From contig NZ_AUBQ01000003.1 of the NCBI RefSeq assembly GCF_000429325.1, forward strand, positions 434,001 to 498,000: a stretch of 64,000 nt of DNA, in the 5' to 3' direction. Every line of letters begins with the position of its first letter. Position 1 is the first letter of the stretch. Of the stretch, positions 1 to 64,000 are shown piece by piece. A program made the translations under genes and the position numbers. The notes beneath the pieces are model-generated. The model saw only the letters and a program-made list of their open reading frames with translations, had not been told where the DNA came from and did not search any database. Origin of the DNA: Fundidesulfovibrio putealis DSM 16056. GTDB taxonomy: Bacteria; Desulfobacterota; Desulfovibrionia; Desulfovibrionales; Desulfovibrionaceae.

Positions 1-1657
1 TGCGGAATCCCGGGAGCACTCCGGGCTTGATCTGGCACTTCACGCGGATGGAGCGGCCAACCAGGGCGCTGTCCTCCACCATGTTGAAGGACTGGGCCTC
101 AACGGTCTCCACCAGGGCATCCGGGTCGTGGATGCTGGCGTTGTCCAGATGCCCGCGCAGGAAGCGGGCGGCGTCGTCCTGGGCCTGTGCGAGGTCGTAG
201 TCGGCGTCGATCTCCTCTTCCACGTCAAGGCCGGGGATGAGCATGCGCCCGCGCTGGGTGTCGGCGAAAAGTTCTGCCGAGAGGGTCGGGCGCGACAGGG
301 CCGCGCCGATGGCGTTGGCCACGGCGTAGCTCTCCGGCACGACCACGTCTTCGGGGAAGGATTCGGCCAGGAGCCCTGCAATGGCCTGGGCCGGGCCGCC
401 CATCACGTACACGGTGCGCGGGATCAGGCGCTTGCCGTCAAGAAGCTCGTAGATGGTGTAGACGGGGCGGTCGTTCACGGCGCGGGTCAGGTCGATGACT
501 GCGGCGCGGATGGAGGTGACGGCGGCCAGGGCAGCGTCCTGGGCCAGGGTGCGCCCGTCCGTGCCGTGTCTGGCGGCCATCTCGTTCAGGCCACGGCGCG
601 AGGCGGAAACGTCGCCCAATTCGGCTGCGCCCAGCACGTTCAGCGCGTCGGTGAGGGTGGGGTGCTGCCCTCCCTCGGCCATGCAGGGGCCGAGCCTGCG
701 CGGGCCGACGCGGACCTGGCCCTCCAGCACGGTGATTGCCGAGTCGCCCCCGATGCCGATGGAGCGGCTCTTGAGGGCGCGCACCAGGGTGGGCAGCCCG
801 GAGATGACCGCGCCTTCCGGCTCGATGAGCGGCGCGCCGTCGGCGAAGAGGGCGATGTCGGTGGTGGTGCCGCCGATGTCCAGGATGACCGAGTCCTGGG
901 CGATGTCGCACACGGCGATGATGCCCATGACCGAGGCGGCCGGGCCGGACAGGATGGACTCCACGGGAAAGGTGCGCGACATGGAGAGCGGCATGGTGCC
1001 GCCGTCGGCCTTGAGGATGTTCACCTGGGCGCTCAGGCCGAACTCCAGGGCGCAGCGCTGCACGGCGTCCGCGAAGCGGTTGAACACCCGCCAGACCGAG
1101 GCGTTGTAGGCGGCGGTGTGGATGCGCCGCCCGAAGCCAAGCTGGCCGGAAAATTCGTGCCCGCAGCTGACGAAGTCAGCCTGCGGATGCACTACCGCGC
1201 GAAGCGCCTCCTCGAAATCCGGATTGCGCGGCGAGAACTTGCCCACGCAGGCGTACACGCTGATTCCGGCGTCCTTGCAGTGGGCGGCGTGCTGGCGGGC
1301 AACGGCCTCGTCCAGGGGGGAGGTGACGCGGCCCCGGTGGTCGGTGGCTCCGGGGATGATGCGGAAGTGCTGGCCCACGGCGTAGGCGCGCGCGTCGATG
1401 CCCGGCCCCGAGGCCACGAACACGCCCACAGGCTCGGTGCGGCCCTCGACGATGGCGTTGGTGGACAGGGTGGTGGACAGGTTCAGGCGGGTGATGGGCG
1501 CACCCTGGGCCTTGGGCACGATCAAGCCCAGAACCTCGCGGATGGACGACATCAGGTCCGCGTGGTTCGTCTTGGCCTTGGCCCAGGCTTTCAGACCATC
1601 CGTCCCCACAAGAACGGCGTCCGTGTGCGTGCCCCCCACGTCTATGCCTAGCAGCAT
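1..1657 (-). CDS. Hydantoinase/oxoprolinase family protein (3' end beyond window)
   Basis: I translated this by hand from an ATG at 1657; the frame stays open to the left edge (about 552 codons), so the C-terminus is missing. The N-terminus carries GIDVGGTHTDA (residues 4-14) and a second phosphate-binding motif DIGGTTTDIA lies near residue 260. This pair is the ASKHA ATPase signature of the HyuA/OplA hydantoinase family, which hydrolyses cyclic amides such as hydantoins or 5-oxoproline with ATP. A later MGGPAQAI motif near residue 420 fits the adenosine-binding part. Family is secure but substrate is not; no HyuB-type partner is visible because the downstream side is outside the window. The 174-bp gap to nupC holds a perfect palindrome that may be an operator. 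Confidence 0.85.
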   Translation of the reverse strand, partial: MLLGIDVGGTHTDAVLVGTDGLKAWAKAKTNHADLMSSIREVLGLIVPKAQGAPITRLNLSTTLSTNAIVEGRTEPVGVFVASGPGIDARAYAVGQHFRIIPGATDHRGRVTSPLDEAVARQHAAHCKDAGISVYACVGKFSPRNPDFEEALRAVVHPQADFVSCGHEFSGQLGFGRRIHTAAYNASVWRVFNRFADAVQRCALEFGLSAQVNILKADGGTMPLSMSRTFPVESILSGPAASVMGIIAVCDIAQDSVILDIGGTTTDIALFADGAPLIEPEGAVISGLPTLVRALKSRSIGIGGDSAITVLEGQVRVGPRRLGPCMAEGGQHPTLTDALNVLGAAELGDVSASRRGLNEMAARHGTDGRTLAQDAALAAVTSIRAAVIDLTRAVNDRPVYTIYELLDGKRLIPRTVYVMGGPAQAIAGLLAESFPEDVVVPESYAVANAIGAALSRPTLSAELFADTQRGRMLIPGLDVEEEIDADYDLAQAQDDAARFLRGHLDNASIHDPDALVETVEAQSFNMVEDSALVGRSIRVKCQIKPGVLPGFR

Positions 1658-1791
1658 GGGTTCGATCTAGCACGAAAAATTCCCGAACACCATTGCCGCG
1701 AAGGGGGGCTTTCGATTTTCCTGGCCAGCATGGCGAGCTCAGCTGGCGTTCACACAAGATATGAACCCAAACCAAGAGAACCATATGTTTT

Positions 1792-1825
1792 GTTCGTGAA
1801 AACCATGTTCATGGTTTTCACGAAC
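1792..1825. repeat. Perfect 34-bp palindrome (operator or terminator candidate)
   Basis: GTTCGTGAAAACCATG (1792-1807) is followed by TT and then its exact reverse complement (1810-1825). It sits 7 bp past the nupC stop and 135 bp before the hydantoinase start, both on the minus strand. No T-run follows it on the minus strand, so an operator or a paused hairpin seems more likely than a classic terminator. A smaller GTTCA-N9-TGAAC repeat lies nearby at about 1748-1766. Confidence 0.6.
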
Positions 1826-1831
1826 GCGGCG

Positions 1832-3073
1832 TTACGGGAAGAGCACTCCGACCACGGTGCCGGTCATGAGGGAGGCGATGAAGCCTGCGGCCAGGGCGCG
1901 CATGGACAATTCGGCGATCTCGGTGCGCCGCTCCGGGCACAGCGCGCCGATGCCGCCGATCAGGATGCCCACGCTGCCGAAGTTGGCGAAGCTGCACATG
2001 GCGTAGGCCAGGATGAGCCGGGTGCGCTCACCCAGCGCGCCTGATGGCAGGTTGGCCATGTCGATGAAGGCGATGAACTCGTTCAGGACGACCTTGGTGC
2101 CAAGCAGGCTCCCGGCGGTCTGGGCCTCCTGCCAGGGAACGCCCAACAGCCAGGCAACAGGGGCCAGCAGCCAGCCCAGCACCCGCTGCAGGGTGAGCGG
2201 CGCGCCTCCGGCGTGGGGAAAGAGGTCCAGCCCGATGTTCACGAGCTTCACCAGGGCGATGAAGGCGATGAGCATGGCGACGATGTTCAGGAGCAGCTGC
2301 AGGCCGTCCCAGGTGCCGCGCGCCACGGCGTCCATGGCTCCGGTGGCCGGAGAGGGCGGGATGTCCTGGCCCAGCGTCGGGGTTTGGGTCTCAGGCAGCA
2401 TGACCGCCGCGATGGCCAGGGCAGCAGGAGCGTGGATGACGGACGCCGTCAGGATGTGGCCCAGCGCGTCCGGGATGACGCCGCCAAGCACGGCGGCGTA
2501 GAGCATGAGCATGGTCCCTGCGATGCAGGATAGGCCGGTGGCCATGAGGGCGAACAGTTCGCTGCGGGTCATCTGGACAAGATAGGGCCTAATCAGCAGC
2601 GGCGCCTCGATCATGCCCAGGAGCACGTTGCCCGCCGCGCCGACGCCAAGCGCCCCGCCGATGCCCAGGCTCTTTTGCAGCACCCAGGAGAAGCCGCGAA
2701 CCACGCGGGGCAGGATGCGCCAGTAGTAGAACAGCGAGGTGAGGGCCGCGATGACGATGACCAGCGGCAAGGCCTGAAAGGCCAGGATGAAGCCCGCACC
2801 GGGCCGGGGCTCGGCAAAGGGCAGGGGGCCGCCGCCCACGTAGCCGAACACGAAGGTCGTGCCCGCGCGGGTGGCGTCCTCCATGGCCAGGACGATCTTG
2901 TTCAGCGCCATGAACACGCCGGAGAACACCGGGACTTTCAGCATGAGGCCCGCGATGGCGAACTGGAGCGCCACGCCGCCGAGCAGCATGCGCCAGGGGA
3001 AGCGCCTGCGGTTTACGCTTAGTAGCCAGGCCAGAAAGACCAGGACGCACAGACCGAAGGCGCTTTGCAGCAC
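1832..3073 (-). CDS. NupC-type concentrative nucleoside transporter
   Basis: This 413-residue inner-membrane protein looks like a full-length CNT/NupC symporter, which takes up nucleosides with H+ or Na+. The N-terminus (LFLAWLLS-like helix followed by NRRRFPWR), the GTTFVFGYVGGG segment near residues 71-82, and conserved stretches such as LLGTKVVLNEFIA and ALCPERRTEIAELSMRALAAG are characteristic. The start is a GTG at 3073 with GGGAG six bases upstream. It is followed on the same strand by the hydantoinase gene, which would fit salvage of nitrogen heterocycles, but the link is only positional. Confidence 0.88.
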   Translation of the reverse strand: MLQSAFGLCVLVFLAWLLSVNRRRFPWRMLLGGVALQFAIAGLMLKVPVFSGVFMALNKIVLAMEDATRAGTTFVFGYVGGGPLPFAEPRPGAGFILAFQALPLVIVIAALTSLFYYWRILPRVVRGFSWVLQKSLGIGGALGVGAAGNVLLGMIEAPLLIRPYLVQMTRSELFALMATGLSCIAGTMLMLYAAVLGGVIPDALGHILTASVIHAPAALAIAAVMLPETQTPTLGQDIPPSPATGAMDAVARGTWDGLQLLLNIVAMLIAFIALVKLVNIGLDLFPHAGGAPLTLQRVLGWLLAPVAWLLGVPWQEAQTAGSLLGTKVVLNEFIAFIDMANLPSGALGERTRLILAYAMCSFANFGSVGILIGGIGALCPERRTEIAELSMRALAAGFIASLMTGTVVGVLFP

Positions 3074-3158
3074 GAGGAACTCCCGGTTGCTGAGGTGATG
3101 ATTGGCGGGGCTGCGCCCCGCACCCAGGCAGGGTCAGGATGCACCGGGCCTGCACCCG

Positions 3159-3239
3159 CCAGGGGCCCAAAGAGGATCATTCCCCTGGACCCTCAACAGG
3201 CTTCGCGCCCATCAGGGTGAACGCTGATGGACGCGAAGC
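3159..3239. repeat. Two intergenic hairpins between gatA and nupC
   Basis: CCAGGGG (3159-3165) pairs with CCCCTGG (3182-3188). GCTTCGCG (3200-3207) pairs with CGCGAAGC (3232-3239), with ATCAG/CTGAT extending the stem inside. They lie downstream of gatA on the minus strand and probably help end the gatA transcript. The second hairpin shares its right arm with the dispersed repeat that follows. Confidence 0.5.
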
Positions 3240-3285
3240 TATAAAGGATTCCAAAGGAACTTGTTCCTTTGGCCGCCGGAGGCAT
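3230..3285. repeat. Dispersed palindromic intergenic repeat, copy A
   Basis: This is one of three near-identical copies (others at 10970 and 55640) of a sequence running from GACGCGAAGCTATA to GGCCGCCGGAGGCAT. Its core CCAAAGGAAC (3251-3260) and GTTCCTTTGG (3263-3272) is a perfect inverted repeat with a 2-base centre. It lies just beyond the gatA stop codon. Its position at gene ends in all copies suggests a terminator or REP-like role. Confidence 0.75.
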
Positions 3286-3294
3286 CTGAAACTC

Positions 3295-4767
<1,473 letters not shown>

Positions 4768-4778
4768 TATCTGAATCC

Positions 4779-5069
4779 TTACCCGGAGACGATCTTGGGG
4801 ACGACGAAGAAGCGGCCGTCGGTGTCGGGCGCTCCGGCCAGGATGTCGGCGCGCTCGCAGGTCTTCATGGCCACGTCCATGCGCAGCGGCGTGGGGTGCT
4901 CCACGGGGCTGTAGAGCGGCTCGACTCCTTCGGTTTCGCAGGAGGCCAGCGTGTCCATGTAGGAGAGGATGTCGCCCATCTGGGCGGCCAGGCGTTCCAG
5001 TTCGGATTCCGGCAGCCGAAGGCGCGCCAGCGTGGCCACCTTGGCGGCCTGATCCGGGGTGAAAGTCAT
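4779..5069 (-). CDS. gatC: Asp-tRNA(Asn)/Glu-tRNA(Gln) amidotransferase subunit C
   Basis: GatC is a 96-residue stabilising belt between GatA and GatB. The N-terminus [19 protein letters not shown] and the later LSYMDTL and C-terminal [11 protein letters not shown] match the family, including the usual final PKIV-type tail. The ATG at 5069 overlaps the TGA of the upstream acyltransferase in an ATGA junction, so translation is likely coupled. A longer open frame extends upstream to 6059 but it only reads through the acyltransferase out of frame. Confidence 0.93.
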
Positions 5070-6139
5070 GAGGATGCTCCTTGGATGGCGGACGAAGGCT
5101 TGATAGCCGCTGACGGCCCGTTTCGCAAGTTTTGCAAAAACCGGGGGCGCTCGAAAAATACGTGCAGGAACCCGGCGAACACGGCGGAGAAGATGAGGCT
5201 CAGGGCGTAGTGCGAGGCGATGGCCTGCACGGAGTGCAGCTCCCCCTGGAGGATGGAGCGCGACAGCCTGAACCCCCAGGTGGTGTGAATCAGGAAGAAG
5301 GGCAGGGCCACCGCGCCGAAATAGCGCAGCAGCGGATGCGAGAGCAGGCGCGTGGCCCGGGTGGTCAGGCGCGAGATGTCCGTTGGCGCGTGCGCCAGGA
5401 TAGCCATGGCCAAAAAGGCCCGCACCGGCAGCGGAAGCGGCAGGAGCGCCACACCTGCGCCAGCCAGCAGCAGCAGGCCCGGGTAGGCGAATTTCCCTTT
5501 CAGCTCGCCGTCTTTCAGGACGTGCCAACCCGTGCGGGACACCAGCAGCGCCAGGGTGAATCCCCACGGGTAATTGGTCCCGAAGAGCAGCGCCAGCTCC
5601 GCGACGGTGAACGCGGCCTTGACCATGGTCCGATGCCGGTCCGAGGCGAGGGCTTCCGCCGCGCTGGAGGCGAAAACCAGGAGTTTGTAGGCCAGGATCA
5701 CGCCCAGGAAGGAAGTGAACGGCGGAAAGCCCGGGGGGGCGTCCAGAAAGATCAGGATATTGCCCACGGCGCGCAAGTCCAGTCCGGAATAGCTGACGGT
5801 AGGCAGGATCGCGACCAGATAGACGCTGTATATGCGCGCGAAAGCGCTCCACAGGCGGGCGAGCGGCGCGTCCCTGCCGGACTGCTTCCAGGTGAGCAGG
5901 AAGCCGCACAGCAGCCCGGCCACCACCGGGGCCAGCTCGCCAGGGGCCAGGGCGTAGCGAACCGCGTCCAAGGCCGAAGCCAGCCAGGGCTTGCCCTCGG
6001 TTATGCGCGAGAGCTTGGCCGGGTCGAACTGGGCGTAGAAGCTCCAGTGGAAGAACCACAGCGCCGCCGCGCCGCGCAGGCCCTGCAAGGCGGGGATGTA
6101 ATCGTCCCGGTAGAGGAAGGTGCGCCCGAGCCAGTGCAC
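5066..6139 (-). CDS. Membrane acyltransferase (acyltransferase-3/OafA family), second of pair
   Basis: The protein has about 357 residues with many hydrophobic segments and begins with [23 protein letters not shown]. This is the family motif (x-LRG-x-A...H) in which the histidine is thought to be catalytic. Such enzymes move acyl groups onto glycans or lipids at the inner membrane. I chose the GTG at 6139, two bases after the stop of the preceding gene, with GAGG upstream; the in-frame ATG at 6199 would overlap that gene by 59 bp and adds a non-conserved Cys/Ser-rich tail. It is a divergent paralogue of the 6141-7418 gene and is coupled to gatC. Substrate unknown. Confidence 0.8.
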
Positions 6140-6140
6140 G

Positions 6141-7418
6141 TCAGCGCCTCGTGAAGTAGAAGCGTTCCAGGTGCATGTACAGGAAGGCAGCCAGCGCAAA
6201 CGACAGGCCCAGGCTCAGGGAGTAGTGCAGGGTCAGTCCGGCCAGCGAGGCGGGAGCGCCGAACAAGCTGTTGGCCAGGGGCAGGCCCCATTGGGTGTGC
6301 AGCAGAAACAGCGAATAGCTCACCGCGCCCAGGCAGCGCAGCGGCTCCCAGGCGAAGAGGCCGCCTGCTGTCGGCGGGGCCGTCGTTGCTGCGCCTGTGG
6401 GCGCTGGCAGGGATTTCGAGGCGTCCGGTTCAGCATGGTCTGCCCCGGAAGTTTCCGGGGCCGGGGGAGCCTGCCGGGCATTGACGAACGAGGCCACCAG
6501 CACGGCCACGCACAGGTCGAAGGCGATGAAGTAGGCCAGGGCCAATGCGGGCGACATGGCCGAGAGCGTGCCCACGAAGTCGCGCGACCACAGCCAGCAG
6601 CCAAGGGCCAGCACGCCAAGCCCGAGAGGCCAGATTCCGGGCGGAATCATCGCGAACAGTCTGCGCCCGCGCGGATCGGCGCGCAGCATGGCCAGCCCGA
6701 TGCCCACGAAGAATCCCGCGAAGCGCCAGTCAGAGAGGATGGGCGTCACCCGGAAATACAGGCAGTTGGCGATGAACAGCCCGGTCAGGACCGCCCAGGA
6801 GAGCCAGGGCGGGCGCTGCTCCCCACCTGCGGGACCCAGCGTGAAACGCCGCAGCACGATGAGCCACACGCAGCACAGCAGATAGAAGTACATCTCGTAG
6901 ATCAGCGCCCAGGACACGAAGGTCACCAGCCGGGAGCCGAAGAAATCCAGGAACAGGACGTTGTCCACCACCTCCTTCCAGGTGGCGTTCATCCAGTACA
7001 GGGCCGGGATGTTGATCACCAGCACCACGGGCAAAAGCCGCTTGTAACGCTCCAGCAGGAAGCGCGCGAGGCCGGGGCGTTTTCGCGTAAGCGACCCGTA
7101 GATCAGAAAGCCGGACACCACGAAGAATACGTCCACCCCGTGCGACCCGGAATGCAGGGCGCGCAGCACCTCGTACAGGAAACCTTGCGGCCAGGTGAAG
7201 TAGTTCTGCTCGGAGTACTGGGCGAAAAAATGGACGTTGAAGATCATCAGGCAGGCCAGCCCGCGCAGGCCGTCCAGGCCGGGCACGGCGCGCCCGGCCA
7301 GGGCGAACGGGTCCCGGCCGGACAGGGAGCGCAGGCTCAACCGGCCAGGAAGGATCTCCGGGCGTGCGGTGTCCACGCCCCCTGGGGCGGTCCGGTTCTG
7401 GATACTCGCGCCTGGCAT
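6141..7418 (-). CDS. Membrane acyltransferase (acyltransferase-3/OafA family), first of pair
   Basis: The 425-residue polytopic protein contains VPGLDGLRGLACLMIFNVHFFAQ near residue 45, then HSGSHGVDVFFVVSGFLIYG and FLLERYKRLLPV, the hallmark acyltransferase-3 motifs (GLRG, FF-xSGFL, R-x-xRI/LxP). A long Ala/Pro-rich insert around residues 315-345 is a probable loop. It heads a minus-strand operon with a second acyltransferase, gatC and gatA. An O-acetyl or other acyl transfer onto a surface glycan or lipid is the usual role of the family; no substrate can be read from the sequence. Confidence 0.85.
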   Translation of the reverse strand: MPGASIQNRTAPGGVDTARPEILPGRLSLRSLSGRDPFALAGRAVPGLDGLRGLACLMIFNVHFFAQYSEQNYFTWPQGFLYEVLRALHSGSHGVDVFFVVSGFLIYGSLTRKRPGLARFLLERYKRLLPVVLVINIPALYWMNATWKEVVDNVLFLDFFGSRLVTFVSWALIYEMYFYLLCCVWLIVLRRFTLGPAGGEQRPPWLSWAVLTGLFIANCLYFRVTPILSDWRFAGFFVGIGLAMLRADPRGRRLFAMIPPGIWPLGLGVLALGCWLWSRDFVGTLSAMSPALALAYFIAFDLCVAVLVASFVNARQAPPAPETSGADHAEPDASKSLPAPTGAATTAPPTAGGLFAWEPLRCLGAVSYSLFLLHTQWGLPLANSLFGAPASLAGLTLHYSLSLGLSFALAAFLYMHLERFYFTRR

Positions 7419-7538
7419 GTCAGGCCTGCCTGCGCCGATCGGACAAACCGGGCAGAACGCCTCCCGGCTGTCCGGGGGCGCAATCCGAGTCCCCGCCTGC
7501 GCGGGTCAGGGAAGACTCCCGCAGGCTTTTCGCCCGAC

Positions 7539-9572
7539 TCACTGGGGCTGCTGTTTGGCCTTGAGCGCCTCCAGGCGTTCCCGAAAGCCGTCCTTGTCCA
7601 CCTGGGCGGGGCCGTCGACCGAGGGGCGCAGGAAGAACATGTTCATCTTGGCGTGGCCGCCCGCGTCCCAGGTGATGGGGGCCAGCGCCCACTCCATCTT
7701 TTTGGACGAGTCGTTCAGCCGCTTGCTGATCTCCGAGGGGGCCGAATCCGGGGGCATGGCTCCGGCTCCGGCGGCCAGACGGACGAAGTCGAACCCGAGG
7801 GCCGCCCAGAAATCCGGCTCGCCCTGCTGGGCTTTGGCCATCTGGGCCCTCAGGTCGGACACGGCCCGGACGGGGGACTGCGGCCACCATGCGCCGGGGC
7901 TGAAGGCGTAGCGGTAGTTGGCGGGGCTTATGTTGGTGCGGCTTCCGGGCGTGTTGAACGCGGCGGACCACAGCTGGGGGCCTAAGATCACCAGCGAATC
8001 CGCCTGATAGAACTGGAGCTGGCCGATGATGTGGTCGGCGCGCTGCAACTCGTCGGGGATGAAGATGGCCTGGAAATCCGGACGCGCCGTGAAGCTCTTG
8101 CCGTCGGTGCCGGTGGGCGTCGCCCTGACCATGGTCTTCACGATGTCGCCCCATTTGGGCGCGTCCTGGGGCGGGTAGGCCTGGATGGCAGTGACCTCGG
8201 CCCCGCGCGCGGCAGCGGCGGTGGAGAAGGCGTCGGCCAGACGCTTGCCCATGCGGTCTTCGGGGTAGATCACGCCGAAGCGCTTCACGCCTTCCTCCAC
8301 GGGGATGCCCAGCACGGCGTTGACCTCGTCCTGGGGGCTCCAGAAGAAGCGCCAGATGTGCTTGCCTTCCTCGGCCTCGGCCACTTCCGGCATGAAGGCC
8401 AGGAACACCCTGCGCGAGAGCTCTCCGCTGGCGGGCAGGTTCTTGAAGTAGCTGGAGTGCATGGGGCCGCCCACCAGGGTGACCTCGTGGGGCAGGGCGG
8501 TCAGCTGGTCCACGAAGTTGGGATCGTCGGTGTTTATGATCCGGATGTCCACCTGGACGCCCTGGGCGGCCAGGATGTCTTTGGCGGCGTTGGCTCCGGC
8601 CTGCACCTTGGCGGCCAGGGCGCGAAGCTGCCCGGTCTGGGGGAGGAGCAGGGCCATGGCCACGGTTCCGGGCTTCACGGCGGCAAGATCCTTGTCGGGC
8701 AGGGGCGGGGCGTCCTTGACGGCGCCTGCGGTGGCGGCGGTGAGCCCTTGGGTCAGGATGCGCCCAGGGAGGCCCCGGTCGGCCAGATCCGAGGAGCGCG
8801 AGAGGCTGTCGGCCATGTCCTGCATGCGGGAGCGCTCGGCGGGGTTGGCCACGGTGGCGCGGCGCAAGTCCTCGAAGGCGATCAGGTTGTAGGGGAAAAC
8901 GCTGCGGTTGGCGTTGTTGACCGTGGAGAGAAGGGAAGAGAGGGCCTTGGGCTCGAGCGAGCCGAGCATGCGGGCGGTCTCGGACTCGAACTGGGCGCGC
9001 TCCTTGCGGGAGGGGGCCTTGGCGTGCAGCGTGCGCAGCGACTGGGCGGCCTGGCTGGACAGGTCGCGCGAGGCGTAGCGCTTGGCCAGTTCGATGCCCG
9101 CCGGGCCGGTGAGGTCGAAGGACGCGCCGCGCGTCTGGATGATCTTGGCCAACAGCTCCTCAGCCTGACGCTCGCGCCCGGTGGCGGAGAGCGCCTGCAC
9201 GGAGAGGCTCGTCCATTCCCAGGTGGACTTCACCTTGGGGTCGGTCTGGCCCCAGTTGTCCAAGGCGTCCAGGGCCTCCTGGTAGCGTCCCAGCGTGAGG
9301 GCTGCTCTGGCCGTGCGCTCCAGGGCGATCACCTTGGCCTCGCGGGTGAGGGCCTGGCCTTGCAGCACGAACCCGTAGAGCGTCAGGGCTCGCTCGTACT
9401 TTCCGGCGCGCCAGGCGTCGTCGGCCTTGGCCTGGAGGGCCTGCTGCTCCTGGGCGGAGGCGGGCGGGGCGTCCTTGCCGAAGAAGTCCATTCCGGCGCA
9501 GCCGGACAGGGAGAGAGCGAGGGAGAGCGCCAGGACGGTGAGCAGGGCGCGGAGCGTGCGTGGGGTGTTCAT
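7539..9572 (-). CDS. LpoA-like penicillin-binding-protein activator lipoprotein
   Basis: This 677-residue protein has a lipoprotein signal peptide with lipobox LSGC (C25). Residues about 40-240 are TPR-like helical repeats (ADDAWRAGKYERALTLYG and similar). Residues about 300-670 form a type I periplasmic-binding fold starting TVAMALLLPQTGQLRALAAKVQAGANAAKD. TPR followed by a PBP domain on an outer-membrane lipoprotein is the architecture of LpoA, which activates PBP1A; many delta-proteobacterial homologues carry this name without experimental proof. An orphan ABC amino-acid receptor is less likely given the TPR part and the lack of transporter genes. It stands alone, divergent from the 9727 gene. 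Confidence 0.8.
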   Translation of the reverse strand: MNTPRTLRALLTVLALSLALSLSGCAGMDFFGKDAPPASAQEQQALQAKADDAWRAGKYERALTLYGFVLQGQALTREAKVIALERTARAALTLGRYQEALDALDNWGQTDPKVKSTWEWTSLSVQALSATGRERQAEELLAKIIQTRGASFDLTGPAGIELAKRYASRDLSSQAAQSLRTLHAKAPSRKERAQFESETARMLGSLEPKALSSLLSTVNNANRSVFPYNLIAFEDLRRATVANPAERSRMQDMADSLSRSSDLADRGLPGRILTQGLTAATAGAVKDAPPLPDKDLAAVKPGTVAMALLLPQTGQLRALAAKVQAGANAAKDILAAQGVQVDIRIINTDDPNFVDQLTALPHEVTLVGGPMHSSYFKNLPASGELSRRVFLAFMPEVAEAEEGKHIWRFFWSPQDEVNAVLGIPVEEGVKRFGVIYPEDRMGKRLADAFSTAAAARGAEVTAIQAYPPQDAPKWGDIVKTMVRATPTGTDGKSFTARPDFQAIFIPDELQRADHIIGQLQFYQADSLVILGPQLWSAAFNTPGSRTNISPANYRYAFSPGAWWPQSPVRAVSDLRAQMAKAQQGEPDFWAALGFDFVRLAAGAGAMPPDSAPSEISKRLNDSSKKMEWALAPITWDAGGHAKMNMFFLRPSVDGPAQVDKDGFRERLEALKAKQQPQ

Positions 9573-9672
9573 TGCAGGTAGACCCTTGTGGCGAATGATA
9601 TCGAGATTGCCGCACTCTAGCGCTGTTGGTTCATCAAATCAAGGATTGGGGTATCGGATGCTTCGGGGACCG

Positions 9673-9688
9673 TGGCATCGGGATTGCG
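9673..9688 (+). promoter_or_regulatory. Possible sigma-54 promoter (-24/-12)
   Basis: TGGCATC-N4-TTGCG shows the required GG-N10-GC spacing and differs from the consensus TGGCACG-N4-TTGCW at three defined positions. It lies 39 bp upstream of the C_GCAxxG_C_C gene. No paired upstream activator sites were recognised, so this is weaker than the sites at 14231 and 59896. Confidence 0.4.
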
Positions 9689-9726
9689 AATTTGCCTTTT
9701 GAGCCAGCGCCTGCCACACAAGCCCC

Positions 9727-10242
9727 ATGAACGACGATCTGGTGCAATCCATGGCGGACAGGGCCGAGGCGCTGTTCGCCAACCGAGAGATGTACTGCGG
9801 CGAGGCCATCATGACCGCGCTGAACGAGGGGCTTGGCGGCGGGCTGGAACGCGAGCAGGCCCGGGGCCTTGCCATGGGTTTTGGCGAGGGGATCGGCAAG
9901 GCGGGGTGCCTGTGCGGGGCGCTTGGCGGCGCGGTGCTGGCCGCGTCCTGGTTCCTGTCGCGCGGGCTCGACCCCAGGGATGTGCGCGAGGCCGCGCGCG
10001 AGGTGCACGACCGCTTCAAGAAGGAGCACGGCTCGTCCTGCTGCCGGGTGCTCATAAAACCCGTGAAGGCCGACCCGCCCAAGCATTTTTCGCAATGCAC
10101 GGGCCTTACGCGAAAGGGGGCTGAGCTCGCCGCGCGGGTCATTCTGGAGCGCCTGCCGGAGCTGGCCTCCGGGGCTGCTCCACCCCGCAAACCCTCCCGG
10201 CTGGCCTCGCTTCTGCGCAGGCTGGCGGCGGCGGTGGAATAA
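9727..10242 (+). CDS. C_GCAxxG_C_C family redox-type protein
   Basis: The 171-residue soluble protein has the spaced cysteines of this family: C24 (in YCGEAI), C61 and C63 in GCLCGALGG, C105/C106 in SSCCR, and C124 (QCTG). Members are presumed to bind a metal or act in thiol redox chemistry and are common in anaerobes; no activity is established. The C-terminus adds a short basic helix (PRKPSRLASLLRRLA). A possible sigma-54 promoter lies upstream. Ribosome-binding sequence before the ATG is weak. Confidence 0.85.
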   Translation: MNDDLVQSMADRAEALFANREMYCGEAIMTALNEGLGGGLEREQARGLAMGFGEGIGKAGCLCGALGGAVLAASWFLSRGLDPRDVREAAREVHDRFKKEHGSSCCRVLIKPVKADPPKHFSQCTGLTRKGAELAARVILERLPELASGAAPPRKPSRLASLLRRLAAAVE

Positions 10243-10311
10243 GCGTAAGCCCGTCCGGGGCGGCGGCGGGCAGCCGCCCGCCTGCCAATCCTGCCCTGGG
10301 AAGTGACCTCG

Positions 10312-10959
10312 ATGAAGCGTGTGATTTCCGCCCTGGCCTTGCTCTCCAGCCTTATCGCCAGCCTTGCCGCAGGTCCGGTCCTGGCTGCATCCGGGCTGTC
10401 CGGCCTTTCCCCGCAGAACCCGATGCGCATGGATATCGGCTCGGGGAGCGTGTCATTCCTGGCCGAACTGAATCCGGCCATGGTGGGCGAACCTCTCCAG
10501 CACTTCGCCGTCTTTCGCGACGGCGAATACGCCGACAAGGCCCTGCTGCAAGGCTTCGTCGCGCCCCGTGACCTGTTCAACGCGCTGGTGGCGCTGGGTT
10601 TCAAACCCGGCGAGAACATGACGATGCAGAACTGGGACACCACCCGGGTGGAAGGCGACGCCCTGCGAATCTCGGTGCAACTCGAAGGCTCGCCACAACC
10701 AATGGACATTTCCCAACTCGTGACCGACTCCAAGGGGCGCGGCATCGCCATGCGTTTCGGGGGCAACCTGAAGATGGCCACGAAGCCGGACGGCAGCGGC
10801 TGCCTGATCTGCCTGTTCAGCTGCCCCATGGGGATCGTGAGCAATCACGACACGTTCTTCAAGGAGACGGGCTGGTGGGGGAGCGTGAAGTATACTGCCT
10901 CCGGCCTCGCTTCTCCCCAAACAAAAAAGATGGCCGTGGTGACCATCTCCCGCAAGTAA
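10312..10959 (+). CDS. Exported YdjY-like protein
   Basis: This predicted periplasmic protein of 215 residues has a clean signal peptide (MKRVISALALLSSLIASLAAGPVLAAS). A central stretch, KALLQGFVAPRDLFNALVALGFKPGENM, resembles the YdjY domain (E-x-L-x-x...A-L-L-x-L-G-x-K-P-G), often found near redox proteins; cysteines in the GCLICLFSCPMG segment could bind a metal or form disulfides. I prefer the ATG at 10312 (GGGAAG eight bases upstream) to an in-frame GTG at 10303 whose Shine-Dalgarno would be too close. It is followed by a repeat copy and a convergent remnant gene. Confidence 0.65.
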   Translation: MKRVISALALLSSLIASLAAGPVLAASGLSGLSPQNPMRMDIGSGSVSFLAELNPAMVGEPLQHFAVFRDGEYADKALLQGFVAPRDLFNALVALGFKPGENMTMQNWDTTRVEGDALRISVQLEGSPQPMDISQLVTDSKGRGIAMRFGGNLKMATKPDGSGCLICLFSCPMGIVSNHDTFFKETGWWGSVKYTASGLASPQTKKMAVVTISRK

Positions 10960-10969
10960 AGCGCACACT

Positions 10970-11024
10970 ACGCGAAGCTATAAAGGATTCCAAAGGAACG
11001 TGTTCCTTTGGCCGCCGGAGGCAT
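10970..11024. repeat. Dispersed palindromic intergenic repeat, copy B
   Basis: Nearly identical to copy A (core CCAAAGGAAC at 10990-10999, GTTCCTTTGG at 11002-11011). It lies in the 97-bp space between two convergent reading frames, where a bidirectional terminator would be expected. Confidence 0.75.
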
Positions 11025-11056
11025 ATTCTGCCTCACTCTTCTCTCATGTTCTTAAG

Positions 11057-11272
11057 TTAAATGACCACATTGCCGATGATGCGCCCCTTCTCGATCTGTT
11101 CGAACGCGTTGCTCCAGGCGTTCACGGAGACTGGCGGCACGGCCACGGTTTTTTGGGCGAAGTTGTCCATGGCCGCCTGCTGGGGCTCGAAGGTGATGAG
11201 ACGCTGGGAGAGCGCCACGGAGAGGGGGCCGTTGGTGCCGACGTTGTATGCTGGATCAGCCATGGCACACAT
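11057..11272 (-). pseudogene. Probable C-terminal remnant of a zinc-type alcohol dehydrogenase/quinone oxidoreductase
   Basis: The frame encodes 71 residues ending VNAWSNAFEQIEKGRIIGNVVI. That resembles the last helix and strand of medium-chain dehydrogenases, where the pattern is A-x-E-x-[LM]-x-x-G-[RK]-x-x-G-[KR]-V-V. No nucleotide-binding domain precedes it and only 70 bp separate it from rsmI. A truncated dehydrogenase is the simplest reading; a genuine small protein cannot be excluded because the frame has its own ATG with GGGA just upstream. Confidence 0.45.
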
Positions 11273-11342
11273 TTATTCCCGGCGTATTCCCCTGTCAATG
11301 CCCCTGCTTGCAATCGACTGGCGGCCATGAAATAAAACGGCC

Positions 11343-12191
11343 ATGAGTGAGACTCCAGGCACCCTCTGGGTCGTGGCCACGCCGCTTGGCAACGCTTCGG
11401 ACCTGACCCCCAGGGCGAAGGAGATTCTTGCGCGCGCGGGCATGGTGCTGTGCGAGGACACCCGGCGCGCTTCCCGTCTTTTCGCGCAGCAGGGCATCGC
11501 TCCTGCGCGCTTCCTGTCACTTTTCGACCACAACGAGGCCGGGCGCATCCCTCAGGTGCTGGAACACCTGGGCCAGGGGGGCGAAGCCGCGCTCATCTCC
11601 GACGCGGGCACGCCGGTGCTGTCCGACCCGGGATTCCTGCTGGTGCGCGCCTGCCGCGAGGCGGGCCACGCCGTGCGCCCCGCGCCGGGGCCGTCGGCGG
11701 TGATGGCGGCGCTGTCGGCGTCCGGGCTCGCGCCGCAGCCGTTCGTGTTTCTGGGATTTCTGCCGCGCAAGGCGGGCGACATCCGCCAGGCGCTCGCGCG
11801 GTTCGCGCCTGCCGGGTGCACGCTGGTGTTTTTCGAGCGCAAGGACCGCCTGGGCGCGTCCCTGGCCGTGGCGCGCGAGGTGCTGGGCGAGCGCGAATGC
11901 GTCATCGCGCGCGAACTCACCAAGACGCACGAGGAGTTCCTGTCGGGAAATCTGTCCGACTTCGCTGGCAGGGAGCTGGACCTCCTGGGCGAGATAACCG
12001 TGGTGATCGGCCCGGCCCTGGAGAAGCACGTCTCCGGGCAGGAGGACGTTGCCCAGGTGCTCAAAGAGGAGCTGGACGCCGGGGGCAAGCCCAAGGACGT
12101 GGCGCGCAGGGCGGCGGCGCGGCTTTCCGGCATGACGGTCAAGGAACTCTACGAGATGATCCTGGCGGAGCAGGGGAGGGCGCATGGCTGA
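11343..12191 (+). CDS. rsmI: 16S rRNA (cytidine-1402 2'-O)-methyltransferase
   Basis: RsmI uses S-adenosylmethionine to methylate the ribose of C1402 in the 16S rRNA decoding centre. The 282-residue protein begins GTLWVVATPLGNASDLTPRA, then VLCEDTRRASRL, LISDAGTPVLSDPG and FLPRKAGDIRQ, all hallmark segments of this tetrapyrrole-methylase-fold family. The C-terminal SGMTVKELYEMIL helix is also typical. The stop overlaps the start of the following histidine kinase by 8 bp, so the two are co-transcribed. Confidence 0.95.
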   Translation: MSETPGTLWVVATPLGNASDLTPRAKEILARAGMVLCEDTRRASRLFAQQGIAPARFLSLFDHNEAGRIPQVLEHLGQGGEAALISDAGTPVLSDPGFLLVRACREAGHAVRPAPGPSAVMAALSASGLAPQPFVFLGFLPRKAGDIRQALARFAPAGCTLVFFERKDRLGASLAVAREVLGERECVIARELTKTHEEFLSGNLSDFAGRELDLLGEITVVIGPALEKHVSGQEDVAQVLKEELDAGGKPKDVARRAAARLSGMTVKELYEMILAEQGRAHG

Positions 12192-13707
12192 TCAACTGCC
12201 AGTGGGCTACTGCCTCTGGGAGCTGGAGGACACGGCTTTCCGTGTGGGCATGATGGGCACGGGCGCGGGATTCCTCTCCATCCTGGACATCATCCACAAT
12301 CCGGCCATCGCGGATTTCCTGCCGCCCATGACCCTGGTGGCGCTGAGCGAGCCGGGGCCGGAGACCGACAAGCTGCACGACCCGCGCGTGGCCGACATGC
12401 CGGTGTACCCCACTTACCAGGAGATGCTGGCCGCCCATCCGGACATCAACCTGCTCATCGAGCTGGCCGGCAAGCGCTACAAGATCAAGCAGATCGTGGC
12501 CTCGCTGCCCGACACCGTCAGCTTCATCGACCACACCGCGTCGTTCTTCCTGTGCGCGCTGAACAAGTTCGCCTCCATCAGCGCCCACTGCCAGCTGAGC
12601 CTGGACAACCAGCGGGTGCTCCTGCAAGCCATCATCGACGAGGTCCCGGAGGACATCCTGCTGCTGGACAAGCACGGGCGCGTGGTGGACTGCAACCGCA
12701 ACGTGGTGCTGCGCCGGGGCGTACCCAAGGAGGAACTCCTGGGCCAGCCCTGCTGGGACGTGCAGGCCGTGCGGGACGACATGCCCTTCTGCCACCCGGA
12801 GACCAAGGACTGCCCCTTCCACACGGCGCTGCGCACCGGGCGCAAGGCGGAGTCCATGGAGACCCGCGTCAGCAAGGAAGGCAGGCTCCTGTATTTCCGC
12901 GAGTACGCCTATCCCGTGTACGATGCCACGCGCAGCCTGACCCACGTGATGGTCATGCGCCGTGACATCACCAGCCGGACCGAGAGTGAAAAGCGCCTGC
13001 AACAGACCGAGAAGGTGGGCGTGGTGGAGCGCCTGTCCGCCTACATGGCCCACGAGATCAGGAACCCGCTGTTCGCCATCGGCGGTTTCACCAACTCGCT
13101 GCTGAAGTCACCCAACCTGACCGAGCGCGAACGCGAGAAGGTGCGCATCATCCTTGAGGAGACAGCCAAGCTGGATGTGGTGCTCAAGGAGATGATCAGC
13201 TTCTACCGTCCCGGCTCCGACCAACCCGGCGAGGTGGACGCGGAGAAGATCGTACGCGAGGCCGTGGAGACCATGCGCTCGGGGTTCCTGCCCACGGGCG
13301 TGGAGCTTTCCCTGGCCGTGGGCGGCGGCCTGCCGCACGTGCTGGCCCACGAAGACACCCTGCGAAAGGGGGTGATGCACCTCGTCACCAACGCCGTGGA
13401 AGCCATGGAAGGACCGGGGCTGGTGGAGGTGAAGGCGTCGCTGGAGAAAGGCCATGTGCTGATCGGCGTGCGCGACACCGGGCGCGGCATGCCCCAGGAG
13501 GTGCTGGAGCGGGTGTTCAGTCCGTTTTTCAGCGTCAAGGGCGTCGGCAAGGGCAAGGGCTACGGCCTGGGGCTGGCGCTCATCCGCAAGGCCGTGGAGG
13601 ATTGGGGCGGGCAGGTGGAAGTGGCCAGCCGCGAGGGTCACGGCACCGAGGTGGTGCTGCGCCTGTCCCCGGCGCTGGACGTGGCGGGCGGCAAAACCGG
13701 TCAATAG
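12184..13707 (+). CDS. PAS sensor histidine kinase with N-terminal Rossmann-like domain
   Basis: This 507-residue protein has no transmembrane segment and is likely cytoplasmic. Residues about 18-125 (RVGMMGTGAGFLSILDII, then VALSEP and INLLIELAG) look like a dinucleotide-binding fold of the oxidoreductase/homoserine-dehydrogenase type. A PAS domain follows at about 150-265 (VPEDILLLDKHGRVVDCNRN), then HisKA with H290 in MAHEIRNPLF and HATPase with DTGRGMPQEV near 432 and a GLGLALIRK box. The ATG at 12184 has a strong GGGGAGGG site and overlaps rsmI. The next gene is an Hpt protein, a likely phosphorelay partner. A nucleotide or redox signal through the N-terminal domain is inference. Confidence 0.87.
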   Translation: MADQLPVGYCLWELEDTAFRVGMMGTGAGFLSILDIIHNPAIADFLPPMTLVALSEPGPETDKLHDPRVADMPVYPTYQEMLAAHPDINLLIELAGKRYKIKQIVASLPDTVSFIDHTASFFLCALNKFASISAHCQLSLDNQRVLLQAIIDEVPEDILLLDKHGRVVDCNRNVVLRRGVPKEELLGQPCWDVQAVRDDMPFCHPETKDCPFHTALRTGRKAESMETRVSKEGRLLYFREYAYPVYDATRSLTHVMVMRRDITSRTESEKRLQQTEKVGVVERLSAYMAHEIRNPLFAIGGFTNSLLKSPNLTEREREKVRIILEETAKLDVVLKEMISFYRPGSDQPGEVDAEKIVREAVETMRSGFLPTGVELSLAVGGGLPHVLAHEDTLRKGVMHLVTNAVEAMEGPGLVEVKASLEKGHVLIGVRDTGRGMPQEVLERVFSPFFSVKGVGKGKGYGLGLALIRKAVEDWGGQVEVASREGHGTEVVLRLSPALDVAGGKTGQ

Positions 13708-13747
13708 CAATTGCCTGCGCGTTGCGGCGCATGGTAGGAATCATTTT

Positions 13748-14095
13748 ATGGAACAAAATCTCATCGACATGGCAAAGCTGGACGAGCGCATGGAAGGCGA
13801 CCGGGAGCTCATCCGGGAAGTGTTCAGCGTGTTCGTGGAGGAAGCGCCCGCGCGCCGCGTCCGGTTCGAGAAGGCGCTGGACGAAATGGACATGGGCACG
13901 ATGACCATGCTGGCCCACTCGCTGAAAGGCGCCAGCGGCACCCTCCAGGCCGAGCCGCTGCGCCAGGCCAGCCAGGCGCTCGAACTAGCCGCCCGCGAGA
14001 ACCGGACCAAGGATCTGGCGGCGCTGGTCGCGCCCGTTCTTACCCTGCTGGAACAGACGGCTGCGGCCATGGATGAGATGAAGGGGACGCTGTAG
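13748..14095 (+). CDS. Hpt phosphotransfer protein
   Basis: The stand-alone 115-residue HPt domain has the phospho-accepting histidine H57 in the motif AHSLKGAS. The rest is helical, as expected for a four-helix bundle that passes phosphate between response-regulator and kinase domains. It lies 40 bp after the histidine kinase gene and probably belongs to the same relay. No response regulator gene is adjacent, so the final output is unknown. Confidence 0.9.
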   Translation: MEQNLIDMAKLDERMEGDRELIREVFSVFVEEAPARRVRFEKALDEMDMGTMTMLAHSLKGASGTLQAEPLRQASQALELAARENRTKDLAALVAPVLTLLEQTAAAMDEMKGTL

Positions 14096-14103
14096 GCGTC
14101 CCC
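14083..14103 (+). terminator. Hairpin at the end of the rsmI-kinase-hpt unit
   Basis: GGGGACGC (14083-14090) pairs with GCGTCCCC (14096-14103) around the hpt stop codon. There is no clear T-run, so termination strength is uncertain. Confidence 0.4.
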
Positions 14104-14138
14104 GCCCCGATTCCCGTAAAACGCGTCAAGGGAAATTA

Positions 14139-14185
14139 TCGTAACCGGTTCGTGCGCAATTTTCGTAACCGGGCTTCGTAATCGG
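14139..14185 (+). promoter_or_regulatory. Three TCGTAACCGG-type repeats (candidate enhancer-binding sites)
   Basis: TCGTAACCGG occurs at 14139-14148 and 14163-14172, and TCGTAATCGG at 14176-14185. The first contains the palindrome AACCGGTT and the second and third form an imperfect inverted pair (AACCGG ... CGGTT). They end about 45 bp upstream of the sigma-54 -24 element, a usual place for sites of a sigma-54 activator. Confidence 0.6.
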
Positions 14186-14230
14186 TTTCCCCGGCAAGCC
14201 CTGGCGCGGCCTCCCACCCATCCTCACCCC

Positions 14231-14246
14231 TGGCACACGCCTTGCT
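14231..14246 (+). promoter_or_regulatory. Sigma-54 promoter of the glycan locus
   Basis: TGGCACA-N4-TTGCT has GG-N10-GC spacing and matches the consensus at every position except the seventh base. Transcription should begin near 14258, inside an inverted repeat CGCGCAC-N3-GTGCGCG (14257-14273), giving a leader of about 100 bases before the synthase ATG. Confidence 0.75.
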
Positions 14247-14358
14247 GTTGGCACCTCGCGCACACTGTGCGCGGCCCCCGGAATCCCGGATCACACCGGG
14301 CGGGCGAGGCCAACAAAGCGATATCCCGGCGGCACACGCCGGAAAGGGTGAGGACACC

Positions 14359-17142
14359 ATGTTCCAACTGGAAGGCGGCGCAGCCGGACAAGGCATCTTG
14401 GAGCGTCCCCGCGTACACGGGCGCTTTCTGTTTCTTGGCGACAAGAAGTTCTTCATCAAGGGCGTGACCTACGGTCCCTTCCCCGAGAACGAGAACGGAG
14501 AACCCCTGCCCGAGCCCGAGCGCGTGGCCGAGGACTTCCGCCTGATGCGCTCCATCGGCGTGAACACCATCCGCGTGTACTACGTCCCCCCCAAGTGGTT
14601 CCTGGACACCGCCGCCCGCGCGGGCATCCACGTGATGGTCGGCATCCCCTGGCCCCAGCACCTGTGCTTCCTTGACCAGTGGGAAGTGAAGGAGTCCATC
14701 AAGGACACCATGCGCGAGGCCGCCCGCGCCTGCGCCGGACACCCGGCCATCCTGGCGTACCTGATCGGCAACGAGATCCCCAGCCACATCGTTCGCTGGA
14801 GCGGCGCCAAGAAGGTGGAGAAGTTCCTGGCGAAGCTTGCGTCCATCGTGCGCCAGGAGGACCCTTCGGGCCTGGTGACCTACGCCAACTACCCCTCCAC
14901 GGAATACCTGAAGCTGCCCTTCCTGGATTTCCTCAGCATCAACGTCTACCTGCACGAGGAAAAGAGCTTCCGCGCGTATGTGAAGCGCCTGCAGAACGTT
15001 GCCGGCGATATCCCGCTGGTGCTGTCTGAGTTCGGCATGGATTCGCTGCGCCACGGAGAGGCCGCCGTGGCCGACTTCCTGGACTGGCAGGTGCGCGCTT
15101 CTTTTGAGGAAGGCGTGTCCGGCACCATGGTCTTCGCCTGGACCGACGAGTGGTACACCGGCGGCCATCTGGTGGAGGACTGGAAGTTCGGCATCGTGGA
15201 CGCCGAGCGCAAGCCCAAGGCCGCCTTCGAGGCCGTGGCCCGCGCCTACGCCAACCCGCTGCCCCCGCTGCCCGAGCATCAGCCCATGATCTCGGTGATC
15301 GTGTGCGCCTACAACGCCGACTCCACCATGGAGGGCTGCCTGGCCAGCTTCCAGAACGTGGAATACCCCAATTTCGAGGTGATCGTCGTCGATGACGGCT
15401 CCACCGACAAGACCGGGGAAATAAGCGACAAGTACGCCGCCAAGTTCCCCTTCATCCACGTGATCCACCAGCCGAACCTCGGCCTGTCCGCCGCCCGCAA
15501 CGTGGGCATGTACGCGGCCAAGGGCGACATCATCGCCTACACCGACTCCGACTGCTACGTGGACCCCCACTGGCTGACCTACATGGCCTGGGCCTTCCAG
15601 GACCCCCGCTTCGCGGCAGTGGGCGGCCCCAACCTGCCCCCTCCCGAGGATAACCGCACGGCCGCCTGCGTGGCCGTGTCTCCCGGCGCGCCCACCCACG
15701 TGCTGGTCACCGACGAGATCGCCGAGCACATCCCCGGCTGCAACATGGCCTATCGCCGCGAGCACCTGATGGCCACCGGCGGCTTCGACGTGACCTACCG
15801 CGCCGCAGGTGACGACGTGGACCTGTGCTGGAGGCTCATGGACATGGGCCACACCATCGGCTTCCACGCGGGCATGATGGTCTGGCATCACCGACGCAAC
15901 ACCGTGAAGGCGTACCTGAAGCAGCAGAAGGGCTACGGCCGCGCCGAGGCGCTGCTCATGCCCAAGCACCCGCAGCGCTTCAACGTGCTGGGCAACTCCC
16001 GCTGGGCCGGTCGCATCTACGGCGACATCTCCGGCGCGCTGCTGTCCACCCGCCCGGTGATCTACCACGGCGTGTTCGGCTCGGGCCTGTTCCAGACCCT
16101 GTACGAACCCAAGGGCAGCCTGACCGCCTACCTGCCCTTGTCCTTCGAATGGATGATCGCCGCCTTCGTGGCCCTGGGCACGGGCTTCGCCTTCGCCCCC
16201 ATGTTCGCCGTGGGCGCACTGATGCTCCTGACCACCTTCGCCTTCGTCGGCCACCGCGCCGCACAGGCCAAGCTGCCCAAGGCGCACGACAACTTCCTGT
16301 CGCGCGTGGTCATCGCCCTTTTGACCCTGGCCCAGCCCTGGATTCGCGGCAAGGCGCGCTACCAGACCCTGATGGAGCTTCGCCGCGCCGGCCGCAAGGG
16401 CGCGACCCGTGGCAACATGGCGGTTCTGGGCCTGCCCGAGGAAGCCAACCTGCCCAAGTACACCTTCTGGCAGAAGATCAAGGACACCACGTCCATCTTC
16501 CGCAGGGGCCTGAAGTTCCACCGCTTCTTCTGGAACAACGCCTCCCTTGAGCGCGAGGACGTGCTGGACCACATCCTGCGCGTGCTGCGCACCCTGAACG
16601 TGAGCCACTCCACGGACACCGGGTACGCCGCCTCTTCCAACACCGCCCCCTGGGACCTGCGCGTGCAGCCCGGCCTGATGACCGCCATGACCCTTCGCGC
16701 CACCGTGGAGAACCACGGCTCGGAGAAGCGGTTCGTGCGCCTGGCCGGTTCCATCCTGCCCACCGGCTTCGCCTACGCCCTCACCGGCCTTTGCCTTGCC
16801 GCGGCAGCCACCTGCCTGGGCTTCAAGGCCATGATCCCGGCTGCGGCCTGCGGCGGCGCGGCGCTCCTCTCCATCCTGTGGACCGCCAAGGGCATGTCCT
16901 CGGCAGCGTCCATGGTCACCAAGCTGTCCCAGCACCTGATGACCTGCAAGGCCGGTTGCAGCATGGACGAGCCCGCCTGCGCCAAGAAGGCCGCTGCCAA
17001 GGAAGCCGCCGTCACTGCCGACGAAGCCGTGGCCGTGAAGGAGCAGCTGGTCGTTGCCGAAGCGCTGGAAGTGGCCGAAGACTCCCTGGCGGACGGGAAG
17101 GCCGAGGCCACCCGCACCACCGTTGAAGCGCCGCTTCAGTAG
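14359..17142 (+). CDS. Fused glycoside hydrolase-glycosyltransferase 2 polysaccharide synthase
   Basis: The protein of 927 residues has two enzymes in one chain. Residues about 20-300 form a TIM-barrel glycosidase like the catalytic part of GH2/GH5 (clan A). Both expected glutamates are present: E139 in LIGNEIP (acid/base) and E224 in LSEFG (nucleophile). Residues about 310-560 are a family 2 glycosyltransferase: ISVIVCAYN, DDGSTD (345-350), DSD (396-398), GCNMAYRREH and GDDVDLCWR (D485). Membrane helices follow at about 586-640 and 797-846, and the tail is Ala/Glu/Val-rich. The ATG at 14359 has GGGTGAGG upstream. It probably polymerises a sugar at the inner membrane while the barrel trims or transfers product. 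Sugar and linkage are unknown. Confidence 0.85.
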   Translation: MFQLEGGAAGQGILERPRVHGRFLFLGDKKFFIKGVTYGPFPENENGEPLPEPERVAEDFRLMRSIGVNTIRVYYVPPKWFLDTAARAGIHVMVGIPWPQHLCFLDQWEVKESIKDTMREAARACAGHPAILAYLIGNEIPSHIVRWSGAKKVEKFLAKLASIVRQEDPSGLVTYANYPSTEYLKLPFLDFLSINVYLHEEKSFRAYVKRLQNVAGDIPLVLSEFGMDSLRHGEAAVADFLDWQVRASFEEGVSGTMVFAWTDEWYTGGHLVEDWKFGIVDAERKPKAAFEAVARAYANPLPPLPEHQPMISVIVCAYNADSTMEGCLASFQNVEYPNFEVIVVDDGSTDKTGEISDKYAAKFPFIHVIHQPNLGLSAARNVGMYAAKGDIIAYTDSDCYVDPHWLTYMAWAFQDPRFAAVGGPNLPPPEDNRTAACVAVSPGAPTHVLVTDEIAEHIPGCNMAYRREHLMATGGFDVTYRAAGDDVDLCWRLMDMGHTIGFHAGMMVWHHRRNTVKAYLKQQKGYGRAEALLMPKHPQRFNVLGNSRWAGRIYGDISGALLSTRPVIYHGVFGSGLFQTLYEPKGSLTAYLPLSFEWMIAAFVALGTGFAFAPMFAVGALMLLTTFAFVGHRAAQAKLPKAHDNFLSRVVIALLTLAQPWIRGKARYQTLMELRRAGRKGATRGNMAVLGLPEEANLPKYTFWQKIKDTTSIFRRGLKFHRFFWNNASLEREDVLDHILRVLRTLNVSHSTDTGYAASSNTAPWDLRVQPGLMTAMTLRATVENHGSEKRFVRLAGSILPTGFAYALTGLCLAAAATCLGFKAMIPAAACGGAALLSILWTAKGMSSAASMVTKLSQHLMTCKAGCSMDEPACAKKAAAKEAAVTADEAVAVKEQLVVAEALEVAEDSLADGKAEATRTTVEAPLQ

Positions 17143-17177
17143 ATGACATCCTAGACGCACTGGCGTATAGACCCGAC

Positions 17178-17209
17178 CGGGCCGCGCAGGCATAAGCCTT
17201 CGCGGCCCG
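17178..17209 (+). other. Long intra-operon hairpin
   Basis: CGGGCCGCG (17178-17186) pairs with CGCGGCCCG (17201-17209), with an inner AGGC/GCCT stem and a four-base loop. It fills most of the 68-bp gap between the synthase and the ABC exporter and has no T-run. An mRNA processing or stabilising stem, or partial termination, would set the ratio of synthase to exporter. Confidence 0.55.
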
Positions 17210-17243
17210 TATGCGGTCCAACCACAACATCCCCCACGAGAAT

Positions 17244-19058
17244 ATGGCCGTTTTCCTCAAGCTCCTCGGATACCTGCGGCCCTACACGCTGCTGTTCCTG
17301 TTCTGCCTGGCCCTGGTGGGCGTGCAGAGCGGGCTGGAACTTCTGAAGCCCTGGCCCCTGAAACTGGCCGTGGACCAGGTGATCGCGCACAAGCCTCTGG
17401 AATTCTGGGGATTCACCGTATCCCCGGACATGTTCTCGGCCAGCGCGCAGCTGGCCATCGTGGCCATCTCGCTGGTGGCCATCCACTTCCTCTCCGGCTT
17501 CGTGACCCTGGCCAACAACTACCTGACCATCCGCATGGGCCAGGACATGGTGCAGGATTTCCGCTGCGAGCTGTTCGACCACCTCCAGCGCCAGTCCCTG
17601 CTGTTCCACCAGACCCGCCCCACGGGCGATCTGCTCTATCGGCTGATGGGCGATACCTACTCGGTGCAGACACTGCTCATGAACGGGGTGTTCACCACCC
17701 TCACCAGCCTGGTTCTGCTGGCGGGCATGTTCGTGGTGCTCCTGGGCATCGACTGGGAGCTGACCCTCTACGCCATGTCCGTGGTGCCGCTTCTCATCCT
17801 GGCCATCTCCGCCGTCACCAAGAAGATCGGCAACCTGACCTACGAGACCCACATGAAGGAGTCGCAGGTCTATTCCACGGTGGAGAACATCTTCAACTCC
17901 ATCTCCCTGGTGCAGGCCTTCGCCCGCGAAGACGAGGAGCGCAAACGCTTCGTCAGCCAGTCGCAGCACAGCTTCGACCGCAAGCTCTCGCTCTATTCGC
18001 TCCAGACCGCCTACGGATGGGTCATCGGGGCCATCACCGCCGCCGGAACGGCCTACGTGCTCTACGTGGGCGCGCGCCACGTCATGGAGGGGGACCTCAC
18101 CACGGGCGAGCTGCTGATCTTTTTGGGCTATCTGGCCTCGCTGTATACGCCGCTCAACTCCATCGCCAACACCATGGGCGCGATCCGCGGCTCCCTGGCC
18201 CAGGCCCGGCGCGTGCTGGACGTCCTGGCCGAGGACAAGGCCGTGCCCGAGGCCCCGGACGCCAAACCCCTGGAGATCGCCAAGGGGTCCGTCTCCTTTA
18301 AGGGCGTGGGCTTCGGCTACGATCCGGCGCGGCCCGTGCTCACCGACGTGACTTTCTCCTGCCCCGGCGGGTCCACCGTGGCCGTTGTGGGCCAGACCGG
18401 CGCGGGCAAGACCTCGCTCATAAGCCTGCTGCTGCGCTTCTACGATCCGCAGCAGGGCAGCATCACCATCGACGGCCAGGATCTTCGGTCCGTGACGCTG
18501 AAAAGCCTGCGGCAGCAGGTGGCCATCGTGCTTCAGGACACGCACCTCTTCCCCATGAGCGTCCACGACAACATCGCCTATGGCAAGCGCACCGCCACCC
18601 GCGAGGAGGTCATCCACGCCGCCGAGATGGCCAACGCCCATGAGTTCATCATGGCCATGCCCGATGGCTACGACACCAAGCTGGACGAACGCGGCTCCAA
18701 CCTCTCGGGCGGGCAGCGCCAGCGGTTGTCCATCGCGCGGGCGCTCCTGAAGAATGCGCCGCTGCTCATCCTGGACGAGCCGACTTCCGCCCTGGACGCC
18801 GGGACCGAGGCCCTCATCATGGAGAGCCTGGACCGGCTGATGCTGAACCGGACCACCTTCGTCATCGCCCACCGCCTGTCCATGATGCGCCGGGCGGACC
18901 TTATCCTGGTGATAAAGGACAAGAAGGTCTGGGAGATGGGCACGTTCCAGGAGCTTCTGGACAAGGGCGGGGAGTTCGCGCGACTGCATTCGCTTCAGTT
19001 CGCGCCGCTCAAGGAGCGCAAGAAGCCCGTCGAGGACGCGGTCGAGGAAGCGCCGTAG
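17244..19058 (+). CDS. ABC exporter, fused permease and ATPase (MsbA/glucan-exporter type)
   Basis: The 604-residue half-transporter has six membrane helices in residues about 10-320, beginning LKLLGYLRPYTLLFLFCLALV. The ATPase domain contains Walker A GQTGAGKTS (383-391), Q-loop LQDTH, signature LSGGQRQR (487-494), Walker [13 protein letters not shown] and H-loop IAHRLS. Homodimers of this type export lipids, glycans (NdvA/ChvA) or peptides. I chose the ATG at 17244 because an upstream in-frame ATG at 17211 lies directly against a strong hairpin and has no ribosome-binding site; the choice is not certain. Lying between a glycan synthase and a glycosyltransferase, it most likely exports the glycan or its lipid-linked precursor. 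Confidence 0.85.
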   Translation: MAVFLKLLGYLRPYTLLFLFCLALVGVQSGLELLKPWPLKLAVDQVIAHKPLEFWGFTVSPDMFSASAQLAIVAISLVAIHFLSGFVTLANNYLTIRMGQDMVQDFRCELFDHLQRQSLLFHQTRPTGDLLYRLMGDTYSVQTLLMNGVFTTLTSLVLLAGMFVVLLGIDWELTLYAMSVVPLLILAISAVTKKIGNLTYETHMKESQVYSTVENIFNSISLVQAFAREDEERKRFVSQSQHSFDRKLSLYSLQTAYGWVIGAITAAGTAYVLYVGARHVMEGDLTTGELLIFLGYLASLYTPLNSIANTMGAIRGSLAQARRVLDVLAEDKAVPEAPDAKPLEIAKGSVSFKGVGFGYDPARPVLTDVTFSCPGGSTVAVVGQTGAGKTSLISLLLRFYDPQQGSITIDGQDLRSVTLKSLRQQVAIVLQDTHLFPMSVHDNIAYGKRTATREEVIHAAEMANAHEFIMAMPDGYDTKLDERGSNLSGGQRQRLSIARALLKNAPLLILDEPTSALDAGTEALIMESLDRLMLNRTTFVIAHRLSMMRRADLILVIKDKKVWEMGTFQELLDKGGEFARLHSLQFAPLKERKKPVEDAVEEAP

Positions 19059-19161
19059 GACCGCAGTGGAGCGCACCATGGGTACTCTTGAGAGCCTTTC
19101 GGGACGCAGTTCGGGACGCGCCTCCAGGCACGCGCCTGGAATACCATCGGAGGCCACAGCG

Positions 19162-19872
19162 GTGAACATTCATGGAAGAGCCTCCGGCAGCCTTGCGTCC
19201 ATGGGCGTCTGCCGCGCCGTCTTCTCCGGTCCGGTCCGGGCAGCCGCCCTGCTTGTGCTGCTGGCCGTGGCGTCAGCCCTCACCGGCTGCGGCCCCATGG
19301 CCAGCATGGCAGGCCCCACCTACACCATGCACGTGGACGCCTACGCCGAGTCCGTCCCCTACGGGAGGCGCTTCTACATCCTGCCCGGCATCATGGAGAC
19401 CAAGTCCGACGACGCCGAGTTCAAGGCCGTGGCCGCGCGTCTGTCCGGAGCCCTGGTGGCCAAGGGCTACACGCATGCGTCCAGCCTCGCCGAGGCGGAT
19501 CTGGGCCTGTATCTGGTCTACCGCGTGCGCGAGGACGGCCGCTCACAGTTCGACACCTTCTCCCAGCGCGCCATGGGGCCGACCCCGAGGCCGTTCTTCG
19601 TGTTGACCTATATCCGCGAGGTCTCCCTGGAGGCCGTGGACATGGCCCGCTTCGCCCGAAACGACCCCAGGCACGTGGTCTGGAAGATCAACATCGTCAG
19701 CAAAGGCCCCACCAGCGACCTGCAAAAGGCCATGCCCGCCCTGGCGGCGGCCATCGCCGAATACGCCGGAACCAGCGGCGAGTCATACGTGGAAGTGGAC
19801 GGCGCCGGAAACATCCGGCCTTTCAAGCCGTCTCGTCCCGCCATCCCGGATCCACCCCTTCCGAGGCTCTAG
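19162..19872 (+). CDS. Lipoprotein, DUF4136-like
   Basis: The mature lipoprotein would begin at C43 of the lipobox LTGC, after a long basic leader and a hydrophobic AAALLVLLAVASA core. The body resembles DUF4136 lipoproteins: YGRRFYILPG, then AARLSGALVAKGY and EADLGLYLVYRV, closing with a VVWKINIVSKG strand. The start is a GTG at 19162 with GGAGG eight bases upstream; an ATG at 19066 is open but unsupported, and an ATG at 19201 lacks a ribosome site. Its place between exporter and glycosyltransferase suggests a periplasmic or outer-membrane accessory role in glycan export. Length is 236 residues. Confidence 0.7.
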   Translation: MNIHGRASGSLASMGVCRAVFSGPVRAAALLVLLAVASALTGCGPMASMAGPTYTMHVDAYAESVPYGRRFYILPGIMETKSDDAEFKAVAARLSGALVAKGYTHASSLAEADLGLYLVYRVREDGRSQFDTFSQRAMGPTPRPFFVLTYIREVSLEAVDMARFARNDPRHVVWKINIVSKGPTSDLQKAMPALAAAIAEYAGTSGESYVEVDGAGNIRPFKPSRPAIPDPPLPRL

Positions 19873-19875
19873 CAC

Positions 19876-21057
19876 ATGAAAAAGCGCACCATCATCGTAT
19901 CAGGACTGGCCTGCACCTATCCCCTGGGCGGCGTCGCCTGGGACTACATCCAGTACCTGCACGGCTTCCACAAGCTCGGGCACGACGTGTACTATCTCGA
20001 GGACACGGGCGGCTGGGCCTACGACCCCTTCAACGTGACTTTCACGGAAGATTATTCGTATCATATCAAATATCTGACTGATTACCTGAGCGCGCTGCAC
20101 CCTGATCTGGCCAAGCGCTTCTGCGTGCGCGACCCCGGCGACAACTTTCACGGCTTGAGCCAGGAGCAGTTGGCGGACGTGGTCAAGCGCGCCGACGTGG
20201 TGTTCAACATCTCCACCACCTTGTGGATGCGCGAGGAGTATCAGTCCATCCCGGTGAAGGTGCTGATCGACTCCGACCCCATGTACACCCAGGCGGGCAT
20301 CCCGGACTATCTGGCAGGCACGGCCAACGAAAAAGACGTCAAGAACATCGACCACATGAAGATGCACGACCGCTTCTTCAGCTTCGCCGAGAACTTCGGC
20401 AAGGAAGGCTGCATCATCCCCAAGGGCGTGTTCGACTGGCAGCCCACCCGCCAGCCCATCGTGCTGGAGTGCTGGGACGCGCCGCGCAGGCCCGCCGGGA
20501 ACGCCTTCACCACGGTGCTCTCCTGGCAGCCCAAGGAGTCCGGCCCGGTGATCGGCGGCGTGCAGTACGGCGGCAAGAACATGGAGTTCGCCAAGTTCAT
20601 CGATCTGCCCAGCAAGACCGGGGCCACCTTGGAGTTGGCTTTGGGGCAGGGCAGGCCCCCGCGCGAGATGCTGGAGGAGAAAGGCTGGAAGCTGGAGGAC
20701 GGCTTCGCCAAGTCCACCACGCCCTGGTTGTATCGCGATTACATTTGGGACTCGTTTGCCGAGTTCAGCATGGCCAAGAACGCGTACGTCGCCTCCAGGA
20801 GCGGCTGGTTCTCCTGCCGTAGCGCCTGTTATCTGGCGGCGGGGCGGCCCTGCGTGGTGCAGGACACCGGATTCAGTGGGTTCATGCCGGTGGGAGAGGG
20901 CGTGCTTGCCTTCTCGACTGAGGAAGAAGCGCTGGCCGGGATCGAAGCGGTGCGGGGCGACTGGGACAAGCACTCGCGTGCCGCCCGGAAGTTCGCGGAG
21001 CAGTGGTTCGATTCCGATGTGGTGCTCGGCAAGCTGCTGAAAGAGGCGACGGAGTAG
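19876..21057 (+). CDS. GT-B-type glycosyltransferase
   Basis: The 393-residue cytoplasmic protein starts only 3 bp after the preceding stop. The N-terminus (RTIIVSGLACTYPLGGVAWDYIQYLHGFHKLGHDVYYLED) resembles the acceptor half of GT-B enzymes, with a Gly-rich loop and a G-H-D-V strand. The C-terminal half contains ASRSGWFSCRSACYLAAGRPCVVQDTGFSGFMPVGEGVLAFST, the donor-binding pattern in which a glycosyltransferase searches for G-W-F-S-x-R-x-x-C-Y-L-A-A-G-x-P. It is expected to add a sugar to the glycan or its primer. No specific family number can be assigned by eye. Confidence 0.75.
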   Translation: MKKRTIIVSGLACTYPLGGVAWDYIQYLHGFHKLGHDVYYLEDTGGWAYDPFNVTFTEDYSYHIKYLTDYLSALHPDLAKRFCVRDPGDNFHGLSQEQLADVVKRADVVFNISTTLWMREEYQSIPVKVLIDSDPMYTQAGIPDYLAGTANEKDVKNIDHMKMHDRFFSFAENFGKEGCIIPKGVFDWQPTRQPIVLECWDAPRRPAGNAFTTVLSWQPKESGPVIGGVQYGGKNMEFAKFIDLPSKTGATLELALGQGRPPREMLEEKGWKLEDGFAKSTTPWLYRDYIWDSFAEFSMAKNAYVASRSGWFSCRSACYLAAGRPCVVQDTGFSGFMPVGEGVLAFSTEEEALAGIEAVRGDWDKHSRAARKFAEQWFDSDVVLGKLLKEATE

Positions 21058-21425
21058 GGCGCTGCTTTTGGCGGGGATGGGCCGGGGCTGGGCAAGCGTG
21101 GGCCGCAGGGTGCGGCGCGCTCCGTCGAGCCCCGTCCGGTCGCGTGACGCAAACATTACTCGCTCGAAGACTCGCTGCGAGTTTGCGCCCCGCGCCCTCC
21201 CGGCGCTCACCGGTTCGCGCCACACCCTGCGGCTTGGGCCGAAGTGAAGCGGGAAAACGGATTCCGGGGCCAGCGGGCGAGGCCATGGGACGGCTTGAAG
21301 TGGCGAAGCCGGTATGGGTTTCCAAAGCCCGTGGGTGCTTGGGCCCTTTGGCCGCCGGAGGCTTCTTCTCCACTGAATTCACTTGAGCCGAATGACAATA
21401 CTTTAAGAGAACAAAGAGCCTTTCC
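21058..21425 (+). other. 368-bp gap within the glycan locus with a degenerate repeat copy
   Basis: No gene is seen here. The right half (21303-21362) is a decayed copy of the dispersed repeat: GCGAAGCC, then TTCCAAAG, then CCTTTGGCCGCCGGAGGC. The left half is GC-rich without recognised motifs. The gap may end the first transcript, leaving the glycosidase and galE as a second unit; no sigma-54 or convincing sigma-70 site was found for it. Confidence 0.5.
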
Positions 21426-23348
21426 GTGAATAATAGACGTGTCAGAGTCGAGAAATGGGGACTTGTTGTTTCCGTCGCGCTGCTGGCGGCGTTGCTGATC
21501 CCGGCGCTGTCCCACGCGCGTGGCTGGTCCACCACTGAACAGAACGGCGTGCGCTGGCTGGTTGGCCCGGACGGCGGCAAATTCTTCTCCATTGGAACGA
21601 ATAATACCAGCGGCGGCGAGAACGACGCCAAGTCCAAGGCTGCTCAGGGCTATTACTGGCAGCGGTTCTACCCCAGCATGGAAGCCTGGGGAAAAGAGAC
21701 CCAGGAGCGGCTTGCGGCGTGGGGATTCAACACCGCAGGGGGCTGGTCCGACCCGTCCGGGGTCATGAGCTTCCCGATCATCCCGGAGATCGACCTGGGG
21801 CGCAACTCCAAGCTCCACTGGTACGACATCTTCGACCCCTCCATGCAGGAAAATGCCGACGAAATCGCCCGCGAGATCGTGGCCAAGTACAAGGACAACC
21901 CCCGCGTGCTGGGCTACTTCACCGACAACGAAGTGGGGTGGTGGAACTCGCCGCTGTTCCTGTGGCACCTGGAGCGCGGCTGGGCGTTTTCGTCCAAGCG
22001 GGTGCTGTGGCAGCTGCTGTATGATCGGTATGAAGGGAAGTGGGATCGGCTGTTGAAAGACTTCGTCCCTGCAGCCGGGTTCGACTCGTTCGAGAAACTG
22101 AAAGACGACGGCGCGGCGCTGAAGCTGCGCCCCGGCGGGCAGGGCATCAAGGCCATCGGCGCGTTCACCCGCCTGATCGCGGGCCGCTACTACGAGCTGG
22201 CCTACCGGGCCATGCGCAAGGCCGACCCCAAGGCCCTGGTGATCGGCGACCGCCTGCCGCTTTATTACAACCAGGACGCGGTGCTGGCACAGCGCGGCTT
22301 CGTGGACGTGCTCTCCACAAACTACAACGTGGACTGCGAGGACGGCTGGGTCGCCCCGTACTACTTCGAGGGCCTTCGCGAACTCTCGCCCGCGCCGGTG
22401 CTCATCTCCGAGTACTTCTTCGCCGCCGAGGAGAACCGCAGCGGCAACGCCAACAACGGCCACCTCATGCACGTGAAGACCCAGGAGCAGCGCACCAGGG
22501 GAGCCACTGCGGCCATGCGCAACTTCGCCTCGTTTCCCAACGTGGCGGGCGTGCATTGGTTCCAGTATTTCGACGAGCCCACCGGCGGGCGCAGCGACGG
22601 CGAGGACTTCAACATGGGCCTCGTGGACATCCACAACAAGCCCTATGAGCTGCTCACCGAGGCGTTCGCCAAGCTGAACCCGACCGTCGCGGGCATTCAT
22701 GCGGCCAGCCGCTGGACGGGGAAGCGGGACGCAGACGCGAAACCCGTGATCTTGCGCGCAGCTGCTGGCAAGAGCGTGGCCGACGGCTCGCTCCAGGATT
22801 GGGTGGACAAGGTCGGCACGCGCCTGACAGGGTTCAGCGCTCCCAAACCCTACATGCCCTTTGGCGACATCCACCTGAGCTGGGACGAGAAGGGACTCTA
22901 CTTCTTCAACATCGGCCAGAACTACGTGGACCTGGCGCTTCTCGACTATCAGGGCGAGTTTCCCTTGTCCGAGACGTACCAAATCCATATAACCGTGGAC
23001 GCTGGCGGCGGACCGCACTCTTTCGGGGTGCATCTGGCCCCCAGGCCGCACAGCGTCTGGCCGGGGCGCTTCGAGATAGCGCCGCAGCTGTGGCGCTACG
23101 AGAACGGCGCGCCGGTGGAGCGCATCGAGGCTGCTGGCCTGCTCAAGGCCCTGGACAAGCCCCTGCCGCACATCCAGGTGGAAGGGCTTCTGCCCGCCGG
23201 GCTCCTGGGCGTGGACGCCCTGAAGCCGGGGCAGGAAGTGGCTTTGACCATCGAAGTGACGAATTTCTATCGAGAACTGACCATGGTCTGGCACGGGCGC
23301 ACTGCCGTGCTCGGGCAGGCCGTGGACAACGCGGGAGCCACGCAATGA
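21426..23348 (+). CDS. Exported agarase-like glycoside hydrolase with CBM9-like tail
   Basis: The 640-residue protein has a signal peptide (hydrophobic core residues about 12-28, likely cut after SHA). Residues about 35-420 form a TIM barrel similar to beta-agarases and GH42-like enzymes. Candidate catalytic glutamates are E169 in TDNEVGWWN and E329 in LISEYFFAAEE. Residues about 450-620 look like a CBM9/DOMON-type sandwich, opening DGSLQDW and continuing IHLSWDEKGLYFF. The start is GTG at 21426. galE follows with an ATGA overlap. Located in a biosynthetic locus, it more likely trims or releases the exported glycan than digests algal agar; that is inference. Confidence 0.75.
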   Translation: MNNRRVRVEKWGLVVSVALLAALLIPALSHARGWSTTEQNGVRWLVGPDGGKFFSIGTNNTSGGENDAKSKAAQGYYWQRFYPSMEAWGKETQERLAAWGFNTAGGWSDPSGVMSFPIIPEIDLGRNSKLHWYDIFDPSMQENADEIAREIVAKYKDNPRVLGYFTDNEVGWWNSPLFLWHLERGWAFSSKRVLWQLLYDRYEGKWDRLLKDFVPAAGFDSFEKLKDDGAALKLRPGGQGIKAIGAFTRLIAGRYYELAYRAMRKADPKALVIGDRLPLYYNQDAVLAQRGFVDVLSTNYNVDCEDGWVAPYYFEGLRELSPAPVLISEYFFAAEENRSGNANNGHLMHVKTQEQRTRGATAAMRNFASFPNVAGVHWFQYFDEPTGGRSDGEDFNMGLVDIHNKPYELLTEAFAKLNPTVAGIHAASRWTGKRDADAKPVILRAAAGKSVADGSLQDWVDKVGTRLTGFSAPKPYMPFGDIHLSWDEKGLYFFNIGQNYVDLALLDYQGEFPLSETYQIHITVDAGGGPHSFGVHLAPRPHSVWPGRFEIAPQLWRYENGAPVERIEAAGLLKALDKPLPHIQVEGLLPAGLLGVDALKPGQEVALTIEVTNFYRELTMVWHGRTAVLGQAVDNAGATQ

Positions 23349-24322
23349 AAGGCAACATCCTGGTGACGGGCGGCGCGGGCTACATCGGCTCGCACACCTG
23401 CAAGGCCCTCAAGCAGGCCGGATACCAGCCCATCACCTTCGACAACATGGTCTACGGCCACGAGTGGGCCGTGAAATGGGGACCGCTCATCAAGGGCGAC
23501 ATCCTGGACGGAGAGGCCCTGGACGCGGTGTTCAAGCAGTATGAGCCCCTGGCCGTGCTGCACTTCGCGGCCTTCGCCTACGTGGGCGAGTCCGTGACCG
23601 ATCCGGAGAAGTACTACCGCAACAACGTGGTGGGGACGCTCTCGCTTCTGTCCGCCATGCGCCGGGGCAAGTGCAAGAACATCGTGTTCTCCAGCACCTG
23701 CGCCACCTACGGCGTTCCCACGGAGCTTCCGCTGCGCGAGGATCACCCGCAGAAGCCCATCAATCCTTACGGCTGGACCAAGCTCATGATGGAGCAGACC
23801 CTCCAGGACTTCGACACGGCCTACGGCATCCGCCACGCCGCGCTCAGGTACTTCAACGCCGCCGGGGCCGACCCCGACTGCGAGATCGGCGAAGAGCACG
23901 ACCCCGAGACGCATCTGATCCCGCTGGTCATCGCGGCCACCCAGGGCAAGCGCGGCCATGTTGAGATCTATGGCACCGACTACGACACCCCGGACGGCAC
24001 CTGCATCCGCGACTACATCCACGTGACCGATCTAGCCGTGGCCCACATCCAGGCCCTGGAGTACCTCCAGGACAAAGACGAAAGCCTGATCGTGAACCTG
24101 GGCACCGGCAACGGACAGACCGTGCGCGAGGTCATCCGGGCGGTTGAGAAGGTGTCCGGCAAGACGACGCCCGTGAAGGAAGGCCCGCGCCGCCCCGGCG
24201 ACCCGCCGGGACTCTACGCCTACGCGGACAAGGCCTACTCGCTGCTTGGCTGGAAGCCCCGCTACGGCGACATCGAGACCATCGTGGACACTGCCTGGAA
24301 GTGGCACGAGAAGAACAAGTAG
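23345..24322 (+). CDS. galE: UDP-glucose 4-epimerase
   Basis: GalE interconverts UDP-glucose and UDP-galactose with tightly bound NAD. The 325-residue protein begins with the Rossmann motif GGAGYIGSH (9-17) and has the catalytic Y142-x3-K146 in NPYGWTK. Family segments LHFAAFAYVGESV, LRYFNAAGADP, RDYIHVTDLA and GTGNGQTVREVI are all present. The ATG overlaps the glycosidase stop (ATGA), so translation is coupled. Its presence implies a galactose donor for the glycan made by this locus, although epimerases of this family may also act on other UDP-sugars. Confidence 0.93.
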   Translation: MKGNILVTGGAGYIGSHTCKALKQAGYQPITFDNMVYGHEWAVKWGPLIKGDILDGEALDAVFKQYEPLAVLHFAAFAYVGESVTDPEKYYRNNVVGTLSLLSAMRRGKCKNIVFSSTCATYGVPTELPLREDHPQKPINPYGWTKLMMEQTLQDFDTAYGIRHAALRYFNAAGADPDCEIGEEHDPETHLIPLVIAATQGKRGHVEIYGTDYDTPDGTCIRDYIHVTDLAVAHIQALEYLQDKDESLIVNLGTGNGQTVREVIRAVEKVSGKTTPVKEGPRRPGDPPGLYAYADKAYSLLGWKPRYGDIETIVDTAWKWHEKNK

Positions 24323-24335
24323 CACCTGCGCAGTC

Positions 24336-24374
24336 TGTGCCGGGTTTGCATCGTCGTTCGACGCACCCGGCACA
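24336..24374 (+). terminator. Hairpin ending the glycan locus
   Basis: TGTGCCGGGT (24336-24345) pairs with ACCCGGCACA (24365-24374), with an inner CGTCG/CGACG stem. There is no T-run. A second, weaker hairpin AGGCCC/GGGCCT lies at 24425-24442. Together they separate galE from the AT-rich genes. Confidence 0.55.
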
Positions 24375-24539
24375 CGACTGAATCAAACGGCGTGGTGCGC
24401 GGCAAGCGCCAGCAATATCAAGAAAGGCCCTTTCGAGGGCCTGAGGTTTGATAGAGTTGCCGACGACCTGTTCGTATCTGTAGGCCGGAGGAACTGGCCC
24501 TCAAATAATGCCCGTCACAAAGGGGTCGGCACAAGTCAT

Positions 24540-26378
24540 ATGAGCCGTTTATTAGTTACCCTCGCTGTCGTTGTGGGGGCGTGTTTGCGTTTTTACGCAC
24601 TTGGAACTCCTTCAATGTGGTGGGATGAGGTTCTTGTTCCGCTCACATCCCGGCATTCACTTGAGTACATTCTAGATTTTTGCCGTTATTGCGAAATACA
24701 CCCTCCTTTGTTTTATATTATTACAAAAGGAGTGTTGATTTTTGGAGAGTCTGAGTTTGCTCTTCGATTCCTGCCTGCGCTCTTTGGCGTTGCTTCCATT
24801 TATTTGGCATACATTGTTGTAACAAAATATGCAGGGCAAGTTGCTGGATCGCTGGCATCTGTTATGCTCGCAGTCGATCCGTTTGCTGTTTCTGTTTCTC
24901 GTCAAGTCAGGCCGTATACATTGGTGATATGTTTGTGTTTTGTTAGCTTATATTACTTGAAGAATTATTTGGATGATAGAAGGCTGAGGAGTGCTGTTCA
25001 GCTTGCGCTCGCAAATTGTGCGTTAATATTTCTGCATTATACATCTGTGCTTTTTGTTGCAGCAGAATGCGCTGTGGTTGTTGTGGTGAGTCTGGCGTTT
25101 CGTCGGCCTGTAATGTCGAAGCAAAACGCCGTGCTTGCGTTGATGACGCTTGTCGCTGTCGTTGGTATGTCCTACTTTGCTGTCCCATATTTTCAGTCAC
25201 ACAGGGGGATCGTTAATTCGGCAACTCATTGGGATATTGTGGTGTCGTTTTCGAGAAACTCTGTTGCTGCCCTTCTTGGTGGTTTCTATTTTTCGCCCGT
25301 CCCTCTTGTCGTGGCGTATTCTCTGGGGTTGTTTGCTCTTCTAAAGCGGGATGTGGCTAGTTTTGTTGTGGGTTTGTCAGTTCCGTTATTCACACTGGTT
25401 GCTCTTTTGACTATGAAGTATGGGTCGTTCTTTAATCCATGGCACCTTAGTTTTTTGCTTCCGACATATTTGGTGGTCCTTACGTCGGCCTTTTGTTGGA
25501 AGGTTGTTTCACGAAAGTATCAATATGTACTTGGCTTGCTATTTTTAGTATTTCTGTACAGTGGGGTCTCTTCACTCTTGGTGGGGAAGTATGATTTGCG
25601 AGGTACAGGGGGAATTGTGAAGGAAGAGGTCGCTGTGTTGCGAGATCCTTCTTTTTATGGTCAAGTTGTTTACGCAGAACCGTCTCAGCTAAATGTTCTT
25701 TCTTGGCACTTGTCTCGTGAAAAAGTCTATAACGCCTTTTCTGCGCCAAGAGTGGAGCCGTTGAAGTTGTTCAATATATATTTCGCAGCTGATGAAAAGC
25801 GCTTCCAGGAGGCAACTGTTAAGGATGAAGATTTGCATGCTGTGGCGGGTGAAGTGCGCAGGGTGCATGTTGTCGAAAATACCAACCTTTATTCTTGGAA
25901 TAACCTCCGCCCTCACGGAGTGGCTTTTACGCATCTTCCCTTTGAGGATCATGTGCCAATGACAATATCAGGGTTTACTCGTTCTGTTTATAGCAGTACT
26001 GATCTGGCTCTGATGTCCAATTCTCTTGTCCCGGTGTTTCACGGTTTGCCGGGTTCGTTTGAAAGCTTGATTTTGAATGATTCAGGGGTGGTTTCTCCAC
26101 AGGTTGTAACTTTGATATTTCAATATTCTAATCGGAGCAGGAATAGTCAAATTACATTTGAGGTTTGGTTTGATGATGAAGTGGAGCATCACTATAAGAC
26201 AAGTATTGGGCCTGATGTTCAAGAAGACATTGCATTTGTCATCGATAGGAACAAGTATTATAGTAAAATTCATGTCCGCGTTGCATTGAGTCTTAACGAT
26301 ATTTCACCTGCATATGCTGGTGGAAATCAGGAAACTTTGCAATTCAAGTCTTTCGATGTTTATGTTAGGGAAAAATAA
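24540..26378 (+). CDS. PMT/ArnT-like polyprenyl-phosphate glycosyltransferase, AT-rich
   Basis: The 612-residue protein has about ten hydrophobic helices in residues 1-400. It carries the first-loop signature of dolichyl/polyprenyl-phosphate-sugar transferases: TPSMWWDEVLVP with the acidic pair WDE, followed by EIHPPLFYIITKG, a pattern of the PMT_2/GT39-GT83 group. The last 200 residues form a periplasmic domain that seems beta-rich. Codons are AT-rich and unlike all neighbours, a sign of recent transfer. The ATG at 24540 is chosen by the start of homology-like sequence; upstream frame is GC-rich noise. It likely transfers a sugar from a lipid carrier in the periplasm; the acceptor is unknown. 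Confidence 0.75.
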   Translation: MSRLLVTLAVVVGACLRFYALGTPSMWWDEVLVPLTSRHSLEYILDFCRYCEIHPPLFYIITKGVLIFGESEFALRFLPALFGVASIYLAYIVVTKYAGQVAGSLASVMLAVDPFAVSVSRQVRPYTLVICLCFVSLYYLKNYLDDRRLRSAVQLALANCALIFLHYTSVLFVAAECAVVVVVSLAFRRPVMSKQNAVLALMTLVAVVGMSYFAVPYFQSHRGIVNSATHWDIVVSFSRNSVAALLGGFYFSPVPLVVAYSLGLFALLKRDVASFVVGLSVPLFTLVALLTMKYGSFFNPWHLSFLLPTYLVVLTSAFCWKVVSRKYQYVLGLLFLVFLYSGVSSLLVGKYDLRGTGGIVKEEVAVLRDPSFYGQVVYAEPSQLNVLSWHLSREKVYNAFSAPRVEPLKLFNIYFAADEKRFQEATVKDEDLHAVAGEVRRVHVVENTNLYSWNNLRPHGVAFTHLPFEDHVPMTISGFTRSVYSSTDLALMSNSLVPVFHGLPGSFESLILNDSGVVSPQVVTLIFQYSNRSRNSQITFEVWFDDEVEHHYKTSIGPDVQEDIAFVIDRNKYYSKIHVRVALSLNDISPAYAGGNQETLQFKSFDVYVREK

Positions 26379-26379
26379 G

Positions 26380-26895
26380 ATGCGAAAGTCCTTTTCTTGT
26401 TTGATGTTGTTTCTTGCGTTGTTTTTTTCTTGCAATTCCTGTTCGCGTGACAATTCAAGCTCTCTCACTTGTGCTGAGCTTGACACTGTTGATTTTGTAC
26501 GCTTTACCTCAACGCCGCTTGTTTATTCGCAGGGATTGCTGGGTGTCGAACGGGACAAGTCACTTCGCTGGAGATGGGCTCTGGGTCCGAGAACCTACAT
26601 AGCTTTTATAAGCAACAAGCAGTCTGTTTACCGTGTTTCATTTAAAATCAACAATGCAATCGAAAACCAGCGCATAACTATTTTTGCCAATGGGCAATTT
26701 AAGCGACGTTATGAGGCGCTTCCGCAAACCCCTTGGCTTATGGACACCATTCCTGATTCTTTTGAATTTGACTCGCAATCTGGGCTCAATGTGATTGAAT
26801 TTGAATCAGAGAAGTTCAATAGGGAAGAATCTAATCCGGATGGCAATCCCTATGCATTTAACTTTCGAGAATTGCAAATAGTTCGTATAAACTAA
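26380..26895 (+). CDS. AT-rich hypothetical lipoprotein
   Basis: The 171-residue protein has a short lipoprotein leader (LMLFLALFFSC) with further cysteines at once after it. The rest looks beta-rich, with YRVSFKINNAIENQRITIFANGQ and GLNVIEFES strands reminiscent of the beta-sandwich domains attached to membrane glycosyltransferases. It starts 1 bp after the PMT-like gene with TAGGG nine bases upstream, and shares its AT-rich composition, so the two were probably acquired together. No function is assigned. The 284 bp downstream (26896-27179) shows no gene or clear motif. Confidence 0.6.
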   Translation: MRKSFSCLMLFLALFFSCNSCSRDNSSSLTCAELDTVDFVRFTSTPLVYSQGLLGVERDKSLRWRWALGPRTYIAFISNKQSVYRVSFKINNAIENQRITIFANGQFKRRYEALPQTPWLMDTIPDSFEFDSQSGLNVIEFESEKFNREESNPDGNPYAFNFRELQIVRIN

Positions 26896-27179
26896 TAGCG
26901 TTACTTTGGGGTAGTGTCGCTTTTCCCACTTGCACTTTATTTCTGCGCCTATCAGTAGACCTTCTTCGTTTTCTGTTCAATCGATGACGTCTAAGAGCGT
27001 GGCATTCGCTTGGCGATGATGGCAGGCTACGGTAAGATTTTGGTCAATTCTGATCTTCGCGCGAGTAGTGTGCAAAACGTCGAAACCTTGCTCGTCAGTC
27101 AATTGATCCCGCCAAGCAAATCATTCTTTCACATAAATGAAATCGCCATGCCGTCTGGCTATGGAGACAATTGTCGCTC

Positions 27180-28157
27180 CTACCTCGTGGCGATGCACTT
27201 CCTGGCCAGATCGGCCATTATCTCGCGCGCCATCATTTCTGTCTGGGGCTTGGGGAACTGCCCGTCGGCCTTCACTGAGTGCCCTTTGTGCTCGGTCTCG
27301 GGCGTTATGAGCGACGAGAACAGATACACCTGCAAGGGCGCCAGTGCCGGGTCGTCCTTGATGTTCTTGCACAGGGTGTAGCCGTCCATCACCGGCATCT
27401 CCACGTCGGAGATGACCACGTCCAGCATGTCGCAGATGGTCAGCCCCTGTTCCCTTGCCTCCTGGTTCTTGGCCCGAAGGATGTCCAGTGCGGCCTGCCC
27501 GCTGTCCGCCGAGATGACCGTGAAGGCCTCATCCTGTTCCAGGGCTTTCTTCACCATTCGCCGCACCAGCGCCTGATCGTCCACGTGCAGGACGTTGATG
27601 TTGCGGTCGGACGTGACGCCCGTGGACACCCCGAAGAAGTCCTTCCCGGCCTGCGGGTTCAGCTCGATGACGATCTTCTCCAGATCCAGGATGAACACGA
27701 TGTGTCCTTCCAGGCTCACCATGCCGGTGAAGGCGTTGCGGGAGTACTCGTTGATGTGCTTGTCGGGCTGCTCCACGTCGGCCCAGCTCAGGCGGTAGAT
27801 GCGGGTGATGCCGGAGACCAGGAAGGCTGTCATCACCTGGTTGAATTCGGTGATGATCATCTTCAGGGTGGAGTGATCGTCAGGGAGGTCCTGCTCCAGG
27901 TATCCGGCCAGGGACACGATGGGCACCACCTTGTCGCGGTCCTTGAAGTGGAAAGCCCCCCACACGCAGGAGTGCGTGGTGCCGGGCGGGCGCATGACCT
28001 GGTCGGGCAGGCGGGTGATCTTCAGAACCTTGGCGACGTTTATGCCGTAGTAGGCCCGGTGGACGGCGTCCCCGTCCGGGATGTCGAGATAGAAACACAT
28101 GATCTCGACTTCGTTGGTGCCGACTTCGGTGAGGGCCAGCTTGCGGTCAGTGCTCAT
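27180..28157 (-). CDS. cheV: CheV-type chemotaxis coupling protein (CheW plus receiver)
   Basis: The 325-residue cytoplasmic protein has a CheW-like domain (residues about 15-175, with YYGINVAKVLKI, VVPIVSLAGYL and ITEFNQV) followed by a receiver domain (about 190-320). The receiver shows VLHVDDQ, the phospho-accepting aspartate in VVISDVEMPVMDGY and a late Lys-Pro. CheV links chemoreceptors to CheA and adjusts the response by phosphorylation. A paralogue lies on the other side of the type VI genes at 35952. It is transcribed away from that cluster. Confidence 0.93.
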   Translation of the reverse strand: MSTDRKLALTEVGTNEVEIMCFYLDIPDGDAVHRAYYGINVAKVLKITRLPDQVMRPPGTTHSCVWGAFHFKDRDKVVPIVSLAGYLEQDLPDDHSTLKMIITEFNQVMTAFLVSGITRIYRLSWADVEQPDKHINEYSRNAFTGMVSLEGHIVFILDLEKIVIELNPQAGKDFFGVSTGVTSDRNINVLHVDDQALVRRMVKKALEQDEAFTVISADSGQAALDILRAKNQEAREQGLTICDMLDVVISDVEMPVMDGYTLCKNIKDDPALAPLQVYLFSSLITPETEHKGHSVKADGQFPKPQTEMMAREIMADLARKCIATR

Positions 28158-28600
28158 GTACGACCTCGAGTTGGGTGGTGGCGGGGGAAGGCCCGCCGCA
28201 TGCGCAGGCGGGGAGCTGGCCGCTTCGCGTCCTGCATGCCGTCGGATGGGGAGCGCAAAACAGGGGACGTGTACGAATCCCGGACGACCGTATGCCTATC
28301 GAACATCCTGCTCAAGTGGTAAAAAGCGTCGGCGCGACTGCGGGCCTGGGCAGCCGGGGGGCGGCGAGAGTCCGGTTGCTCGCGCGCATGGACATGGGAA
28401 CATTGCGGCGTGAGAGCCACCGGCTTGCCAGGAGCGCGAGGCGCTTGGCGTGCCGCCCGGCGGGCGTTGACTTGCGTCCACGTCTTCTTGGAACCTTTTC
28501 CGTCTTTTTTCCACACAGGCTCTTTGAACCGGCAGAAATCTTTGCTAGGCTCAAGGTTAGAGAAAAGTTCCGGCACACGGTCCCATGGAGGCTTGCTGTT
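28158..28600. other. 443-bp divergent intergenic region upstream of the type VI operon
   Basis: No gene is supported here, although a frame is open through it. It should hold the cheV promoter (minus) and the promoter of the ComFB-tss operon (plus). Visible elements are a short palindrome around 28190-28215 and the sigma-70-like site at 28524. Confidence 0.5.
28524..28551 (+). promoter_or_regulatory. Candidate sigma-70-type promoter of the ComFB-T6SS operon
   Basis: TTGAAC (28524-28529) and TAGGCT (28546-28551) are 16 bp apart, about 50 bp before the ComFB-like ATG. The match is moderate. A nearby sigma-54-like string has the wrong spacing. Confidence 0.35.
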
Positions 28601-28894
28601 ATGAAGGATGAGCTCCTGCTGGTGAAAGGCGTGAACCTGACCAATATCCGCAACAAGAATGAGGTACGGGTGGCCAGGCTGATGGAGAAGGTGCTGGCGG
28701 CGGAGGGCGATCCCGTGACGGACCCCCTGGACATCCAGGATGTCTACGCCCTGGCTCTGAACATCCTGCCGTCGCGCTATCGTCAGGCGGGAACCATCGT
28801 GCTGTCCGAGCCGGTCAAGGACACCCACATCGAATCGGCCATCCGCCGCGCCATGCGCACCGTGCAGGAGCGCCCCAGCCGCCCTGCCGATTAG
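28601..28894 (+). CDS. ComFB-like protein
   Basis: The 97-residue protein matches the late-competence ComFB pattern: a helical start (MKDELLLVKGVNLTNIRNKNEVRVARLMEKVL), then DIQDVYALALNILPSRY, the conserved D-V-x-A-L-A-L-N-x-L-P-x-x-Y signature. ComFB proteins have recently been described as c-di-GMP receptors in cyanobacteria and other bacteria; whether this one binds a nucleotide is inference. The ATG at 28601 has GGAGG nine bases upstream; a longer open frame starting at 28175 is not coding-like. It precedes tssB by 89 bp and may set type VI expression or assembly in response to a second messenger. Confidence 0.75.
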   Translation: MKDELLLVKGVNLTNIRNKNEVRVARLMEKVLAAEGDPVTDPLDIQDVYALALNILPSRYRQAGTIVLSEPVKDTHIESAIRRAMRTVQERPSRPAD

Positions 28895-28983
28895 GCCTGT
28901 GGGCAAAGCGGAAAAAATACTTCCCATCCAACGGGTTTCTGGTAGGAAGAAGTTGAAACTCCCAATCCCTTCAGGAGGGTATC

Positions 28984-29466
28984 ATGGCTCAGGAAGCGTC
29001 CGTCGCCCCTAAGGAACGTGTGAACATCGTCTACAAGCCCGCCACCGGCGACGCCAAGGAAGAGATCGAACTTCCCTTGAAGCTCCTGGTGCTTGGCGAT
29101 TTCGTCAATCGCGCCGATGACCGCACTCTGGAAAACCGCGAGCCTATAAGCGTCGACAAGGACAACTTCGACGACGTGCTCAAGGCCCAGAAGGTCGAAC
29201 TGAACATGACCGTGGCCAACAAGGTCTCCGGCAAGGAAGGCGAGGAACTGGGCGTCCACCTGGGTTTCAACAGCCTGAAGGACTTCGAGCCGGACGCCAT
29301 CGCGGCCAAGGTCCCCGAACTCCAGAAGCTCATGGAGTTGCGCGAGGCCCTGAAAGCCCTCAAGGGGCCGCTGGCCAACGTGCCGGAGTTCCGCAAGAAG
29401 GTTCAGGACATGGTGCAGGACCCCGGCCTTCGGGACCGCCTGCTGAAGGAACTCGGCCTGGGCTGA
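28984..29466 (+). CDS. tssB: Type VI secretion sheath small subunit TssB
   Basis: TssB (VipA) pairs with TssC to form the contractile sheath. The 160-residue protein has the family start RVNIVYKPATGDAKEEIELPLKLLVLGDF and the sequence LGVHLGFNSLKDFEPDAIA, with the C-terminal helices ELREALKALKGPLANVPEFRK. The ATG at 28984 follows TCAGGAGGG. It is the first of the core tss genes in this operon. Confidence 0.95.
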   Translation: MAQEASVAPKERVNIVYKPATGDAKEEIELPLKLLVLGDFVNRADDRTLENREPISVDKDNFDDVLKAQKVELNMTVANKVSGKEGEELGVHLGFNSLKDFEPDAIAAKVPELQKLMELREALKALKGPLANVPEFRKKVQDMVQDPGLRDRLLKELGLG

Positions 29467-29555
29467 GCCCTGGTCCTGCCCGTGCTGGCTGATATTTCCC
29501 GTTCTTGACGCAGGGCGGCCGCCCCGGACGAGGCCGCCACAAAGGAGGATTTCAG

Positions 29556-31049
29556 ATGGCCGACGAAGCGACACAGGCCCAGGAAGCCCCGGCGCAAGCC
29601 GCTGCGGCTGCTGCCGACGCCTCGCTTTTGGACGATATCGTCGAGGCGACAAAGCTAAAACCCTCGGACGACGCCTTCTCAACCACCAAGCAGGGGCTCC
29701 AGGCCTTCCTGGAGGAGCTGGTCAAGCCCGAGCGCGCCGGTGCGCGCATCTCGGGCGCGCTGGTGGACGACATGATCTCCCAGCTGGACCAGAAGCTCTC
29801 CGCACAGGTCAACGAGATCCTGCACAATCAGGATTTTCGCAAGATGGAGTCCGCCTGGCGCTCGCTCAAGTATCTGGTGATGCACACCGATTTCCGCGAG
29901 AACGTGCGCCTCCAGTTCGTCAACGTCAGCAAGGAAGACCTGCTGAGCGACTTCGAGGACGCGCCCGAGGTGGTGAAGTCCGGCCTGTACAAGCAGGTCT
30001 ACACGGCGGAATACGGCCAGTTCGGCGGCCAGCCCTTCGGCGCCATGATCGCCAACTACGATTTCGGCCCCGGACCCCAGGACGTGAAGCTGCTGCAATA
30101 CTGCGCCTCGGTGGCCACCATGGCCCACGCGCCTTTCATCGCCGCAGCCGGGCCGCAGATGTTCGGCATCGAGAAGTGGGAGGACCTGCCCAACCTGAAG
30201 GACCTGCAATCCATCTTCGAGATGCCCCAGTACACCAAGTGGAACGCCCTGCGCGAGTCGGAAGACGCCCGCTACCTGGGGCTTACCCTGCCGCGCTTCC
30301 TGCTGCGCCTGCCGTTTGGCCCGGACACCGCGCCCGCCAAGAGCTTCACCTTCAAGGAAGACGTGTCCGGCGGCGACGACGACTTCTGCTGGGGTAACGC
30401 GGCCTTCGCCTTCGCCTCGCGCCTGACGGACTCCTTCGCCAAGTACCGCTGGTGCGCCAACATCATCGGCCCCCAGGGCGGCGGCGCGGTGGAAGACCTG
30501 CCCCTGTACCAGTACGAGGCCATGGGCGAGATACAGACCAAGATTCCCACCCAGGTGCTCATCAGCGAGCGCCGCGAGTTCGAGCTGGCCGAGCAGGGCT
30601 TCATCGCGCTCACCATGCGCAAGAACTCCGACAACGCGGCCTTCTTCTCCGCCAACTCCGTGCAGAAGCCCAAGTATTTCGGCATCTCCAAGGAAGGCAA
30701 GGAGGCCGAGCTCAACTACAAGCTCTCCACGCAGCTGCCCTACATGTTCATCATGAACCGCCTGGCGCACTACATCAAGGTGATCCAGCGCGAGAACATC
30801 GGCACCTGGAAGGAACGCTCGGACCTGGAAGACGAACTGAACAAGTGGATCAGCCAGTACGTCACCGAGATGGACAACCCCGCGCCCAGCGTGCGCTCCA
30901 GGCGTCCTCTGCGCATGGCCAAGATCGAGGTGCAGGACGTGCCCGGCGATCCCGGATTCTATTCCGTGTCGCTTTTGGCCAGGCCGCACTTCAAGTACAT
31001 GGGCGCGTCGTTCACCTTGTCCCTGGTGGGCAAGCTGGACAAGAAATAA
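29556..31049 (+). CDS. tssC: Type VI secretion sheath large subunit TssC
   Basis: The 497-residue TssC (VipB) contains the segments RKMESAWRSLKYLV, PFGAMIANYDFG, LPRFLLRLPFG, FCWGNAAFAFASRL and the C-terminal YYS-type beta strands (PGFYSVSLLARPHFKYMG) that hold TssB in the sheath. An Ala/Gln-rich N-terminus precedes DDIVEATKLK. The ATG at 29556 follows AAAGGAGGAT. It lies 89 bp after tssB and 24 bp before hcp, the usual order. Confidence 0.96.
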   Translation: MADEATQAQEAPAQAAAAAADASLLDDIVEATKLKPSDDAFSTTKQGLQAFLEELVKPERAGARISGALVDDMISQLDQKLSAQVNEILHNQDFRKMESAWRSLKYLVMHTDFRENVRLQFVNVSKEDLLSDFEDAPEVVKSGLYKQVYTAEYGQFGGQPFGAMIANYDFGPGPQDVKLLQYCASVATMAHAPFIAAAGPQMFGIEKWEDLPNLKDLQSIFEMPQYTKWNALRESEDARYLGLTLPRFLLRLPFGPDTAPAKSFTFKEDVSGGDDDFCWGNAAFAFASRLTDSFAKYRWCANIIGPQGGGAVEDLPLYQYEAMGEIQTKIPTQVLISERREFELAEQGFIALTMRKNSDNAAFFSANSVQKPKYFGISKEGKEAELNYKLSTQLPYMFIMNRLAHYIKVIQRENIGTWKERSDLEDELNKWISQYVTEMDNPAPSVRSRRPLRMAKIEVQDVPGDPGFYSVSLLARPHFKYMGASFTLSLVGKLDKK

Positions 31050-31073
31050 CCAACCCACCATGGAGGTATAGTC

Positions 31074-31559
31074 ATGGCTCTTACCGCGTACATGAAGGTC
31101 ACGGGCAAGACTCAGGGGCAGATCAAGGGAGATTGCGACCAGTCCGACTCCAAGAAGAAGGACACCATGCTGGCGTACCAGTCCAACCACTATGTGGAGA
31201 TCCCCAAGGATACCCACACCGGGTTGCCCACCGGCCAGCGCATCCATCATCCCTTCACCGTGACCATCCACAAGAACAACGGCTCTCCCAAGCTGGCCCA
31301 GGCCTGCTGCAAGGGCGAGCAATGCACCGTGGAGATCAACTACTTCCGCATCAAGCCCGACGGAAAGGAAGAGAACTACTACACGGTGAAGATGGAAGAC
31401 GCCATCATCGTCATGTTCCGGGAATACACTCCCATGACCTTCCTGCCCGACAACAAGCCCTTCCACGATATGGAAGAGGTGAGCTTCACCTATTCGAAGA
31501 TCACCTGGACCTACAACGACGGCAACATCGAATACACCGACGACTGGAAGGGCGCGTAA
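31074..31559 (+). CDS. hcp: Type VI secretion tube protein Hcp (TssD)
   Basis: The 161-residue Hcp forms the hexameric inner tube and is secreted. It starts MALTAYMKVTGKTQGQIKGDC and has RIHHPFTVTIHKNNGSPKLAQACCKGE and MEEVSFTYSKITWTYNDG, standard Hcp strands. TGGAGG lies eight bases before the ATG. Two adjacent cysteines (ACC) and others are present; many Hcp proteins lack them. A very stable hairpin follows the gene and may protect or shorten its transcript. Confidence 0.95.
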   Translation: MALTAYMKVTGKTQGQIKGDCDQSDSKKKDTMLAYQSNHYVEIPKDTHTGLPTGQRIHHPFTVTIHKNNGSPKLAQACCKGEQCTVEINYFRIKPDGKEENYYTVKMEDAIIVMFREYTPMTFLPDNKPFHDMEEVSFTYSKITWTYNDGNIEYTDDWKGA

Positions 31560-31571
31560 GCCGGATATCCC

Positions 31572-31597
31572 CCCGGCGGCCCGCATGGGCCGCCGGG
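31572..31597 (+). terminator. Strong hairpin after hcp
   Basis: CCCGGCGGCCC (31572-31582) pairs perfectly with GGGCCGCCGGG (31587-31597) around a GCAT loop. With no T-run it may act as a 3'-end stabiliser or partial terminator, favouring high hcp expression. Confidence 0.55.
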
Positions 31598-31745
31598 ACT
31601 TGACGGGCAGCACGTTTGAGATCAGGCAGCAGGCGATTTGTCGGGTTCAGGCCTGGCAGGCGTCGATTGGAGCAGGGCGGGCGAGTCGCGGTGAACCCGC
31701 CGCATCACATGCACCGCATCGGGGGCGTCGCCCCAGGAGTTCATC

Positions 31746-31889
31746 ATGTTCGTTTCCATGTCGCTTTTTCCACTGGTCGATCCGATTGTGGACGTCATCG
31801 TGGACCCTGAGCGCGATTCCATCATCGATCCCATCAGCGGCGAGTCCTGGACCCCTGACGGCGGTGCGTCACCCAGCACGACCCCGTAA
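31746..31889 (+). CDS. Small acidic protein (47 aa) in the type VI operon
   Basis: This frame is short but has AGGAG six bases before its ATG. The product starts MFVSMSLFPLVDPIVDVIVDPERD and continues IIDPISGESWTPDGG. It is dominated by Asp-Pro and Val-Asp steps with no cysteine. It follows hcp by 186 bp, and two more small acidic frames follow it. A hydrophobic N-terminal half and acidic tail could suit a chaperone, immunity or tube-binding peptide, but I recognise no family. Confidence 0.5.
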   Translation: MFVSMSLFPLVDPIVDVIVDPERDSIIDPISGESWTPDGGASPSTTP

Positions 31890-31933
31890 GGTCCCCCCGG
31901 CATACCGGCACAACCTGAACAGTCGAGGTCCGC

Positions 31934-32131
31934 ATGGCCGAAGCGCAATCCTACTTCTCGCCGGATGATCCGTCCGACGAGCTGTTCGTCCTGCCCGAGG
32001 ACTACGTGAAGGACCCCGTGTTCGTTCCCGGCGACGGGTGCGACGCTGAAGAGGGACAGGCGCAGGCCCAGGCCGCCGCGCCCGAACCGGACAGCGGCGC
32101 CAAGCAGGGCGGTCAGGCGAGCAGCGGCTAG
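31934..32131 (+). CDS. Small acidic protein (65 aa) in the type VI operon
   Basis: The product begins MAEAQSYFSPDDPSDELFVLPEDYVKDPVFVPGDG and ends in a low-complexity Ala/Gln/Glu/Ser tail. GAGG lies eight bases before the ATG. It is strongly acidic, probably partly disordered, and shares the DP/VPGDG flavour of the preceding 47-residue frame. No known domain is recognised; its place between hcp and tssE suggests a link with tube or baseplate. Confidence 0.55.
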   Translation: MAEAQSYFSPDDPSDELFVLPEDYVKDPVFVPGDGCDAEEGQAQAQAAAPEPDSGAKQGGQASSG

Positions 32132-32196
32132 CGCCACGCCGCTTGACCCAAACCCCATACCGCACTAAGCCCCTGCCTCTTTCAGGAGGAAGCACC

Positions 32197-32397
32197 ATGC
32201 GCGGCGACGACGACGATTTCAAACGCGGCTCCTGCGGCGACGACGACACCACCCCCGAGGACCGCACCTGCCCCGACCTGACCCCGGCCACCGGGCGCGA
32301 CAACATCCAGATGTTCTGGGAATCTATCGGCATGAAGCCCGGCGACGACTGGAAGAAAGAGGCCGAGCCTTGCAAGAAGCGCGGGGGCGACTGCTAG
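32197..32397 (+). CDS. Small acidic cysteine-containing protein (66 aa) in the type VI operon
   Basis: The product starts MRGDDDDFKRGSCGDDDTTPEDRTCPDL, has a central NIQMFWESIGMKPGDDWKKE helix and ends EPCKKRGGDC. Four cysteines are spread over 66 residues, which would permit disulfides or metal binding. AGGAGGA lies seven bases upstream of the ATG, a strong site. Its stop codon abuts the left end of a MITE-like element. No family is recognised. Confidence 0.6.
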   Translation: MRGDDDDFKRGSCGDDDTTPEDRTCPDLTPATGRDNIQMFWESIGMKPGDDWKKEAEPCKKRGGDC

Positions 32398-32521
32398 CAG
32401 CCTGTTGAAAAATCCTCGCTGGCTACGTTGCATGGAAAAAGCCAAACCCTCACGTATGCCGAATACGCATCGGGCTTGACTATTTCCTGCGCCTTGCCAG
32501 CGCGTTTTTTGAACAGGCTGC
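32397..32521. mobile_element. MITE-like palindromic element
   Basis: The ends GCAGCCTGTTGAAAAA (32397-32412) and TTTTTTGAACAGGCTGC (32505-32521) are near-perfect terminal inverted repeats. Inside are CGCTGGC/GCCAGCG and CGTAT/ATACG arms, so the whole 125 bp can fold into one hairpin. It encodes no protein. Elements with GCAGCCTGTT ends recur in delta-proteobacterial genomes in my recollection. It sits between the 66-aa gene and tssE. Confidence 0.7.
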
Positions 32522-32618
32522 AAGAATCGACTTCCTCCGCTGCTGTCAGCTTCCATTGCGCCCCTGCATTGACGCGGGCGGACGGTTCCTCTAACACTCC
32601 GAAAAGAAAGGACCGTCC

Positions 32619-33035
32619 ATGTACCAGCAGCGCCTGCTCGAACGCATCCGCGAGGTGGAGAAGCACCCGGAACTGCGCGGCAACCCGGACCCCGAGGTCG
32701 TGGTGGCCTCGGTGATGAACCATCTGCGCAAGATCCTGAACACCAAGCAGGGCACCGCGCTCATCGACGACGATTTCGGCGTTCCCGACTTCACCAACCT
32801 GGGCTCCACCTTCGGCCAGGACACCATCCCGGACATCCAGCACTCCATCGCGGACGTGGTGCGTAAATACGAGCCGCGCTTAAAAGGCGTGGCCGTCACC
32901 TACATCCCCCAGAGCGACGACGTGCTCCAGGTGGCTTTCAAGCTCGAAGCCGTCATCCAGACCGAATCGCGCGAGGTGCCCGTGGTGTTCGAGACCATCA
33001 TCGACCCCGACGGCAAGGTCAGCGTCAAGGAGTAG
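32619..33035 (+). CDS. tssE: Type VI secretion baseplate protein TssE
   Basis: This 138-residue gp25-like baseplate component has the conserved core VVASVMNHLRKILNTKQGTALIDDDFGVPDFTNL and the later RYEPRLKGVAV-type segment (RKYEPRLKGVAVTYIP). The gp25 E-P-R motif is visible. It lies 97 bp after the MITE-like element, and tssF begins 3 bp downstream. TssE links sheath and baseplate. Confidence 0.93.
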   Translation: MYQQRLLERIREVEKHPELRGNPDPEVVVASVMNHLRKILNTKQGTALIDDDFGVPDFTNLGSTFGQDTIPDIQHSIADVVRKYEPRLKGVAVTYIPQSDDVLQVAFKLEAVIQTESREVPVVFETIIDPDGKVSVKE

Positions 33036-33038
33036 ACC

Positions 33039-34772
33039 GTGATCAACCGCTACTACCAGCGCGAACTGGCCAACCTGCGCGGCCTCGCGGCCGAGTTCTC
33101 CAAGAAGCACCCCGCGCTGGCCCCCATGCTCTCCGGCCCAAGCCAGGACCCGGACGTGGAGCGCCTGCTGGAAGGCTCGGCCTTCCTGTCGGGGCTCATG
33201 GCCCAGAAGCTGGACGACGAATTTCCCGAGATCATCCACGGTCTCATGCGGCTGGTGTTCCCGCACTACCTGAGCCCCGTGCCGTCCATGACCATCCTGA
33301 CGTACACGCCCAAGCGCTCGCTCATGGAGCCCCTGCACGTCCCGCCCGGAACCCAGGCCTCGTCCATTCCGGTGGAGGGCACCAACTGCACTTTCACCAC
33401 CTGCTACGGGGTGGAGCTTCTGCCGCTGGTGATCGGCGAGACCACGCTGCTCATGACCGGCGGGCGCGCCACGGCGCTGCGCGTCACCTTCGAGCTGCAA
33501 GGCATGCAGCTCTCCAAGTGGAACTCCAAGAGCCTGCGCTTCCATCTGGCCGGGGACTTCGGCCACGCCGCCGACCGCTACCTGCTGCTCATGCGCCGCA
33601 CCGCGCGCATCACCCTGCGGCCCAAGGACGGCGGCTCGCCCGTGGTGCTGCCGCGCTCGAGCCTGGTTCCCGTGGGCTTCGGCGCGGACGAGGCGGCCAT
33701 CCCGTACCCCAGCCAGTCCTATCCGGGCTATCGCATCCTTCAGGAATACTTCACGTTGCCGGAGAAGTTCCTGTTTTTTGACGTCAAGGGCCTGGACACA
33801 TGGCAGGATCGCGGGCCGGGCCAAGCCTTCGAGATGCTCTTCGAGTTCGACGGCCAGGTGGCCGACCCACCCTCGTTCAACAAGGACAGCCTGGCGCTTT
33901 TCGCCACCCCGGCCATCAACCTGTTCCCGCACGAGGCCGACCCCATCCTGCTGGACCACCGCATGCCCGAATACCGGGTCATTCCGGGCGGGGAGTCCTC
34001 CGGGCACTTCCAGGTGTACTCGGTGGACAAGGTTATCGGGTTCATGCAGGGCGCGGCGGGGCAGCGCGAATACTTCCCCTTCGAGATGTTCAACCCCATG
34101 AGCGAGGCGCGCCCGGTCTATTCCCTGACCCACCGCCAGAGCGCCCTGGAGGAGCGCACGGAGCTGTATCTGTCCGTGGCCTACCCCAAGGGCTCGGGCG
34201 ATCCGCAGACCGAGACGCTCTCCATGTCCATCCGCTGCACCAACGCCACGCTGCCGGAGAATCTCCAGATAGGCGACATCAACAAGCCCACCGAGACCTC
34301 TCCCGTGCTGGCGGATTTCTCCAACATCCGCCCGCCCACCGCCACGCGCCAGCCGCCCATCGGCAAGGAGAGCCTGTGGCGGCTTCTGTCGCACCTGTAT
34401 CTCAACTATCTGCCCCTGGCCGACACCGAGAACCTGAAGGCCCTGGTGAAGCTGTACATCTTCCCGGAGACCAAAGACCGGGCCGGAGTGCTGGCGGGCA
34501 TCAAGCGCGCCGAGGCCGTGGCCGAGATGAACGTGCAGACCACCAACCGGCTGGTGCAGGGCATCATGATGCGCGGCCAGCTGATCGAGATGAAGCTTGA
34601 TCCCACAGGGTTCGCCAGCATGGGCGACATGTACCTGTTCGGCTCGGTGCTGGACAGCTTCCTGGCGGGCTACGCGGCAGTGAACTGCTTCACGCGCCTC
34701 GGCGTGGAGGACGTCTTCAAGAAGGAGCGCTACGAATGGCCGGCCAGGATCGGGGAACGCTTCCTCTTGTAA
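33039..34772 (+). CDS. tssF: Type VI secretion baseplate protein TssF
   Basis: The 577-residue TssF begins INRYYQRELANLRGLAAEFSKKHPALAPMLSGPSQDPDVERLLEGSAFL, the diagnostic N-terminus of the family, followed by GLMRLVFPHYLSPVPSM. The start is GTG at 33039 with AAGGAG upstream. TssF dimer plus TssG and TssE form the baseplate wedge. The 3' end overlaps tssG by 37 bp, indicating coupled translation. Confidence 0.95.
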   Translation: MINRYYQRELANLRGLAAEFSKKHPALAPMLSGPSQDPDVERLLEGSAFLSGLMAQKLDDEFPEIIHGLMRLVFPHYLSPVPSMTILTYTPKRSLMEPLHVPPGTQASSIPVEGTNCTFTTCYGVELLPLVIGETTLLMTGGRATALRVTFELQGMQLSKWNSKSLRFHLAGDFGHAADRYLLLMRRTARITLRPKDGGSPVVLPRSSLVPVGFGADEAAIPYPSQSYPGYRILQEYFTLPEKFLFFDVKGLDTWQDRGPGQAFEMLFEFDGQVADPPSFNKDSLALFATPAINLFPHEADPILLDHRMPEYRVIPGGESSGHFQVYSVDKVIGFMQGAAGQREYFPFEMFNPMSEARPVYSLTHRQSALEERTELYLSVAYPKGSGDPQTETLSMSIRCTNATLPENLQIGDINKPTETSPVLADFSNIRPPTATRQPPIGKESLWRLLSHLYLNYLPLADTENLKALVKLYIFPETKDRAGVLAGIKRAEAVAEMNVQTTNRLVQGIMMRGQLIEMKLDPTGFASMGDMYLFGSVLDSFLAGYAAVNCFTRLGVEDVFKKERYEWPARIGERFLL

Positions 34773-35779
34773 TCCAGGGGCTGGCCGACAAGCCCCAGGT
34801 CTACTCCTACTTCCAGGCCGTGCGCCTGCTGAAGCTCTGGACCGGCAAGACCGGCGAGGCCGAGGCCCAGGGCTTCTACGACGACACCCTGCGGGTGCGC
34901 CCGCACCTGTCCTTGTCCTTCCCCGGCTCGGACATGACCGAGATCCTGCTGGACCCCGCAGACCCGGAACTCGGGGGCCAGGCCGCGCGCGTGGACATCA
35001 CTGCCACCTTCCTGGGGCTTTACGGCACCGGCTCGCCCCTGCCGACCTTCTATACCGAGGAGCTGCTGGACGAGCGCTCCGACGACAAGAGCGTCTCCCG
35101 CGACTTCCTGGATATCCTGGGCAACCGGACCTTCGTCCACTTCTACCGCGCCTGGGCCAAGTACCGCCTGCTGGTCAAGGCCGTGGACGAGGAGGACCGG
35201 GACTACCTGGACCGCCTCTATTGCCTTTTGGGCCTGGGGCACGAGGAACTGCGCTCCAAGCTGTCGCGCCCGTCGGCGGCGCTCCGCTACATCGGGCTGT
35301 TCACCCAGTACCCGCGCTCCGCCCTGGGGCTGAAAACCATGCTGGCCGACGCCGTGGGCCAGGGCAGCTGCGTGGACGTGGAGCAGTGCGTGCACCGCTG
35401 GGTGCCTATCCCGGAGGACCAGCGCAACTCCCTGGGAGGGGGCGGCTGCACCCTGGGCGAGGACTGCTGGGTCGGCGGGCTGGTGGAGGACCGCATGGGC
35501 AAGATCATCGTGGAGTTCGGCGGGCTGGAGGCGGCAAAGTTTCACGAACTGCTGCCGGGCCGGGAGCTCAACTACCACGTGGAGAGTCTGATCGGCATGT
35601 ATCTGGTGGAACCCGTGGAGCACGACCTGCGCCTGAAGCTCCTGCCGGGGCAGGTGCAGCCCGCCCGTCCGGGGCAGCCGCAGTGGTCGCGCCTGGGTTA
35701 CGACACCTGGATTCTCAGCGAGGGCTTCACCGGGGAGGCCGAAGTGACCTTCCCCGGCCTGAGCGGCGTTCCGGCCTGA
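34736..35779 (+). CDS. tssG: Type VI secretion baseplate protein TssG
   Basis: The 347-residue TssG contains YSYFQAVRLLKLW near the start (the common family F-x-x-V/A-R-x-L motif), LRVRPHLSLSFPGSDM, GLYGTGSPLPTFYTEEL, a helical FLDILGNRTFVHFYRAWAKYR region and the late LGYDTWILSEGF stretch. It is the last gene of the forward operon. The window lacks tssJ, tssK, tssL, tssM, tssA and vgrG, so the system must be completed elsewhere. Confidence 0.94.
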   Translation: MAGQDRGTLPLVIQGLADKPQVYSYFQAVRLLKLWTGKTGEAEAQGFYDDTLRVRPHLSLSFPGSDMTEILLDPADPELGGQAARVDITATFLGLYGTGSPLPTFYTEELLDERSDDKSVSRDFLDILGNRTFVHFYRAWAKYRLLVKAVDEEDRDYLDRLYCLLGLGHEELRSKLSRPSAALRYIGLFTQYPRSALGLKTMLADAVGQGSCVDVEQCVHRWVPIPEDQRNSLGGGGCTLGEDCWVGGLVEDRMGKIIVEFGGLEAAKFHELLPGRELNYHVESLIGMYLVEPVEHDLRLKLLPGQVQPARPGQPQWSRLGYDTWILSEGFTGEAEVTFPGLSGVPA

Positions 35780-35893
35780 GGCCGTTGCTGGTTGTGTGGC
35801 GCCATGGACGCAACGCCGTTCCGCCCTGGAAGCGGCCGGCAGGAGGGCTGTGGTGGCGCGAACCGGAGGTTCTGGACATCAGGCCCCGGCACG

Positions 35894-35916
35894 GGCGCGT
35901 CGATGATGAACGCGCC
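35894..35916. terminator. Possible hairpin between convergent tssG and cheV
   Basis: GGCGCGT (35894-35900) and ACGCGCC (35910-35916) form a short stem in the 172-bp convergent gap. There is no T-run, so this is tentative. Confidence 0.3.
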
Positions 35917-35951
35917 TTGCCGACAGTTTGCGCCGAACGTCTCTTTCCCGG

Positions 35952-36905
35952 CTACCCCTTGCGCAGCAAATCCATGGCCTTCTCGATCAGCTCGCCGATC
36001 TTGGCCTTGGAAATCTGGGCGTCGGCCCCGACCGAGACCCCCTTGTGGTACAGGCTCTCCGTGATGATGGACGAGCACAGCATGATGGGGATGGACTTCA
36101 GGATGGGGTCTTCCTTGATCTTGCGTGTCAGGTGATGGCCGTCCATCAGGGGCATCTCGATGTCCAGGATGGCGATGTTGACCAGATCCTTGAGGTTTGC
36201 GCCTTCGTTTGTGACTTTCGCCTTGACCTCTTCGAGATACTCCCAGGCCGTCTTGCCGTTCTCGAACTGATGAACCTCGAAGCCGTTGTCTGTCAGCAGC
36301 TGGAACACCATGTTGCGGGCCATGGTGGAGTCGTCGGCTATGACGGCTTTGTAGGACGTCCCTTCGAGCTCTTTCTTCATCTCGCTGCTGACGGTCGTGT
36401 TCACCACGGTCTGCTCGTTCAGCTTGGCGACGATCTTCTCCAGGTCCAGAAGGAACACGATCTTTCCTTCCAGCCGGACGATGCCCGTGATGGAGTTCGA
36501 GGTGAGCGAGGAGAGCTGGATGTTGGGCGCTTTGACCTCGTTCCAGCTGAGGCGGTAGATGCGCGTGACGCCAGACACCAGAAAAGACGTGATGACCTGG
36601 TTGAATTCCGTGACGATCACCTTCAGCACGCCGGTCTTCTGGAGTTTCTTGCCCACCCACTGGCTCAGGTCGATGAGCGGCACGATCTCCGAGCGCAGGT
36701 CGAAGGCGCCCATCACCGACGGGTGTGACGCGTCGGGCATGTCCGTGAGCTCGGGCAGGCGGATGATCTCCAGCACCTTGGCCACGTTCATGCCGTAGTA
36801 GGTCCTGCTCACGTTGCCCGTTTCGGTGTTCTCCTCATCGACGTAGAATTCGACGACTTCGAACTCGTTCGTTCCGGACTCCAGCAAGATGTCTGATCGC
36901 GACAT
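35952..36905 (-). CDS. cheV: CheV-type chemotaxis coupling protein, second paralogue
   Basis: The 317-residue CheV has a CheW-like domain (about 10-165: EVVEFYVDE, YYGMNVAKVLEI, IVPLIDLSQWV) and a receiver (about 185-310) with the phospho-acceptor in IAILDIEMPLMDGHH. It shares long blocks with the 27180 protein, for example VTEFNQV followed by FLVSG-x-TRIYRLSW, so they are paralogues. I chose the ATG at 36905 with GGAGG five bases upstream rather than the open start at 36959. It converges on tssG. Confidence 0.93.
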   Translation of the reverse strand: MSRSDILLESGTNEFEVVEFYVDEENTETGNVSRTYYGMNVAKVLEIIRLPELTDMPDASHPSVMGAFDLRSEIVPLIDLSQWVGKKLQKTGVLKVIVTEFNQVITSFLVSGVTRIYRLSWNEVKAPNIQLSSLTSNSITGIVRLEGKIVFLLDLEKIVAKLNEQTVVNTTVSSEMKKELEGTSYKAVIADDSTMARNMVFQLLTDNGFEVHQFENGKTAWEYLEEVKAKVTNEGANLKDLVNIAILDIEMPLMDGHHLTRKIKEDPILKSIPIMLCSSIITESLYHKGVSVGADAQISKAKIGELIEKAMDLLRKG

Positions 36906-37278
36906 GGCGGCCTCCTGTCTTGGACGCTGTGTGAAAACGATTAAGCCGGTGGAGACCATGTGTTCGCAAAACGGTTTTCGCGTGCCGGCTGCATTGAATC
37001 GACGTTACCGTGTCGTGAAGTGCGCGTTCTGCCGCGTTTGCTCAACTCGTGCTGCTGAGGCGACACGAAGCGAAAGGCCGCGAGAAGGGCGCACCCGCAT
37101 GGTGTGCCTGTGCAACCCGGCTTTCTCGCGCCTGAAGGAAGGTCGAGATCCGTGGTTTTCCGAGCCTGCCTCACGACAGGGGTGGCGAAGATTAGGCAGC
37201 CCAACTAAATAGAAAAAATCATTTTAACGCAACTGCATTGTGATGATTTCCAGCAGCATTTTCATCCAGGCGGGATGT
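36906..37278 (-). other. 373-bp gap between the HPP gene and cheV
   Basis: No gene is seen. The right end holds an AT-rich terminator-like hairpin (37216-37249). The left end must carry the cheV promoter; I found no sigma-28-type motif. Confidence 0.45.
37212..37249 (-). terminator. Terminator of the CBS-HPP pair
   Basis: On the minus strand AAATCAT (37249-37243) pairs with ATGATTT (37222-37216), followed by a T-run. The loop is about 20 bases. Confidence 0.45.
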
Positions 37279-37827
37279 TCACCACCAGTATTCGGGATAG
37301 CGCCTGCCCGGAATGGCGTTGTTCACCAGGAGCACAGTTCCCAGGAGTATAAGCGTGCCTGCCGCCACCGGATACAGCACATAATGAAAGCCCATTCCGG
37401 TTATTGGCGTGCCACCGATCACCGCCACCAGGGCCGTGGCCCCTCCGGGAGGATGCAGCGTCTTGGTGGCGTGCATCAGGGCGATGGCCGTGGCCACGGC
37501 GGCAGCGGCCACCAGCCATTGGGGGCAGACGGAGCCTGGCATCCAGCGGGCCAGGGCTACGCCGACGGCCGCCGACAGCACGTGCCCGCCGATCAGGTTT
37601 CGCGGCTGGGCCAACGGGCTCCTGGGCGCGGCGTACAGCAGCACGGCGGAAGCGCCGAACGGCCCAAACAGCAGGGACGCTTCCATCAAGTTGGCGGTGG
37701 TGGAGTGGATCAGGCCCAAGGCCGCCAGCCCCAGGAAGGAACCCAGCCAGCTGCGGGCGATCTCCGCCCAGGAGACGCGCGGCGGGCTTGGCCCGTTGCC
37801 GCGCATTTTGGAGAAGTAACCGTTCAC
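37279..37827 (-). CDS. HPP family membrane protein
   Basis: The protein of 182 residues has four hydrophobic helices and the name-giving motif: MHATKTLHPPGGATALVAVIGG. Family members include nitrite-type transporters of chloroplasts and cyanobacteria, while most bacterial ones are uncharacterised. I prefer the GTG at 37827, with AAGGA seven bases upstream, to the GTG at 37848. It follows a CBS-domain gene by about 30 bp; HPP and CBS domains are often fused or adjacent, suggesting nucleotide-gated transport. Confidence 0.8.
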   Translation of the reverse strand: MNGYFSKMRGNGPSPPRVSWAEIARSWLGSFLGLAALGLIHSTTANLMEASLLFGPFGASAVLLYAAPRSPLAQPRNLIGGHVLSAAVGVALARWMPGSVCPQWLVAAAAVATAIALMHATKTLHPPGGATALVAVIGGTPITGMGFHYVLYPVAAGTLILLGTVLLVNNAIPGRRYPEYWW

Positions 37828-37857
37828 GCGTACGTCCTTTTCGTTCACGGATATGTT

Positions 37858-38475
37858 TCAGGCGCTCTGTCCCAGCGTGACGCCGAAGGCCCGCAGCAGG
37901 TCCGTGTGGGTGATCATGCCTGCCAGGCTGCCTGCCTCGGTCACGGGGAGGCGGCGGATGGCCTTGGCGGACATGAGCTGCGCCGCGTCCGAGGCCGCCA
38001 TGCCTGCGTCCACGGCCAGGGCAGGGGCGGTCATGATGTCGCGCACCAGGAGCCGCTCCAGGTCCGCCGGAGCGCAGGCGTTTCCGGTCTGCATCTGGCG
38101 GCCCAGCACCTGGGCCACCAGGGCCACGGGCGGGGCGTTCTTGGGCAGGCCCAGCGCGCCCAGGAAGTCCTTCACCGAGACCACTCCCAGCAGCTGGCCC
38201 CGGGAGACGACCGGCGCGCCGGATATCCCTGCCTCGGCCAGCGTCCGCGCCGCTTCCGGCAGGGGGGTTTCCGGCTCCAGCGAGACCACCTGTCGCGTCA
38301 TCAGGTCGCGCACGCGTACCGCCTCGCGCAGCCGCCTGAGGGTCTGGACGTGGGCCACGCGAAAGAGCTCGCGGGCGTCCGAGGGGGTTATGTCCATGAA
38401 GGAGTCCAGCTCCCGCATGGCTTCGATTATGTCCGCGTCAGTGGGCGCGGTGCTCAGTCTGTCGGGGGAGGGCAT
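37858..38475 (-). CDS. CBS-domain pair regulatory protein
   Basis: The 205-residue soluble protein has two CBS motifs: VRDLMTRQVVSLEPETPLPEAARTLAEAGISGAPVV (about 55-90) and VRDIMTAPALAVDAGMAASDAAQLMSAKAIRRLPVT (about 143-180). Tandem CBS pairs bind adenine nucleotides. The ATG at 38475 has AGGAG eight bases upstream. It is the first gene of a two-gene unit with the HPP membrane protein and diverges from clpV, sharing a 148-bp promoter region. Confidence 0.85.
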   Translation of the reverse strand: MPSPDRLSTAPTDADIIEAMRELDSFMDITPSDARELFRVAHVQTLRRLREAVRVRDLMTRQVVSLEPETPLPEAARTLAEAGISGAPVVSRGQLLGVVSVKDFLGALGLPKNAPPVALVAQVLGRQMQTGNACAPADLERLLVRDIMTAPALAVDAGMAASDAAQLMSAKAIRRLPVTEAGSLAGMITHTDLLRAFGVTLGQSA

Positions 38476-38623
38476 GTCTTACGCTCCTTTCGGAAAGGGC
38501 CGCCTCGTGGTCAGGACGGTTTTTTGCGGGAAATAGTCGCGCGCATCCTTCCCAAATACCAGTGCATTGATGTACGGATACGGGAAAATCCAGCAACCCT
38601 ATCCGTTCTCCGGGAGTCTCCAG

Positions 38624-41266
38624 ATGATAAATGTGAACATGAAGTCCCTGCTGGCCAAGCTCAACGGTTTCTGCACCAACACCCTGCACAACGCGGCAGG
38701 GCTCACGGTGTCGCGCACGCAGTACGAGGTGACCGTGGAGCATTTCCTCCTGAAGTGCTTGGAGGACACCGGCTCGGACATCCCCACGGTGCTGCGCGCA
38801 AGCGGCGTGGATTCAGGACGCCTTGTGGCCGGGCTGACCGATTCGCTGGAGGACCTGAAAACGGGCAACTCCGGCAAACCCACGTTCTCGCCGCTCCTGA
38901 TCGAGCTGTTTGAGGACTCCTGGCTGGTGGGCTCCGTGGACCTGGGCGACGCCCGCGTCCGCTCCGGTGCTGTGCTGCTGGCCTTCCTGGCCAGGCCGAC
39001 CTTCTTCGGCTCTGGCCCGTACCTGGACCTTCTGGCTCCCGTCAACCGCGAGAGCCTGCTGAAAGACTTCTGGAACGCCACCAAGGCCTCCTCCGAGGCC
39101 AAGGCCGCTTCTGAGAGTGCCGGGGGCGCTGCGGCTCCCGGGGCTCCTGGCGCACCCGGCGGCCCCGGCGGGACGGAAGGCAGCTTCATCGCCCGATTCT
39201 GCCAGGACTTCACGGCCAAGGCCAGGGCCGGGGGCATCGACCCCGTGTTCGGGCGCGACAACGAAATCCGCCAGATCGTGGACATCCTGGCCCGGCGGCG
39301 CAAGAACAACCCCATCCTGGTGGGCGATCCGGGCGTGGGCAAGACCGCCGTCATCGAGGGGCTGGCGCTTCGCATCGCCCAGGGCGATGTGCCCGAATCG
39401 CTCCAGGAGGTCACGCTCATCAACCTGGACATGGGCCTCCTGGAGGCTGGCGCGGGCATGAAGGGCGAGTTCGAAAACCGCCTGCGCGGCGTCATCACCG
39501 AGGTGAAGTCGAGCGAGAAGCCCATCATCATGTTCATCGACGAGGCCCACACCCTGGTGGGCGCGGGCGGCACGGCGGGCGGCTCGGACGCGGCCAACCT
39601 GTTAAAGCCCGCACTGGCGCGCGGCGAGCTGAAAACCTGCGCGGCCACCACCTGGAGCGAGTACAAGAAATACTTCGAGAAGGACCCGGCCCTGGCCCGG
39701 CGCTTCCAGATGGTGAAGCTGGACGAGCCAAGCGTGGAATCCGCCGTGCTCATCCTGCGCGGGCTTCGCGACAGCTACGAGAAGAGCCACAAGGTCATCA
39801 TCCGAGACGACGCCATCAAGACCTGCGCCGAGTATTCAGACCGTTACATCGCGGCCCGCTTCCTGCCCGACAAGGCCATCGACCTTTTGGACACCTCCTG
39901 CGCGCGGGTGAAGGTGAACCTTACGGCCAAGCCCGCCTCCCTGGAGGACGCCGAGCGCAGGGTGCAGGCCTTCGAGCGCGAGAAAAAGGCCCTGGAGCGC
40001 GACAAGGACAACCACGTGCCCATCGACGAGGAGCGCCTGGCGGAGGTGGTTGCGGGAATCGCCGAGTGCACGGCCAGGGCCGTTGACCTCCAGGCTGCCT
40101 GGGACAAGGAGCGCGAGGCCGCCCACAAGGTGCTGGCCGTGCGCGCCCAGATAGCCGACGCGGCGGACGACGCGGCCAAGGCCGCCCTGGCCGCCGACCT
40201 CCAGGCAGCTGACCAGGCCTTGAAGGATTTGCAGGGCGACGCGCCCATGATCCAGATCGAGGTCAATCCGGATCTGGTGGCGCAGGTCGTGGCCGACTGG
40301 ACCGGCATCCCTGTGGGCAAGGTGGCCCGCGACCAGGCAGCCACCATGGTCAACCTGGAAGAGCGCCTGAAGGTGCGCATCAAGGGCCAGGACATGGCCC
40401 TGGACGTGGTGAGCCAGGTGATAAAGGCCGCCAAGTCCGGCATCAAGAACCCCGACCAGCCCACCGGCGTGTTCCTGCTGGTGGGGCCGTCTGGCGTGGG
40501 CAAGACCGAGACCGGGCTTACCCTGGCGGACATCCTGTTCGGGGACGAGCGCAACGTGGTCAGCGTGAACATGAGCGAGTTCCAGGAGAAGCACACGGTG
40601 TCGCGGCTCATCGGGTCGCCTCCGGGGTACGTGGGCTACGGCGAGGGCGGCATGCTCACCGAGGCCGTGCGCCAGCATCCCTACAGCGTTGTGCTGCTGG
40701 ATGAAGTGGAGAAGGCCCACCCGGACGTGCTGAACCTGTTTTATCAGGTGTTCGACAAGGGCATGCTCTCCGACGGCGAAGGCAAGGAGATCAACTTCAA
40801 GAACACCCTGATCATCCTGACCTCCAACCTGGCCACGGATGTGATCCAGGAGATGACCAAGGAGGGAGCGGGCGTGCCCTACGACGCGGTGCTCTCCGCC
40901 GTGCGGCCCATCCTCTCGCAGTACTTCAAGCCCGCGCTGCTGGCGCGCATGTCCATCGCGCCCTACGTGAGCCTCTCGCCCGAGGCCATGAAGAACATCG
41001 TGATTTTAAAGCTCGACAAGTTGAAGAAGATGCTCCTGGAAAACAACAAGATGAAGCTGTCCTACACCCCGAAGGTTGTGGACGCCGTGGCCGCGCGCTG
41101 CACTGAGGTGGAGACAGGGGCACGCAACATAGAGTACATACTGAACGGCAACGTCCTGCCGCGCATGTCCCAGGAGATCCTGGGGCACATGACCACGGGC
41201 GGCATGCCTGCGGCCGTGACCCTGGATGTGGCCGAGGACGGCTCGTTCGCCATCGAGTTCGCCTGA
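38624..41266 (+). CDS. clpV: Type VI secretion ATPase ClpV (TssH)
   Basis: The 880-residue AAA+ unfoldase recycles contracted TssB/TssC sheath. The N-domain (LLAKLNGFCTNTLHNAAGLTVSRTQYEVTVEHFLLKCLED) is of the ClpV type. Walker A motifs are GDPGVGKTA (from 234) and GPSGVGKTE (from 621); the second domain also shows ERLKVRIKGQDMAL and ECEKAHPDVLNLFYQVFDKG-like LLDEVEKAHPDVLNLF. A Gly/Ala/Pro-rich linker (about 163-185) separates N-domain and D1. The ATG at 38624 has GGAG eight bases upstream. It lies alone, 2.8 kb from the tss operon. Confidence 0.94.
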   Translation: MINVNMKSLLAKLNGFCTNTLHNAAGLTVSRTQYEVTVEHFLLKCLEDTGSDIPTVLRASGVDSGRLVAGLTDSLEDLKTGNSGKPTFSPLLIELFEDSWLVGSVDLGDARVRSGAVLLAFLARPTFFGSGPYLDLLAPVNRESLLKDFWNATKASSEAKAASESAGGAAAPGAPGAPGGPGGTEGSFIARFCQDFTAKARAGGIDPVFGRDNEIRQIVDILARRRKNNPILVGDPGVGKTAVIEGLALRIAQGDVPESLQEVTLINLDMGLLEAGAGMKGEFENRLRGVITEVKSSEKPIIMFIDEAHTLVGAGGTAGGSDAANLLKPALARGELKTCAATTWSEYKKYFEKDPALARRFQMVKLDEPSVESAVLILRGLRDSYEKSHKVIIRDDAIKTCAEYSDRYIAARFLPDKAIDLLDTSCARVKVNLTAKPASLEDAERRVQAFEREKKALERDKDNHVPIDEERLAEVVAGIAECTARAVDLQAAWDKEREAAHKVLAVRAQIADAADDAAKAALAADLQAADQALKDLQGDAPMIQIEVNPDLVAQVVADWTGIPVGKVARDQAATMVNLEERLKVRIKGQDMALDVVSQVIKAAKSGIKNPDQPTGVFLLVGPSGVGKTETGLTLADILFGDERNVVSVNMSEFQEKHTVSRLIGSPPGYVGYGEGGMLTEAVRQHPYSVVLLDEVEKAHPDVLNLFYQVFDKGMLSDGEGKEINFKNTLIILTSNLATDVIQEMTKEGAGVPYDAVLSAVRPILSQYFKPALLARMSIAPYVSLSPEAMKNIVILKLDKLKKMLLENNKMKLSYTPKVVDAVAARCTEVETGARNIEYILNGNVLPRMSQEILGHMTTGGMPAAVTLDVAEDGSFAIEFA

Positions 41267-41336
41267 TAGCGCGGGCCTCGGCACAGGCGGGCGTTGGTCG
41301 ATGACATGAAGCTTCAATGACGGGACAGGCAATCGG

Positions 41337-41363
41337 ATGGCGGAGCCAGCCAGGCTCCGCCAT
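41337..41363 (+). terminator. clpV terminator hairpin
   Basis: ATGGCGGAGCC (41337-41347) pairs perfectly with GGCTCCGCCAT (41353-41363) around AGCCA, followed by CTTGTC. It lies 70 bp beyond the clpV stop. Confidence 0.6.
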
Positions 41364-41364
41364 C

Positions 41365-41394
41365 TTGTCGGCTGGGGCATATGTACGATGTAAT
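41365..41394 (+). promoter_or_regulatory. Candidate sigma-70 promoter of the CPBP protease gene
   Basis: TTGTCG (41365-41370) and TGTAAT (41389-41394) are 18 bp apart, 28 bp before the ATG at 41422. Confidence 0.4.
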
Positions 41395-41421
41395 GGAACC
41401 ATATATGCAAAAGGACAGCAT

Positions 41422-42120
41422 ATGGATGACGCAGTGCCGGTTCAGAAATACTCGCAGATGATTCCACGGGTCGTTCCGTTCTGTATTTTCGCTGTATTCA
41501 TCCTGGCGCGCGAGGTCTACTCGCATGTGGCCGGAGCGCTTCCTTTCGAGGCGTACGCGGTGTCTTACGTTCTGCAAGTCGGCATGGTCGCGGTCTCGCT
41601 CATCCTGTACTACGCAAAATATATCGAGATAGTCTGGAATGATCTGCTGAACGTCCGCGATTCGCTGTTCTCCATCGCCGCTGCCGTGGCAGTGTTCGGC
41701 GTGTGGGTCACCTTCGGGCAGCACATCCTCGTTTTCGGGAGCACCAACTCGCCCGACTTCAACGCGATCCAGCCGGAATCCCTGCGGTATTCGTTCATGG
41801 GCGTGCGCCTGCTTGGAGCGGTGGTCGTGGTGCCCATCATGGAGGAGATCTTCTGGCGGTCCTTCGCGGCCCGCTATCTGGTGAGCGAGAAGTTCACCAG
41901 CGTGCCCATCGGGCACTTCACGCTGTTCTCCTTCGCGGGCACTGCCCTCTTGTTCGGGCTCGAACATACGTTCGTTTTTTCGGGAATCGTGGCCGGGTGC
42001 GCCTACAACCTGCTGCTCTGGCGCACCAGGAGCCTGTCGCAGTGCATCTTCTCCCACGCGCTTACCAACCTGCTCCTGAGCGTGTACGTCCTGAATACAG
42101 GCAATTGGCAGTTCTGGTGA
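41422..42120 (+). CDS. CPBP/CAAX-type intramembrane protease, exosortase-associated-like
   Basis: The 232-residue polytopic protein has the CPBP motifs E141-E142 in MEEIFWRSF, H182 in LFGLEHTF and a histidine near 212 in FSHALTNLLLS. The ending TGNWQFW and the block PIGHFTLFSF are what I recall from CAAX-protease-related proteins that accompany exosortase/PEP-CTERM systems. No exosortase is in this window. I chose the ATG at 41422 with AGGAC seven bases upstream. It probably cleaves a membrane protein; substrate unknown. The following 256 bp hold only the kinase promoter region. Confidence 0.75.
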   Translation: MDDAVPVQKYSQMIPRVVPFCIFAVFILAREVYSHVAGALPFEAYAVSYVLQVGMVAVSLILYYAKYIEIVWNDLLNVRDSLFSIAAAVAVFGVWVTFGQHILVFGSTNSPDFNAIQPESLRYSFMGVRLLGAVVVVPIMEEIFWRSFAARYLVSEKFTSVPIGHFTLFSFAGTALLFGLEHTFVFSGIVAGCAYNLLLWRTRSLSQCIFSHALTNLLLSVYVLNTGNWQFW

Positions 42121-42281
42121 TGCCGGGGCGGATCTGCGTCCGCAGGCGTGGCGGCCATGTGTTTTGCACATAGGCCGAGAGTTTCAGCATGTCGTGGTTT
42201 GAACAGGTGTGCGGTTGCTTTAAAGAGGCCGCGTTGTCCGGGCGCGTGGCAGGAATAGTTTTACATGCGTCGTTTTTGCTT

Positions 42282-42310
42282 TTGACGCTCAGTTCGTATC
42301 CTGCCATGAT
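42282..42310 (+). promoter_or_regulatory. Sigma-70-type promoter of the histidine kinase gene
   Basis: TTGACG (42282-42287) and CATGAT (42305-42310) are separated by 17 bp and lie 67 bp before the kinase ATG. This is a good match to the sigma-70 pattern. Confidence 0.5.
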
Positions 42311-42376
42311 AGGAGAACATCTGCCCAAGCGCGCAAAACGCCTTTGGGCAGAGTTCGTCCCTTCTCCAGGTCACCC

Positions 42377-45064
42377 ATGAATCGTTTTGCCATACGAGTT
42401 TTTATCCTGACGCTGCTGCTCCTGGCGGGCGTTCTTGTTCAATATCCGGCCCAGGCGGGACAAACCGCCGACTCTGCCGTCATGAAAAGGCCGCATCGCG
42501 TGCTGGTGCTGCACTCCTTCAACCAGGGCAACTTCAGGACCGACGGCCTGGCCAGGGGCATAGCCGACGCGTTTCAGGCCAGCGGGCTGGGCATCCAGAC
42601 CGCCACTGAATACCTTGACCTCCCTATTCTCGGAAACACGCCGCAGTTTTCCGCCTTTCTTGAAGGCAAGCGGGCCTCGGTCAAGGCCTTGCTGGATGCT
42701 GGCCCCGTGGACGCGGTGCTTCTGACCGACCTCGTGGCCATGAACTTCTGGGCGGAGAACAGCGCCGGGCTGGGTCCGGACATCCCCGTTGTCTACTGCG
42801 GGGTGGGGGACTCCATCCCGACGGAGATTCTGGCCCTGAAGCGGGTGACCGGCGTGGTGGAGCGGCCCGGTTTCGGCGATACCATCCGCGAGGCGAGGCG
42901 GCTGTTTCCCAAGGCCGACAGGCTGCTGGTGGTCGGCGAGCCGGGGCTCATGTTCGAAGCGAACAGGAAGCTGTTGCACGCCGATGTGGATGCGTTCAAG
43001 TCCGAGCTTCAGGTGGAATACCTGCCCGACAGGGACATCGAGGCCATAGAGCGCAGGCTCAGCCAGTTGGAGCCCGGCTGGCTGGTGCTTACCGTGGGCC
43101 GCCCCGAGCAGAACGGCAAGGTGATGTACCAGACTGACGCCGCCGCGCGGATCTCCAAGGCCAGCCGCGTTCCCGTGTTCGTGATGTGGCGCTCCTGGAT
43201 GGGGCACGGCCCCGTGGGGGGCAAGATCATCGTGCCTGAGGATCAGGGCGAGGCGGCTGCCGAGCTTATTGCTGAAATACTGCGGGGAAGGTCCGCCGAT
43301 CAGCTCCCGCCCAGGGTGGAGCAGGCGGGCAGGTATGTTTTCGACCACACCGTCATGGAGCGCTTCGGCTTGCGCGAATCACAACTGCCTCCGGACGCGC
43401 TGGTGCTGAACAAGCCCGTGTCCTTCTACGAGACCAACCGCCATCTGGTCTGGGTCTGGGGGTTGGTGACGGCCCTGCTGTTCGTGATCTCTGCGGCGCT
43501 CGCGCTGTATGTGGCGCAGCGGCGAAGAGCCCAGGACCTCCTGGCGGCCCAGGCGAACTTTACCCAGTCGCTGATGGAGGCCATGCCCACGCCGGTGTTC
43601 TACAAGGACGCCAACGGGCTTTACCAGGGGTGCAACCGGGCCTTTGAAGAGTTTTTCCAGACCCCCCGCAAGGATCTCATCGGCAAAAGCGTCTTCGACA
43701 TCTATCCGCCCGAGGAGGCGGCGGTGTTCAAGCGCAAGGACGACGAACTGATGGCCGCGCAGGCTCCCCAGCGCTACGAATTCGACAAGGCGAGCCCCAA
43801 CGGAGTTCGCCAGGTGATGATCCAGAAGGCCGTGTACCGCAACGCCGCAGGCAAGTCAGTCGGGCTGGTGGGCGTATTCGTGGACGTGACCGATCTGCGC
43901 CGCGCCGAGCGCGAGGTGCAGAAGACCGGCAGCTACCTGCAAGCCATCCTGGACTCCTCCCCCCTGGCGATCTTCTGCGTGGACGAGGAGGGCGTCATCA
44001 CCCACACCAACCTCAAGGCGCGCGAACTGTGCGCAGGGCGCCCCCTCACCCGCCTGCAGGAAGCGCTGGACCGCATGGGGTTCCTGATGGATTCGGTGCG
44101 CGACTCCATCGCCACCGGAGAATTGCACGCGCTGCCCAGACAGGTGACGGAAGTGGACGGCGCGCCTCACGCCGAGGACGTGGTGATCTATCCGCTCTAC
44201 GCCATCGGCCTGCGCGAGGCGGTCGTGTGCATTGACGACGTCACGGAACGCCACCGCATGCAGCAGATGCTGGTGCAGTCGGAGAAGATGATGTCCGTGG
44301 GCGGCCTGGCTGCGGGCATGGCCCATGAGATCAACAACCCCCTGGGCGGAATCATGCAGAGCGCCCAGGTGGTGATGAACCGCATGCGGGTCGATCTGGC
44401 GGCCAACCGCCGCGAGGCCGAGAAGCTCAACTGCCCCATGGAGACCATCCGGGCCTACCTGGACGCGCGCGACATCCCGGAGCTTTTGGGAAACCTGCGC
44501 GAGTGCGCCAAGCGGGCGGCGGACATCGTGGCCAACATGCTGGAGTTCAGCAGGCGCAGTTCGTCCGCGTGGCTGCCGGTGGAGGTCAACGCGCTGGTGG
44601 AGAAGGCCCTGGATCTCTGCCATCAGGACTACAACCTCTCGGAGAAGTACGACTTCAAGAGGATCGTCATCCACAGGGAGTTCGACGCGGCCAACCCGAG
44701 CGTCCCCTGCTCCGCGCAGCAGATTCAGCAGGTGGTGTTCAACATCCTGCGAAACGCCGCCCAGGCCATGGCCGAGGCGGGAACCTCCGAACCGTCCATC
44801 ACCGTGCGCACCGGCAAAAGCGACGAGTGCGTGTTCATCCAGGTGTCGGACAACGGGCCGGGCATGGACGAAGCCACTAAGCGCAAGGTGTTCGAGCCTT
44901 TCTTCACCACCAAGGAGCCGGGCCTGGGCACGGGGCTTGGCATGTCGGTGTCCTACTTCATCGTGCGCGAGAACCACGGCGGCGAGATCGACGTGGACTC
45001 AGAGCCGGGCAAGGGAGCGCGCTTCACGGTGAGGCTTCCCGTGAAGGGCGCGAGGTGCCGCTAG
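42377..45064 (+). CDS. Sensor histidine kinase with ABC-substrate-binding-like input and two PAS domains
   Basis: The 895-residue protein has a signal anchor, then a periplasmic part (about 40-330) of the ABC substrate-binding (TrpX-like) fold: HRVLVLHSFNQGNFRTDGLARGI ... VDAVLLTDLVAMNFW. A membrane helix at about 357-380 (VWGLVTALLFVISAALALYV) follows. Two PAS domains cover about 395-515 and 520-630. HisKA has H650 in MAHEINNPLGG and HATPase has DNGPGMDEA near 823 and GTGLGMSVSYFIV. The input domain suggests sensing of a small ligand. No response regulator is adjacent; two PilZ genes follow. Confidence 0.88.
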   Translation: MNRFAIRVFILTLLLLAGVLVQYPAQAGQTADSAVMKRPHRVLVLHSFNQGNFRTDGLARGIADAFQASGLGIQTATEYLDLPILGNTPQFSAFLEGKRASVKALLDAGPVDAVLLTDLVAMNFWAENSAGLGPDIPVVYCGVGDSIPTEILALKRVTGVVERPGFGDTIREARRLFPKADRLLVVGEPGLMFEANRKLLHADVDAFKSELQVEYLPDRDIEAIERRLSQLEPGWLVLTVGRPEQNGKVMYQTDAAARISKASRVPVFVMWRSWMGHGPVGGKIIVPEDQGEAAAELIAEILRGRSADQLPPRVEQAGRYVFDHTVMERFGLRESQLPPDALVLNKPVSFYETNRHLVWVWGLVTALLFVISAALALYVAQRRRAQDLLAAQANFTQSLMEAMPTPVFYKDANGLYQGCNRAFEEFFQTPRKDLIGKSVFDIYPPEEAAVFKRKDDELMAAQAPQRYEFDKASPNGVRQVMIQKAVYRNAAGKSVGLVGVFVDVTDLRRAEREVQKTGSYLQAILDSSPLAIFCVDEEGVITHTNLKARELCAGRPLTRLQEALDRMGFLMDSVRDSIATGELHALPRQVTEVDGAPHAEDVVIYPLYAIGLREAVVCIDDVTERHRMQQMLVQSEKMMSVGGLAAGMAHEINNPLGGIMQSAQVVMNRMRVDLAANRREAEKLNCPMETIRAYLDARDIPELLGNLRECAKRAADIVANMLEFSRRSSSAWLPVEVNALVEKALDLCHQDYNLSEKYDFKRIVIHREFDAANPSVPCSAQQIQQVVFNILRNAAQAMAEAGTSEPSITVRTGKSDECVFIQVSDNGPGMDEATKRKVFEPFFTTKEPGLGTGLGMSVSYFIVRENHGGEIDVDSEPGKGARFTVRLPVKGARCR

Positions 45065-45102
45065 TGTCGCGCCCCTGCAGGACATGAACGTGTTTTTCAA
45101 TT

Positions 45103-45131
45103 GAACAACACATGATTTCCACGTGTTGTTC
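45103..45131. promoter_or_regulatory. Inverted repeat GAACAACAC-N11-GTGTTGTTC
   Basis: The 9-bp arms (45103-45111 and 45123-45131) match perfectly. The element lies between the kinase stop and the first PilZ gene and could be a kinase terminator or an operator. A related GTGTTGAC/GTCAACAC pair occurs beyond that PilZ gene. Confidence 0.5.
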
Positions 45132-45174
45132 GCGGTTTTACTGGCCGCTCAAATCCACTGACCAGGACTGACCA

Positions 45175-45837
45175 ATGGACACCAGGCAGGCTTTTTCCGA
45201 CGGTCGGGACATCTTCAAGACCTTGCCCCCTGGGCTGCCCATCCTGTTCCAATTCCCCGGCCAGAAATCCAGCTACAAGACAAGCTACGTGGGCACCGCG
45301 CCGGGCGACGCGGTCATCATGGCGCTGCCCATGAACCCCGGCGTCACCCAGCTCCTGGCCGAGGCGTATTCCATCGTGATCCGCTTCGTCCACGAGGGCC
45401 AAGCCTACGGTTTCGAGTGCCACTTCGTGGCCGCCATCAGAAAGCCCTTTCCGCTCCTGTTCGTCACGTATCCCCATCGCGTCCATCAGGTGACGGTGCG
45501 GGCCTGCGAACGCCTCGCCCTCCTGGAGCGGGCGGTGCTCTCGGCAGGAGGGACGCGCCTGGAGGGGGTGATGACCGACGTGAGCTGCGGGGGGTGCAAG
45601 GTCAAGCTGCCCCGCTCGGAATCCTCCCTGGCCCTGGCGGCGGGAGGCGAGGTGGTGGTGGAGTTCTCCATGAGCATGGAGGAGGACGTGCCGATCGCAC
45701 TCAGGGGCATGCTGGTGGAGGTGGACAGCGAAGGCAAGAAGGTCAAATGCCGGGTGACTTTCGTCAAGGAGCAGGAAAAGGAGCTCTCTTTGCTGGCGAC
45801 GTTCTTGCAGTATGTCGTCCAGATGCTGAAGGACTGA
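45175..45837 (+). CDS. PilZ-domain protein with YcgR-like N-terminal domain
   Basis: The 220-residue cytoplasmic protein has a beta-rich N-terminal half like the YcgR N-domain (PILFQFPGQKSSYKTSYVGTAPGDAVIMALP). The C-terminal half is PilZ-like, with the conserved D-x-S-x-x-G motif in GVMTDVSCGGCKVKL near residue 140. The upstream R-x-x-x-R c-di-GMP motif is not clear; RACERL near 113 is the closest. Such proteins couple c-di-GMP to motility. It lies next to a second PilZ-like gene. Confidence 0.75.
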   Translation: MDTRQAFSDGRDIFKTLPPGLPILFQFPGQKSSYKTSYVGTAPGDAVIMALPMNPGVTQLLAEAYSIVIRFVHEGQAYGFECHFVAAIRKPFPLLFVTYPHRVHQVTVRACERLALLERAVLSAGGTRLEGVMTDVSCGGCKVKLPRSESSLALAAGGEVVVEFSMSMEEDVPIALRGMLVEVDSEGKKVKCRVTFVKEQEKELSLLATFLQYVVQMLKD

Positions 45838-45838
45838 T

Positions 45839-45882
45839 GTGTTGACCGACCGGCCCGGCGTCGTGTAGCGAACCGTCAACAC
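45839..45882. promoter_or_regulatory. Inverted repeat GTGTTGAC-N28-GTCAACAC
   Basis: Perfect 8-bp arms at 45839-45846 and 45875-45882 lie between the two PilZ genes. The cores (GTGTTG and CAACAC) are shared with the repeat at 45103. Confidence 0.4.
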
Positions 45883-45898
45883 TTTACGCCGTGCAATC

Positions 45899-46762
45899 AT
45901 GATACTTGATCTCTTCAAGAAAAAAAAATCCCCACTCGATCCCGCTCACCGGGAGGTCCTGGAGCAGGCCCAGTTGCAGCGCTCCAAGATGGATCTGGTC
46001 TTTGAGGAGTCCGTAACCTCCATCACGGGGCTCAGCTGCGCGGTGAACACCATCGGTCAGCAGTCCATGGCTCTGGATGTGTACGGGCTGACCAAACCCG
46101 GCAACTTCTCAGGCAGGTACTTCAGCTGTTATTTCCGCATCCGCGAGGGCAAGACTGGATTCGCATTCCATTCCTTCCGGGCGAAAGTGCTCGAAGTGCG
46201 TCAGGCCAAGAACGGCGGCATAGTGTTTGTCGTGTCCCTGCCGAGCGGAGTGGACAGATCCCAACGGCGGCGCAGCATGCGCGTGCGCCCGGACCTGGGC
46301 TGGTTCGAAGAGCTCATGTTCTGGCGGGGGGCCAAACTCCAGAATCCGGAAAAGGATGCCATCCTGCTCGGCCTGAACGAGCTGCGCCAGGGCAAACTGT
46401 GCCGCCTGGAGAACATTTCGGCGGGGGGCGTGGGCCTGCATCTGGAGCGCGAGTTCTGCCGCCAGTCCCAGTTCTGCCCATCCATGCACGACGAATTCAC
46501 CGTGTACCTGCGTTTCGCCCAGGACATGCGCAATCAGCCGCGCGAGCTGTGGTTCACCGGCAAAGCCGTGCGTGTTTCCGAGGACCCGGTCACCAGGGAT
46601 ACGGACATCGGGGTCGAATTCCGGCATGTGGGGCGAAAACCCGCCACGGACGAGGAGATGGAGTGGGTCTCGGTTCAGGAGAACGTTGCCGAGGAGCTCA
46701 TCACGCGCATCTTCGAGTGGCACGCCGCAATATGCCGGGAGCGGGCCGGCACCGTGGAGTGA
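45899..46762 (+). CDS. PilZ-domain protein
   Basis: This 287-residue protein has a basic start (LFKKKKSPLDP) and a YcgR-like first domain. The PilZ domain begins RSQRRRSMRVRPD near 120-132, giving the R-x-x-x-R c-di-GMP motif, and later has the N-x-S-x-x-G motif in LENISAGGVGLHLE. Both motifs needed for c-di-GMP binding are present. No ribosome site is clear at the ATG 45899. Two PilZ proteins in tandem after a sensor kinase suggest local control of motility or surface behaviour. Confidence 0.78.
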   Translation: MILDLFKKKKSPLDPAHREVLEQAQLQRSKMDLVFEESVTSITGLSCAVNTIGQQSMALDVYGLTKPGNFSGRYFSCYFRIREGKTGFAFHSFRAKVLEVRQAKNGGIVFVVSLPSGVDRSQRRRSMRVRPDLGWFEELMFWRGAKLQNPEKDAILLGLNELRQGKLCRLENISAGGVGLHLEREFCRQSQFCPSMHDEFTVYLRFAQDMRNQPRELWFTGKAVRVSEDPVTRDTDIGVEFRHVGRKPATDEEMEWVSVQENVAEELITRIFEWHAAICRERAGTVE

Positions 46763-46868
46763 TGCAGCCCCACGTTGCAATCACACGTCTTTTTTCACTC
46801 CCGCATTGCGCCTGGGCAGCAGATGGTCTACAGAGTGGGCTAAGAACTCCAAGGAGGGACTGCCTGCC

Positions 46869-47069
46869 ATGAACATGAAGGATATTCGCGACAAGGCCCG
46901 CACAGTAGGCGTGAAGGTCGCAGTCGGCTGGACCAAGACCACCGCGATCCGCGCCATCCAGACGGCCGAGGGCTTTGAAGACTGTTTCGGACGGGGCCTG
47001 TACTCCGTGTGCGGCCAGCCCGACTGTTGTTTCCGTCCGGACTGCGAGAAGATTCCCTCAAACGGCTAG
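46869..47069 (+). CDS. Small SAP-like protein
   Basis: The 66-residue product has a helical N-terminus resembling a SAP-type motif (MKDIRDKARTVGVKVAVGWTKTTAIRAIQTAEG) and a cysteine-rich end with C-x8-C-x4-CC-x4-C in DCFGRGLYSVCGQPDCCFRPDC, shown here in part. AAGGAGGG lies 11 bases before the ATG. SAP motifs bind nucleic acid; the cysteines may bind a metal. Similar small proteins are frequent in Desulfovibrio genomes from memory. Confidence 0.6.
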   Translation: MNMKDIRDKARTVGVKVAVGWTKTTAIRAIQTAEGFEDCFGRGLYSVCGQPDCCFRPDCEKIPSNG

Positions 47070-47189
47070 GCCGTGAGCCTGCGGGGAACGGTTTGTGCAT
47101 GTCGCGGACGTTTCCGCGTGGACATGCGGTGCGACTCCGAACGCGGTTTGCCTGACGGAACGGGGCATCTCCCAGCCGCGCTCCTGAGG

Positions 47190-47411
47190 TTATCGAGGCG
47201 TCTCGCAGACCACTTCCGCTGTGGAGCCGGGGCCGGCCACAGGCCTGAAGCACCGTTTGGTTGCCCCGCAGACGGGACACTTCCAGTCTTCGGGGAGGTC
47301 CGCAAAGGCCGTGCCGGGGGGAGTTTTGCTCTTTCTGTCGCCACGGTCCGGGTCATAGACGTAGCCGCAGTTGGTGGTCTGGCAACGGTACATGTCTTCC
47401 GGTCTGGCCAT
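47190..47411 (-). CDS. Rubredoxin with a C-x4-C first motif
   Basis: The 73-residue electron carrier has the rubredoxin fold landmarks: [24 protein letters not shown] and CPVCGATK. The iron ligands would be C10, C15, C45 and C48. The first pair is C-x4-C rather than the usual C-x2-C, as reported for rubredoxin-2 of a Desulfovibrio desulfuricans strain. An extra C54 and a C-terminal extension are present. AAGGAG lies upstream of the ATG. It diverges from the ABC exporter genes. Confidence 0.92.
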
Positions 47412-47486
47412 GATTCCACTCCTTAGCTCGCGGTGAGGGGACGTAGATCACTCTCTAACCCACCCAGCGCCGGGACGCAAAGCCTC

Positions 47487-48617
47487 ATGACGTATCTTAT
47501 CGCGCTGCGAAACCTCATGCACGACAAGGTCCGCCTGGTGGTCACGCTCACAGGCGTGGTCTTCGCGGTGGTGCTTATTGCCGTGCAGTCCGGGTTGTTC
47601 GTGGGCTTCACCACCGCCACCGCCACGGTCATCGATAATACCGAGGCCGACATCTGGATCACTGCGCGCGGCATGCGCAACTTCGACGTCACCTCGCCGC
47701 TGCCCCAGAAATCCTACTACCAGGCGCTTTCCACGCCGGGCGTGCTGGACGTGCGCAGGCTGGTGGTCCAGTTCGCCAACTGGAAAAAGCCCGACGGCGG
47801 CACGGAGAGCGTGGAGGTGGTCGGCTACGACCTGAACGCCGGCCTGGGCAAGCCCTGGAACGTGGTGGAAGGCACGCTGGACGCCCTGAACATGACCGAC
47901 ACCGTGGTCATCGACGAAGTATACAAGCACAAGCTTGGCGTGGAAAAGCTCGGCGACACCGTGGAGGTCAACGGGCACCGCGTCCGGGTGGTGGCCTTCA
48001 CCCGGGGCATCCGCTCCTTCACGACTTCCCCTTACATTTTCTGCTCCTTGCCCATCGCCCAGACCATAAACGGACTGCGCGAGGGCAAGTTCACCTACGC
48101 CCTGGTGAAGCTCTCGCCGGGCAGCTCGCTGGAGTCGGTCCGGCGCGCGCTGCTTGCGCGCGTGGACGGGGTGGACGTGTTCACCAGCAGCGAATTTTCC
48201 AAGAAGACCCAGACATACTGGATGTTCACCACGGGCGCTGGGCTGGCCCTGCTGATCGCCGCCGCCCTGGGCCTGGTTGTCGGCGTGGTGGTGGTTGCCC
48301 AGACGCTCTACGCAACCACCATGGACCACCTGGCCGAGTTCGGCACCCTGCGGGCCATGGGCGCGCCCAACTCCTACATTTACCGCATCATCGTCATCCA
48401 GGCCCTGGCCAGCGCAGTGGCGGGCTACACCCTGGGAATATCCGTCGCCTACGTCATCGTGCAGTTCTCCGAGAAGGGCGGGGCGTCCATCCTGCTGCCG
48501 CCGTGGCTGGCGGCGGGGCTGTTCGTGGTTACTGTGTGCATGTGCGTTGGCGCGGCCCTCATCTCCATCAACAAGGTCACCACGCTGGACCCGGTGATGG
48601 TCTTCAAGGGGCGCTGA
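47487..48617 (+). CDS. ABC exporter permease, DevC/MacB-FtsX type
   Basis: The 376-residue protein has four hydrophobic helices: one at the start (LVVTLTGVVFAVVLIAVQSGLFVGF) and three after residue 250 (LALLIAAALGLVVGVVVVAQ, IVIQALASAVAGYTLGISV, WLAAGLFVVTVCMCVGAALIS). A periplasmic domain lies between them. The starting pattern is close to DevC permeases of glycolipid exporters. The ATG at 47487 is favoured over an upstream frame start. An ATPase gene follows by 1 bp and a membrane fusion gene overlaps that. Confidence 0.85.
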   Translation: MTYLIALRNLMHDKVRLVVTLTGVVFAVVLIAVQSGLFVGFTTATATVIDNTEADIWITARGMRNFDVTSPLPQKSYYQALSTPGVLDVRRLVVQFANWKKPDGGTESVEVVGYDLNAGLGKPWNVVEGTLDALNMTDTVVIDEVYKHKLGVEKLGDTVEVNGHRVRVVAFTRGIRSFTTSPYIFCSLPIAQTINGLREGKFTYALVKLSPGSSLESVRRALLARVDGVDVFTSSEFSKKTQTYWMFTTGAGLALLIAAALGLVVGVVVVAQTLYATTMDHLAEFGTLRAMGAPNSYIYRIIVIQALASAVAGYTLGISVAYVIVQFSEKGGASILLPPWLAAGLFVVTVCMCVGAALISINKVTTLDPVMVFKGR

Positions 48618-48618
48618 G

Positions 48619-49320
48619 ATGGACGACTTCATCTCGTCGGCCATATCGGTCAGCGGCTTGAGCAAGTCCTTCGGCACGGGCTCGGCCCGCACCACCGCGC
48701 TGGAGGACGTGTCCCTGGACGTGCACCCTGGCGAGCTGGTGCTGCTCATGGGGCCGTCCGGCAGCGGAAAGACCACGCTCCTGTCCATCATGGGCTGCAT
48801 CCTTCGGCCCGACGCGGGCAGGCTGGTGATCCACGGGCAGGACGTGGCCGGGCTTTCGGACCGCGAGCTCTGCCAGGTGCGCCTGGAGCACATCGGGTTC
48901 ATCTTCCAGAACTACAACCTGTTTCCCACGCTTCGCGCCGTGGAGAACGTCATGGTGGCCCTGGACCTCAAGGGCGTCCGGGGGGCCAAGGCCCGCAACC
49001 GCGCCGCCGAGGTCATGGAATCCGTGGGCCTGGGCAGCAAGCTGGACAGCCTCCCCGGCGACCTCTCCGGCGGCCAGAAGCAGCGGCTGGCCTTCGCGCG
49101 CGCCCTGGTCTCCGATCCTGGCATCATCCTGGCCGACGAGCCCACGGCGGCTCTCGATTCGGTCAACGGTCGCCTGGTCATCGGGCTGTTGCGCGACCTG
49201 GCCCTCACCCACGGACGTTGCGTGGTGGTGGTCACCCACGACAACCGCATCTTCGAGTTCGCGGACCGCATCGTGAGCATCGAGGATGGGCGAATACATA
49301 CTGCGGAGGGGCAATCATGA
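48619..49320 (+). CDS. ABC exporter ATP-binding protein, DevA/LolD type
   Basis: The 233-residue ATPase has Walker A GPSGSGKTT (45-53), Q-loop FIFQNYNLFPTL, signature LSGGQKQRLAFARAL (from about 149), Walker B IILADEPTAALD and the H-loop VTHDNRIFEFADR. These match the MacB/LolD/DevA branch. It is coupled to the next gene by an ATGA overlap. Confidence 0.9.
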   Translation: MDDFISSAISVSGLSKSFGTGSARTTALEDVSLDVHPGELVLLMGPSGSGKTTLLSIMGCILRPDAGRLVIHGQDVAGLSDRELCQVRLEHIGFIFQNYNLFPTLRAVENVMVALDLKGVRGAKARNRAAEVMESVGLGSKLDSLPGDLSGGQKQRLAFARALVSDPGIILADEPTAALDSVNGRLVIGLLRDLALTHGRCVVVVTHDNRIFEFADRIVSIEDGRIHTAEGQS

Positions 49321-50339
49321 CCCGGCTGCTTGCGATACTGGCCTGCGTGGCGGGAACCCTCATCGGCCCGGTTGCCGCCTGGAACGGCGAGAGCATCATA
49401 AGCCGAATCCCCCAGGAGGGCTCCTGGGTGGCCGCCGCCGGGCGCGTGGAACCCGTGAGCGAGGAGATGCGCCTGGGGTTCGACATCCCCGGCAAGATCC
49501 TCGAGGTCTACGTGGAGGAGGGCGACCTGGTGAAGAAGGGCCAGCCCATGGCCCGGCTGGTGGACGACGACATAAAGGCCCGGCTGGCCCAGGCCAAGGC
49601 CAACGAGGCGGCCTTCAAGGCTACCCTGGACAAGGTGCTGGCCGGAGCGCGCCCCATGGAGCGCACCGAGGCCGCAGCCGCCCTGCGCGAGGCCGAATCC
49701 GTGCTCAGCAACGCTCGGCGCGAGAACGAGCGGCGCGTCAAGCTGGTGGCCAGCGGCGTCATCTCCCGCGAGGAGGCCGACCGAGCCGAGCGCGAGTATC
49801 TGGTTGCGCTGCAACGCACCAATCAGCTGCGCGAGCGCTTCCATCTGGTGGACGACCCCGCCCGCGAGGAGGACATCCGCAACGCCCAGGCACAGTACGC
49901 CCAGGCCCAGGCCCAGGTGGCCGAGGCCCAGGCCTACGCCGACAAGGCGCTGGTGCGCTCGCCCATCGACGGCGTGCTGCTGCGCAAGCACCGCCGGGCT
50001 GGCGAGATGGTATCCACCAACTTCGACACGCCCGTGGTCACCGTGGGCGACGTGTCCACCCTGCGGGTGCGCGCCGACGTGGACGAGAAGGACGTGGCCC
50101 GCATTGAAGTGGGGCAGCGCGCCTACGCCATGGCCGACGCCTACGGCGACAAGCGCTTCAATGGCAAGGTGATCCGCATCGCCAGGATGCTCGGGCGCAA
50201 GAACATCCGCACCGACGACCCGGCAGAACGCCTGGATACCAAGGTGCTGGAGACGCTCATCGAATTCGAGCCGGGAACGTCCATCCCTGTGGGGATGCGC
50301 ATGGATGTGTTCATTTTGCTGGATGGCGCGGGGAAATAA
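49317..50339 (+). CDS. HlyD/DevB-type membrane fusion protein
   Basis: The 340-residue periplasmic adaptor has an N-terminal signal/anchor (LLAILACVAGTLIGPVAAW), the first half of a biotinyl-lipoyl domain (AAAGRVEPVSEEMRLGFDIPGKILEVYVEEGDLVKKGQ), a coiled coil (about 75-210, rich in A/E/R heptads) and the closing ADKALVRSPIDGVLLRKHRRAGEMV lipoyl half. With the two preceding genes it forms a tripartite efflux/export system; an outer-membrane TolC partner is not in the window. Confidence 0.88.
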   Translation: MTRLLAILACVAGTLIGPVAAWNGESIISRIPQEGSWVAAAGRVEPVSEEMRLGFDIPGKILEVYVEEGDLVKKGQPMARLVDDDIKARLAQAKANEAAFKATLDKVLAGARPMERTEAAAALREAESVLSNARRENERRVKLVASGVISREEADRAEREYLVALQRTNQLRERFHLVDDPAREEDIRNAQAQYAQAQAQVAEAQAYADKALVRSPIDGVLLRKHRRAGEMVSTNFDTPVVTVGDVSTLRVRADVDEKDVARIEVGQRAYAMADAYGDKRFNGKVIRIARMLGRKNIRTDDPAERLDTKVLETLIEFEPGTSIPVGMRMDVFILLDGAGK

Positions 50340-50446
50340 GCGCGCCTGACCTTGGGCGCGCAATGCTCAGCCAGCGCCTCCTCCGATGGACACGCCTGCC
50401 CAATCGTGTGTATTGAAACGCAATTCAGCGGCTTGGGGGAGTTCAC

Positions 50447-51895
50447 ATGGCGTCGTTCGACTACGATTTGGGCGTTATAGGCGGCGGTGCGGCGGGTCTC
50501 ACTGCGGCGGCGGGCGGGGCGCGTCTGGGTGCCAAGGTACTTCTGATCGAACGGTCGCCGCATCTCGGCGGCGACTGTCTGCATCACGGCTGCGTGCCCT
50601 CCAAGACCCTCATCGCCTCGGCGAAGCTGCGCCACCAGATGGCCCGCGCAACAGACTGGGGCCTGCCCGCCTGCGAGATGCCCCCCGTGGATTTCCGCCA
50701 GATCGCCGCGCGCATCGCCTCAGTCATCGAGCGCATCCAGCTTCACGACTCGCCTGAGCGCTTCTGCTCGCTTGGGGTCAAGGTCGAGTTCGGCACTCCG
50801 GAGTTCACGGACGAGCACTGCGTATGCGTGAACGGCCAGACCGTCTCGGCCAACCGCTGGATCGTGGCCACGGGTTCCTCCCCGGCCATCCCGGACATTC
50901 TTGGCCTGCGCCAGACCCCGCATCTGACCAACCTGGACCTCTTCACGCTGGAGGAGCTGCCGTCCTCGCTGATCGTGCTGGGGGGCGGGGCCATCGCCGT
51001 CGAGATGGCCCAGGCCTTTGCCCGCCTGGGCAGCGAGGTGACCATCATCCAGCGGTCGGCCCAGCTGCTCTCAAGCGAAGACCCGGACATGGCCGCCCTG
51101 GTGCGCGAGCGCCTGGAGACCGAAGGCGTGACCGTTCTCACCGGCGTGCAGGCCCGCTACGCCAGCGTGTCCTACGGCCTGCGGCACATCGGCCTGCGCG
51201 ACGCCTCCGGGCAGGAGAGCCAGGTGTCCGGCAAGGCCTTGCTGGTGGCCATGGGCCGCAAGCCCAACGTGGCGGGGCTGAAGCTGGAAAACGCCGGGGT
51301 GGCCTATACGGAGAAGGGCGTCCCCACGGACGCGCGGCTTCGCACCACCGGGCCTAACGTGTTCGCGGCGGGCGACGTGCTGGGCAAGTGGCAGTTCACC
51401 CACGCGGCGGGCTACGAGGGCGGCGTGGCCCTGACCAACGCTGTGGCGCACCTGCCGCGCAAGGCCGATTACACCCTCATGCCCAGGGCCACCTTCTGCG
51501 ACCCGGAGCTAGCCAGCGTGGGACTGAACGAGACCGCAGCCGCCAAGGCCGGCGTGGCCGTGACCGTGCACACACAGCAGTTCTCGGACAACGACCGCGC
51601 CCTGGCTGACGGAACGCCGCGCGGATTCATCAAGATGCTGGCGGACAGCCGTGAGAAGGTGGTGGGGGTTCAGATCCTGGGCTCGCGCGCGGGCGACCTG
51701 CTGGGCGAATGGGTGACTGCCCTGGGCGGCGGCGTGAAGCTCTCGGCCATGGCCCAGGCGGTGCATCCCTATCCGACGCTGGCCGAGATCAACAAACGGG
51801 TGGTTGGGGAGTACCTGGCCCCGAAGATTTTCGACGGCATGGCACCCAAGATACTGAAGGCCCTGTTCGGCCTGAAGGGCCGCGCCTGCGGGTAG
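50447..51895 (+). CDS. MerA/lipoamide-dehydrogenase-like FAD disulfide oxidoreductase
   Basis: The 482-residue flavoprotein begins with the FAD motif LGVIGGGAAGLTAA and has the redox-active pair C44-x4-C49 in GGDCLHHGCVPSKTL. The NAD motif VLGGGAIAVEMAQAFARLG, the second FAD motif VFAAGDVLG, and the C-terminal QAVHPYPTLAEINKR match the MerA-like subgroup that lacks an N-terminal metal-binding domain and a C-terminal vicinal cysteine pair. True mercuric reductase activity is therefore doubtful. No mer genes are nearby. Confidence 0.85.
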   Translation: MASFDYDLGVIGGGAAGLTAAAGGARLGAKVLLIERSPHLGGDCLHHGCVPSKTLIASAKLRHQMARATDWGLPACEMPPVDFRQIAARIASVIERIQLHDSPERFCSLGVKVEFGTPEFTDEHCVCVNGQTVSANRWIVATGSSPAIPDILGLRQTPHLTNLDLFTLEELPSSLIVLGGGAIAVEMAQAFARLGSEVTIIQRSAQLLSSEDPDMAALVRERLETEGVTVLTGVQARYASVSYGLRHIGLRDASGQESQVSGKALLVAMGRKPNVAGLKLENAGVAYTEKGVPTDARLRTTGPNVFAAGDVLGKWQFTHAAGYEGGVALTNAVAHLPRKADYTLMPRATFCDPELASVGLNETAAAKAGVAVTVHTQQFSDNDRALADGTPRGFIKMLADSREKVVGVQILGSRAGDLLGEWVTALGGGVKLSAMAQAVHPYPTLAEINKRVVGEYLAPKIFDGMAPKILKALFGLKGRACG

Positions 51896-51898
51896 TGT

Positions 51899-53188
51899 TC
51901 AGGCCGTTTCGCTCCGGCCATCCTCGGGCATGCCGAGCCACACGTCCCGGAGCGTCTGCCTGGAACCCTCCAGGCAGGACGTGTGCAACCTCTCCTTGAT
52001 GGCGGACAGGGCCGGGTAACGCTGGGCCAGATCGCCCTCGCCTTCCTCGCCGCGCAGACCTTCCCAGCCCACCACCAGTTCCCCCACGGTGATCTTGTCC
52101 GGCGCGGCGGCCAGCACGTAGCTCTCCCCGCCGGTGTCCGGCACGTCTTCTTCTTGTCCCTCTTCGGTCCGAACAGCCACTCCCAGCCGCGCCAGCCTGC
52201 GCAGCTCCTCCTCCACCAGCATGACGGGCATGCCCACGGCCAGGGCGGCCTCCATGGCCTGGAGTGGCGGTTGCCTGTTCTCGGCGCGCTCGGTGAGCAT
52301 GAGCGCCAGGATCAGCGCCAGATCGCGGCGATCGGCGAAGGAGTAGCTCTTTGCCGAGTCTTCCAGGCGTATGCGGCTGAAGTTCTGGCTGGCGTTGGCT
52401 ATTTCCGCCCCAGCCAGCACGATCAGCCAGCTGATGTACAGCCAGATCAGCAGCAGCGGGATCTGGGCGAAGCTGCCGTAAATGGCGTTGTAGCCGGTAA
52501 CGCCGATCTGATATTTGATGTAGAGCGTCTGGGTGCTCTGCCAGGCCAGCCCGGCTGACCCTGCCCCGACCATGGCTGCGAAGGCGGTGACGCGTACATT
52601 GGGCAGGAACTTGTAGACGATGAACAGCGAGATGGACACCATCACCATGGGCACGGCCTTCAGGCCGAAGGTCAGGGCGCGGTTCAAAAGTTCAATCTCG
52701 CGCATCCATTGGATCACGCTCGCGTTCTGCAACGTGGCCGTGACGCTGAAGGCCGCCAGGATGAATATGGGGCACACCAGGATCACGGTGATGTAGTTGG
52801 AAAAGCGGTTCCACAGTCCGCGCTGGGTCTTGGCTTGCCAGATGATGTTGAAGGCCTCCTCCATGGTGGTCATGAGGCTTACGGAGGTGACGAACAGGGT
52901 GGCCACGCCGATGAAGCCCAGGGCCTTGACGTTGGTATTCTGGATGTAGCCGAGGATTGCGTCCACCACGTCGGCCTTTTCGGCCATGAGCCGCAGGAGC
53001 ACGTCGCGCAGCAGGGGGGTCTCGTAGATGCCAAATCCTTTGGCCACGGAAAAGGCCACGGCCAGAAATGGCACCAGCGACAACACCGTGGTGTAGGACA
53101 GCGACGCCGCCAGCAGGAGTCCGCGATTTCGCAGAAACGAGGAGGCCACGAACACGAGCCAGGAGAGGACGATCGGGGAGCGGGGCAT
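51899..53188 (-). CDS. YihY/UPF0761 family membrane protein
   Basis: The 429-residue protein has six hydrophobic helices in residues about 5-290, starting FLRNRGLLLAASLSYTTVLSLVPFLAVAFSVAKG and including YGSFAQIPLLLIWLYISWLIVLAGAEI, typical of YihY/BrkB proteins once misnamed ribonuclease BN. The last 140 residues are a soluble winged-helix-like regulatory tail. I chose the ATG at 53188, with AGGAG six bases upstream. It diverges from trpB. Confidence 0.85.
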   Translation of the reverse strand: MPRSPIVLSWLVFVASSFLRNRGLLLAASLSYTTVLSLVPFLAVAFSVAKGFGIYETPLLRDVLLRLMAEKADVVDAILGYIQNTNVKALGFIGVATLFVTSVSLMTTMEEAFNIIWQAKTQRGLWNRFSNYITVILVCPIFILAAFSVTATLQNASVIQWMREIELLNRALTFGLKAVPMVMVSISLFIVYKFLPNVRVTAFAAMVGAGSAGLAWQSTQTLYIKYQIGVTGYNAIYGSFAQIPLLLIWLYISWLIVLAGAEIANASQNFSRIRLEDSAKSYSFADRRDLALILALMLTERAENRQPPLQAMEAALAVGMPVMLVEEELRRLARLGVAVRTEEGQEEDVPDTGGESYVLAAAPDKITVGELVVGWEGLRGEEGEGDLAQRYPALSAIKERLHTSCLEGSRQTLRDVWLGMPEDGRSETA

Positions 53189-53277
53189 GCGCGTCTCCTG
53201 TTTGATTTGATGAACGCATACCAGGGGTTGGCGCGGATGACGACGGTTATTTGCCGTGAAGTGCGGGTTGGCCTTTC

Positions 53278-53306
53278 TTGACAATCTCGCGTGGCCCCAG
53301 GTAGCC
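53278..53306 (+). promoter_or_regulatory. Candidate promoter of the trpB-like gene
   Basis: A perfect TTGACA at 53278-53283 is followed 17 bp later by the weak GTAGCC (53301-53306). A GTGGC/GCCAC inverted repeat overlaps the spacer and -10 region. Confidence 0.35.
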
Positions 53307-53369
53307 ACCCCTGATACCAAGCGTTCCAAAGCATCCAGCCGCAACCGCAAGCACAAGGAAGGAAGCTCG

Positions 53370-54713
53370 ATGGAGTCCAAGATCATCCTGCCGGAACGAG
53401 ACATGCCCCGCCAGTGGTACAACGCCCTGCCAGACCTGCCCACGCCCCTGGCCCCTCCGCTCGATCCCGCGACCGGGCAGCCCGTTACCGCCGATATGCT
53501 GGCCCCCATCTTTCCCATGGGGATCATCGAGCAGGAGATGAGCTCGCAGCGCTTCATCGACATCCCTGAACCCGTGCTGGACGTGTACCGCCTCTTCCGC
53601 CCGACCCCGCTGGTGCGCGCGGCTCGACTGGAGAAGGCGCTGGGCGTCAAATGCCGCATCTACTACAAGGACGAATCCCGCTCTCCGGCCGGGTCGCACA
53701 AACCGAACACCGCGGTTCCCCAAGCGTATTACAACAAGCTGGAAGGGGTGAAGCGTCTGGCCACGGAGACCGGCGCGGGCCAGTGGGGCACGGCCCTGTC
53801 CTTCGCCTGCAAGATGTTCGGGCTGGACTGCACCGTGTACATGGTGAAGGTCAGCTACAACCAGAAGCCTTACCGGCGCATCCTCATCCACTCTTACGGG
53901 GCGGAGGTGTTCCCTTCGCCGTCCGACAGGACCCAGGTGGGGCGCGAGGTGCTGAAAAACGACCCGGACTGCCAGGGCAGCCTGGGGCTGGCCATTTCCG
54001 AGGCCGTGGAGGACGCAGCCACTCACGACGACACCAAGTACGCGCTGGGCAGCGTGCTGAACCACGTGGTGCTGCACCAGACCATCGTGGGGCAGGAGGT
54101 GGAGAAGCAACTGGCCATGGCGGGTGAGAAGCCCGACTATCTGGTGGGATGCGTGGGCGGCGGCAGCAACTTCGGCGGACTGGTGCTCCCGTTCCTGCCG
54201 CGCAAGCTCTCCGGCGAGAAGATCACCTTTGTGGCGGCGGAGCCAAAGGCCTGCCCCACGTTAACCAGGGGACAGTTCCGCTACGATTACGGCGACGTGG
54301 CCCGGCTCACGCCGCTCCTCAAGATGCACACCCTCGGGCACGCCTACATGCCTGCGCCCATCCACGCGGGCGGGTTGCGCTACCACGGGGATGCCCCCAT
54401 CGTGTGCAACCTGGCCGCCGAAGGGTTGGTCGACGCGCGCGCCTACTTCCAGAACGACTGCTTCGAGGCCGCGCGTCTCTTCCAGGCCACGGAAGGGTTT
54501 CTGCCCGCGCCCGAAACATCCCACGCCATCAAGGCGGCCATCGACGTGGCCAGGCAGGCGGAGCCGGGCCAGGTGGTGGTGTTCCTGTTCTCCGGGCACG
54601 GACTTCTGGACCTGGCCTCCTACGATGCCTACATGCAGGGCGGTCTGGTGGACTTCGAGCACTCCGAGGCGGACATCAAGGAGTCGCTGAAAGCCTGCCC
54701 GGATTTCGACTAA
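53370..54713 (+). CDS. trpB: Tryptophan synthase beta chain, TrpB2 type
   Basis: The 447-residue PLP enzyme condenses indole with serine. The long N-terminal region ([27 protein letters not shown]), [21 protein letters not shown] and [16 protein letters not shown] with the PLP lysine K111 mark the TrpB2 class. The glycine loop is [10 protein letters not shown]. No trpA is adjacent, which is normal for TrpB2 and suggests indole salvage or use of free indole. The ATG at 53370 has AAGGAAGGA upstream. A bidirectional terminator follows. Confidence 0.92.
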
Positions 54714-54742
54714 GCTCGAACACACCCACTGAACGCAAAAAA

Positions 54743-54769
54743 GGCCGCCGGAGCGCTCCGGCGGCCTTT
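54743..54769. terminator. Bidirectional terminator between trpB and terC
   Basis: GGCCGCCGGAGC (54743-54754) is directly followed by its reverse complement (54755-54766), flanked by an A-run on the left and TTT on the right. It serves both convergent genes. Confidence 0.85.
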
Positions 54770-54789
54770 GATTTGCTTGGTAATGGGTC

Positions 54790-55518
54790 CTAGTGGCCGC
54801 TTGAGTTCCGCGTGGAGGCCTTCCTGGCCTTCATGTTCAGGAGCTCAACGCCCAGGGAGAAGGCCATGGCGAAGTAGATGTAGCCCCGGTCGATGTGCTT
54901 GCCCAGGGCCTCGGCCACCAGGAACACGCCGATAAGGATGAGGAACGACAAGGCCAGCATCTGGATGGTGGGGTGGTTCTTCACGAAGACGCTGATGCGG
55001 TCCGCGAAGATCATCATGACGATGACCGCCGCCACCACGGCAGCGATCATGATGGTCACGGATTGCACCATGCCCACGGCGGTGATGACCGAATCCAGCG
55101 AGAAGATGATGTCCAGAACGGCGATCTGGGCCACGGCGGAACCGTAGGTCAGGACCTTCTGGCCCGGCGAGTCCGGCCCGTGGCCGCCGCCCTCGGTCTT
55201 TTCGTGGATCTCGAAGGTGGACTTGGCGATGAGGAACAGGCCGCCGCCCAGCAGGATGAGGTCGCGTCCGGAGAAGTCGGTCCCTAACACGCTAAAGAGC
55301 GGCGTGGTCAGGCGCATCACCCAGGAGATGGACAAAAGCAGCAGGATGCGGGTGCCCATGGCCAGTATCAGGCCCACGCGGCGGGCGCGGCTCTGCTGCT
55401 CCGGAGGCAGGCGGTTGGAGAGGATGGCGATGAAGACGATGTTGTCGATGCCGAGGACGATTTCCAGGGCGGAGAGCGTCAGAAAGGCGATGGCATTGGC
55501 AACGGTGAATAGTTCCAT
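54790..55518 (-). CDS. TerC family integral membrane protein
   Basis: The 242-residue protein has seven hydrophobic helices and the two acidic family motifs, [22 protein letters not shown] (about 17-38) and [19 protein letters not shown] (about 130-148). Members export Mn2+ or act in metalation of secreted proteins. A His/Gly-rich loop ([11 protein letters not shown]) may bind metal. No yybP-ykoY manganese riboswitch was recognised upstream. Confidence 0.9.
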
Positions 55519-55590
55519 GATCTTCCCGGTTCGGATGCTTCACGCGCCATGGCTTCAGTGGCGTACGGAACGTGCCCGTGCGGACCAGAA

Positions 55591-55619
55591 AGAGCGGTGT
55601 CCGTTTAATGGACCGCTCT
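55591..55619 (-). terminator. Hairpin upstream of terC
   Basis: On the minus strand AGAGCGG and CCGCTCT close a stem with inner TCC/GGA pairs, followed by TTTCT. It probably ends transcripts from the amino-acid transporter operon before terC. Confidence 0.5.
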
Positions 55620-55639
55620 CTGAACGGCAGCCAGTGAAC

Positions 55640-55695
55640 GACGCGAAGCTATAGAGGATTCCAAAGGAACGAAGTTCCTTTGGCCGCCGGAGGCA
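55640..55695. repeat. Dispersed palindromic intergenic repeat, copy C
   Basis: Matches copies A and B over its length, with a 3-base centre (GAA) in the core palindrome and one change (TATAGAGG for TATAAAGG). It lies just past the 3' end of the glnQ-like gene. Confidence 0.75.
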
Positions 55696-55741
55696 TATTC
55701 TCTTAAGCCTCCGCTTATATGCGCCCGATCATCCAAAAAAG

Positions 55742-56477
<736 letters not shown>

Positions 56478-56491
<14 letters not shown>

Positions 56492-57269
56492 AGAACGAAA
56501 GCCTCTCTTCGAGCCTGGACACCATCTTGGACAGGATCAGGGTGATGATCAGGTAGATGAGCGCCACAACGGTGTACGTCTCGAAATACAGGAAGGTCTC
56601 TGAAGCGAATTCACGGCCCCGGCGCAAAAGGTCGGCCACGGCCAGGATGGACACCAGCGAGGTGTCCTTCAGGAGCATGATGAATTCGTTGCCCACGGGC
56701 GGCAGGATGATGCGCATGGCCTGGGGCAGGATGACGTAGCGCATGGTCTGGGCGCGGCTGAAGCCAAGGGAGCGCGCGGCCTCGGTCTGGCCCTTGTCGA
56801 TGGCCAGGATGCCCGCGCGGAAGATTTCGCCCAGGTACGCGCCGTAGCACACGGCCATGGCCACCACGGCGGCCACCATGTCCGGCACGCGCACGAAACG
56901 GCCCAGCGCGTAGTAGATGTAGAACAACTGCACCAAAAGCGGGATGCCGCGCACGATCTCCACGTAGGTGGAGGCGATCAGGTTGATCCAGCGGTTGCGC
57001 GACACACGCCCCAGGCCGGTGAGAAGGCCCAGGAACAGAGCGGAAATGATAGAAAAAATGGTCACCTGGAAGGTGATGACGATGCCGTCTGGGACGAACT
57101 TGATCAGCCGGAGGTACGCCCCCTGTTCCACAAGGATCAGGTAGAGGAGCGTGCCCACTGCGGCGATGAGCGACAGCCACCACGCCGAGACGAGCCCCTT
57201 GTCGGACTTTCTCGGGATGGCAGGGCCGTCGTGCTGTTCGATGATCTGAACGGGTGGTTTGGTTTGCAT
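56478..57269 (-). CDS. Polar amino-acid ABC transporter permease
   Basis: The 263-residue permease has about five helices, [37 protein letters not shown] being the start of the HisM-like region. The EAA loop is near [33 protein letters not shown]. The ATG at 57269 lies directly after a terminator-like hairpin and has no good ribosome site, so the start is less sure. Only one permease is present; it may act as a homodimer. Confidence 0.9.
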
Positions 57270-57274
57270 GGGAT

Positions 57275-57312
57275 GAAAAAATGAGGGGAAGGACGATTGC
57301 GCCCTTCCCCTC
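57275..57312 (-). terminator. Attenuator between receptor and permease genes
   Basis: On the minus strand GAGGGGAAGG (57312-57303) pairs perfectly with CCTTCCCCTC (57292-57283), followed by ATTTTTT. Partial read-through would give more receptor than permease, as in many ABC importers. Confidence 0.8.
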
Positions 57313-57325
57313 GGAAGTTACAGGT

Positions 57326-58063
57326 CTACTGGCCGATCCACTTCTTCATGAGCTCTTTGTCGATGCCCTTGGCCTTGACGGCCTCGATGCCCTTGTTGAT
57401 GAGCTCCAGGTTGGCCTTGTCGCCCTTCTTGAGGGCGATGCCGTAGAACTCGTCCTCGCCGGTCTCGAGCACGGCGGCGATCTTCAGCTTGCCCTTGTAC
57501 TTGTCGTTCTGCAGGGCGTACTGGGCGGCGACGGGGTCGTCGCAGACAACGCCGTCGATGCGGCCGTTGAACAGGTCTTCGATGGCCAGGCCCACTTCGT
57601 CGTAGGACTTGTCCTTGACTCCGTCAGCCTTCTTCACGGCGAAGTGGCCGGTGGTGGAGATCTGGGCGCCCAGGGTCTTGCCCTTCATGTCGGCCAGGGT
57701 CTTGGCCTTGGAGTCGGCGGGGACCACCAGGGCCTGGCGGACCTTGAAGTAGGGCACGGAGAAGTCCATGGCGTTCTTGCGCTCGTCAGTGATGGACACG
57801 GAGGAGCAGATGGCGTCGTACTTGTTGGCGGCCAGACCGGCGAAGATGCCGTCCCAGGCCACGGCCTTGAATTCGGGGGTGAATCCGGCTTCCTTGCCGG
57901 CTGCCTTCATGTAATCGATGGCGAAGCCGGTCATTTCCTTGTCGGGGCCGACGAATTCCATGGGGGGCCAGGTGGCGTCGGAAGCGAAAATGATGGTCTT
58001 GGCCCAGGCAGACTGGGCGAGCAGGGTCAGCATGAGGGCGGCCAGGACGACGATTCTGCGCAT
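57326..58063 (-). CDS. Polar amino-acid ABC transporter substrate-binding protein
   Basis: The 245-residue exported protein has a signal peptide MRRIVVLAALMLTLLAQSAWA and the type II receptor fold of SBP family 3: IIFASDATWPPMEFVGPDKEMTGFAIDYM, AICSSVSITDERKNAMDFSVPYF and the later GVVCDDPVAAQYAL. Arg and Asp residues expected for amino-acid binding (SITDER) are present. The ATG at 58063 has GGAGG five bases upstream. It is the first gene of the importer operon. Confidence 0.93.
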   Translation of the reverse strand: MRRIVVLAALMLTLLAQSAWAKTIIFASDATWPPMEFVGPDKEMTGFAIDYMKAAGKEAGFTPEFKAVAWDGIFAGLAANKYDAICSSVSITDERKNAMDFSVPYFKVRQALVVPADSKAKTLADMKGKTLGAQISTTGHFAVKKADGVKDKSYDEVGLAIEDLFNGRIDGVVCDDPVAAQYALQNDKYKGKLKIAAVLETGEDEFYGIALKKGDKANLELINKGIEAVKAKGIDKELMKKWIGQ

Positions 58064-58205
58064 GATTTCCTCCGTGGTTAGGACGTTGGTTAGGGCTACG
58101 AGGGCCATGGTTGGCCGCCGCTTGGTATGCATGCGGCGCGTTCGTTACGCGACCGGACACGATTGCCACATTTTCGGAAAATTTCAAGAGAATTCAAACG
58201 GAAGT

Positions 58206-58225
58206 GACGTGGTTCGCCCCACGTC
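58206..58225. promoter_or_regulatory. Palindrome upstream of the amino-acid importer
   Basis: GACGTGG (58206-58212) and CCACGTC (58219-58225) flank TTCGCC. It is about 145 bp upstream of the receptor start and may be an operator. Confidence 0.35.
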
Positions 58226-58244
58226 TTAACTCTTCGCCATCCTT

Positions 58245-58281
58245 GAAAAAGCCTCTCCGGACATTTCCGTGAGAGGCTTTT
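58245..58281. terminator. Terminator after the aminotransferase gene
   Basis: AAAAGCCTCTC (58247-58257) pairs with GAGAGGCTTTT (58271-58281), with an inner CGGA/TCCG stem. A- and T-runs on both sides make it bidirectional. Confidence 0.8.
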
Positions 58282-58309
58282 CCTTCCAAAAAGGGCGCAA
58301 TTTCCCAGG

Positions 58310-59470
58310 TCAGACTGCGCCCTTCTTAAGAAAATCCTCCAGTGCGCCCAGCCCTTGCGCGAAGTCCGCGCGACCGAACCCCAGGCGCATGTGGGCTTTC
58401 CAGGCGTCCCCGTAGAGCCTGCCGGGCAGCAGCAACACGCCGGAGCCGGAAAGCACCTCGGCGCAGAAGGGCTCGGCGTCCTGCCCGGAGGCCAGCCTCG
58501 GGAAGGCTATGGGGCCGCCCGAGGGGCGCACCCAGTCGAACAGGTGGGCGTGGCGGGACATGAACGCTTCCAGCAGCTCCAGGTTGGCGGTGGTCAGGGC
58601 GTACTGGCGCGCGAGGATGACCTCGCGCCTGCGAAGGGCCAGCGCGGCCAGGAACTCGCTGGGCGCACTGCCGCAGATGGAGGTGTAGTCCTTTACGGCG
58701 GCCATGGCGGAGAGCGCGGCCTTGTCGCGGCTGGCCACCCAGCCCACGCGAAGCCCGGCCAGCCCCAGCGATTTGGACATCACGCCAAGGGACACGGCCC
58801 GTTCGTACAGGTCGCAGGCCGGGCGCGGCGGTTCGTCCACGCCGTACTCCAGGAAACGGTACACCTCGTCGGAAAAGAGCAGGCAGCCCTGGCGGGCGGC
58901 AACGGCCACGATACGCTCCATGGCGGCGCGGTCCAGGCAGAAGCCCGTGGGGTTGTGGGGCGAGTTGACCACGATGGCCTTGGTGCGCGGCGTCACCAGC
59001 CGGGCCAGTTCGTCCGTGTCGGGAGCCCAGCCGTTTTCCGGGCGGGCCACCCAGGGAATCACAGTGCAGCCCCTGCTCGCGGCGATCTGGTGCAGCGACT
59101 GGTAGCAGGGCGTGTGGACGATCACCTCGTCGCCGGGTTCCAGGCAGGCCGTGGCGAAGGTGAAGATGGCCTCCTCCGCGCCCACGTGGACCAGCACGTT
59201 GTCCGGCGGCAGGTTCTCGTACAGGCCTGAAATTTCGGCGCGCAGCCCGGCCCCGCCGGGGGCTTCGGTGTAGCCCAGGGGCAGGCGCTCGAGGGCCTCG
59301 CGCGAGCCGGGTTCCAGGTCCAGCAGTTCGCCTGCGGTCATGGTCTGGCAGTCGGAAACGCACAGCAGGTGTGGCACGGAGAACTCGTGCTGCGCAAAAT
59401 AACGCTCCAGGAGAAACGGGGGAAACTTCACGGCGGCTCCAGAGTGTTGCGGGTTGCGGTGGACGCCCAT
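58310..59470 (-). CDS. Class I/II PLP-dependent aminotransferase
   Basis: The 386-residue protein has fold-type I motifs: LGYTEAPGGAGLRAEIS, NSPHNPTGFCLD, LFSDEVYRFLEYG and the PLP lysine K233 in MSKSLGLAGLRVGWV. It starts at the ATG 59470 with GAGGGAG about eight bases upstream; an open frame to 59617 is AT-rich and not needed. The amino acid used is unknown. It lies upstream of an amino-acid importer on the same strand but behind a terminator. Confidence 0.88.
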   Translation of the reverse strand: MGVHRNPQHSGAAVKFPPFLLERYFAQHEFSVPHLLCVSDCQTMTAGELLDLEPGSREALERLPLGYTEAPGGAGLRAEISGLYENLPPDNVLVHVGAEEAIFTFATACLEPGDEVIVHTPCYQSLHQIAASRGCTVIPWVARPENGWAPDTDELARLVTPRTKAIVVNSPHNPTGFCLDRAAMERIVAVAARQGCLLFSDEVYRFLEYGVDEPPRPACDLYERAVSLGVMSKSLGLAGLRVGWVASRDKAALSAMAAVKDYTSICGSAPSEFLAALALRRREVILARQYALTTANLELLEAFMSRHAHLFDWVRPSGGPIAFPRLASGQDAEPFCAEVLSGSGVLLLPGRLYGDAWKAHMRLGFGRADFAQGLGALEDFLKKGAV

Positions 59471-59759
59471 GAGTTTCACTCCCTCTTCGTATGATTGCAA
59501 GCCGCTCGTGATGGGAGAGTCCGGTCGGATGCTTGCGGTATTGCGATCATGGGCGGACGGTTTTCTGAAAAGATGATCTGATGGTTTGAGCACTTCGCGA
59601 AGTAAGAAGCCTGGCAAACTATTCGAGGTTGTAATGGTTCGTCATTCTTGGAGTGCTCGTAGACGCAAACGAAACAATACGGGCGTCTGTTTTCCAAGAC
59701 TTGCATTCCGGCTGGCCCCGTTTTGCCGGAGCAGAAAAATATTCTGCCTGATTCAGCAC

Positions 59760-59798
59760 TTGTCTGGACCTTGTCTGCCGTTTTCACCATGTTGTCTT
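59760..59798 (+). promoter_or_regulatory. Phased TTGTCTG repeats (candidate enhancer sites)
   Basis: TTGTCTG at 59760-59766 and 59771-59777 and TTGTCTT at 59792-59798 are spaced 11 and 21 bp, so they face one side of the helix. They lie about 124-162 bp upstream of the predicted start site, where sigma-54 activators bind. Confidence 0.4.
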
Positions 59799-59895
59799 AT
59801 TTTCCGTACCCGTATTTCTCACATGAGCATCAGTTCAGGTGACGTTGTTGTTGTATTTGCTCGAAATTACACTATTTTGTCAATTTTGTGCCGAC

Positions 59896-59911
59896 TGGCA
59901 CGCAGGTTGCT
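59896..59911 (+). promoter_or_regulatory. Sigma-54 promoter of the Cache-lactate permease gene
   Basis: TGGCACG-N4-TTGCT is a full match to the -24/-12 consensus with GG-N10-GC spacing. Transcription should start near 59922. Confidence 0.8.
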
Positions 59912-60281
59912 CGCGGTCAGGCCCTTGAGTCTGGCATCATCCCGCGCTCGCCAGCGCAATGCGGCCTGCACATGGAGCGTGCTCAGCGAGGCGCAGAGGT
60001 ATTGCGAGTTCATGGCGCTGGCGTTGCCGCCGTGCTCCTGAAACCCTGCTTTCAGGGGGCGAGGAGCGGTGCTGCCCGGACTCCTGCTGAAGCGTGACGA
60101 GAAGCAGGTCTGAAGTGTCGTTGCTCTTTTGAGCTTATGTCGATTCTGGTTGTCCCATCATCATGAAATGTGAACAGCAGAGAAGGAATACGTTGTGAGA
60201 GTGCGTTCTTTTATTGGTATCGGTCCAGATTTTCTGACAGGCGTCACCGGCTCACTTCTGAATGTGAAGAGGGCGGCGTGC

Positions 60282-62633
60282 ATGGCGAACGGCTTCGCGA
60301 TGGCTGCACTGATGATCCTTGTCCTGGCAGTCTTTGCCGTTCCCCAGGCCTTTGCGGTGGAATCAATAATCGAAGCGCCGGAGAATGCCCGCCAGGCAGT
60401 CGCCATGGTGGAGAAGGCTCAGGCGTACATTCAGAAATACGGCAAGGAAAAGGCCCTCGCGGAGTTCAACAATCCCGATGGCGAGTTCGTGAAGGATGGC
60501 CTGTACGTGTTTGCGTACGACTTCCATGGCGTCAACAAATCCCTGGCCACAAACCCCGCGCTGGTCGGCAAGAACCTCATCGACATGAAGGACGCCGACG
60601 GCAAGGATATGATCAAGGACCTGATCGCCATCGCCAAGAGCGGCGGCGGCTGGTACGAATACAAGTGGGAAGGCCACGACAAGTACTCGTATGTTGTCAA
60701 GGTGGACGACTCCCTGTGGATCGGCTGCGGAGACTATAAGAACGAAGCGGTCACCATGGTGGAGAAGGCGCTGAAGTTCATCCACGACAAAGGCAAGGAT
60801 AAGGCCCTGGCCGAGTTCAACAATCCCGGCGGCCTCTTCGTGGATCGTGGACTGTACATTTTCGCGTATGACTTCAACGGCGTGAACAAGGCCTTGGCCA
60901 CCCACCCCTCCATGGTCGGCAAGGACCTTCTTGATATGAAGGACGCCGACGGGCGCGAAATCATCAAGGACATGATCGAGATCGTCAATCGTGGCGGGGG
61001 GTGGTACGATTACATCTGGGACGGCCAGGAAAAGTCCTCGTATGTGGTCAAGGTGAACGATTCCCTGTGGATCGGCTGCGGCGAATACCGGGAGAATACG
61101 TTCAAGGTCTATTCCCTGTTCCTCATCGCCCTGGTGCCCATTGTCTGGCTGATGATGTCGCTTGGCGTCCTGAAGATGCCCGCGCACACCACGGCAATGA
61201 TCTCCCTTGTGCTGACCATCGTCCTGGCCAGCGTCGCCTTCAAGATGTCCAACATCGCAGTGCTGACAGCTACTTTGGAAGGCGTGGCGCTGGGACTCTG
61301 GCCCATCGTCATAGTTATCGTGGCTGCCATATTCACCTACAACATGGCACTGTACACCAAGAGCATGGACACCATCAAAACCATGCTCTCCAACATCACC
61401 ACGGACCGCCGCATCCAGGTGTTGATCCTGGCCTGGGGGTTCGGCGGCTTCCTGGAGGCCGTGGCGGGCTACGGAACCGCCGTGGCCATCCCCGCCAGCA
61501 TCCTGGCTGCCCTGGGCTGCGAGCCGCTGTTCGCGGCGCTCATCTGCCTGACCGCCAACACCGTGCCTACGGCTTTCGGAGCCATCGGCATCCCCGTGCT
61601 GACGCTGGCGCAGATCACCAACCTGGACGTGAACATCCTGAGTTACCAGATCGCGCTGCAACTGACCCTGTTCATCGTCATCATCCCCATGTTGCTGGTG
61701 GTGCTGACCACCAGAAGCCTGAAGGGCCTGAAAGGCGTCGTCGGTATATCGTTGGCCTCCGGTGCGGCCTTTGCCATTCCGGAACTGCTGACGGCCAGAT
61801 TTTTGGGCGCGGAGCTCCCTGCGCTGGCCGGAAGCATCTGCAGCATGGGTGTGACCATCTTCATCGCAAAAACATTCTACAAAGAGGAGCAGGTCGGTAA
61901 GTCCGCCCATGAGACGGTCTCGCTTAAGAGCGGAGTCCTGGCCTGGCTGCCGTACATCCTGGTGCTGGTGTTCATCGTGGGGACCAGCCCCGTGGTGGAG
62001 CCGGTCTACAACGTGCTGTCCAACATCAAGACTTCGGTCATGATCTACCAGGGCAAGGGCGCGACGCCGTTCGTGTTCAAATGGATCGCCACTCCCGGCA
62101 CGCTGATCATCCTGGCCACCATCGTCGGCGGCCTGATCCAGGGCGCGAAGTTCGGCGAGATCAGCATGGTGTTCGGGCGTACCGTGTTGAAACTGTCCAA
62201 GTCGGCCCTGACGGTCCTGTGCATCGTGGCCATGTCCAAGGTCATGGCCTACAGCGGCATGATCTCCGCCATCGCGGTGGTCCTGGTGAAGGCTACGGGG
62301 CAGTATTTTGCGGCGATCTCTCCGCTCATCGGGGCGCTCGGCACGTTCGTGACAGGCAGCGACACCTCGGCCAACGTGCTTTTCGGCAAGCTCCAGGTGG
62401 AGGTCGCCTCGAAAACCGGAGTCGACCCCTACTGGCTGGCGGCCGCCAACACTGCCGGGGCCACGGGCGGCAAGATGATCTCGCCCCAGAGCATCGCCGT
62501 TGCCACCGCAGCCACCGGACTCGTGGGGTCCGAGGGCAAGATCCTGAACCAGACGCTCAAGTACTGCATAGTCTATGTGGCCATACTGGGTGTGTTCGTC
62601 TATGCGGGGAGCCTCTTCATCATCCCCAGGTAG
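60282..62633 (+). CDS. L-lactate permease with two N-terminal periplasmic Cache domains
   Basis: This 783-residue protein fuses a sensor to a transporter. A signal peptide (MANGFAMAALMILVLAVFAVPQAFA) is followed by two similar sCache_2-like domains at about 36-152 and 153-270. Each runs from VEKA to a final SLWIGCG, with FNNPxG, FAYDF-x-GVNK, VGK-x-L-x-DMKDADG and GGGWY-x-Y between. About 14 membrane helices follow from 275, with LctP/LldP motifs GFGGFLEAVAGYGTAVAIPASIL and TANTVPTAFGAIGIPVLTLAQIT. The permease imports lactate by H+ symport. I chose the ATG at 60282 (GAGGG upstream); a GTG at 60195 with AGAAGGA is possible but would bury the signal peptide. Ordinary LctP proteins are about 550 residues without Cache domains. 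Confidence 0.9.
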   Translation: MANGFAMAALMILVLAVFAVPQAFAVESIIEAPENARQAVAMVEKAQAYIQKYGKEKALAEFNNPDGEFVKDGLYVFAYDFHGVNKSLATNPALVGKNLIDMKDADGKDMIKDLIAIAKSGGGWYEYKWEGHDKYSYVVKVDDSLWIGCGDYKNEAVTMVEKALKFIHDKGKDKALAEFNNPGGLFVDRGLYIFAYDFNGVNKALATHPSMVGKDLLDMKDADGREIIKDMIEIVNRGGGWYDYIWDGQEKSSYVVKVNDSLWIGCGEYRENTFKVYSLFLIALVPIVWLMMSLGVLKMPAHTTAMISLVLTIVLASVAFKMSNIAVLTATLEGVALGLWPIVIVIVAAIFTYNMALYTKSMDTIKTMLSNITTDRRIQVLILAWGFGGFLEAVAGYGTAVAIPASILAALGCEPLFAALICLTANTVPTAFGAIGIPVLTLAQITNLDVNILSYQIALQLTLFIVIIPMLLVVLTTRSLKGLKGVVGISLASGAAFAIPELLTARFLGAELPALAGSICSMGVTIFIAKTFYKEEQVGKSAHETVSLKSGVLAWLPYILVLVFIVGTSPVVEPVYNVLSNIKTSVMIYQGKGATPFVFKWIATPGTLIILATIVGGLIQGAKFGEISMVFGRTVLKLSKSALTVLCIVAMSKVMAYSGMISAIAVVLVKATGQYFAAISPLIGALGTFVTGSDTSANVLFGKLQVEVASKTGVDPYWLAAANTAGATGGKMISPQSIAVATAATGLVGSEGKILNQTLKYCIVYVAILGVFVYAGSLFIIPR

Positions 62634-62821
62634 TTGCATGGCGCGCCGCCTTGAACCGGCGCAATGAATCGAACCGGCGGCAGTCTTTCCAGGCCTCGAT
62701 GGTCGCATGACCACTCGTGGGCGCAGGGTAGGCTGCCGTCTTCGTTTCGAGCGGGGCATGGCGTCCCTGCGCATGCTTGCTCCTGCCGCTCCACAAGAGT
62801 AGATCACCCGCTGGAGACACC

Positions 62822-63814
62822 ATGCGCCGCATATTCACCGCTTCCTTGCTGATTTTCGTCCTGGGCCTGACGGGCTTTCTGCCTGTTCGCGCCTTTTCGG
62901 CGAGCCTGTGGAGCCCGGCTGAGCTGGCCGCCACCCCGGAGGAACGCAAGGCCGGACGCCTCACCGCGCCGGACCTGACCCCTCCCGACCGTACAGCCCC
63001 CCTGGCGGCGTTGGCTCCTCTCCCGCCAGAGAGGCGCGGCTCCATCCGCCGCGTGGACACGGGCGGCGAGAAGCTGGTGGCCCTGACCTTCGACCTGTGC
63101 GAGCTCTCGGACCAGCGCGCAGGCTATGACGGCGCAATAGTCGACTACCTGCGCGCCGAGGGCGTTCCCGCCACGTTCTTCGCCAGCGGCAAGTGGCTGC
63201 GCTCGCATCCGGAGCGCTCCATGCAGCTTCTGGCTGACCCACTGTTCGAGGTGGGCAGCCACGCCTGGACCCACGGCAACTTCGGGGTGCTCTCTCCTGA
63301 GCGCATGCGCGAGCAGATCGCCTGGACCCAGGCGCAGTACGAGCTGACCCGCGAGGCCATGGTGCAGCTGGCCGCGAAACGCGGGTTGCCGGAATTGGCT
63401 GCGGCGTCGCCTGCCAGCATCCGGGTGTTCCGCTTCCCCTACGGGCGCTGCCGGGCCGAGGCCCTGGAACTGCTGGCCGGGATGGGCATCGCCGCCGTGC
63501 AATGGGATGTGAACATGATGGACGCCGCCAAGACGCGCACCGCCCAGACCGTGGCCAGGGACGTGGAGCGCGGCGTAAAGCCCGGCTCCATCGTGCTGGG
63601 GCATGCCAACGGATTCGGCTACGCCACGGCGGACGCTCTGCGGCTGATCGTCCCGGCCCTGCGCGCCAAGGGCTATCGGTTCGTCACCGTGAGCGCGCTG
63701 CTGGACGCAGGGCGCGCCGTGACCGCTGCACAGTGTTATGATTCGCGCCCCGGCGACACGGACGTGTACGACGTCCTGTTCGGGGACGGTACCGTGCATC
63801 GGCGAAACAAGTAA
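62822..63814 (+). CDS. Exported polysaccharide deacetylase (NodB-type)
   Basis: The 330-residue protein has a signal peptide (IFTASLLIFVLGLTGFLPVRAFS). The NodB domain at about 80-310 has VALTFDLCELSDQRAGYDGAIVDYL, in which the catalytic aspartate D91 is kept. The usual next residues DG are replaced by LCE. The metal-binding histidines appear as H147 and H151 in GSHAWTHGNF, and FRFPYGRC is the arginine motif. It removes N- or O-acetyl groups from a sugar polymer; substrate unknown. The ATG has GGAGA five bases upstream. Confidence 0.85.
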   Translation: MRRIFTASLLIFVLGLTGFLPVRAFSASLWSPAELAATPEERKAGRLTAPDLTPPDRTAPLAALAPLPPERRGSIRRVDTGGEKLVALTFDLCELSDQRAGYDGAIVDYLRAEGVPATFFASGKWLRSHPERSMQLLADPLFEVGSHAWTHGNFGVLSPERMREQIAWTQAQYELTREAMVQLAAKRGLPELAAASPASIRVFRFPYGRCRAEALELLAGMGIAAVQWDVNMMDAAKTRTAQTVARDVERGVKPGSIVLGHANGFGYATADALRLIVPALRAKGYRFVTVSALLDAGRAVTAAQCYDSRPGDTDVYDVLFGDGTVHRRNK

Positions 63815-63955
63815 GCGCGCGGGTGATGAGAAGGGCCGGAAATCCGTCCTGATTGTTGTCAGGTACGCATCCGCTTGGTATGGCATGCAGAAGTCGTCGG
63901 CAGGACGTTCCTTGCAGGCGGCTCGTGTTTATCCCGAATCGCTGGAGGTGCCGTC

Positions 63956-64000
63956 ATGCCGCGTCTGATCTATGTCCTGGCCGTTCTGGCCATGCTGTGC
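63956..64000 (+). CDS. Start of an exported protein (cut by window end)
   Basis: Only 15 codons are visible: MPRLIYVLAVLAMLC. GGAGG lies seven bases before the ATG at 63956, and the sequence looks like a signal peptide or lipoprotein leader. The rest is beyond the window, so no function can be given. Confidence 0.5.
   Translation, partial: MPRLIYVLAVLAMLC

What the first reader, a model, noticed from the sequence alone, without database searches (positions are those of the whole stretch)
31746..32397. Three small acidic ORFs between hcp and tssE
Frames of 47, 65 and 66 residues each have a good ribosome site and share an Asp/Pro-rich, acidic character; the third has four cysteines. They are not standard tss genes. 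They could be tube-loaded peptides, Hcp chaperones or immunity factors.
Basis: partly seen in the sequence, partly recalled or inferred. Interest (0 to 1): 0.65.

Follow-up and report, generated by a model that had tools for sequence, protein, structure and literature searches.

The report
Three small genes, two unrelated stories
Three tiny acidic protein genes sit between two parts of a bacterial injection machine; the first two were found in close relatives only where the machine is present, but the third is kept by relatives in which key machine genes were not found, so it is probably just a neighbour.

Summary
The three ORFs exist as described (47, 65, 66 aa; pI about 4.0, 4.0, 4.4) and change like protein genes: synonymous excess between the window genome and its nearest congener. 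They are not one set. ORF A is a peptide of Asp-Pro-hydrophobic-x tetrads ending in DPI(S/T)G. It sits after a hairpin that follows hcp in 5 of 5 congeners with tssC and 0 of 2 without, and in the same slot in one other genus (G029). ORF B follows A in 4 of those 5. ORF C is in 7 of 7 congeners, including two 100%-complete genomes without a tssC or TssK match, where it lies between comFB and a chloride-channel gene. So C appears independent of type VI secretion, and one "cargo, chaperone or immunity" idea cannot cover all three. A, perhaps B, remain candidate lineage-specific type VI accessory peptides; what they do is not shown. None matched Pfam, NCBIfam or PHROGs. Modest interest.

The parts
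28616..28894 (+). comFB-like gene upstream of tssB; in G001/G003 it is next to ORF C
   Evidence: PF10719 E 3.3e-11; one match in each of 7 of 7 congeners
28984..29466 (+). tssB (sheath)
   Evidence: PF05591 E 4.3e-55
29505..31049 (+). tssC (sheath)
   Evidence: PF05943 E 6.5e-132 and PF18945 E 1.5e-44
31074..31559 (+). hcp (tube protein)
   Evidence: PF05638, TIGR03344
31572..31597 (+). RNA hairpin after hcp (11 pairs, GC-rich); a hairpin of different sequence sits at the same place in G004, G005 and G029
   Evidence: z -2.3 here, -1.7 to -3.5 in the five other hcp-A loci; no T run follows, so not a classic terminator
31746..31889 (+). ORF A, 47 aa, DP-hydrophobic-x tetrad-repeat peptide; tracks the T6SS in the genus
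31934..32131 (+). ORF B, 65 aa, acidic, conserved N-terminal half with a DPV/I motif; in 4 of 5 congeners with tssC
32143..32171 (+). promoter-like element before ORF C (TTGACC, 17 bases, TAAGCC); TTGACC kept in 7 of 7 congeners
   Evidence: alignment; second hexamer weak, and the consensus scan found no promoter-like site here
32197..32397 (+). ORF C, 66 aa, genus-wide small protein with nearly invariant GRDNIQMFWESIGMKPGDDW core; present without tssC/TssK in two congeners
32393..32537 (.). dispersed repeat of about 145 bp with inverted ends, touching the last bases of ORF C; not part of the genes
   Evidence: this place and 10 further ones in the own genome
32569..32597 (+). promoter-like element before tssE (TTGACG, 17 bases, TAACAC), similar in 5 of 5 congeners with tssC
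   Evidence: alignment; not found by the consensus scan
32619..33035 (+). tssE (baseplate)
   Evidence: PF04965

Best explanation
The stretch is a lineage-specific gap between two T6SS gene blocks (tssB-tssC-hcp and tssE-F-G) that carries genuine small protein genes of two kinds. Shown: A and B are under protein-level selection, lie after the hcp hairpin, and within this genus were found only in genomes with tssC. Inferred: they are made from the part of hcp transcription that passes the hairpin, and A works as a small binding peptide whose repeated Asp-Pro turns present hydrophobic side chains every fourth residue to a T6SS structural partner (tube, sheath or baseplate). Shown: C is present in all seven congeners, kept in two genomes without a tssC or TssK match, with a conserved TTGACC upstream. 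Inferred: C is a cytosolic adaptor-like protein, separately transcribed, whose invariant Trp/Phe-containing core docks on a housekeeping partner, its acidic ends being disordered; its place among tss genes is accidental.
For: C in 7 of 7 congeners, including G001 and G003 with no tssC or TssK match and no tssB, tssC, hcp, tssE or tssF match in the 15-16 kb held around C. There the order is galE, comFB, C, ClC, HPP, CBS, kinase, which matches the backbone galE ... comFB, tssB-C-hcp-A-B, C, tssE-F-G ... HPP, CBS of the window, except that the window itself has no ClC match. A: 5 of 5 congeners with tssC, 0 of 2 without, and in the hcp-tssE gap of G029. Synonymous excess for A, B and C between G000 and G006. 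Tetrad periodicity in A beats shuffling of each sequence (0 to 36 of 5000 shuffles as good in the six hcp-linked sequences) while the codons differ from unit to unit in G000. Hairpin after hcp in the six hcp-A loci folded.
Against: No expression, interaction or knockout data. The binding roles are guesses: AlphaFold2 models from two near-identical sequences were poor (A mean pLDDT 59.4, C 49.5). A second A-like ORF in G004 lies after rplS, about 15 kb from tssB, which weakens a strictly T6SS role. Outside the genus A was accepted in 1 of the 23 genomes with tssC. B is not found in G005, and G003 gave a weak B match (E 0.09) that I dropped on score. In distant pairs dN/dS of A is 0.4 to 1.2, and of C against G002 0.4 to 1.1. 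In G002 no GGAG precedes the C start. The rpoB tree puts G001+G003 as sister to the sampled T6SS-bearing congeners (89/87), so it does not say whether the T6SS was lost or gained. An orphan hcp in G001/G003 was not searched for genome-wide.
Confidence: 0.6

Rival explanations
1. All three are T6SS accessory or effector-loading proteins; C in G001/G003 is a relic of a lost T6SS.
For: All three lie between hcp and tssE in 4 of 5 congeners with tssC, and the collinear flanks fit a T6SS loss around C.
Against: In G001 and G003 C has an intact frame, ribosome site and upstream TTGACC, and an unchanged core, while tssB, tssC, hcp, tssE and tssF are missing from the stretch around it. But synonymous excess between G001 and G003 alone is not significant (p=0.11), so recent loss of function is not excluded.
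Confidence: 0.15
2. C is an orphan immunity protein kept by T6SS-free relatives to survive attack by kin.
For: Orphan immunity genes in T6SS-free strains are known (recalled, no call); C is kept without tssC.
Against: No effector-like gene was seen next to it in the window; the core is nearly invariant across the genus, whereas immunity proteins usually diversify with their effectors (recalled); no family match.
Confidence: 0.06
3. A and B are regulatory leader ORFs whose translation, with the hairpin, tunes hcp versus tssE expression, the peptides themselves being irrelevant.
For: Hairpin before A at the six hcp-A loci folded; short ORFs; divergent C-terminal halves.
Against: Protein-level constraint between G000 and G006 and the tetrad repeat kept with changing codons; tssE seems to have its own conserved upstream element.
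Confidence: 0.15
4. The ORFs are chance frames in GC-rich intergenic DNA.
For: GC-rich DNA gives many long spurious frames here.
Against: Conserved starts, frames and synonymous excess.
Confidence: 0.03

Closest known systems
Type VI secretion accessory genes (non-core genes inside tss clusters)
   Same: A and B lie among tss genes, are not core genes, and track the T6SS within the genus
   Different: No sequence family match; gaps of about 60-120 bases in 10 of 11 distinct adjacent hcp-tssE pairs outside the genus leave no room for such genes; a second A-like ORF lies after rplS in G004
Lineage-restricted small orphan proteins
   Same: C: short, no family, credible in 7 of 348 genomes of the order, all 7 the congeners, strongly conserved core
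   Different: Nothing found that sets it apart from this broad kind; function unknown; cellular genomes outside the order were not searched
PA2723 of Pseudomonas aeruginosa (PDB 6tcb)
   Same: The ORF B profile matches a 27-residue stretch (DPVYVP...), E 0.008
   Different: Short stretch, much of it Ala-rich; not accepted as homology

Membership tests
T6SS machinery component (for ORF C) | present only in genomes with the T6SS | tested here: not met
   C in G001 and G003, which have no tssC or TssK match
T6SS machinery component (for ORF A) | co-occurrence with tss genes in the genus | tested here: met
   5 of 5 with tssC, 0 of 2 without; but a further A-like ORF lies after rplS in G004
T6SS machinery component (for ORF A) | general presence in related T6SS clusters | tested here: not met
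   accepted in 1 (G029) of 23 genomes with tssC outside the genus among the 99
T6SS machinery component (for ORF B) | co-occurrence with tss genes in the genus | tested here: inconclusive
   4 of 5 with tssC (not G005); 0 of 2 without, after dropping a weak G003 match at E 0.09
Hcp-loaded cargo or Hcp chaperone | binds Hcp (lumen) and, for cargo, is secreted with it | not testable with these tools
   no complex prediction; needs secretome or pull-down
T6SS immunity protein | adjacent cognate effector and neutralisation of it | tested here: inconclusive
   no effector-like gene seen next to A-C in the window; neighbours are hcp and tssE; neutralisation not testable
Cys metal-binding small protein (ORF C) | conserved cysteines | tested here: not met
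   4 Cys in G000 and G006, none in G002, G004 and G005, one in G001 and in G003

The most novel reading that the evidence does not exclude
ORF A founds a new class of tiny T6SS partner peptides: a four-residue Asp-Pro turn repeat, co-transcribed with hcp past a hairpin, that binds the Hcp tube or the sheath and sets its assembly or loading in a branch of the Desulfovibrionaceae.
Probability: 0.12. Interest if true: 0.6.

Novelty: new member of a known kind. Interest (0 to 1): 0.3.

Why it matters
It separates a real but modest lead (a T6SS-linked Asp-Pro tetrad peptide after hcp) from a likely bystander (ORF C). It shows that position inside a tss cluster is not by itself evidence of a T6SS role, and that two congeners without tssC and TssK give a natural test. 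If A does bind the tube or sheath, it would be an unusually small accessory part of the machine.

Tried and rejected
Family and structure look-ups: no match for A, B or C in Pfam at E<=1, NCBIfam or PHROGs; PDB profile searches gave nothing for C, one match at E 0.97 for A and one at E 0.008 for B, neither accepted. Viral contigs: no relative of B or C; A was not scanned there. Plasmids: none for C; A and B not searched there. Rfam: none in 31000-33100.

Weak matches dropped. For C: G034 (27%, stop inside); G182 and G015 (E 9e-4 and 0.006), whose frames lack the core. For B: G086 (no B-like frame seen) and the 19 further genomes at E 0.002 to 0.1, dropped on score without a look one by one, among them the congener G003 (E 0.09). 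For A: G212, whose best match (E 3.5e-5) scores about as well as the accepted G029 (1.5e-5), was looked at and not accepted. It is a run of near-identical 12-base units coding for TEPL/ADPL tetrads, its only start is a TTG without a GGAG, and it abuts another gene's start. That is a judgement. A second weak G212 match and G028, G045, G170, G025, G254, G286, G335 and G087 (E 0.048 to 0.091) were dropped, all but the second G212 match (seen) on score alone.

Mistakes corrected: loci from the genome search on the minus strand are not turned round. I first read L012, L053 and L075 in the wrong orientation and built a wrong rpoB tree; one search replaces both. The AlphaFold2 models were too poor for a fold search and none was run.

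Ideas dropped: a Cys cluster in C (Cys not conserved); A and B as one duplicated family because both carry DP[IV] motifs (the tetrad test gives B no clear repeat in 3 of 4 sequences; G004 had 71 of 5000 shuffles as good).

Full report
What is there. The window (G000:C1:434001-498000) holds tssB 28984-29466, tssC 29505-31049, hcp 31074-31559, tssE 32619-33035, a gene at 33039-34772 that I call tssF from its position (no family search run on it) and tssG 34736-35779. Between hcp and tssE lie the three reported ORFs: A (31746-31889, 47 aa), B (31934-32131, 65 aa) and C (32197-32397, 66 aa).

Are they genes? Between G000 and G006, A has 10 synonymous and 4 nonsynonymous changes on 34.5 and 106.5 sites (dN/dS 0.11), B 7 and 6 on 44.7 and 150.3 (0.23), C 4 and 1 on 39.7 and 155.3 (0.06); one-sided Fisher p 1e-4, 0.013 and 0.007, uncorrected. 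Frames and starts persist in more distant congeners. Distant pairs are weaker: dN/dS of A 0.4 to 1.2 (G000-G002 p=0.10), of C against G002 0.4 to 1.1, C G001-G003 p=0.11. C's conservation is concentrated in the core GRDNIQMFWESIGMKPGDDW; MFWESIGMKPGDDW is invariant in all 7, and G002 differs at three core positions.

Distribution. Single-sequence queries gave matches at E<=0.01 in 3 of 99 genomes for A, 4 of 99 for B and 8 of 99 for C. Profiles over 348 genomes of the order gave C in 9 at E<=0.01 (7 congeners accepted, 2 rejected), A in 15 at E<=0.1 (5 congeners and G029 accepted) and B in 23 at E<=0.1 (4 congeners accepted). tssC was found in 28 of 99 genomes: 5 of 7 in this genus, 23 of 92 outside. 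TssK was found in 4 of 7 congeners; G006, only 66% complete, has tssC but no TssK match, so its miss says little, whereas G001 and G003 are both 100% complete by the tool. So in the genus A is in 5 of 5 genomes with tssC and 0 of 2 without; B in 4 of 5 and 0 of 2 (one weak G003 match dropped); C in 5 of 5 and 2 of 2.

The genomes without T6SS genes. In G001 and G003, C lies between comFB (PF10719 E 2.7e-10 for the G001 copy) and a chloride-channel gene (PF00654 E 7.9e-84), in the order glycosidase-like (named by me, no family match), galE, comFB, C, ClC, HPP, CBS, kinase. The window has the same backbone: glycosidase-like, galE, other genes, a CheV-like gene, comFB, tssB, tssC, hcp, A, B, C, tssE, tssF, tssG, a second CheV-like gene, HPP, CBS, other genes, then a sensor kinase only partly like G001's; it has no ClC match, though G002 has one after tssF-G. 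comFB has one match in 7 of 7 congeners; it lies within about 320 bases of tssB in four of the five with tssC and 3.9 kb away in G005. In 21 T6SS loci outside the genus (20 distinct) no comFB match was seen, but the DNA held upstream of tssB ranges from under 1 kb to about 8 kb. The rpoB tree (18 of the 30 loci held; no G006 copy) puts G001+G003 (100/100) beside the four sampled congeners with tssC (89/87), so gain and loss of the T6SS are not told apart. Either way C does not seem to need it.

The slot. Of 22 loci outside the genus examined, 12 have adjacent hcp and tssE (11 distinct; L025 repeats L064), L035 has them far apart and 9 had no tssE match. Of the 11, ten have gaps of about 60-120 bases; G029 has 321 bases, holding an A-like ORF of 42 aa. 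In the genus the gap is 690 to 4481 bases; in G002 it also holds a reverse-strand gene with a FliG C-terminal domain (PF01706 E 6.4e-20).

Anatomy. A hairpin lies just after hcp in the six hcp-A loci folded, with z-scores from -1.7 to -3.5 and differing sequence. Upstream of C, TTGACC is kept in 7 of 7 with a weak second hexamer 17 bases on in G000; G002 has no GGAG before its C start. Upstream of tssE a TTGAC ... TAAC element is similar in 5 of 5 congeners. The consensus scan found no promoter-like site in 28400-33100, so these are conserved elements, not proven promoters. A has Asp or Asn at every fourth residue for 4-5 units in six hcp-linked sequences (0 to 36 of 5000 shuffles as good), with different codons from unit to unit in G000; the A-like ORF after rplS in G004 has three units (114 of 5000).

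How it may work. A and B: probably translated from hcp read-through RNA and binding a T6SS part; inferred. C: a T6SS-independent protein with a docking core; inferred. ComFB binds c-di-AMP and c-di-GMP in cyanobacteria (PMC12313861, passages seen); a link between ComFB and C is only a neighbourhood hint in two genomes.

Literature. Listings only: T6SS with Desulfovibrio and Hcp (12 of 17 papers listed), T6SS with small open reading frame, Hcp and TssE (10 of 270), Fundidesulfovibrio with genome (5 of 5), ComFB with c-di-GMP (2 of 2). None of the listed titles or opening abstract lines describes such ORFs; unlisted papers were not seen. That the genus is Fundidesulfovibrio was my guess and was not tested.

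Verdict. Real small genes, mis-grouped. Two may be lineage-specific T6SS accessories; one is probably a bystander. Interest 0.3.

Noticed in passing
window 32393-32537: Dispersed repeat of about 145 bp with inverted ends just after ORF C; this place and 10 more in the own genome; not at this spot in G004 and G005.
   Followed up: partly
window 28616-28894: A ComFB-domain gene close upstream of tssB in four of five congeners with tssC (3.9 kb away in G005), with no match in the upstream DNA held for 20 distinct T6SS loci outside the genus; a possible cyclic-dinucleotide link to the T6SS.
   Followed up: partly
window 27183-28157 and 35955-36959 (both -): Two CheV-like (CheW plus receiver) genes bracket the T6SS genes.
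   Followed up: no
L046:2083-3504 (-): In G002 the hcp-tssE gap is 4.5 kb and holds a reverse-strand gene with a FliG C-terminal domain.
   Followed up: no
L091:5074-5274: A second A-like DP-repeat ORF with a ribosome site, following rplS (named by me from its translation) and a hairpin in G004, about 15 kb from tssB.
   Followed up: partly
window 60195-62633: One 812-aa frame with Cache-domain matches followed by an L-lactate permease; possible sensor-transporter fusion.
   Followed up: no
G000:C1:425385-426704: TssK lies 7-9 kb to the left of the window, some 36 kb from tssB, so the T6SS genes are in at least two places.
   Followed up: no
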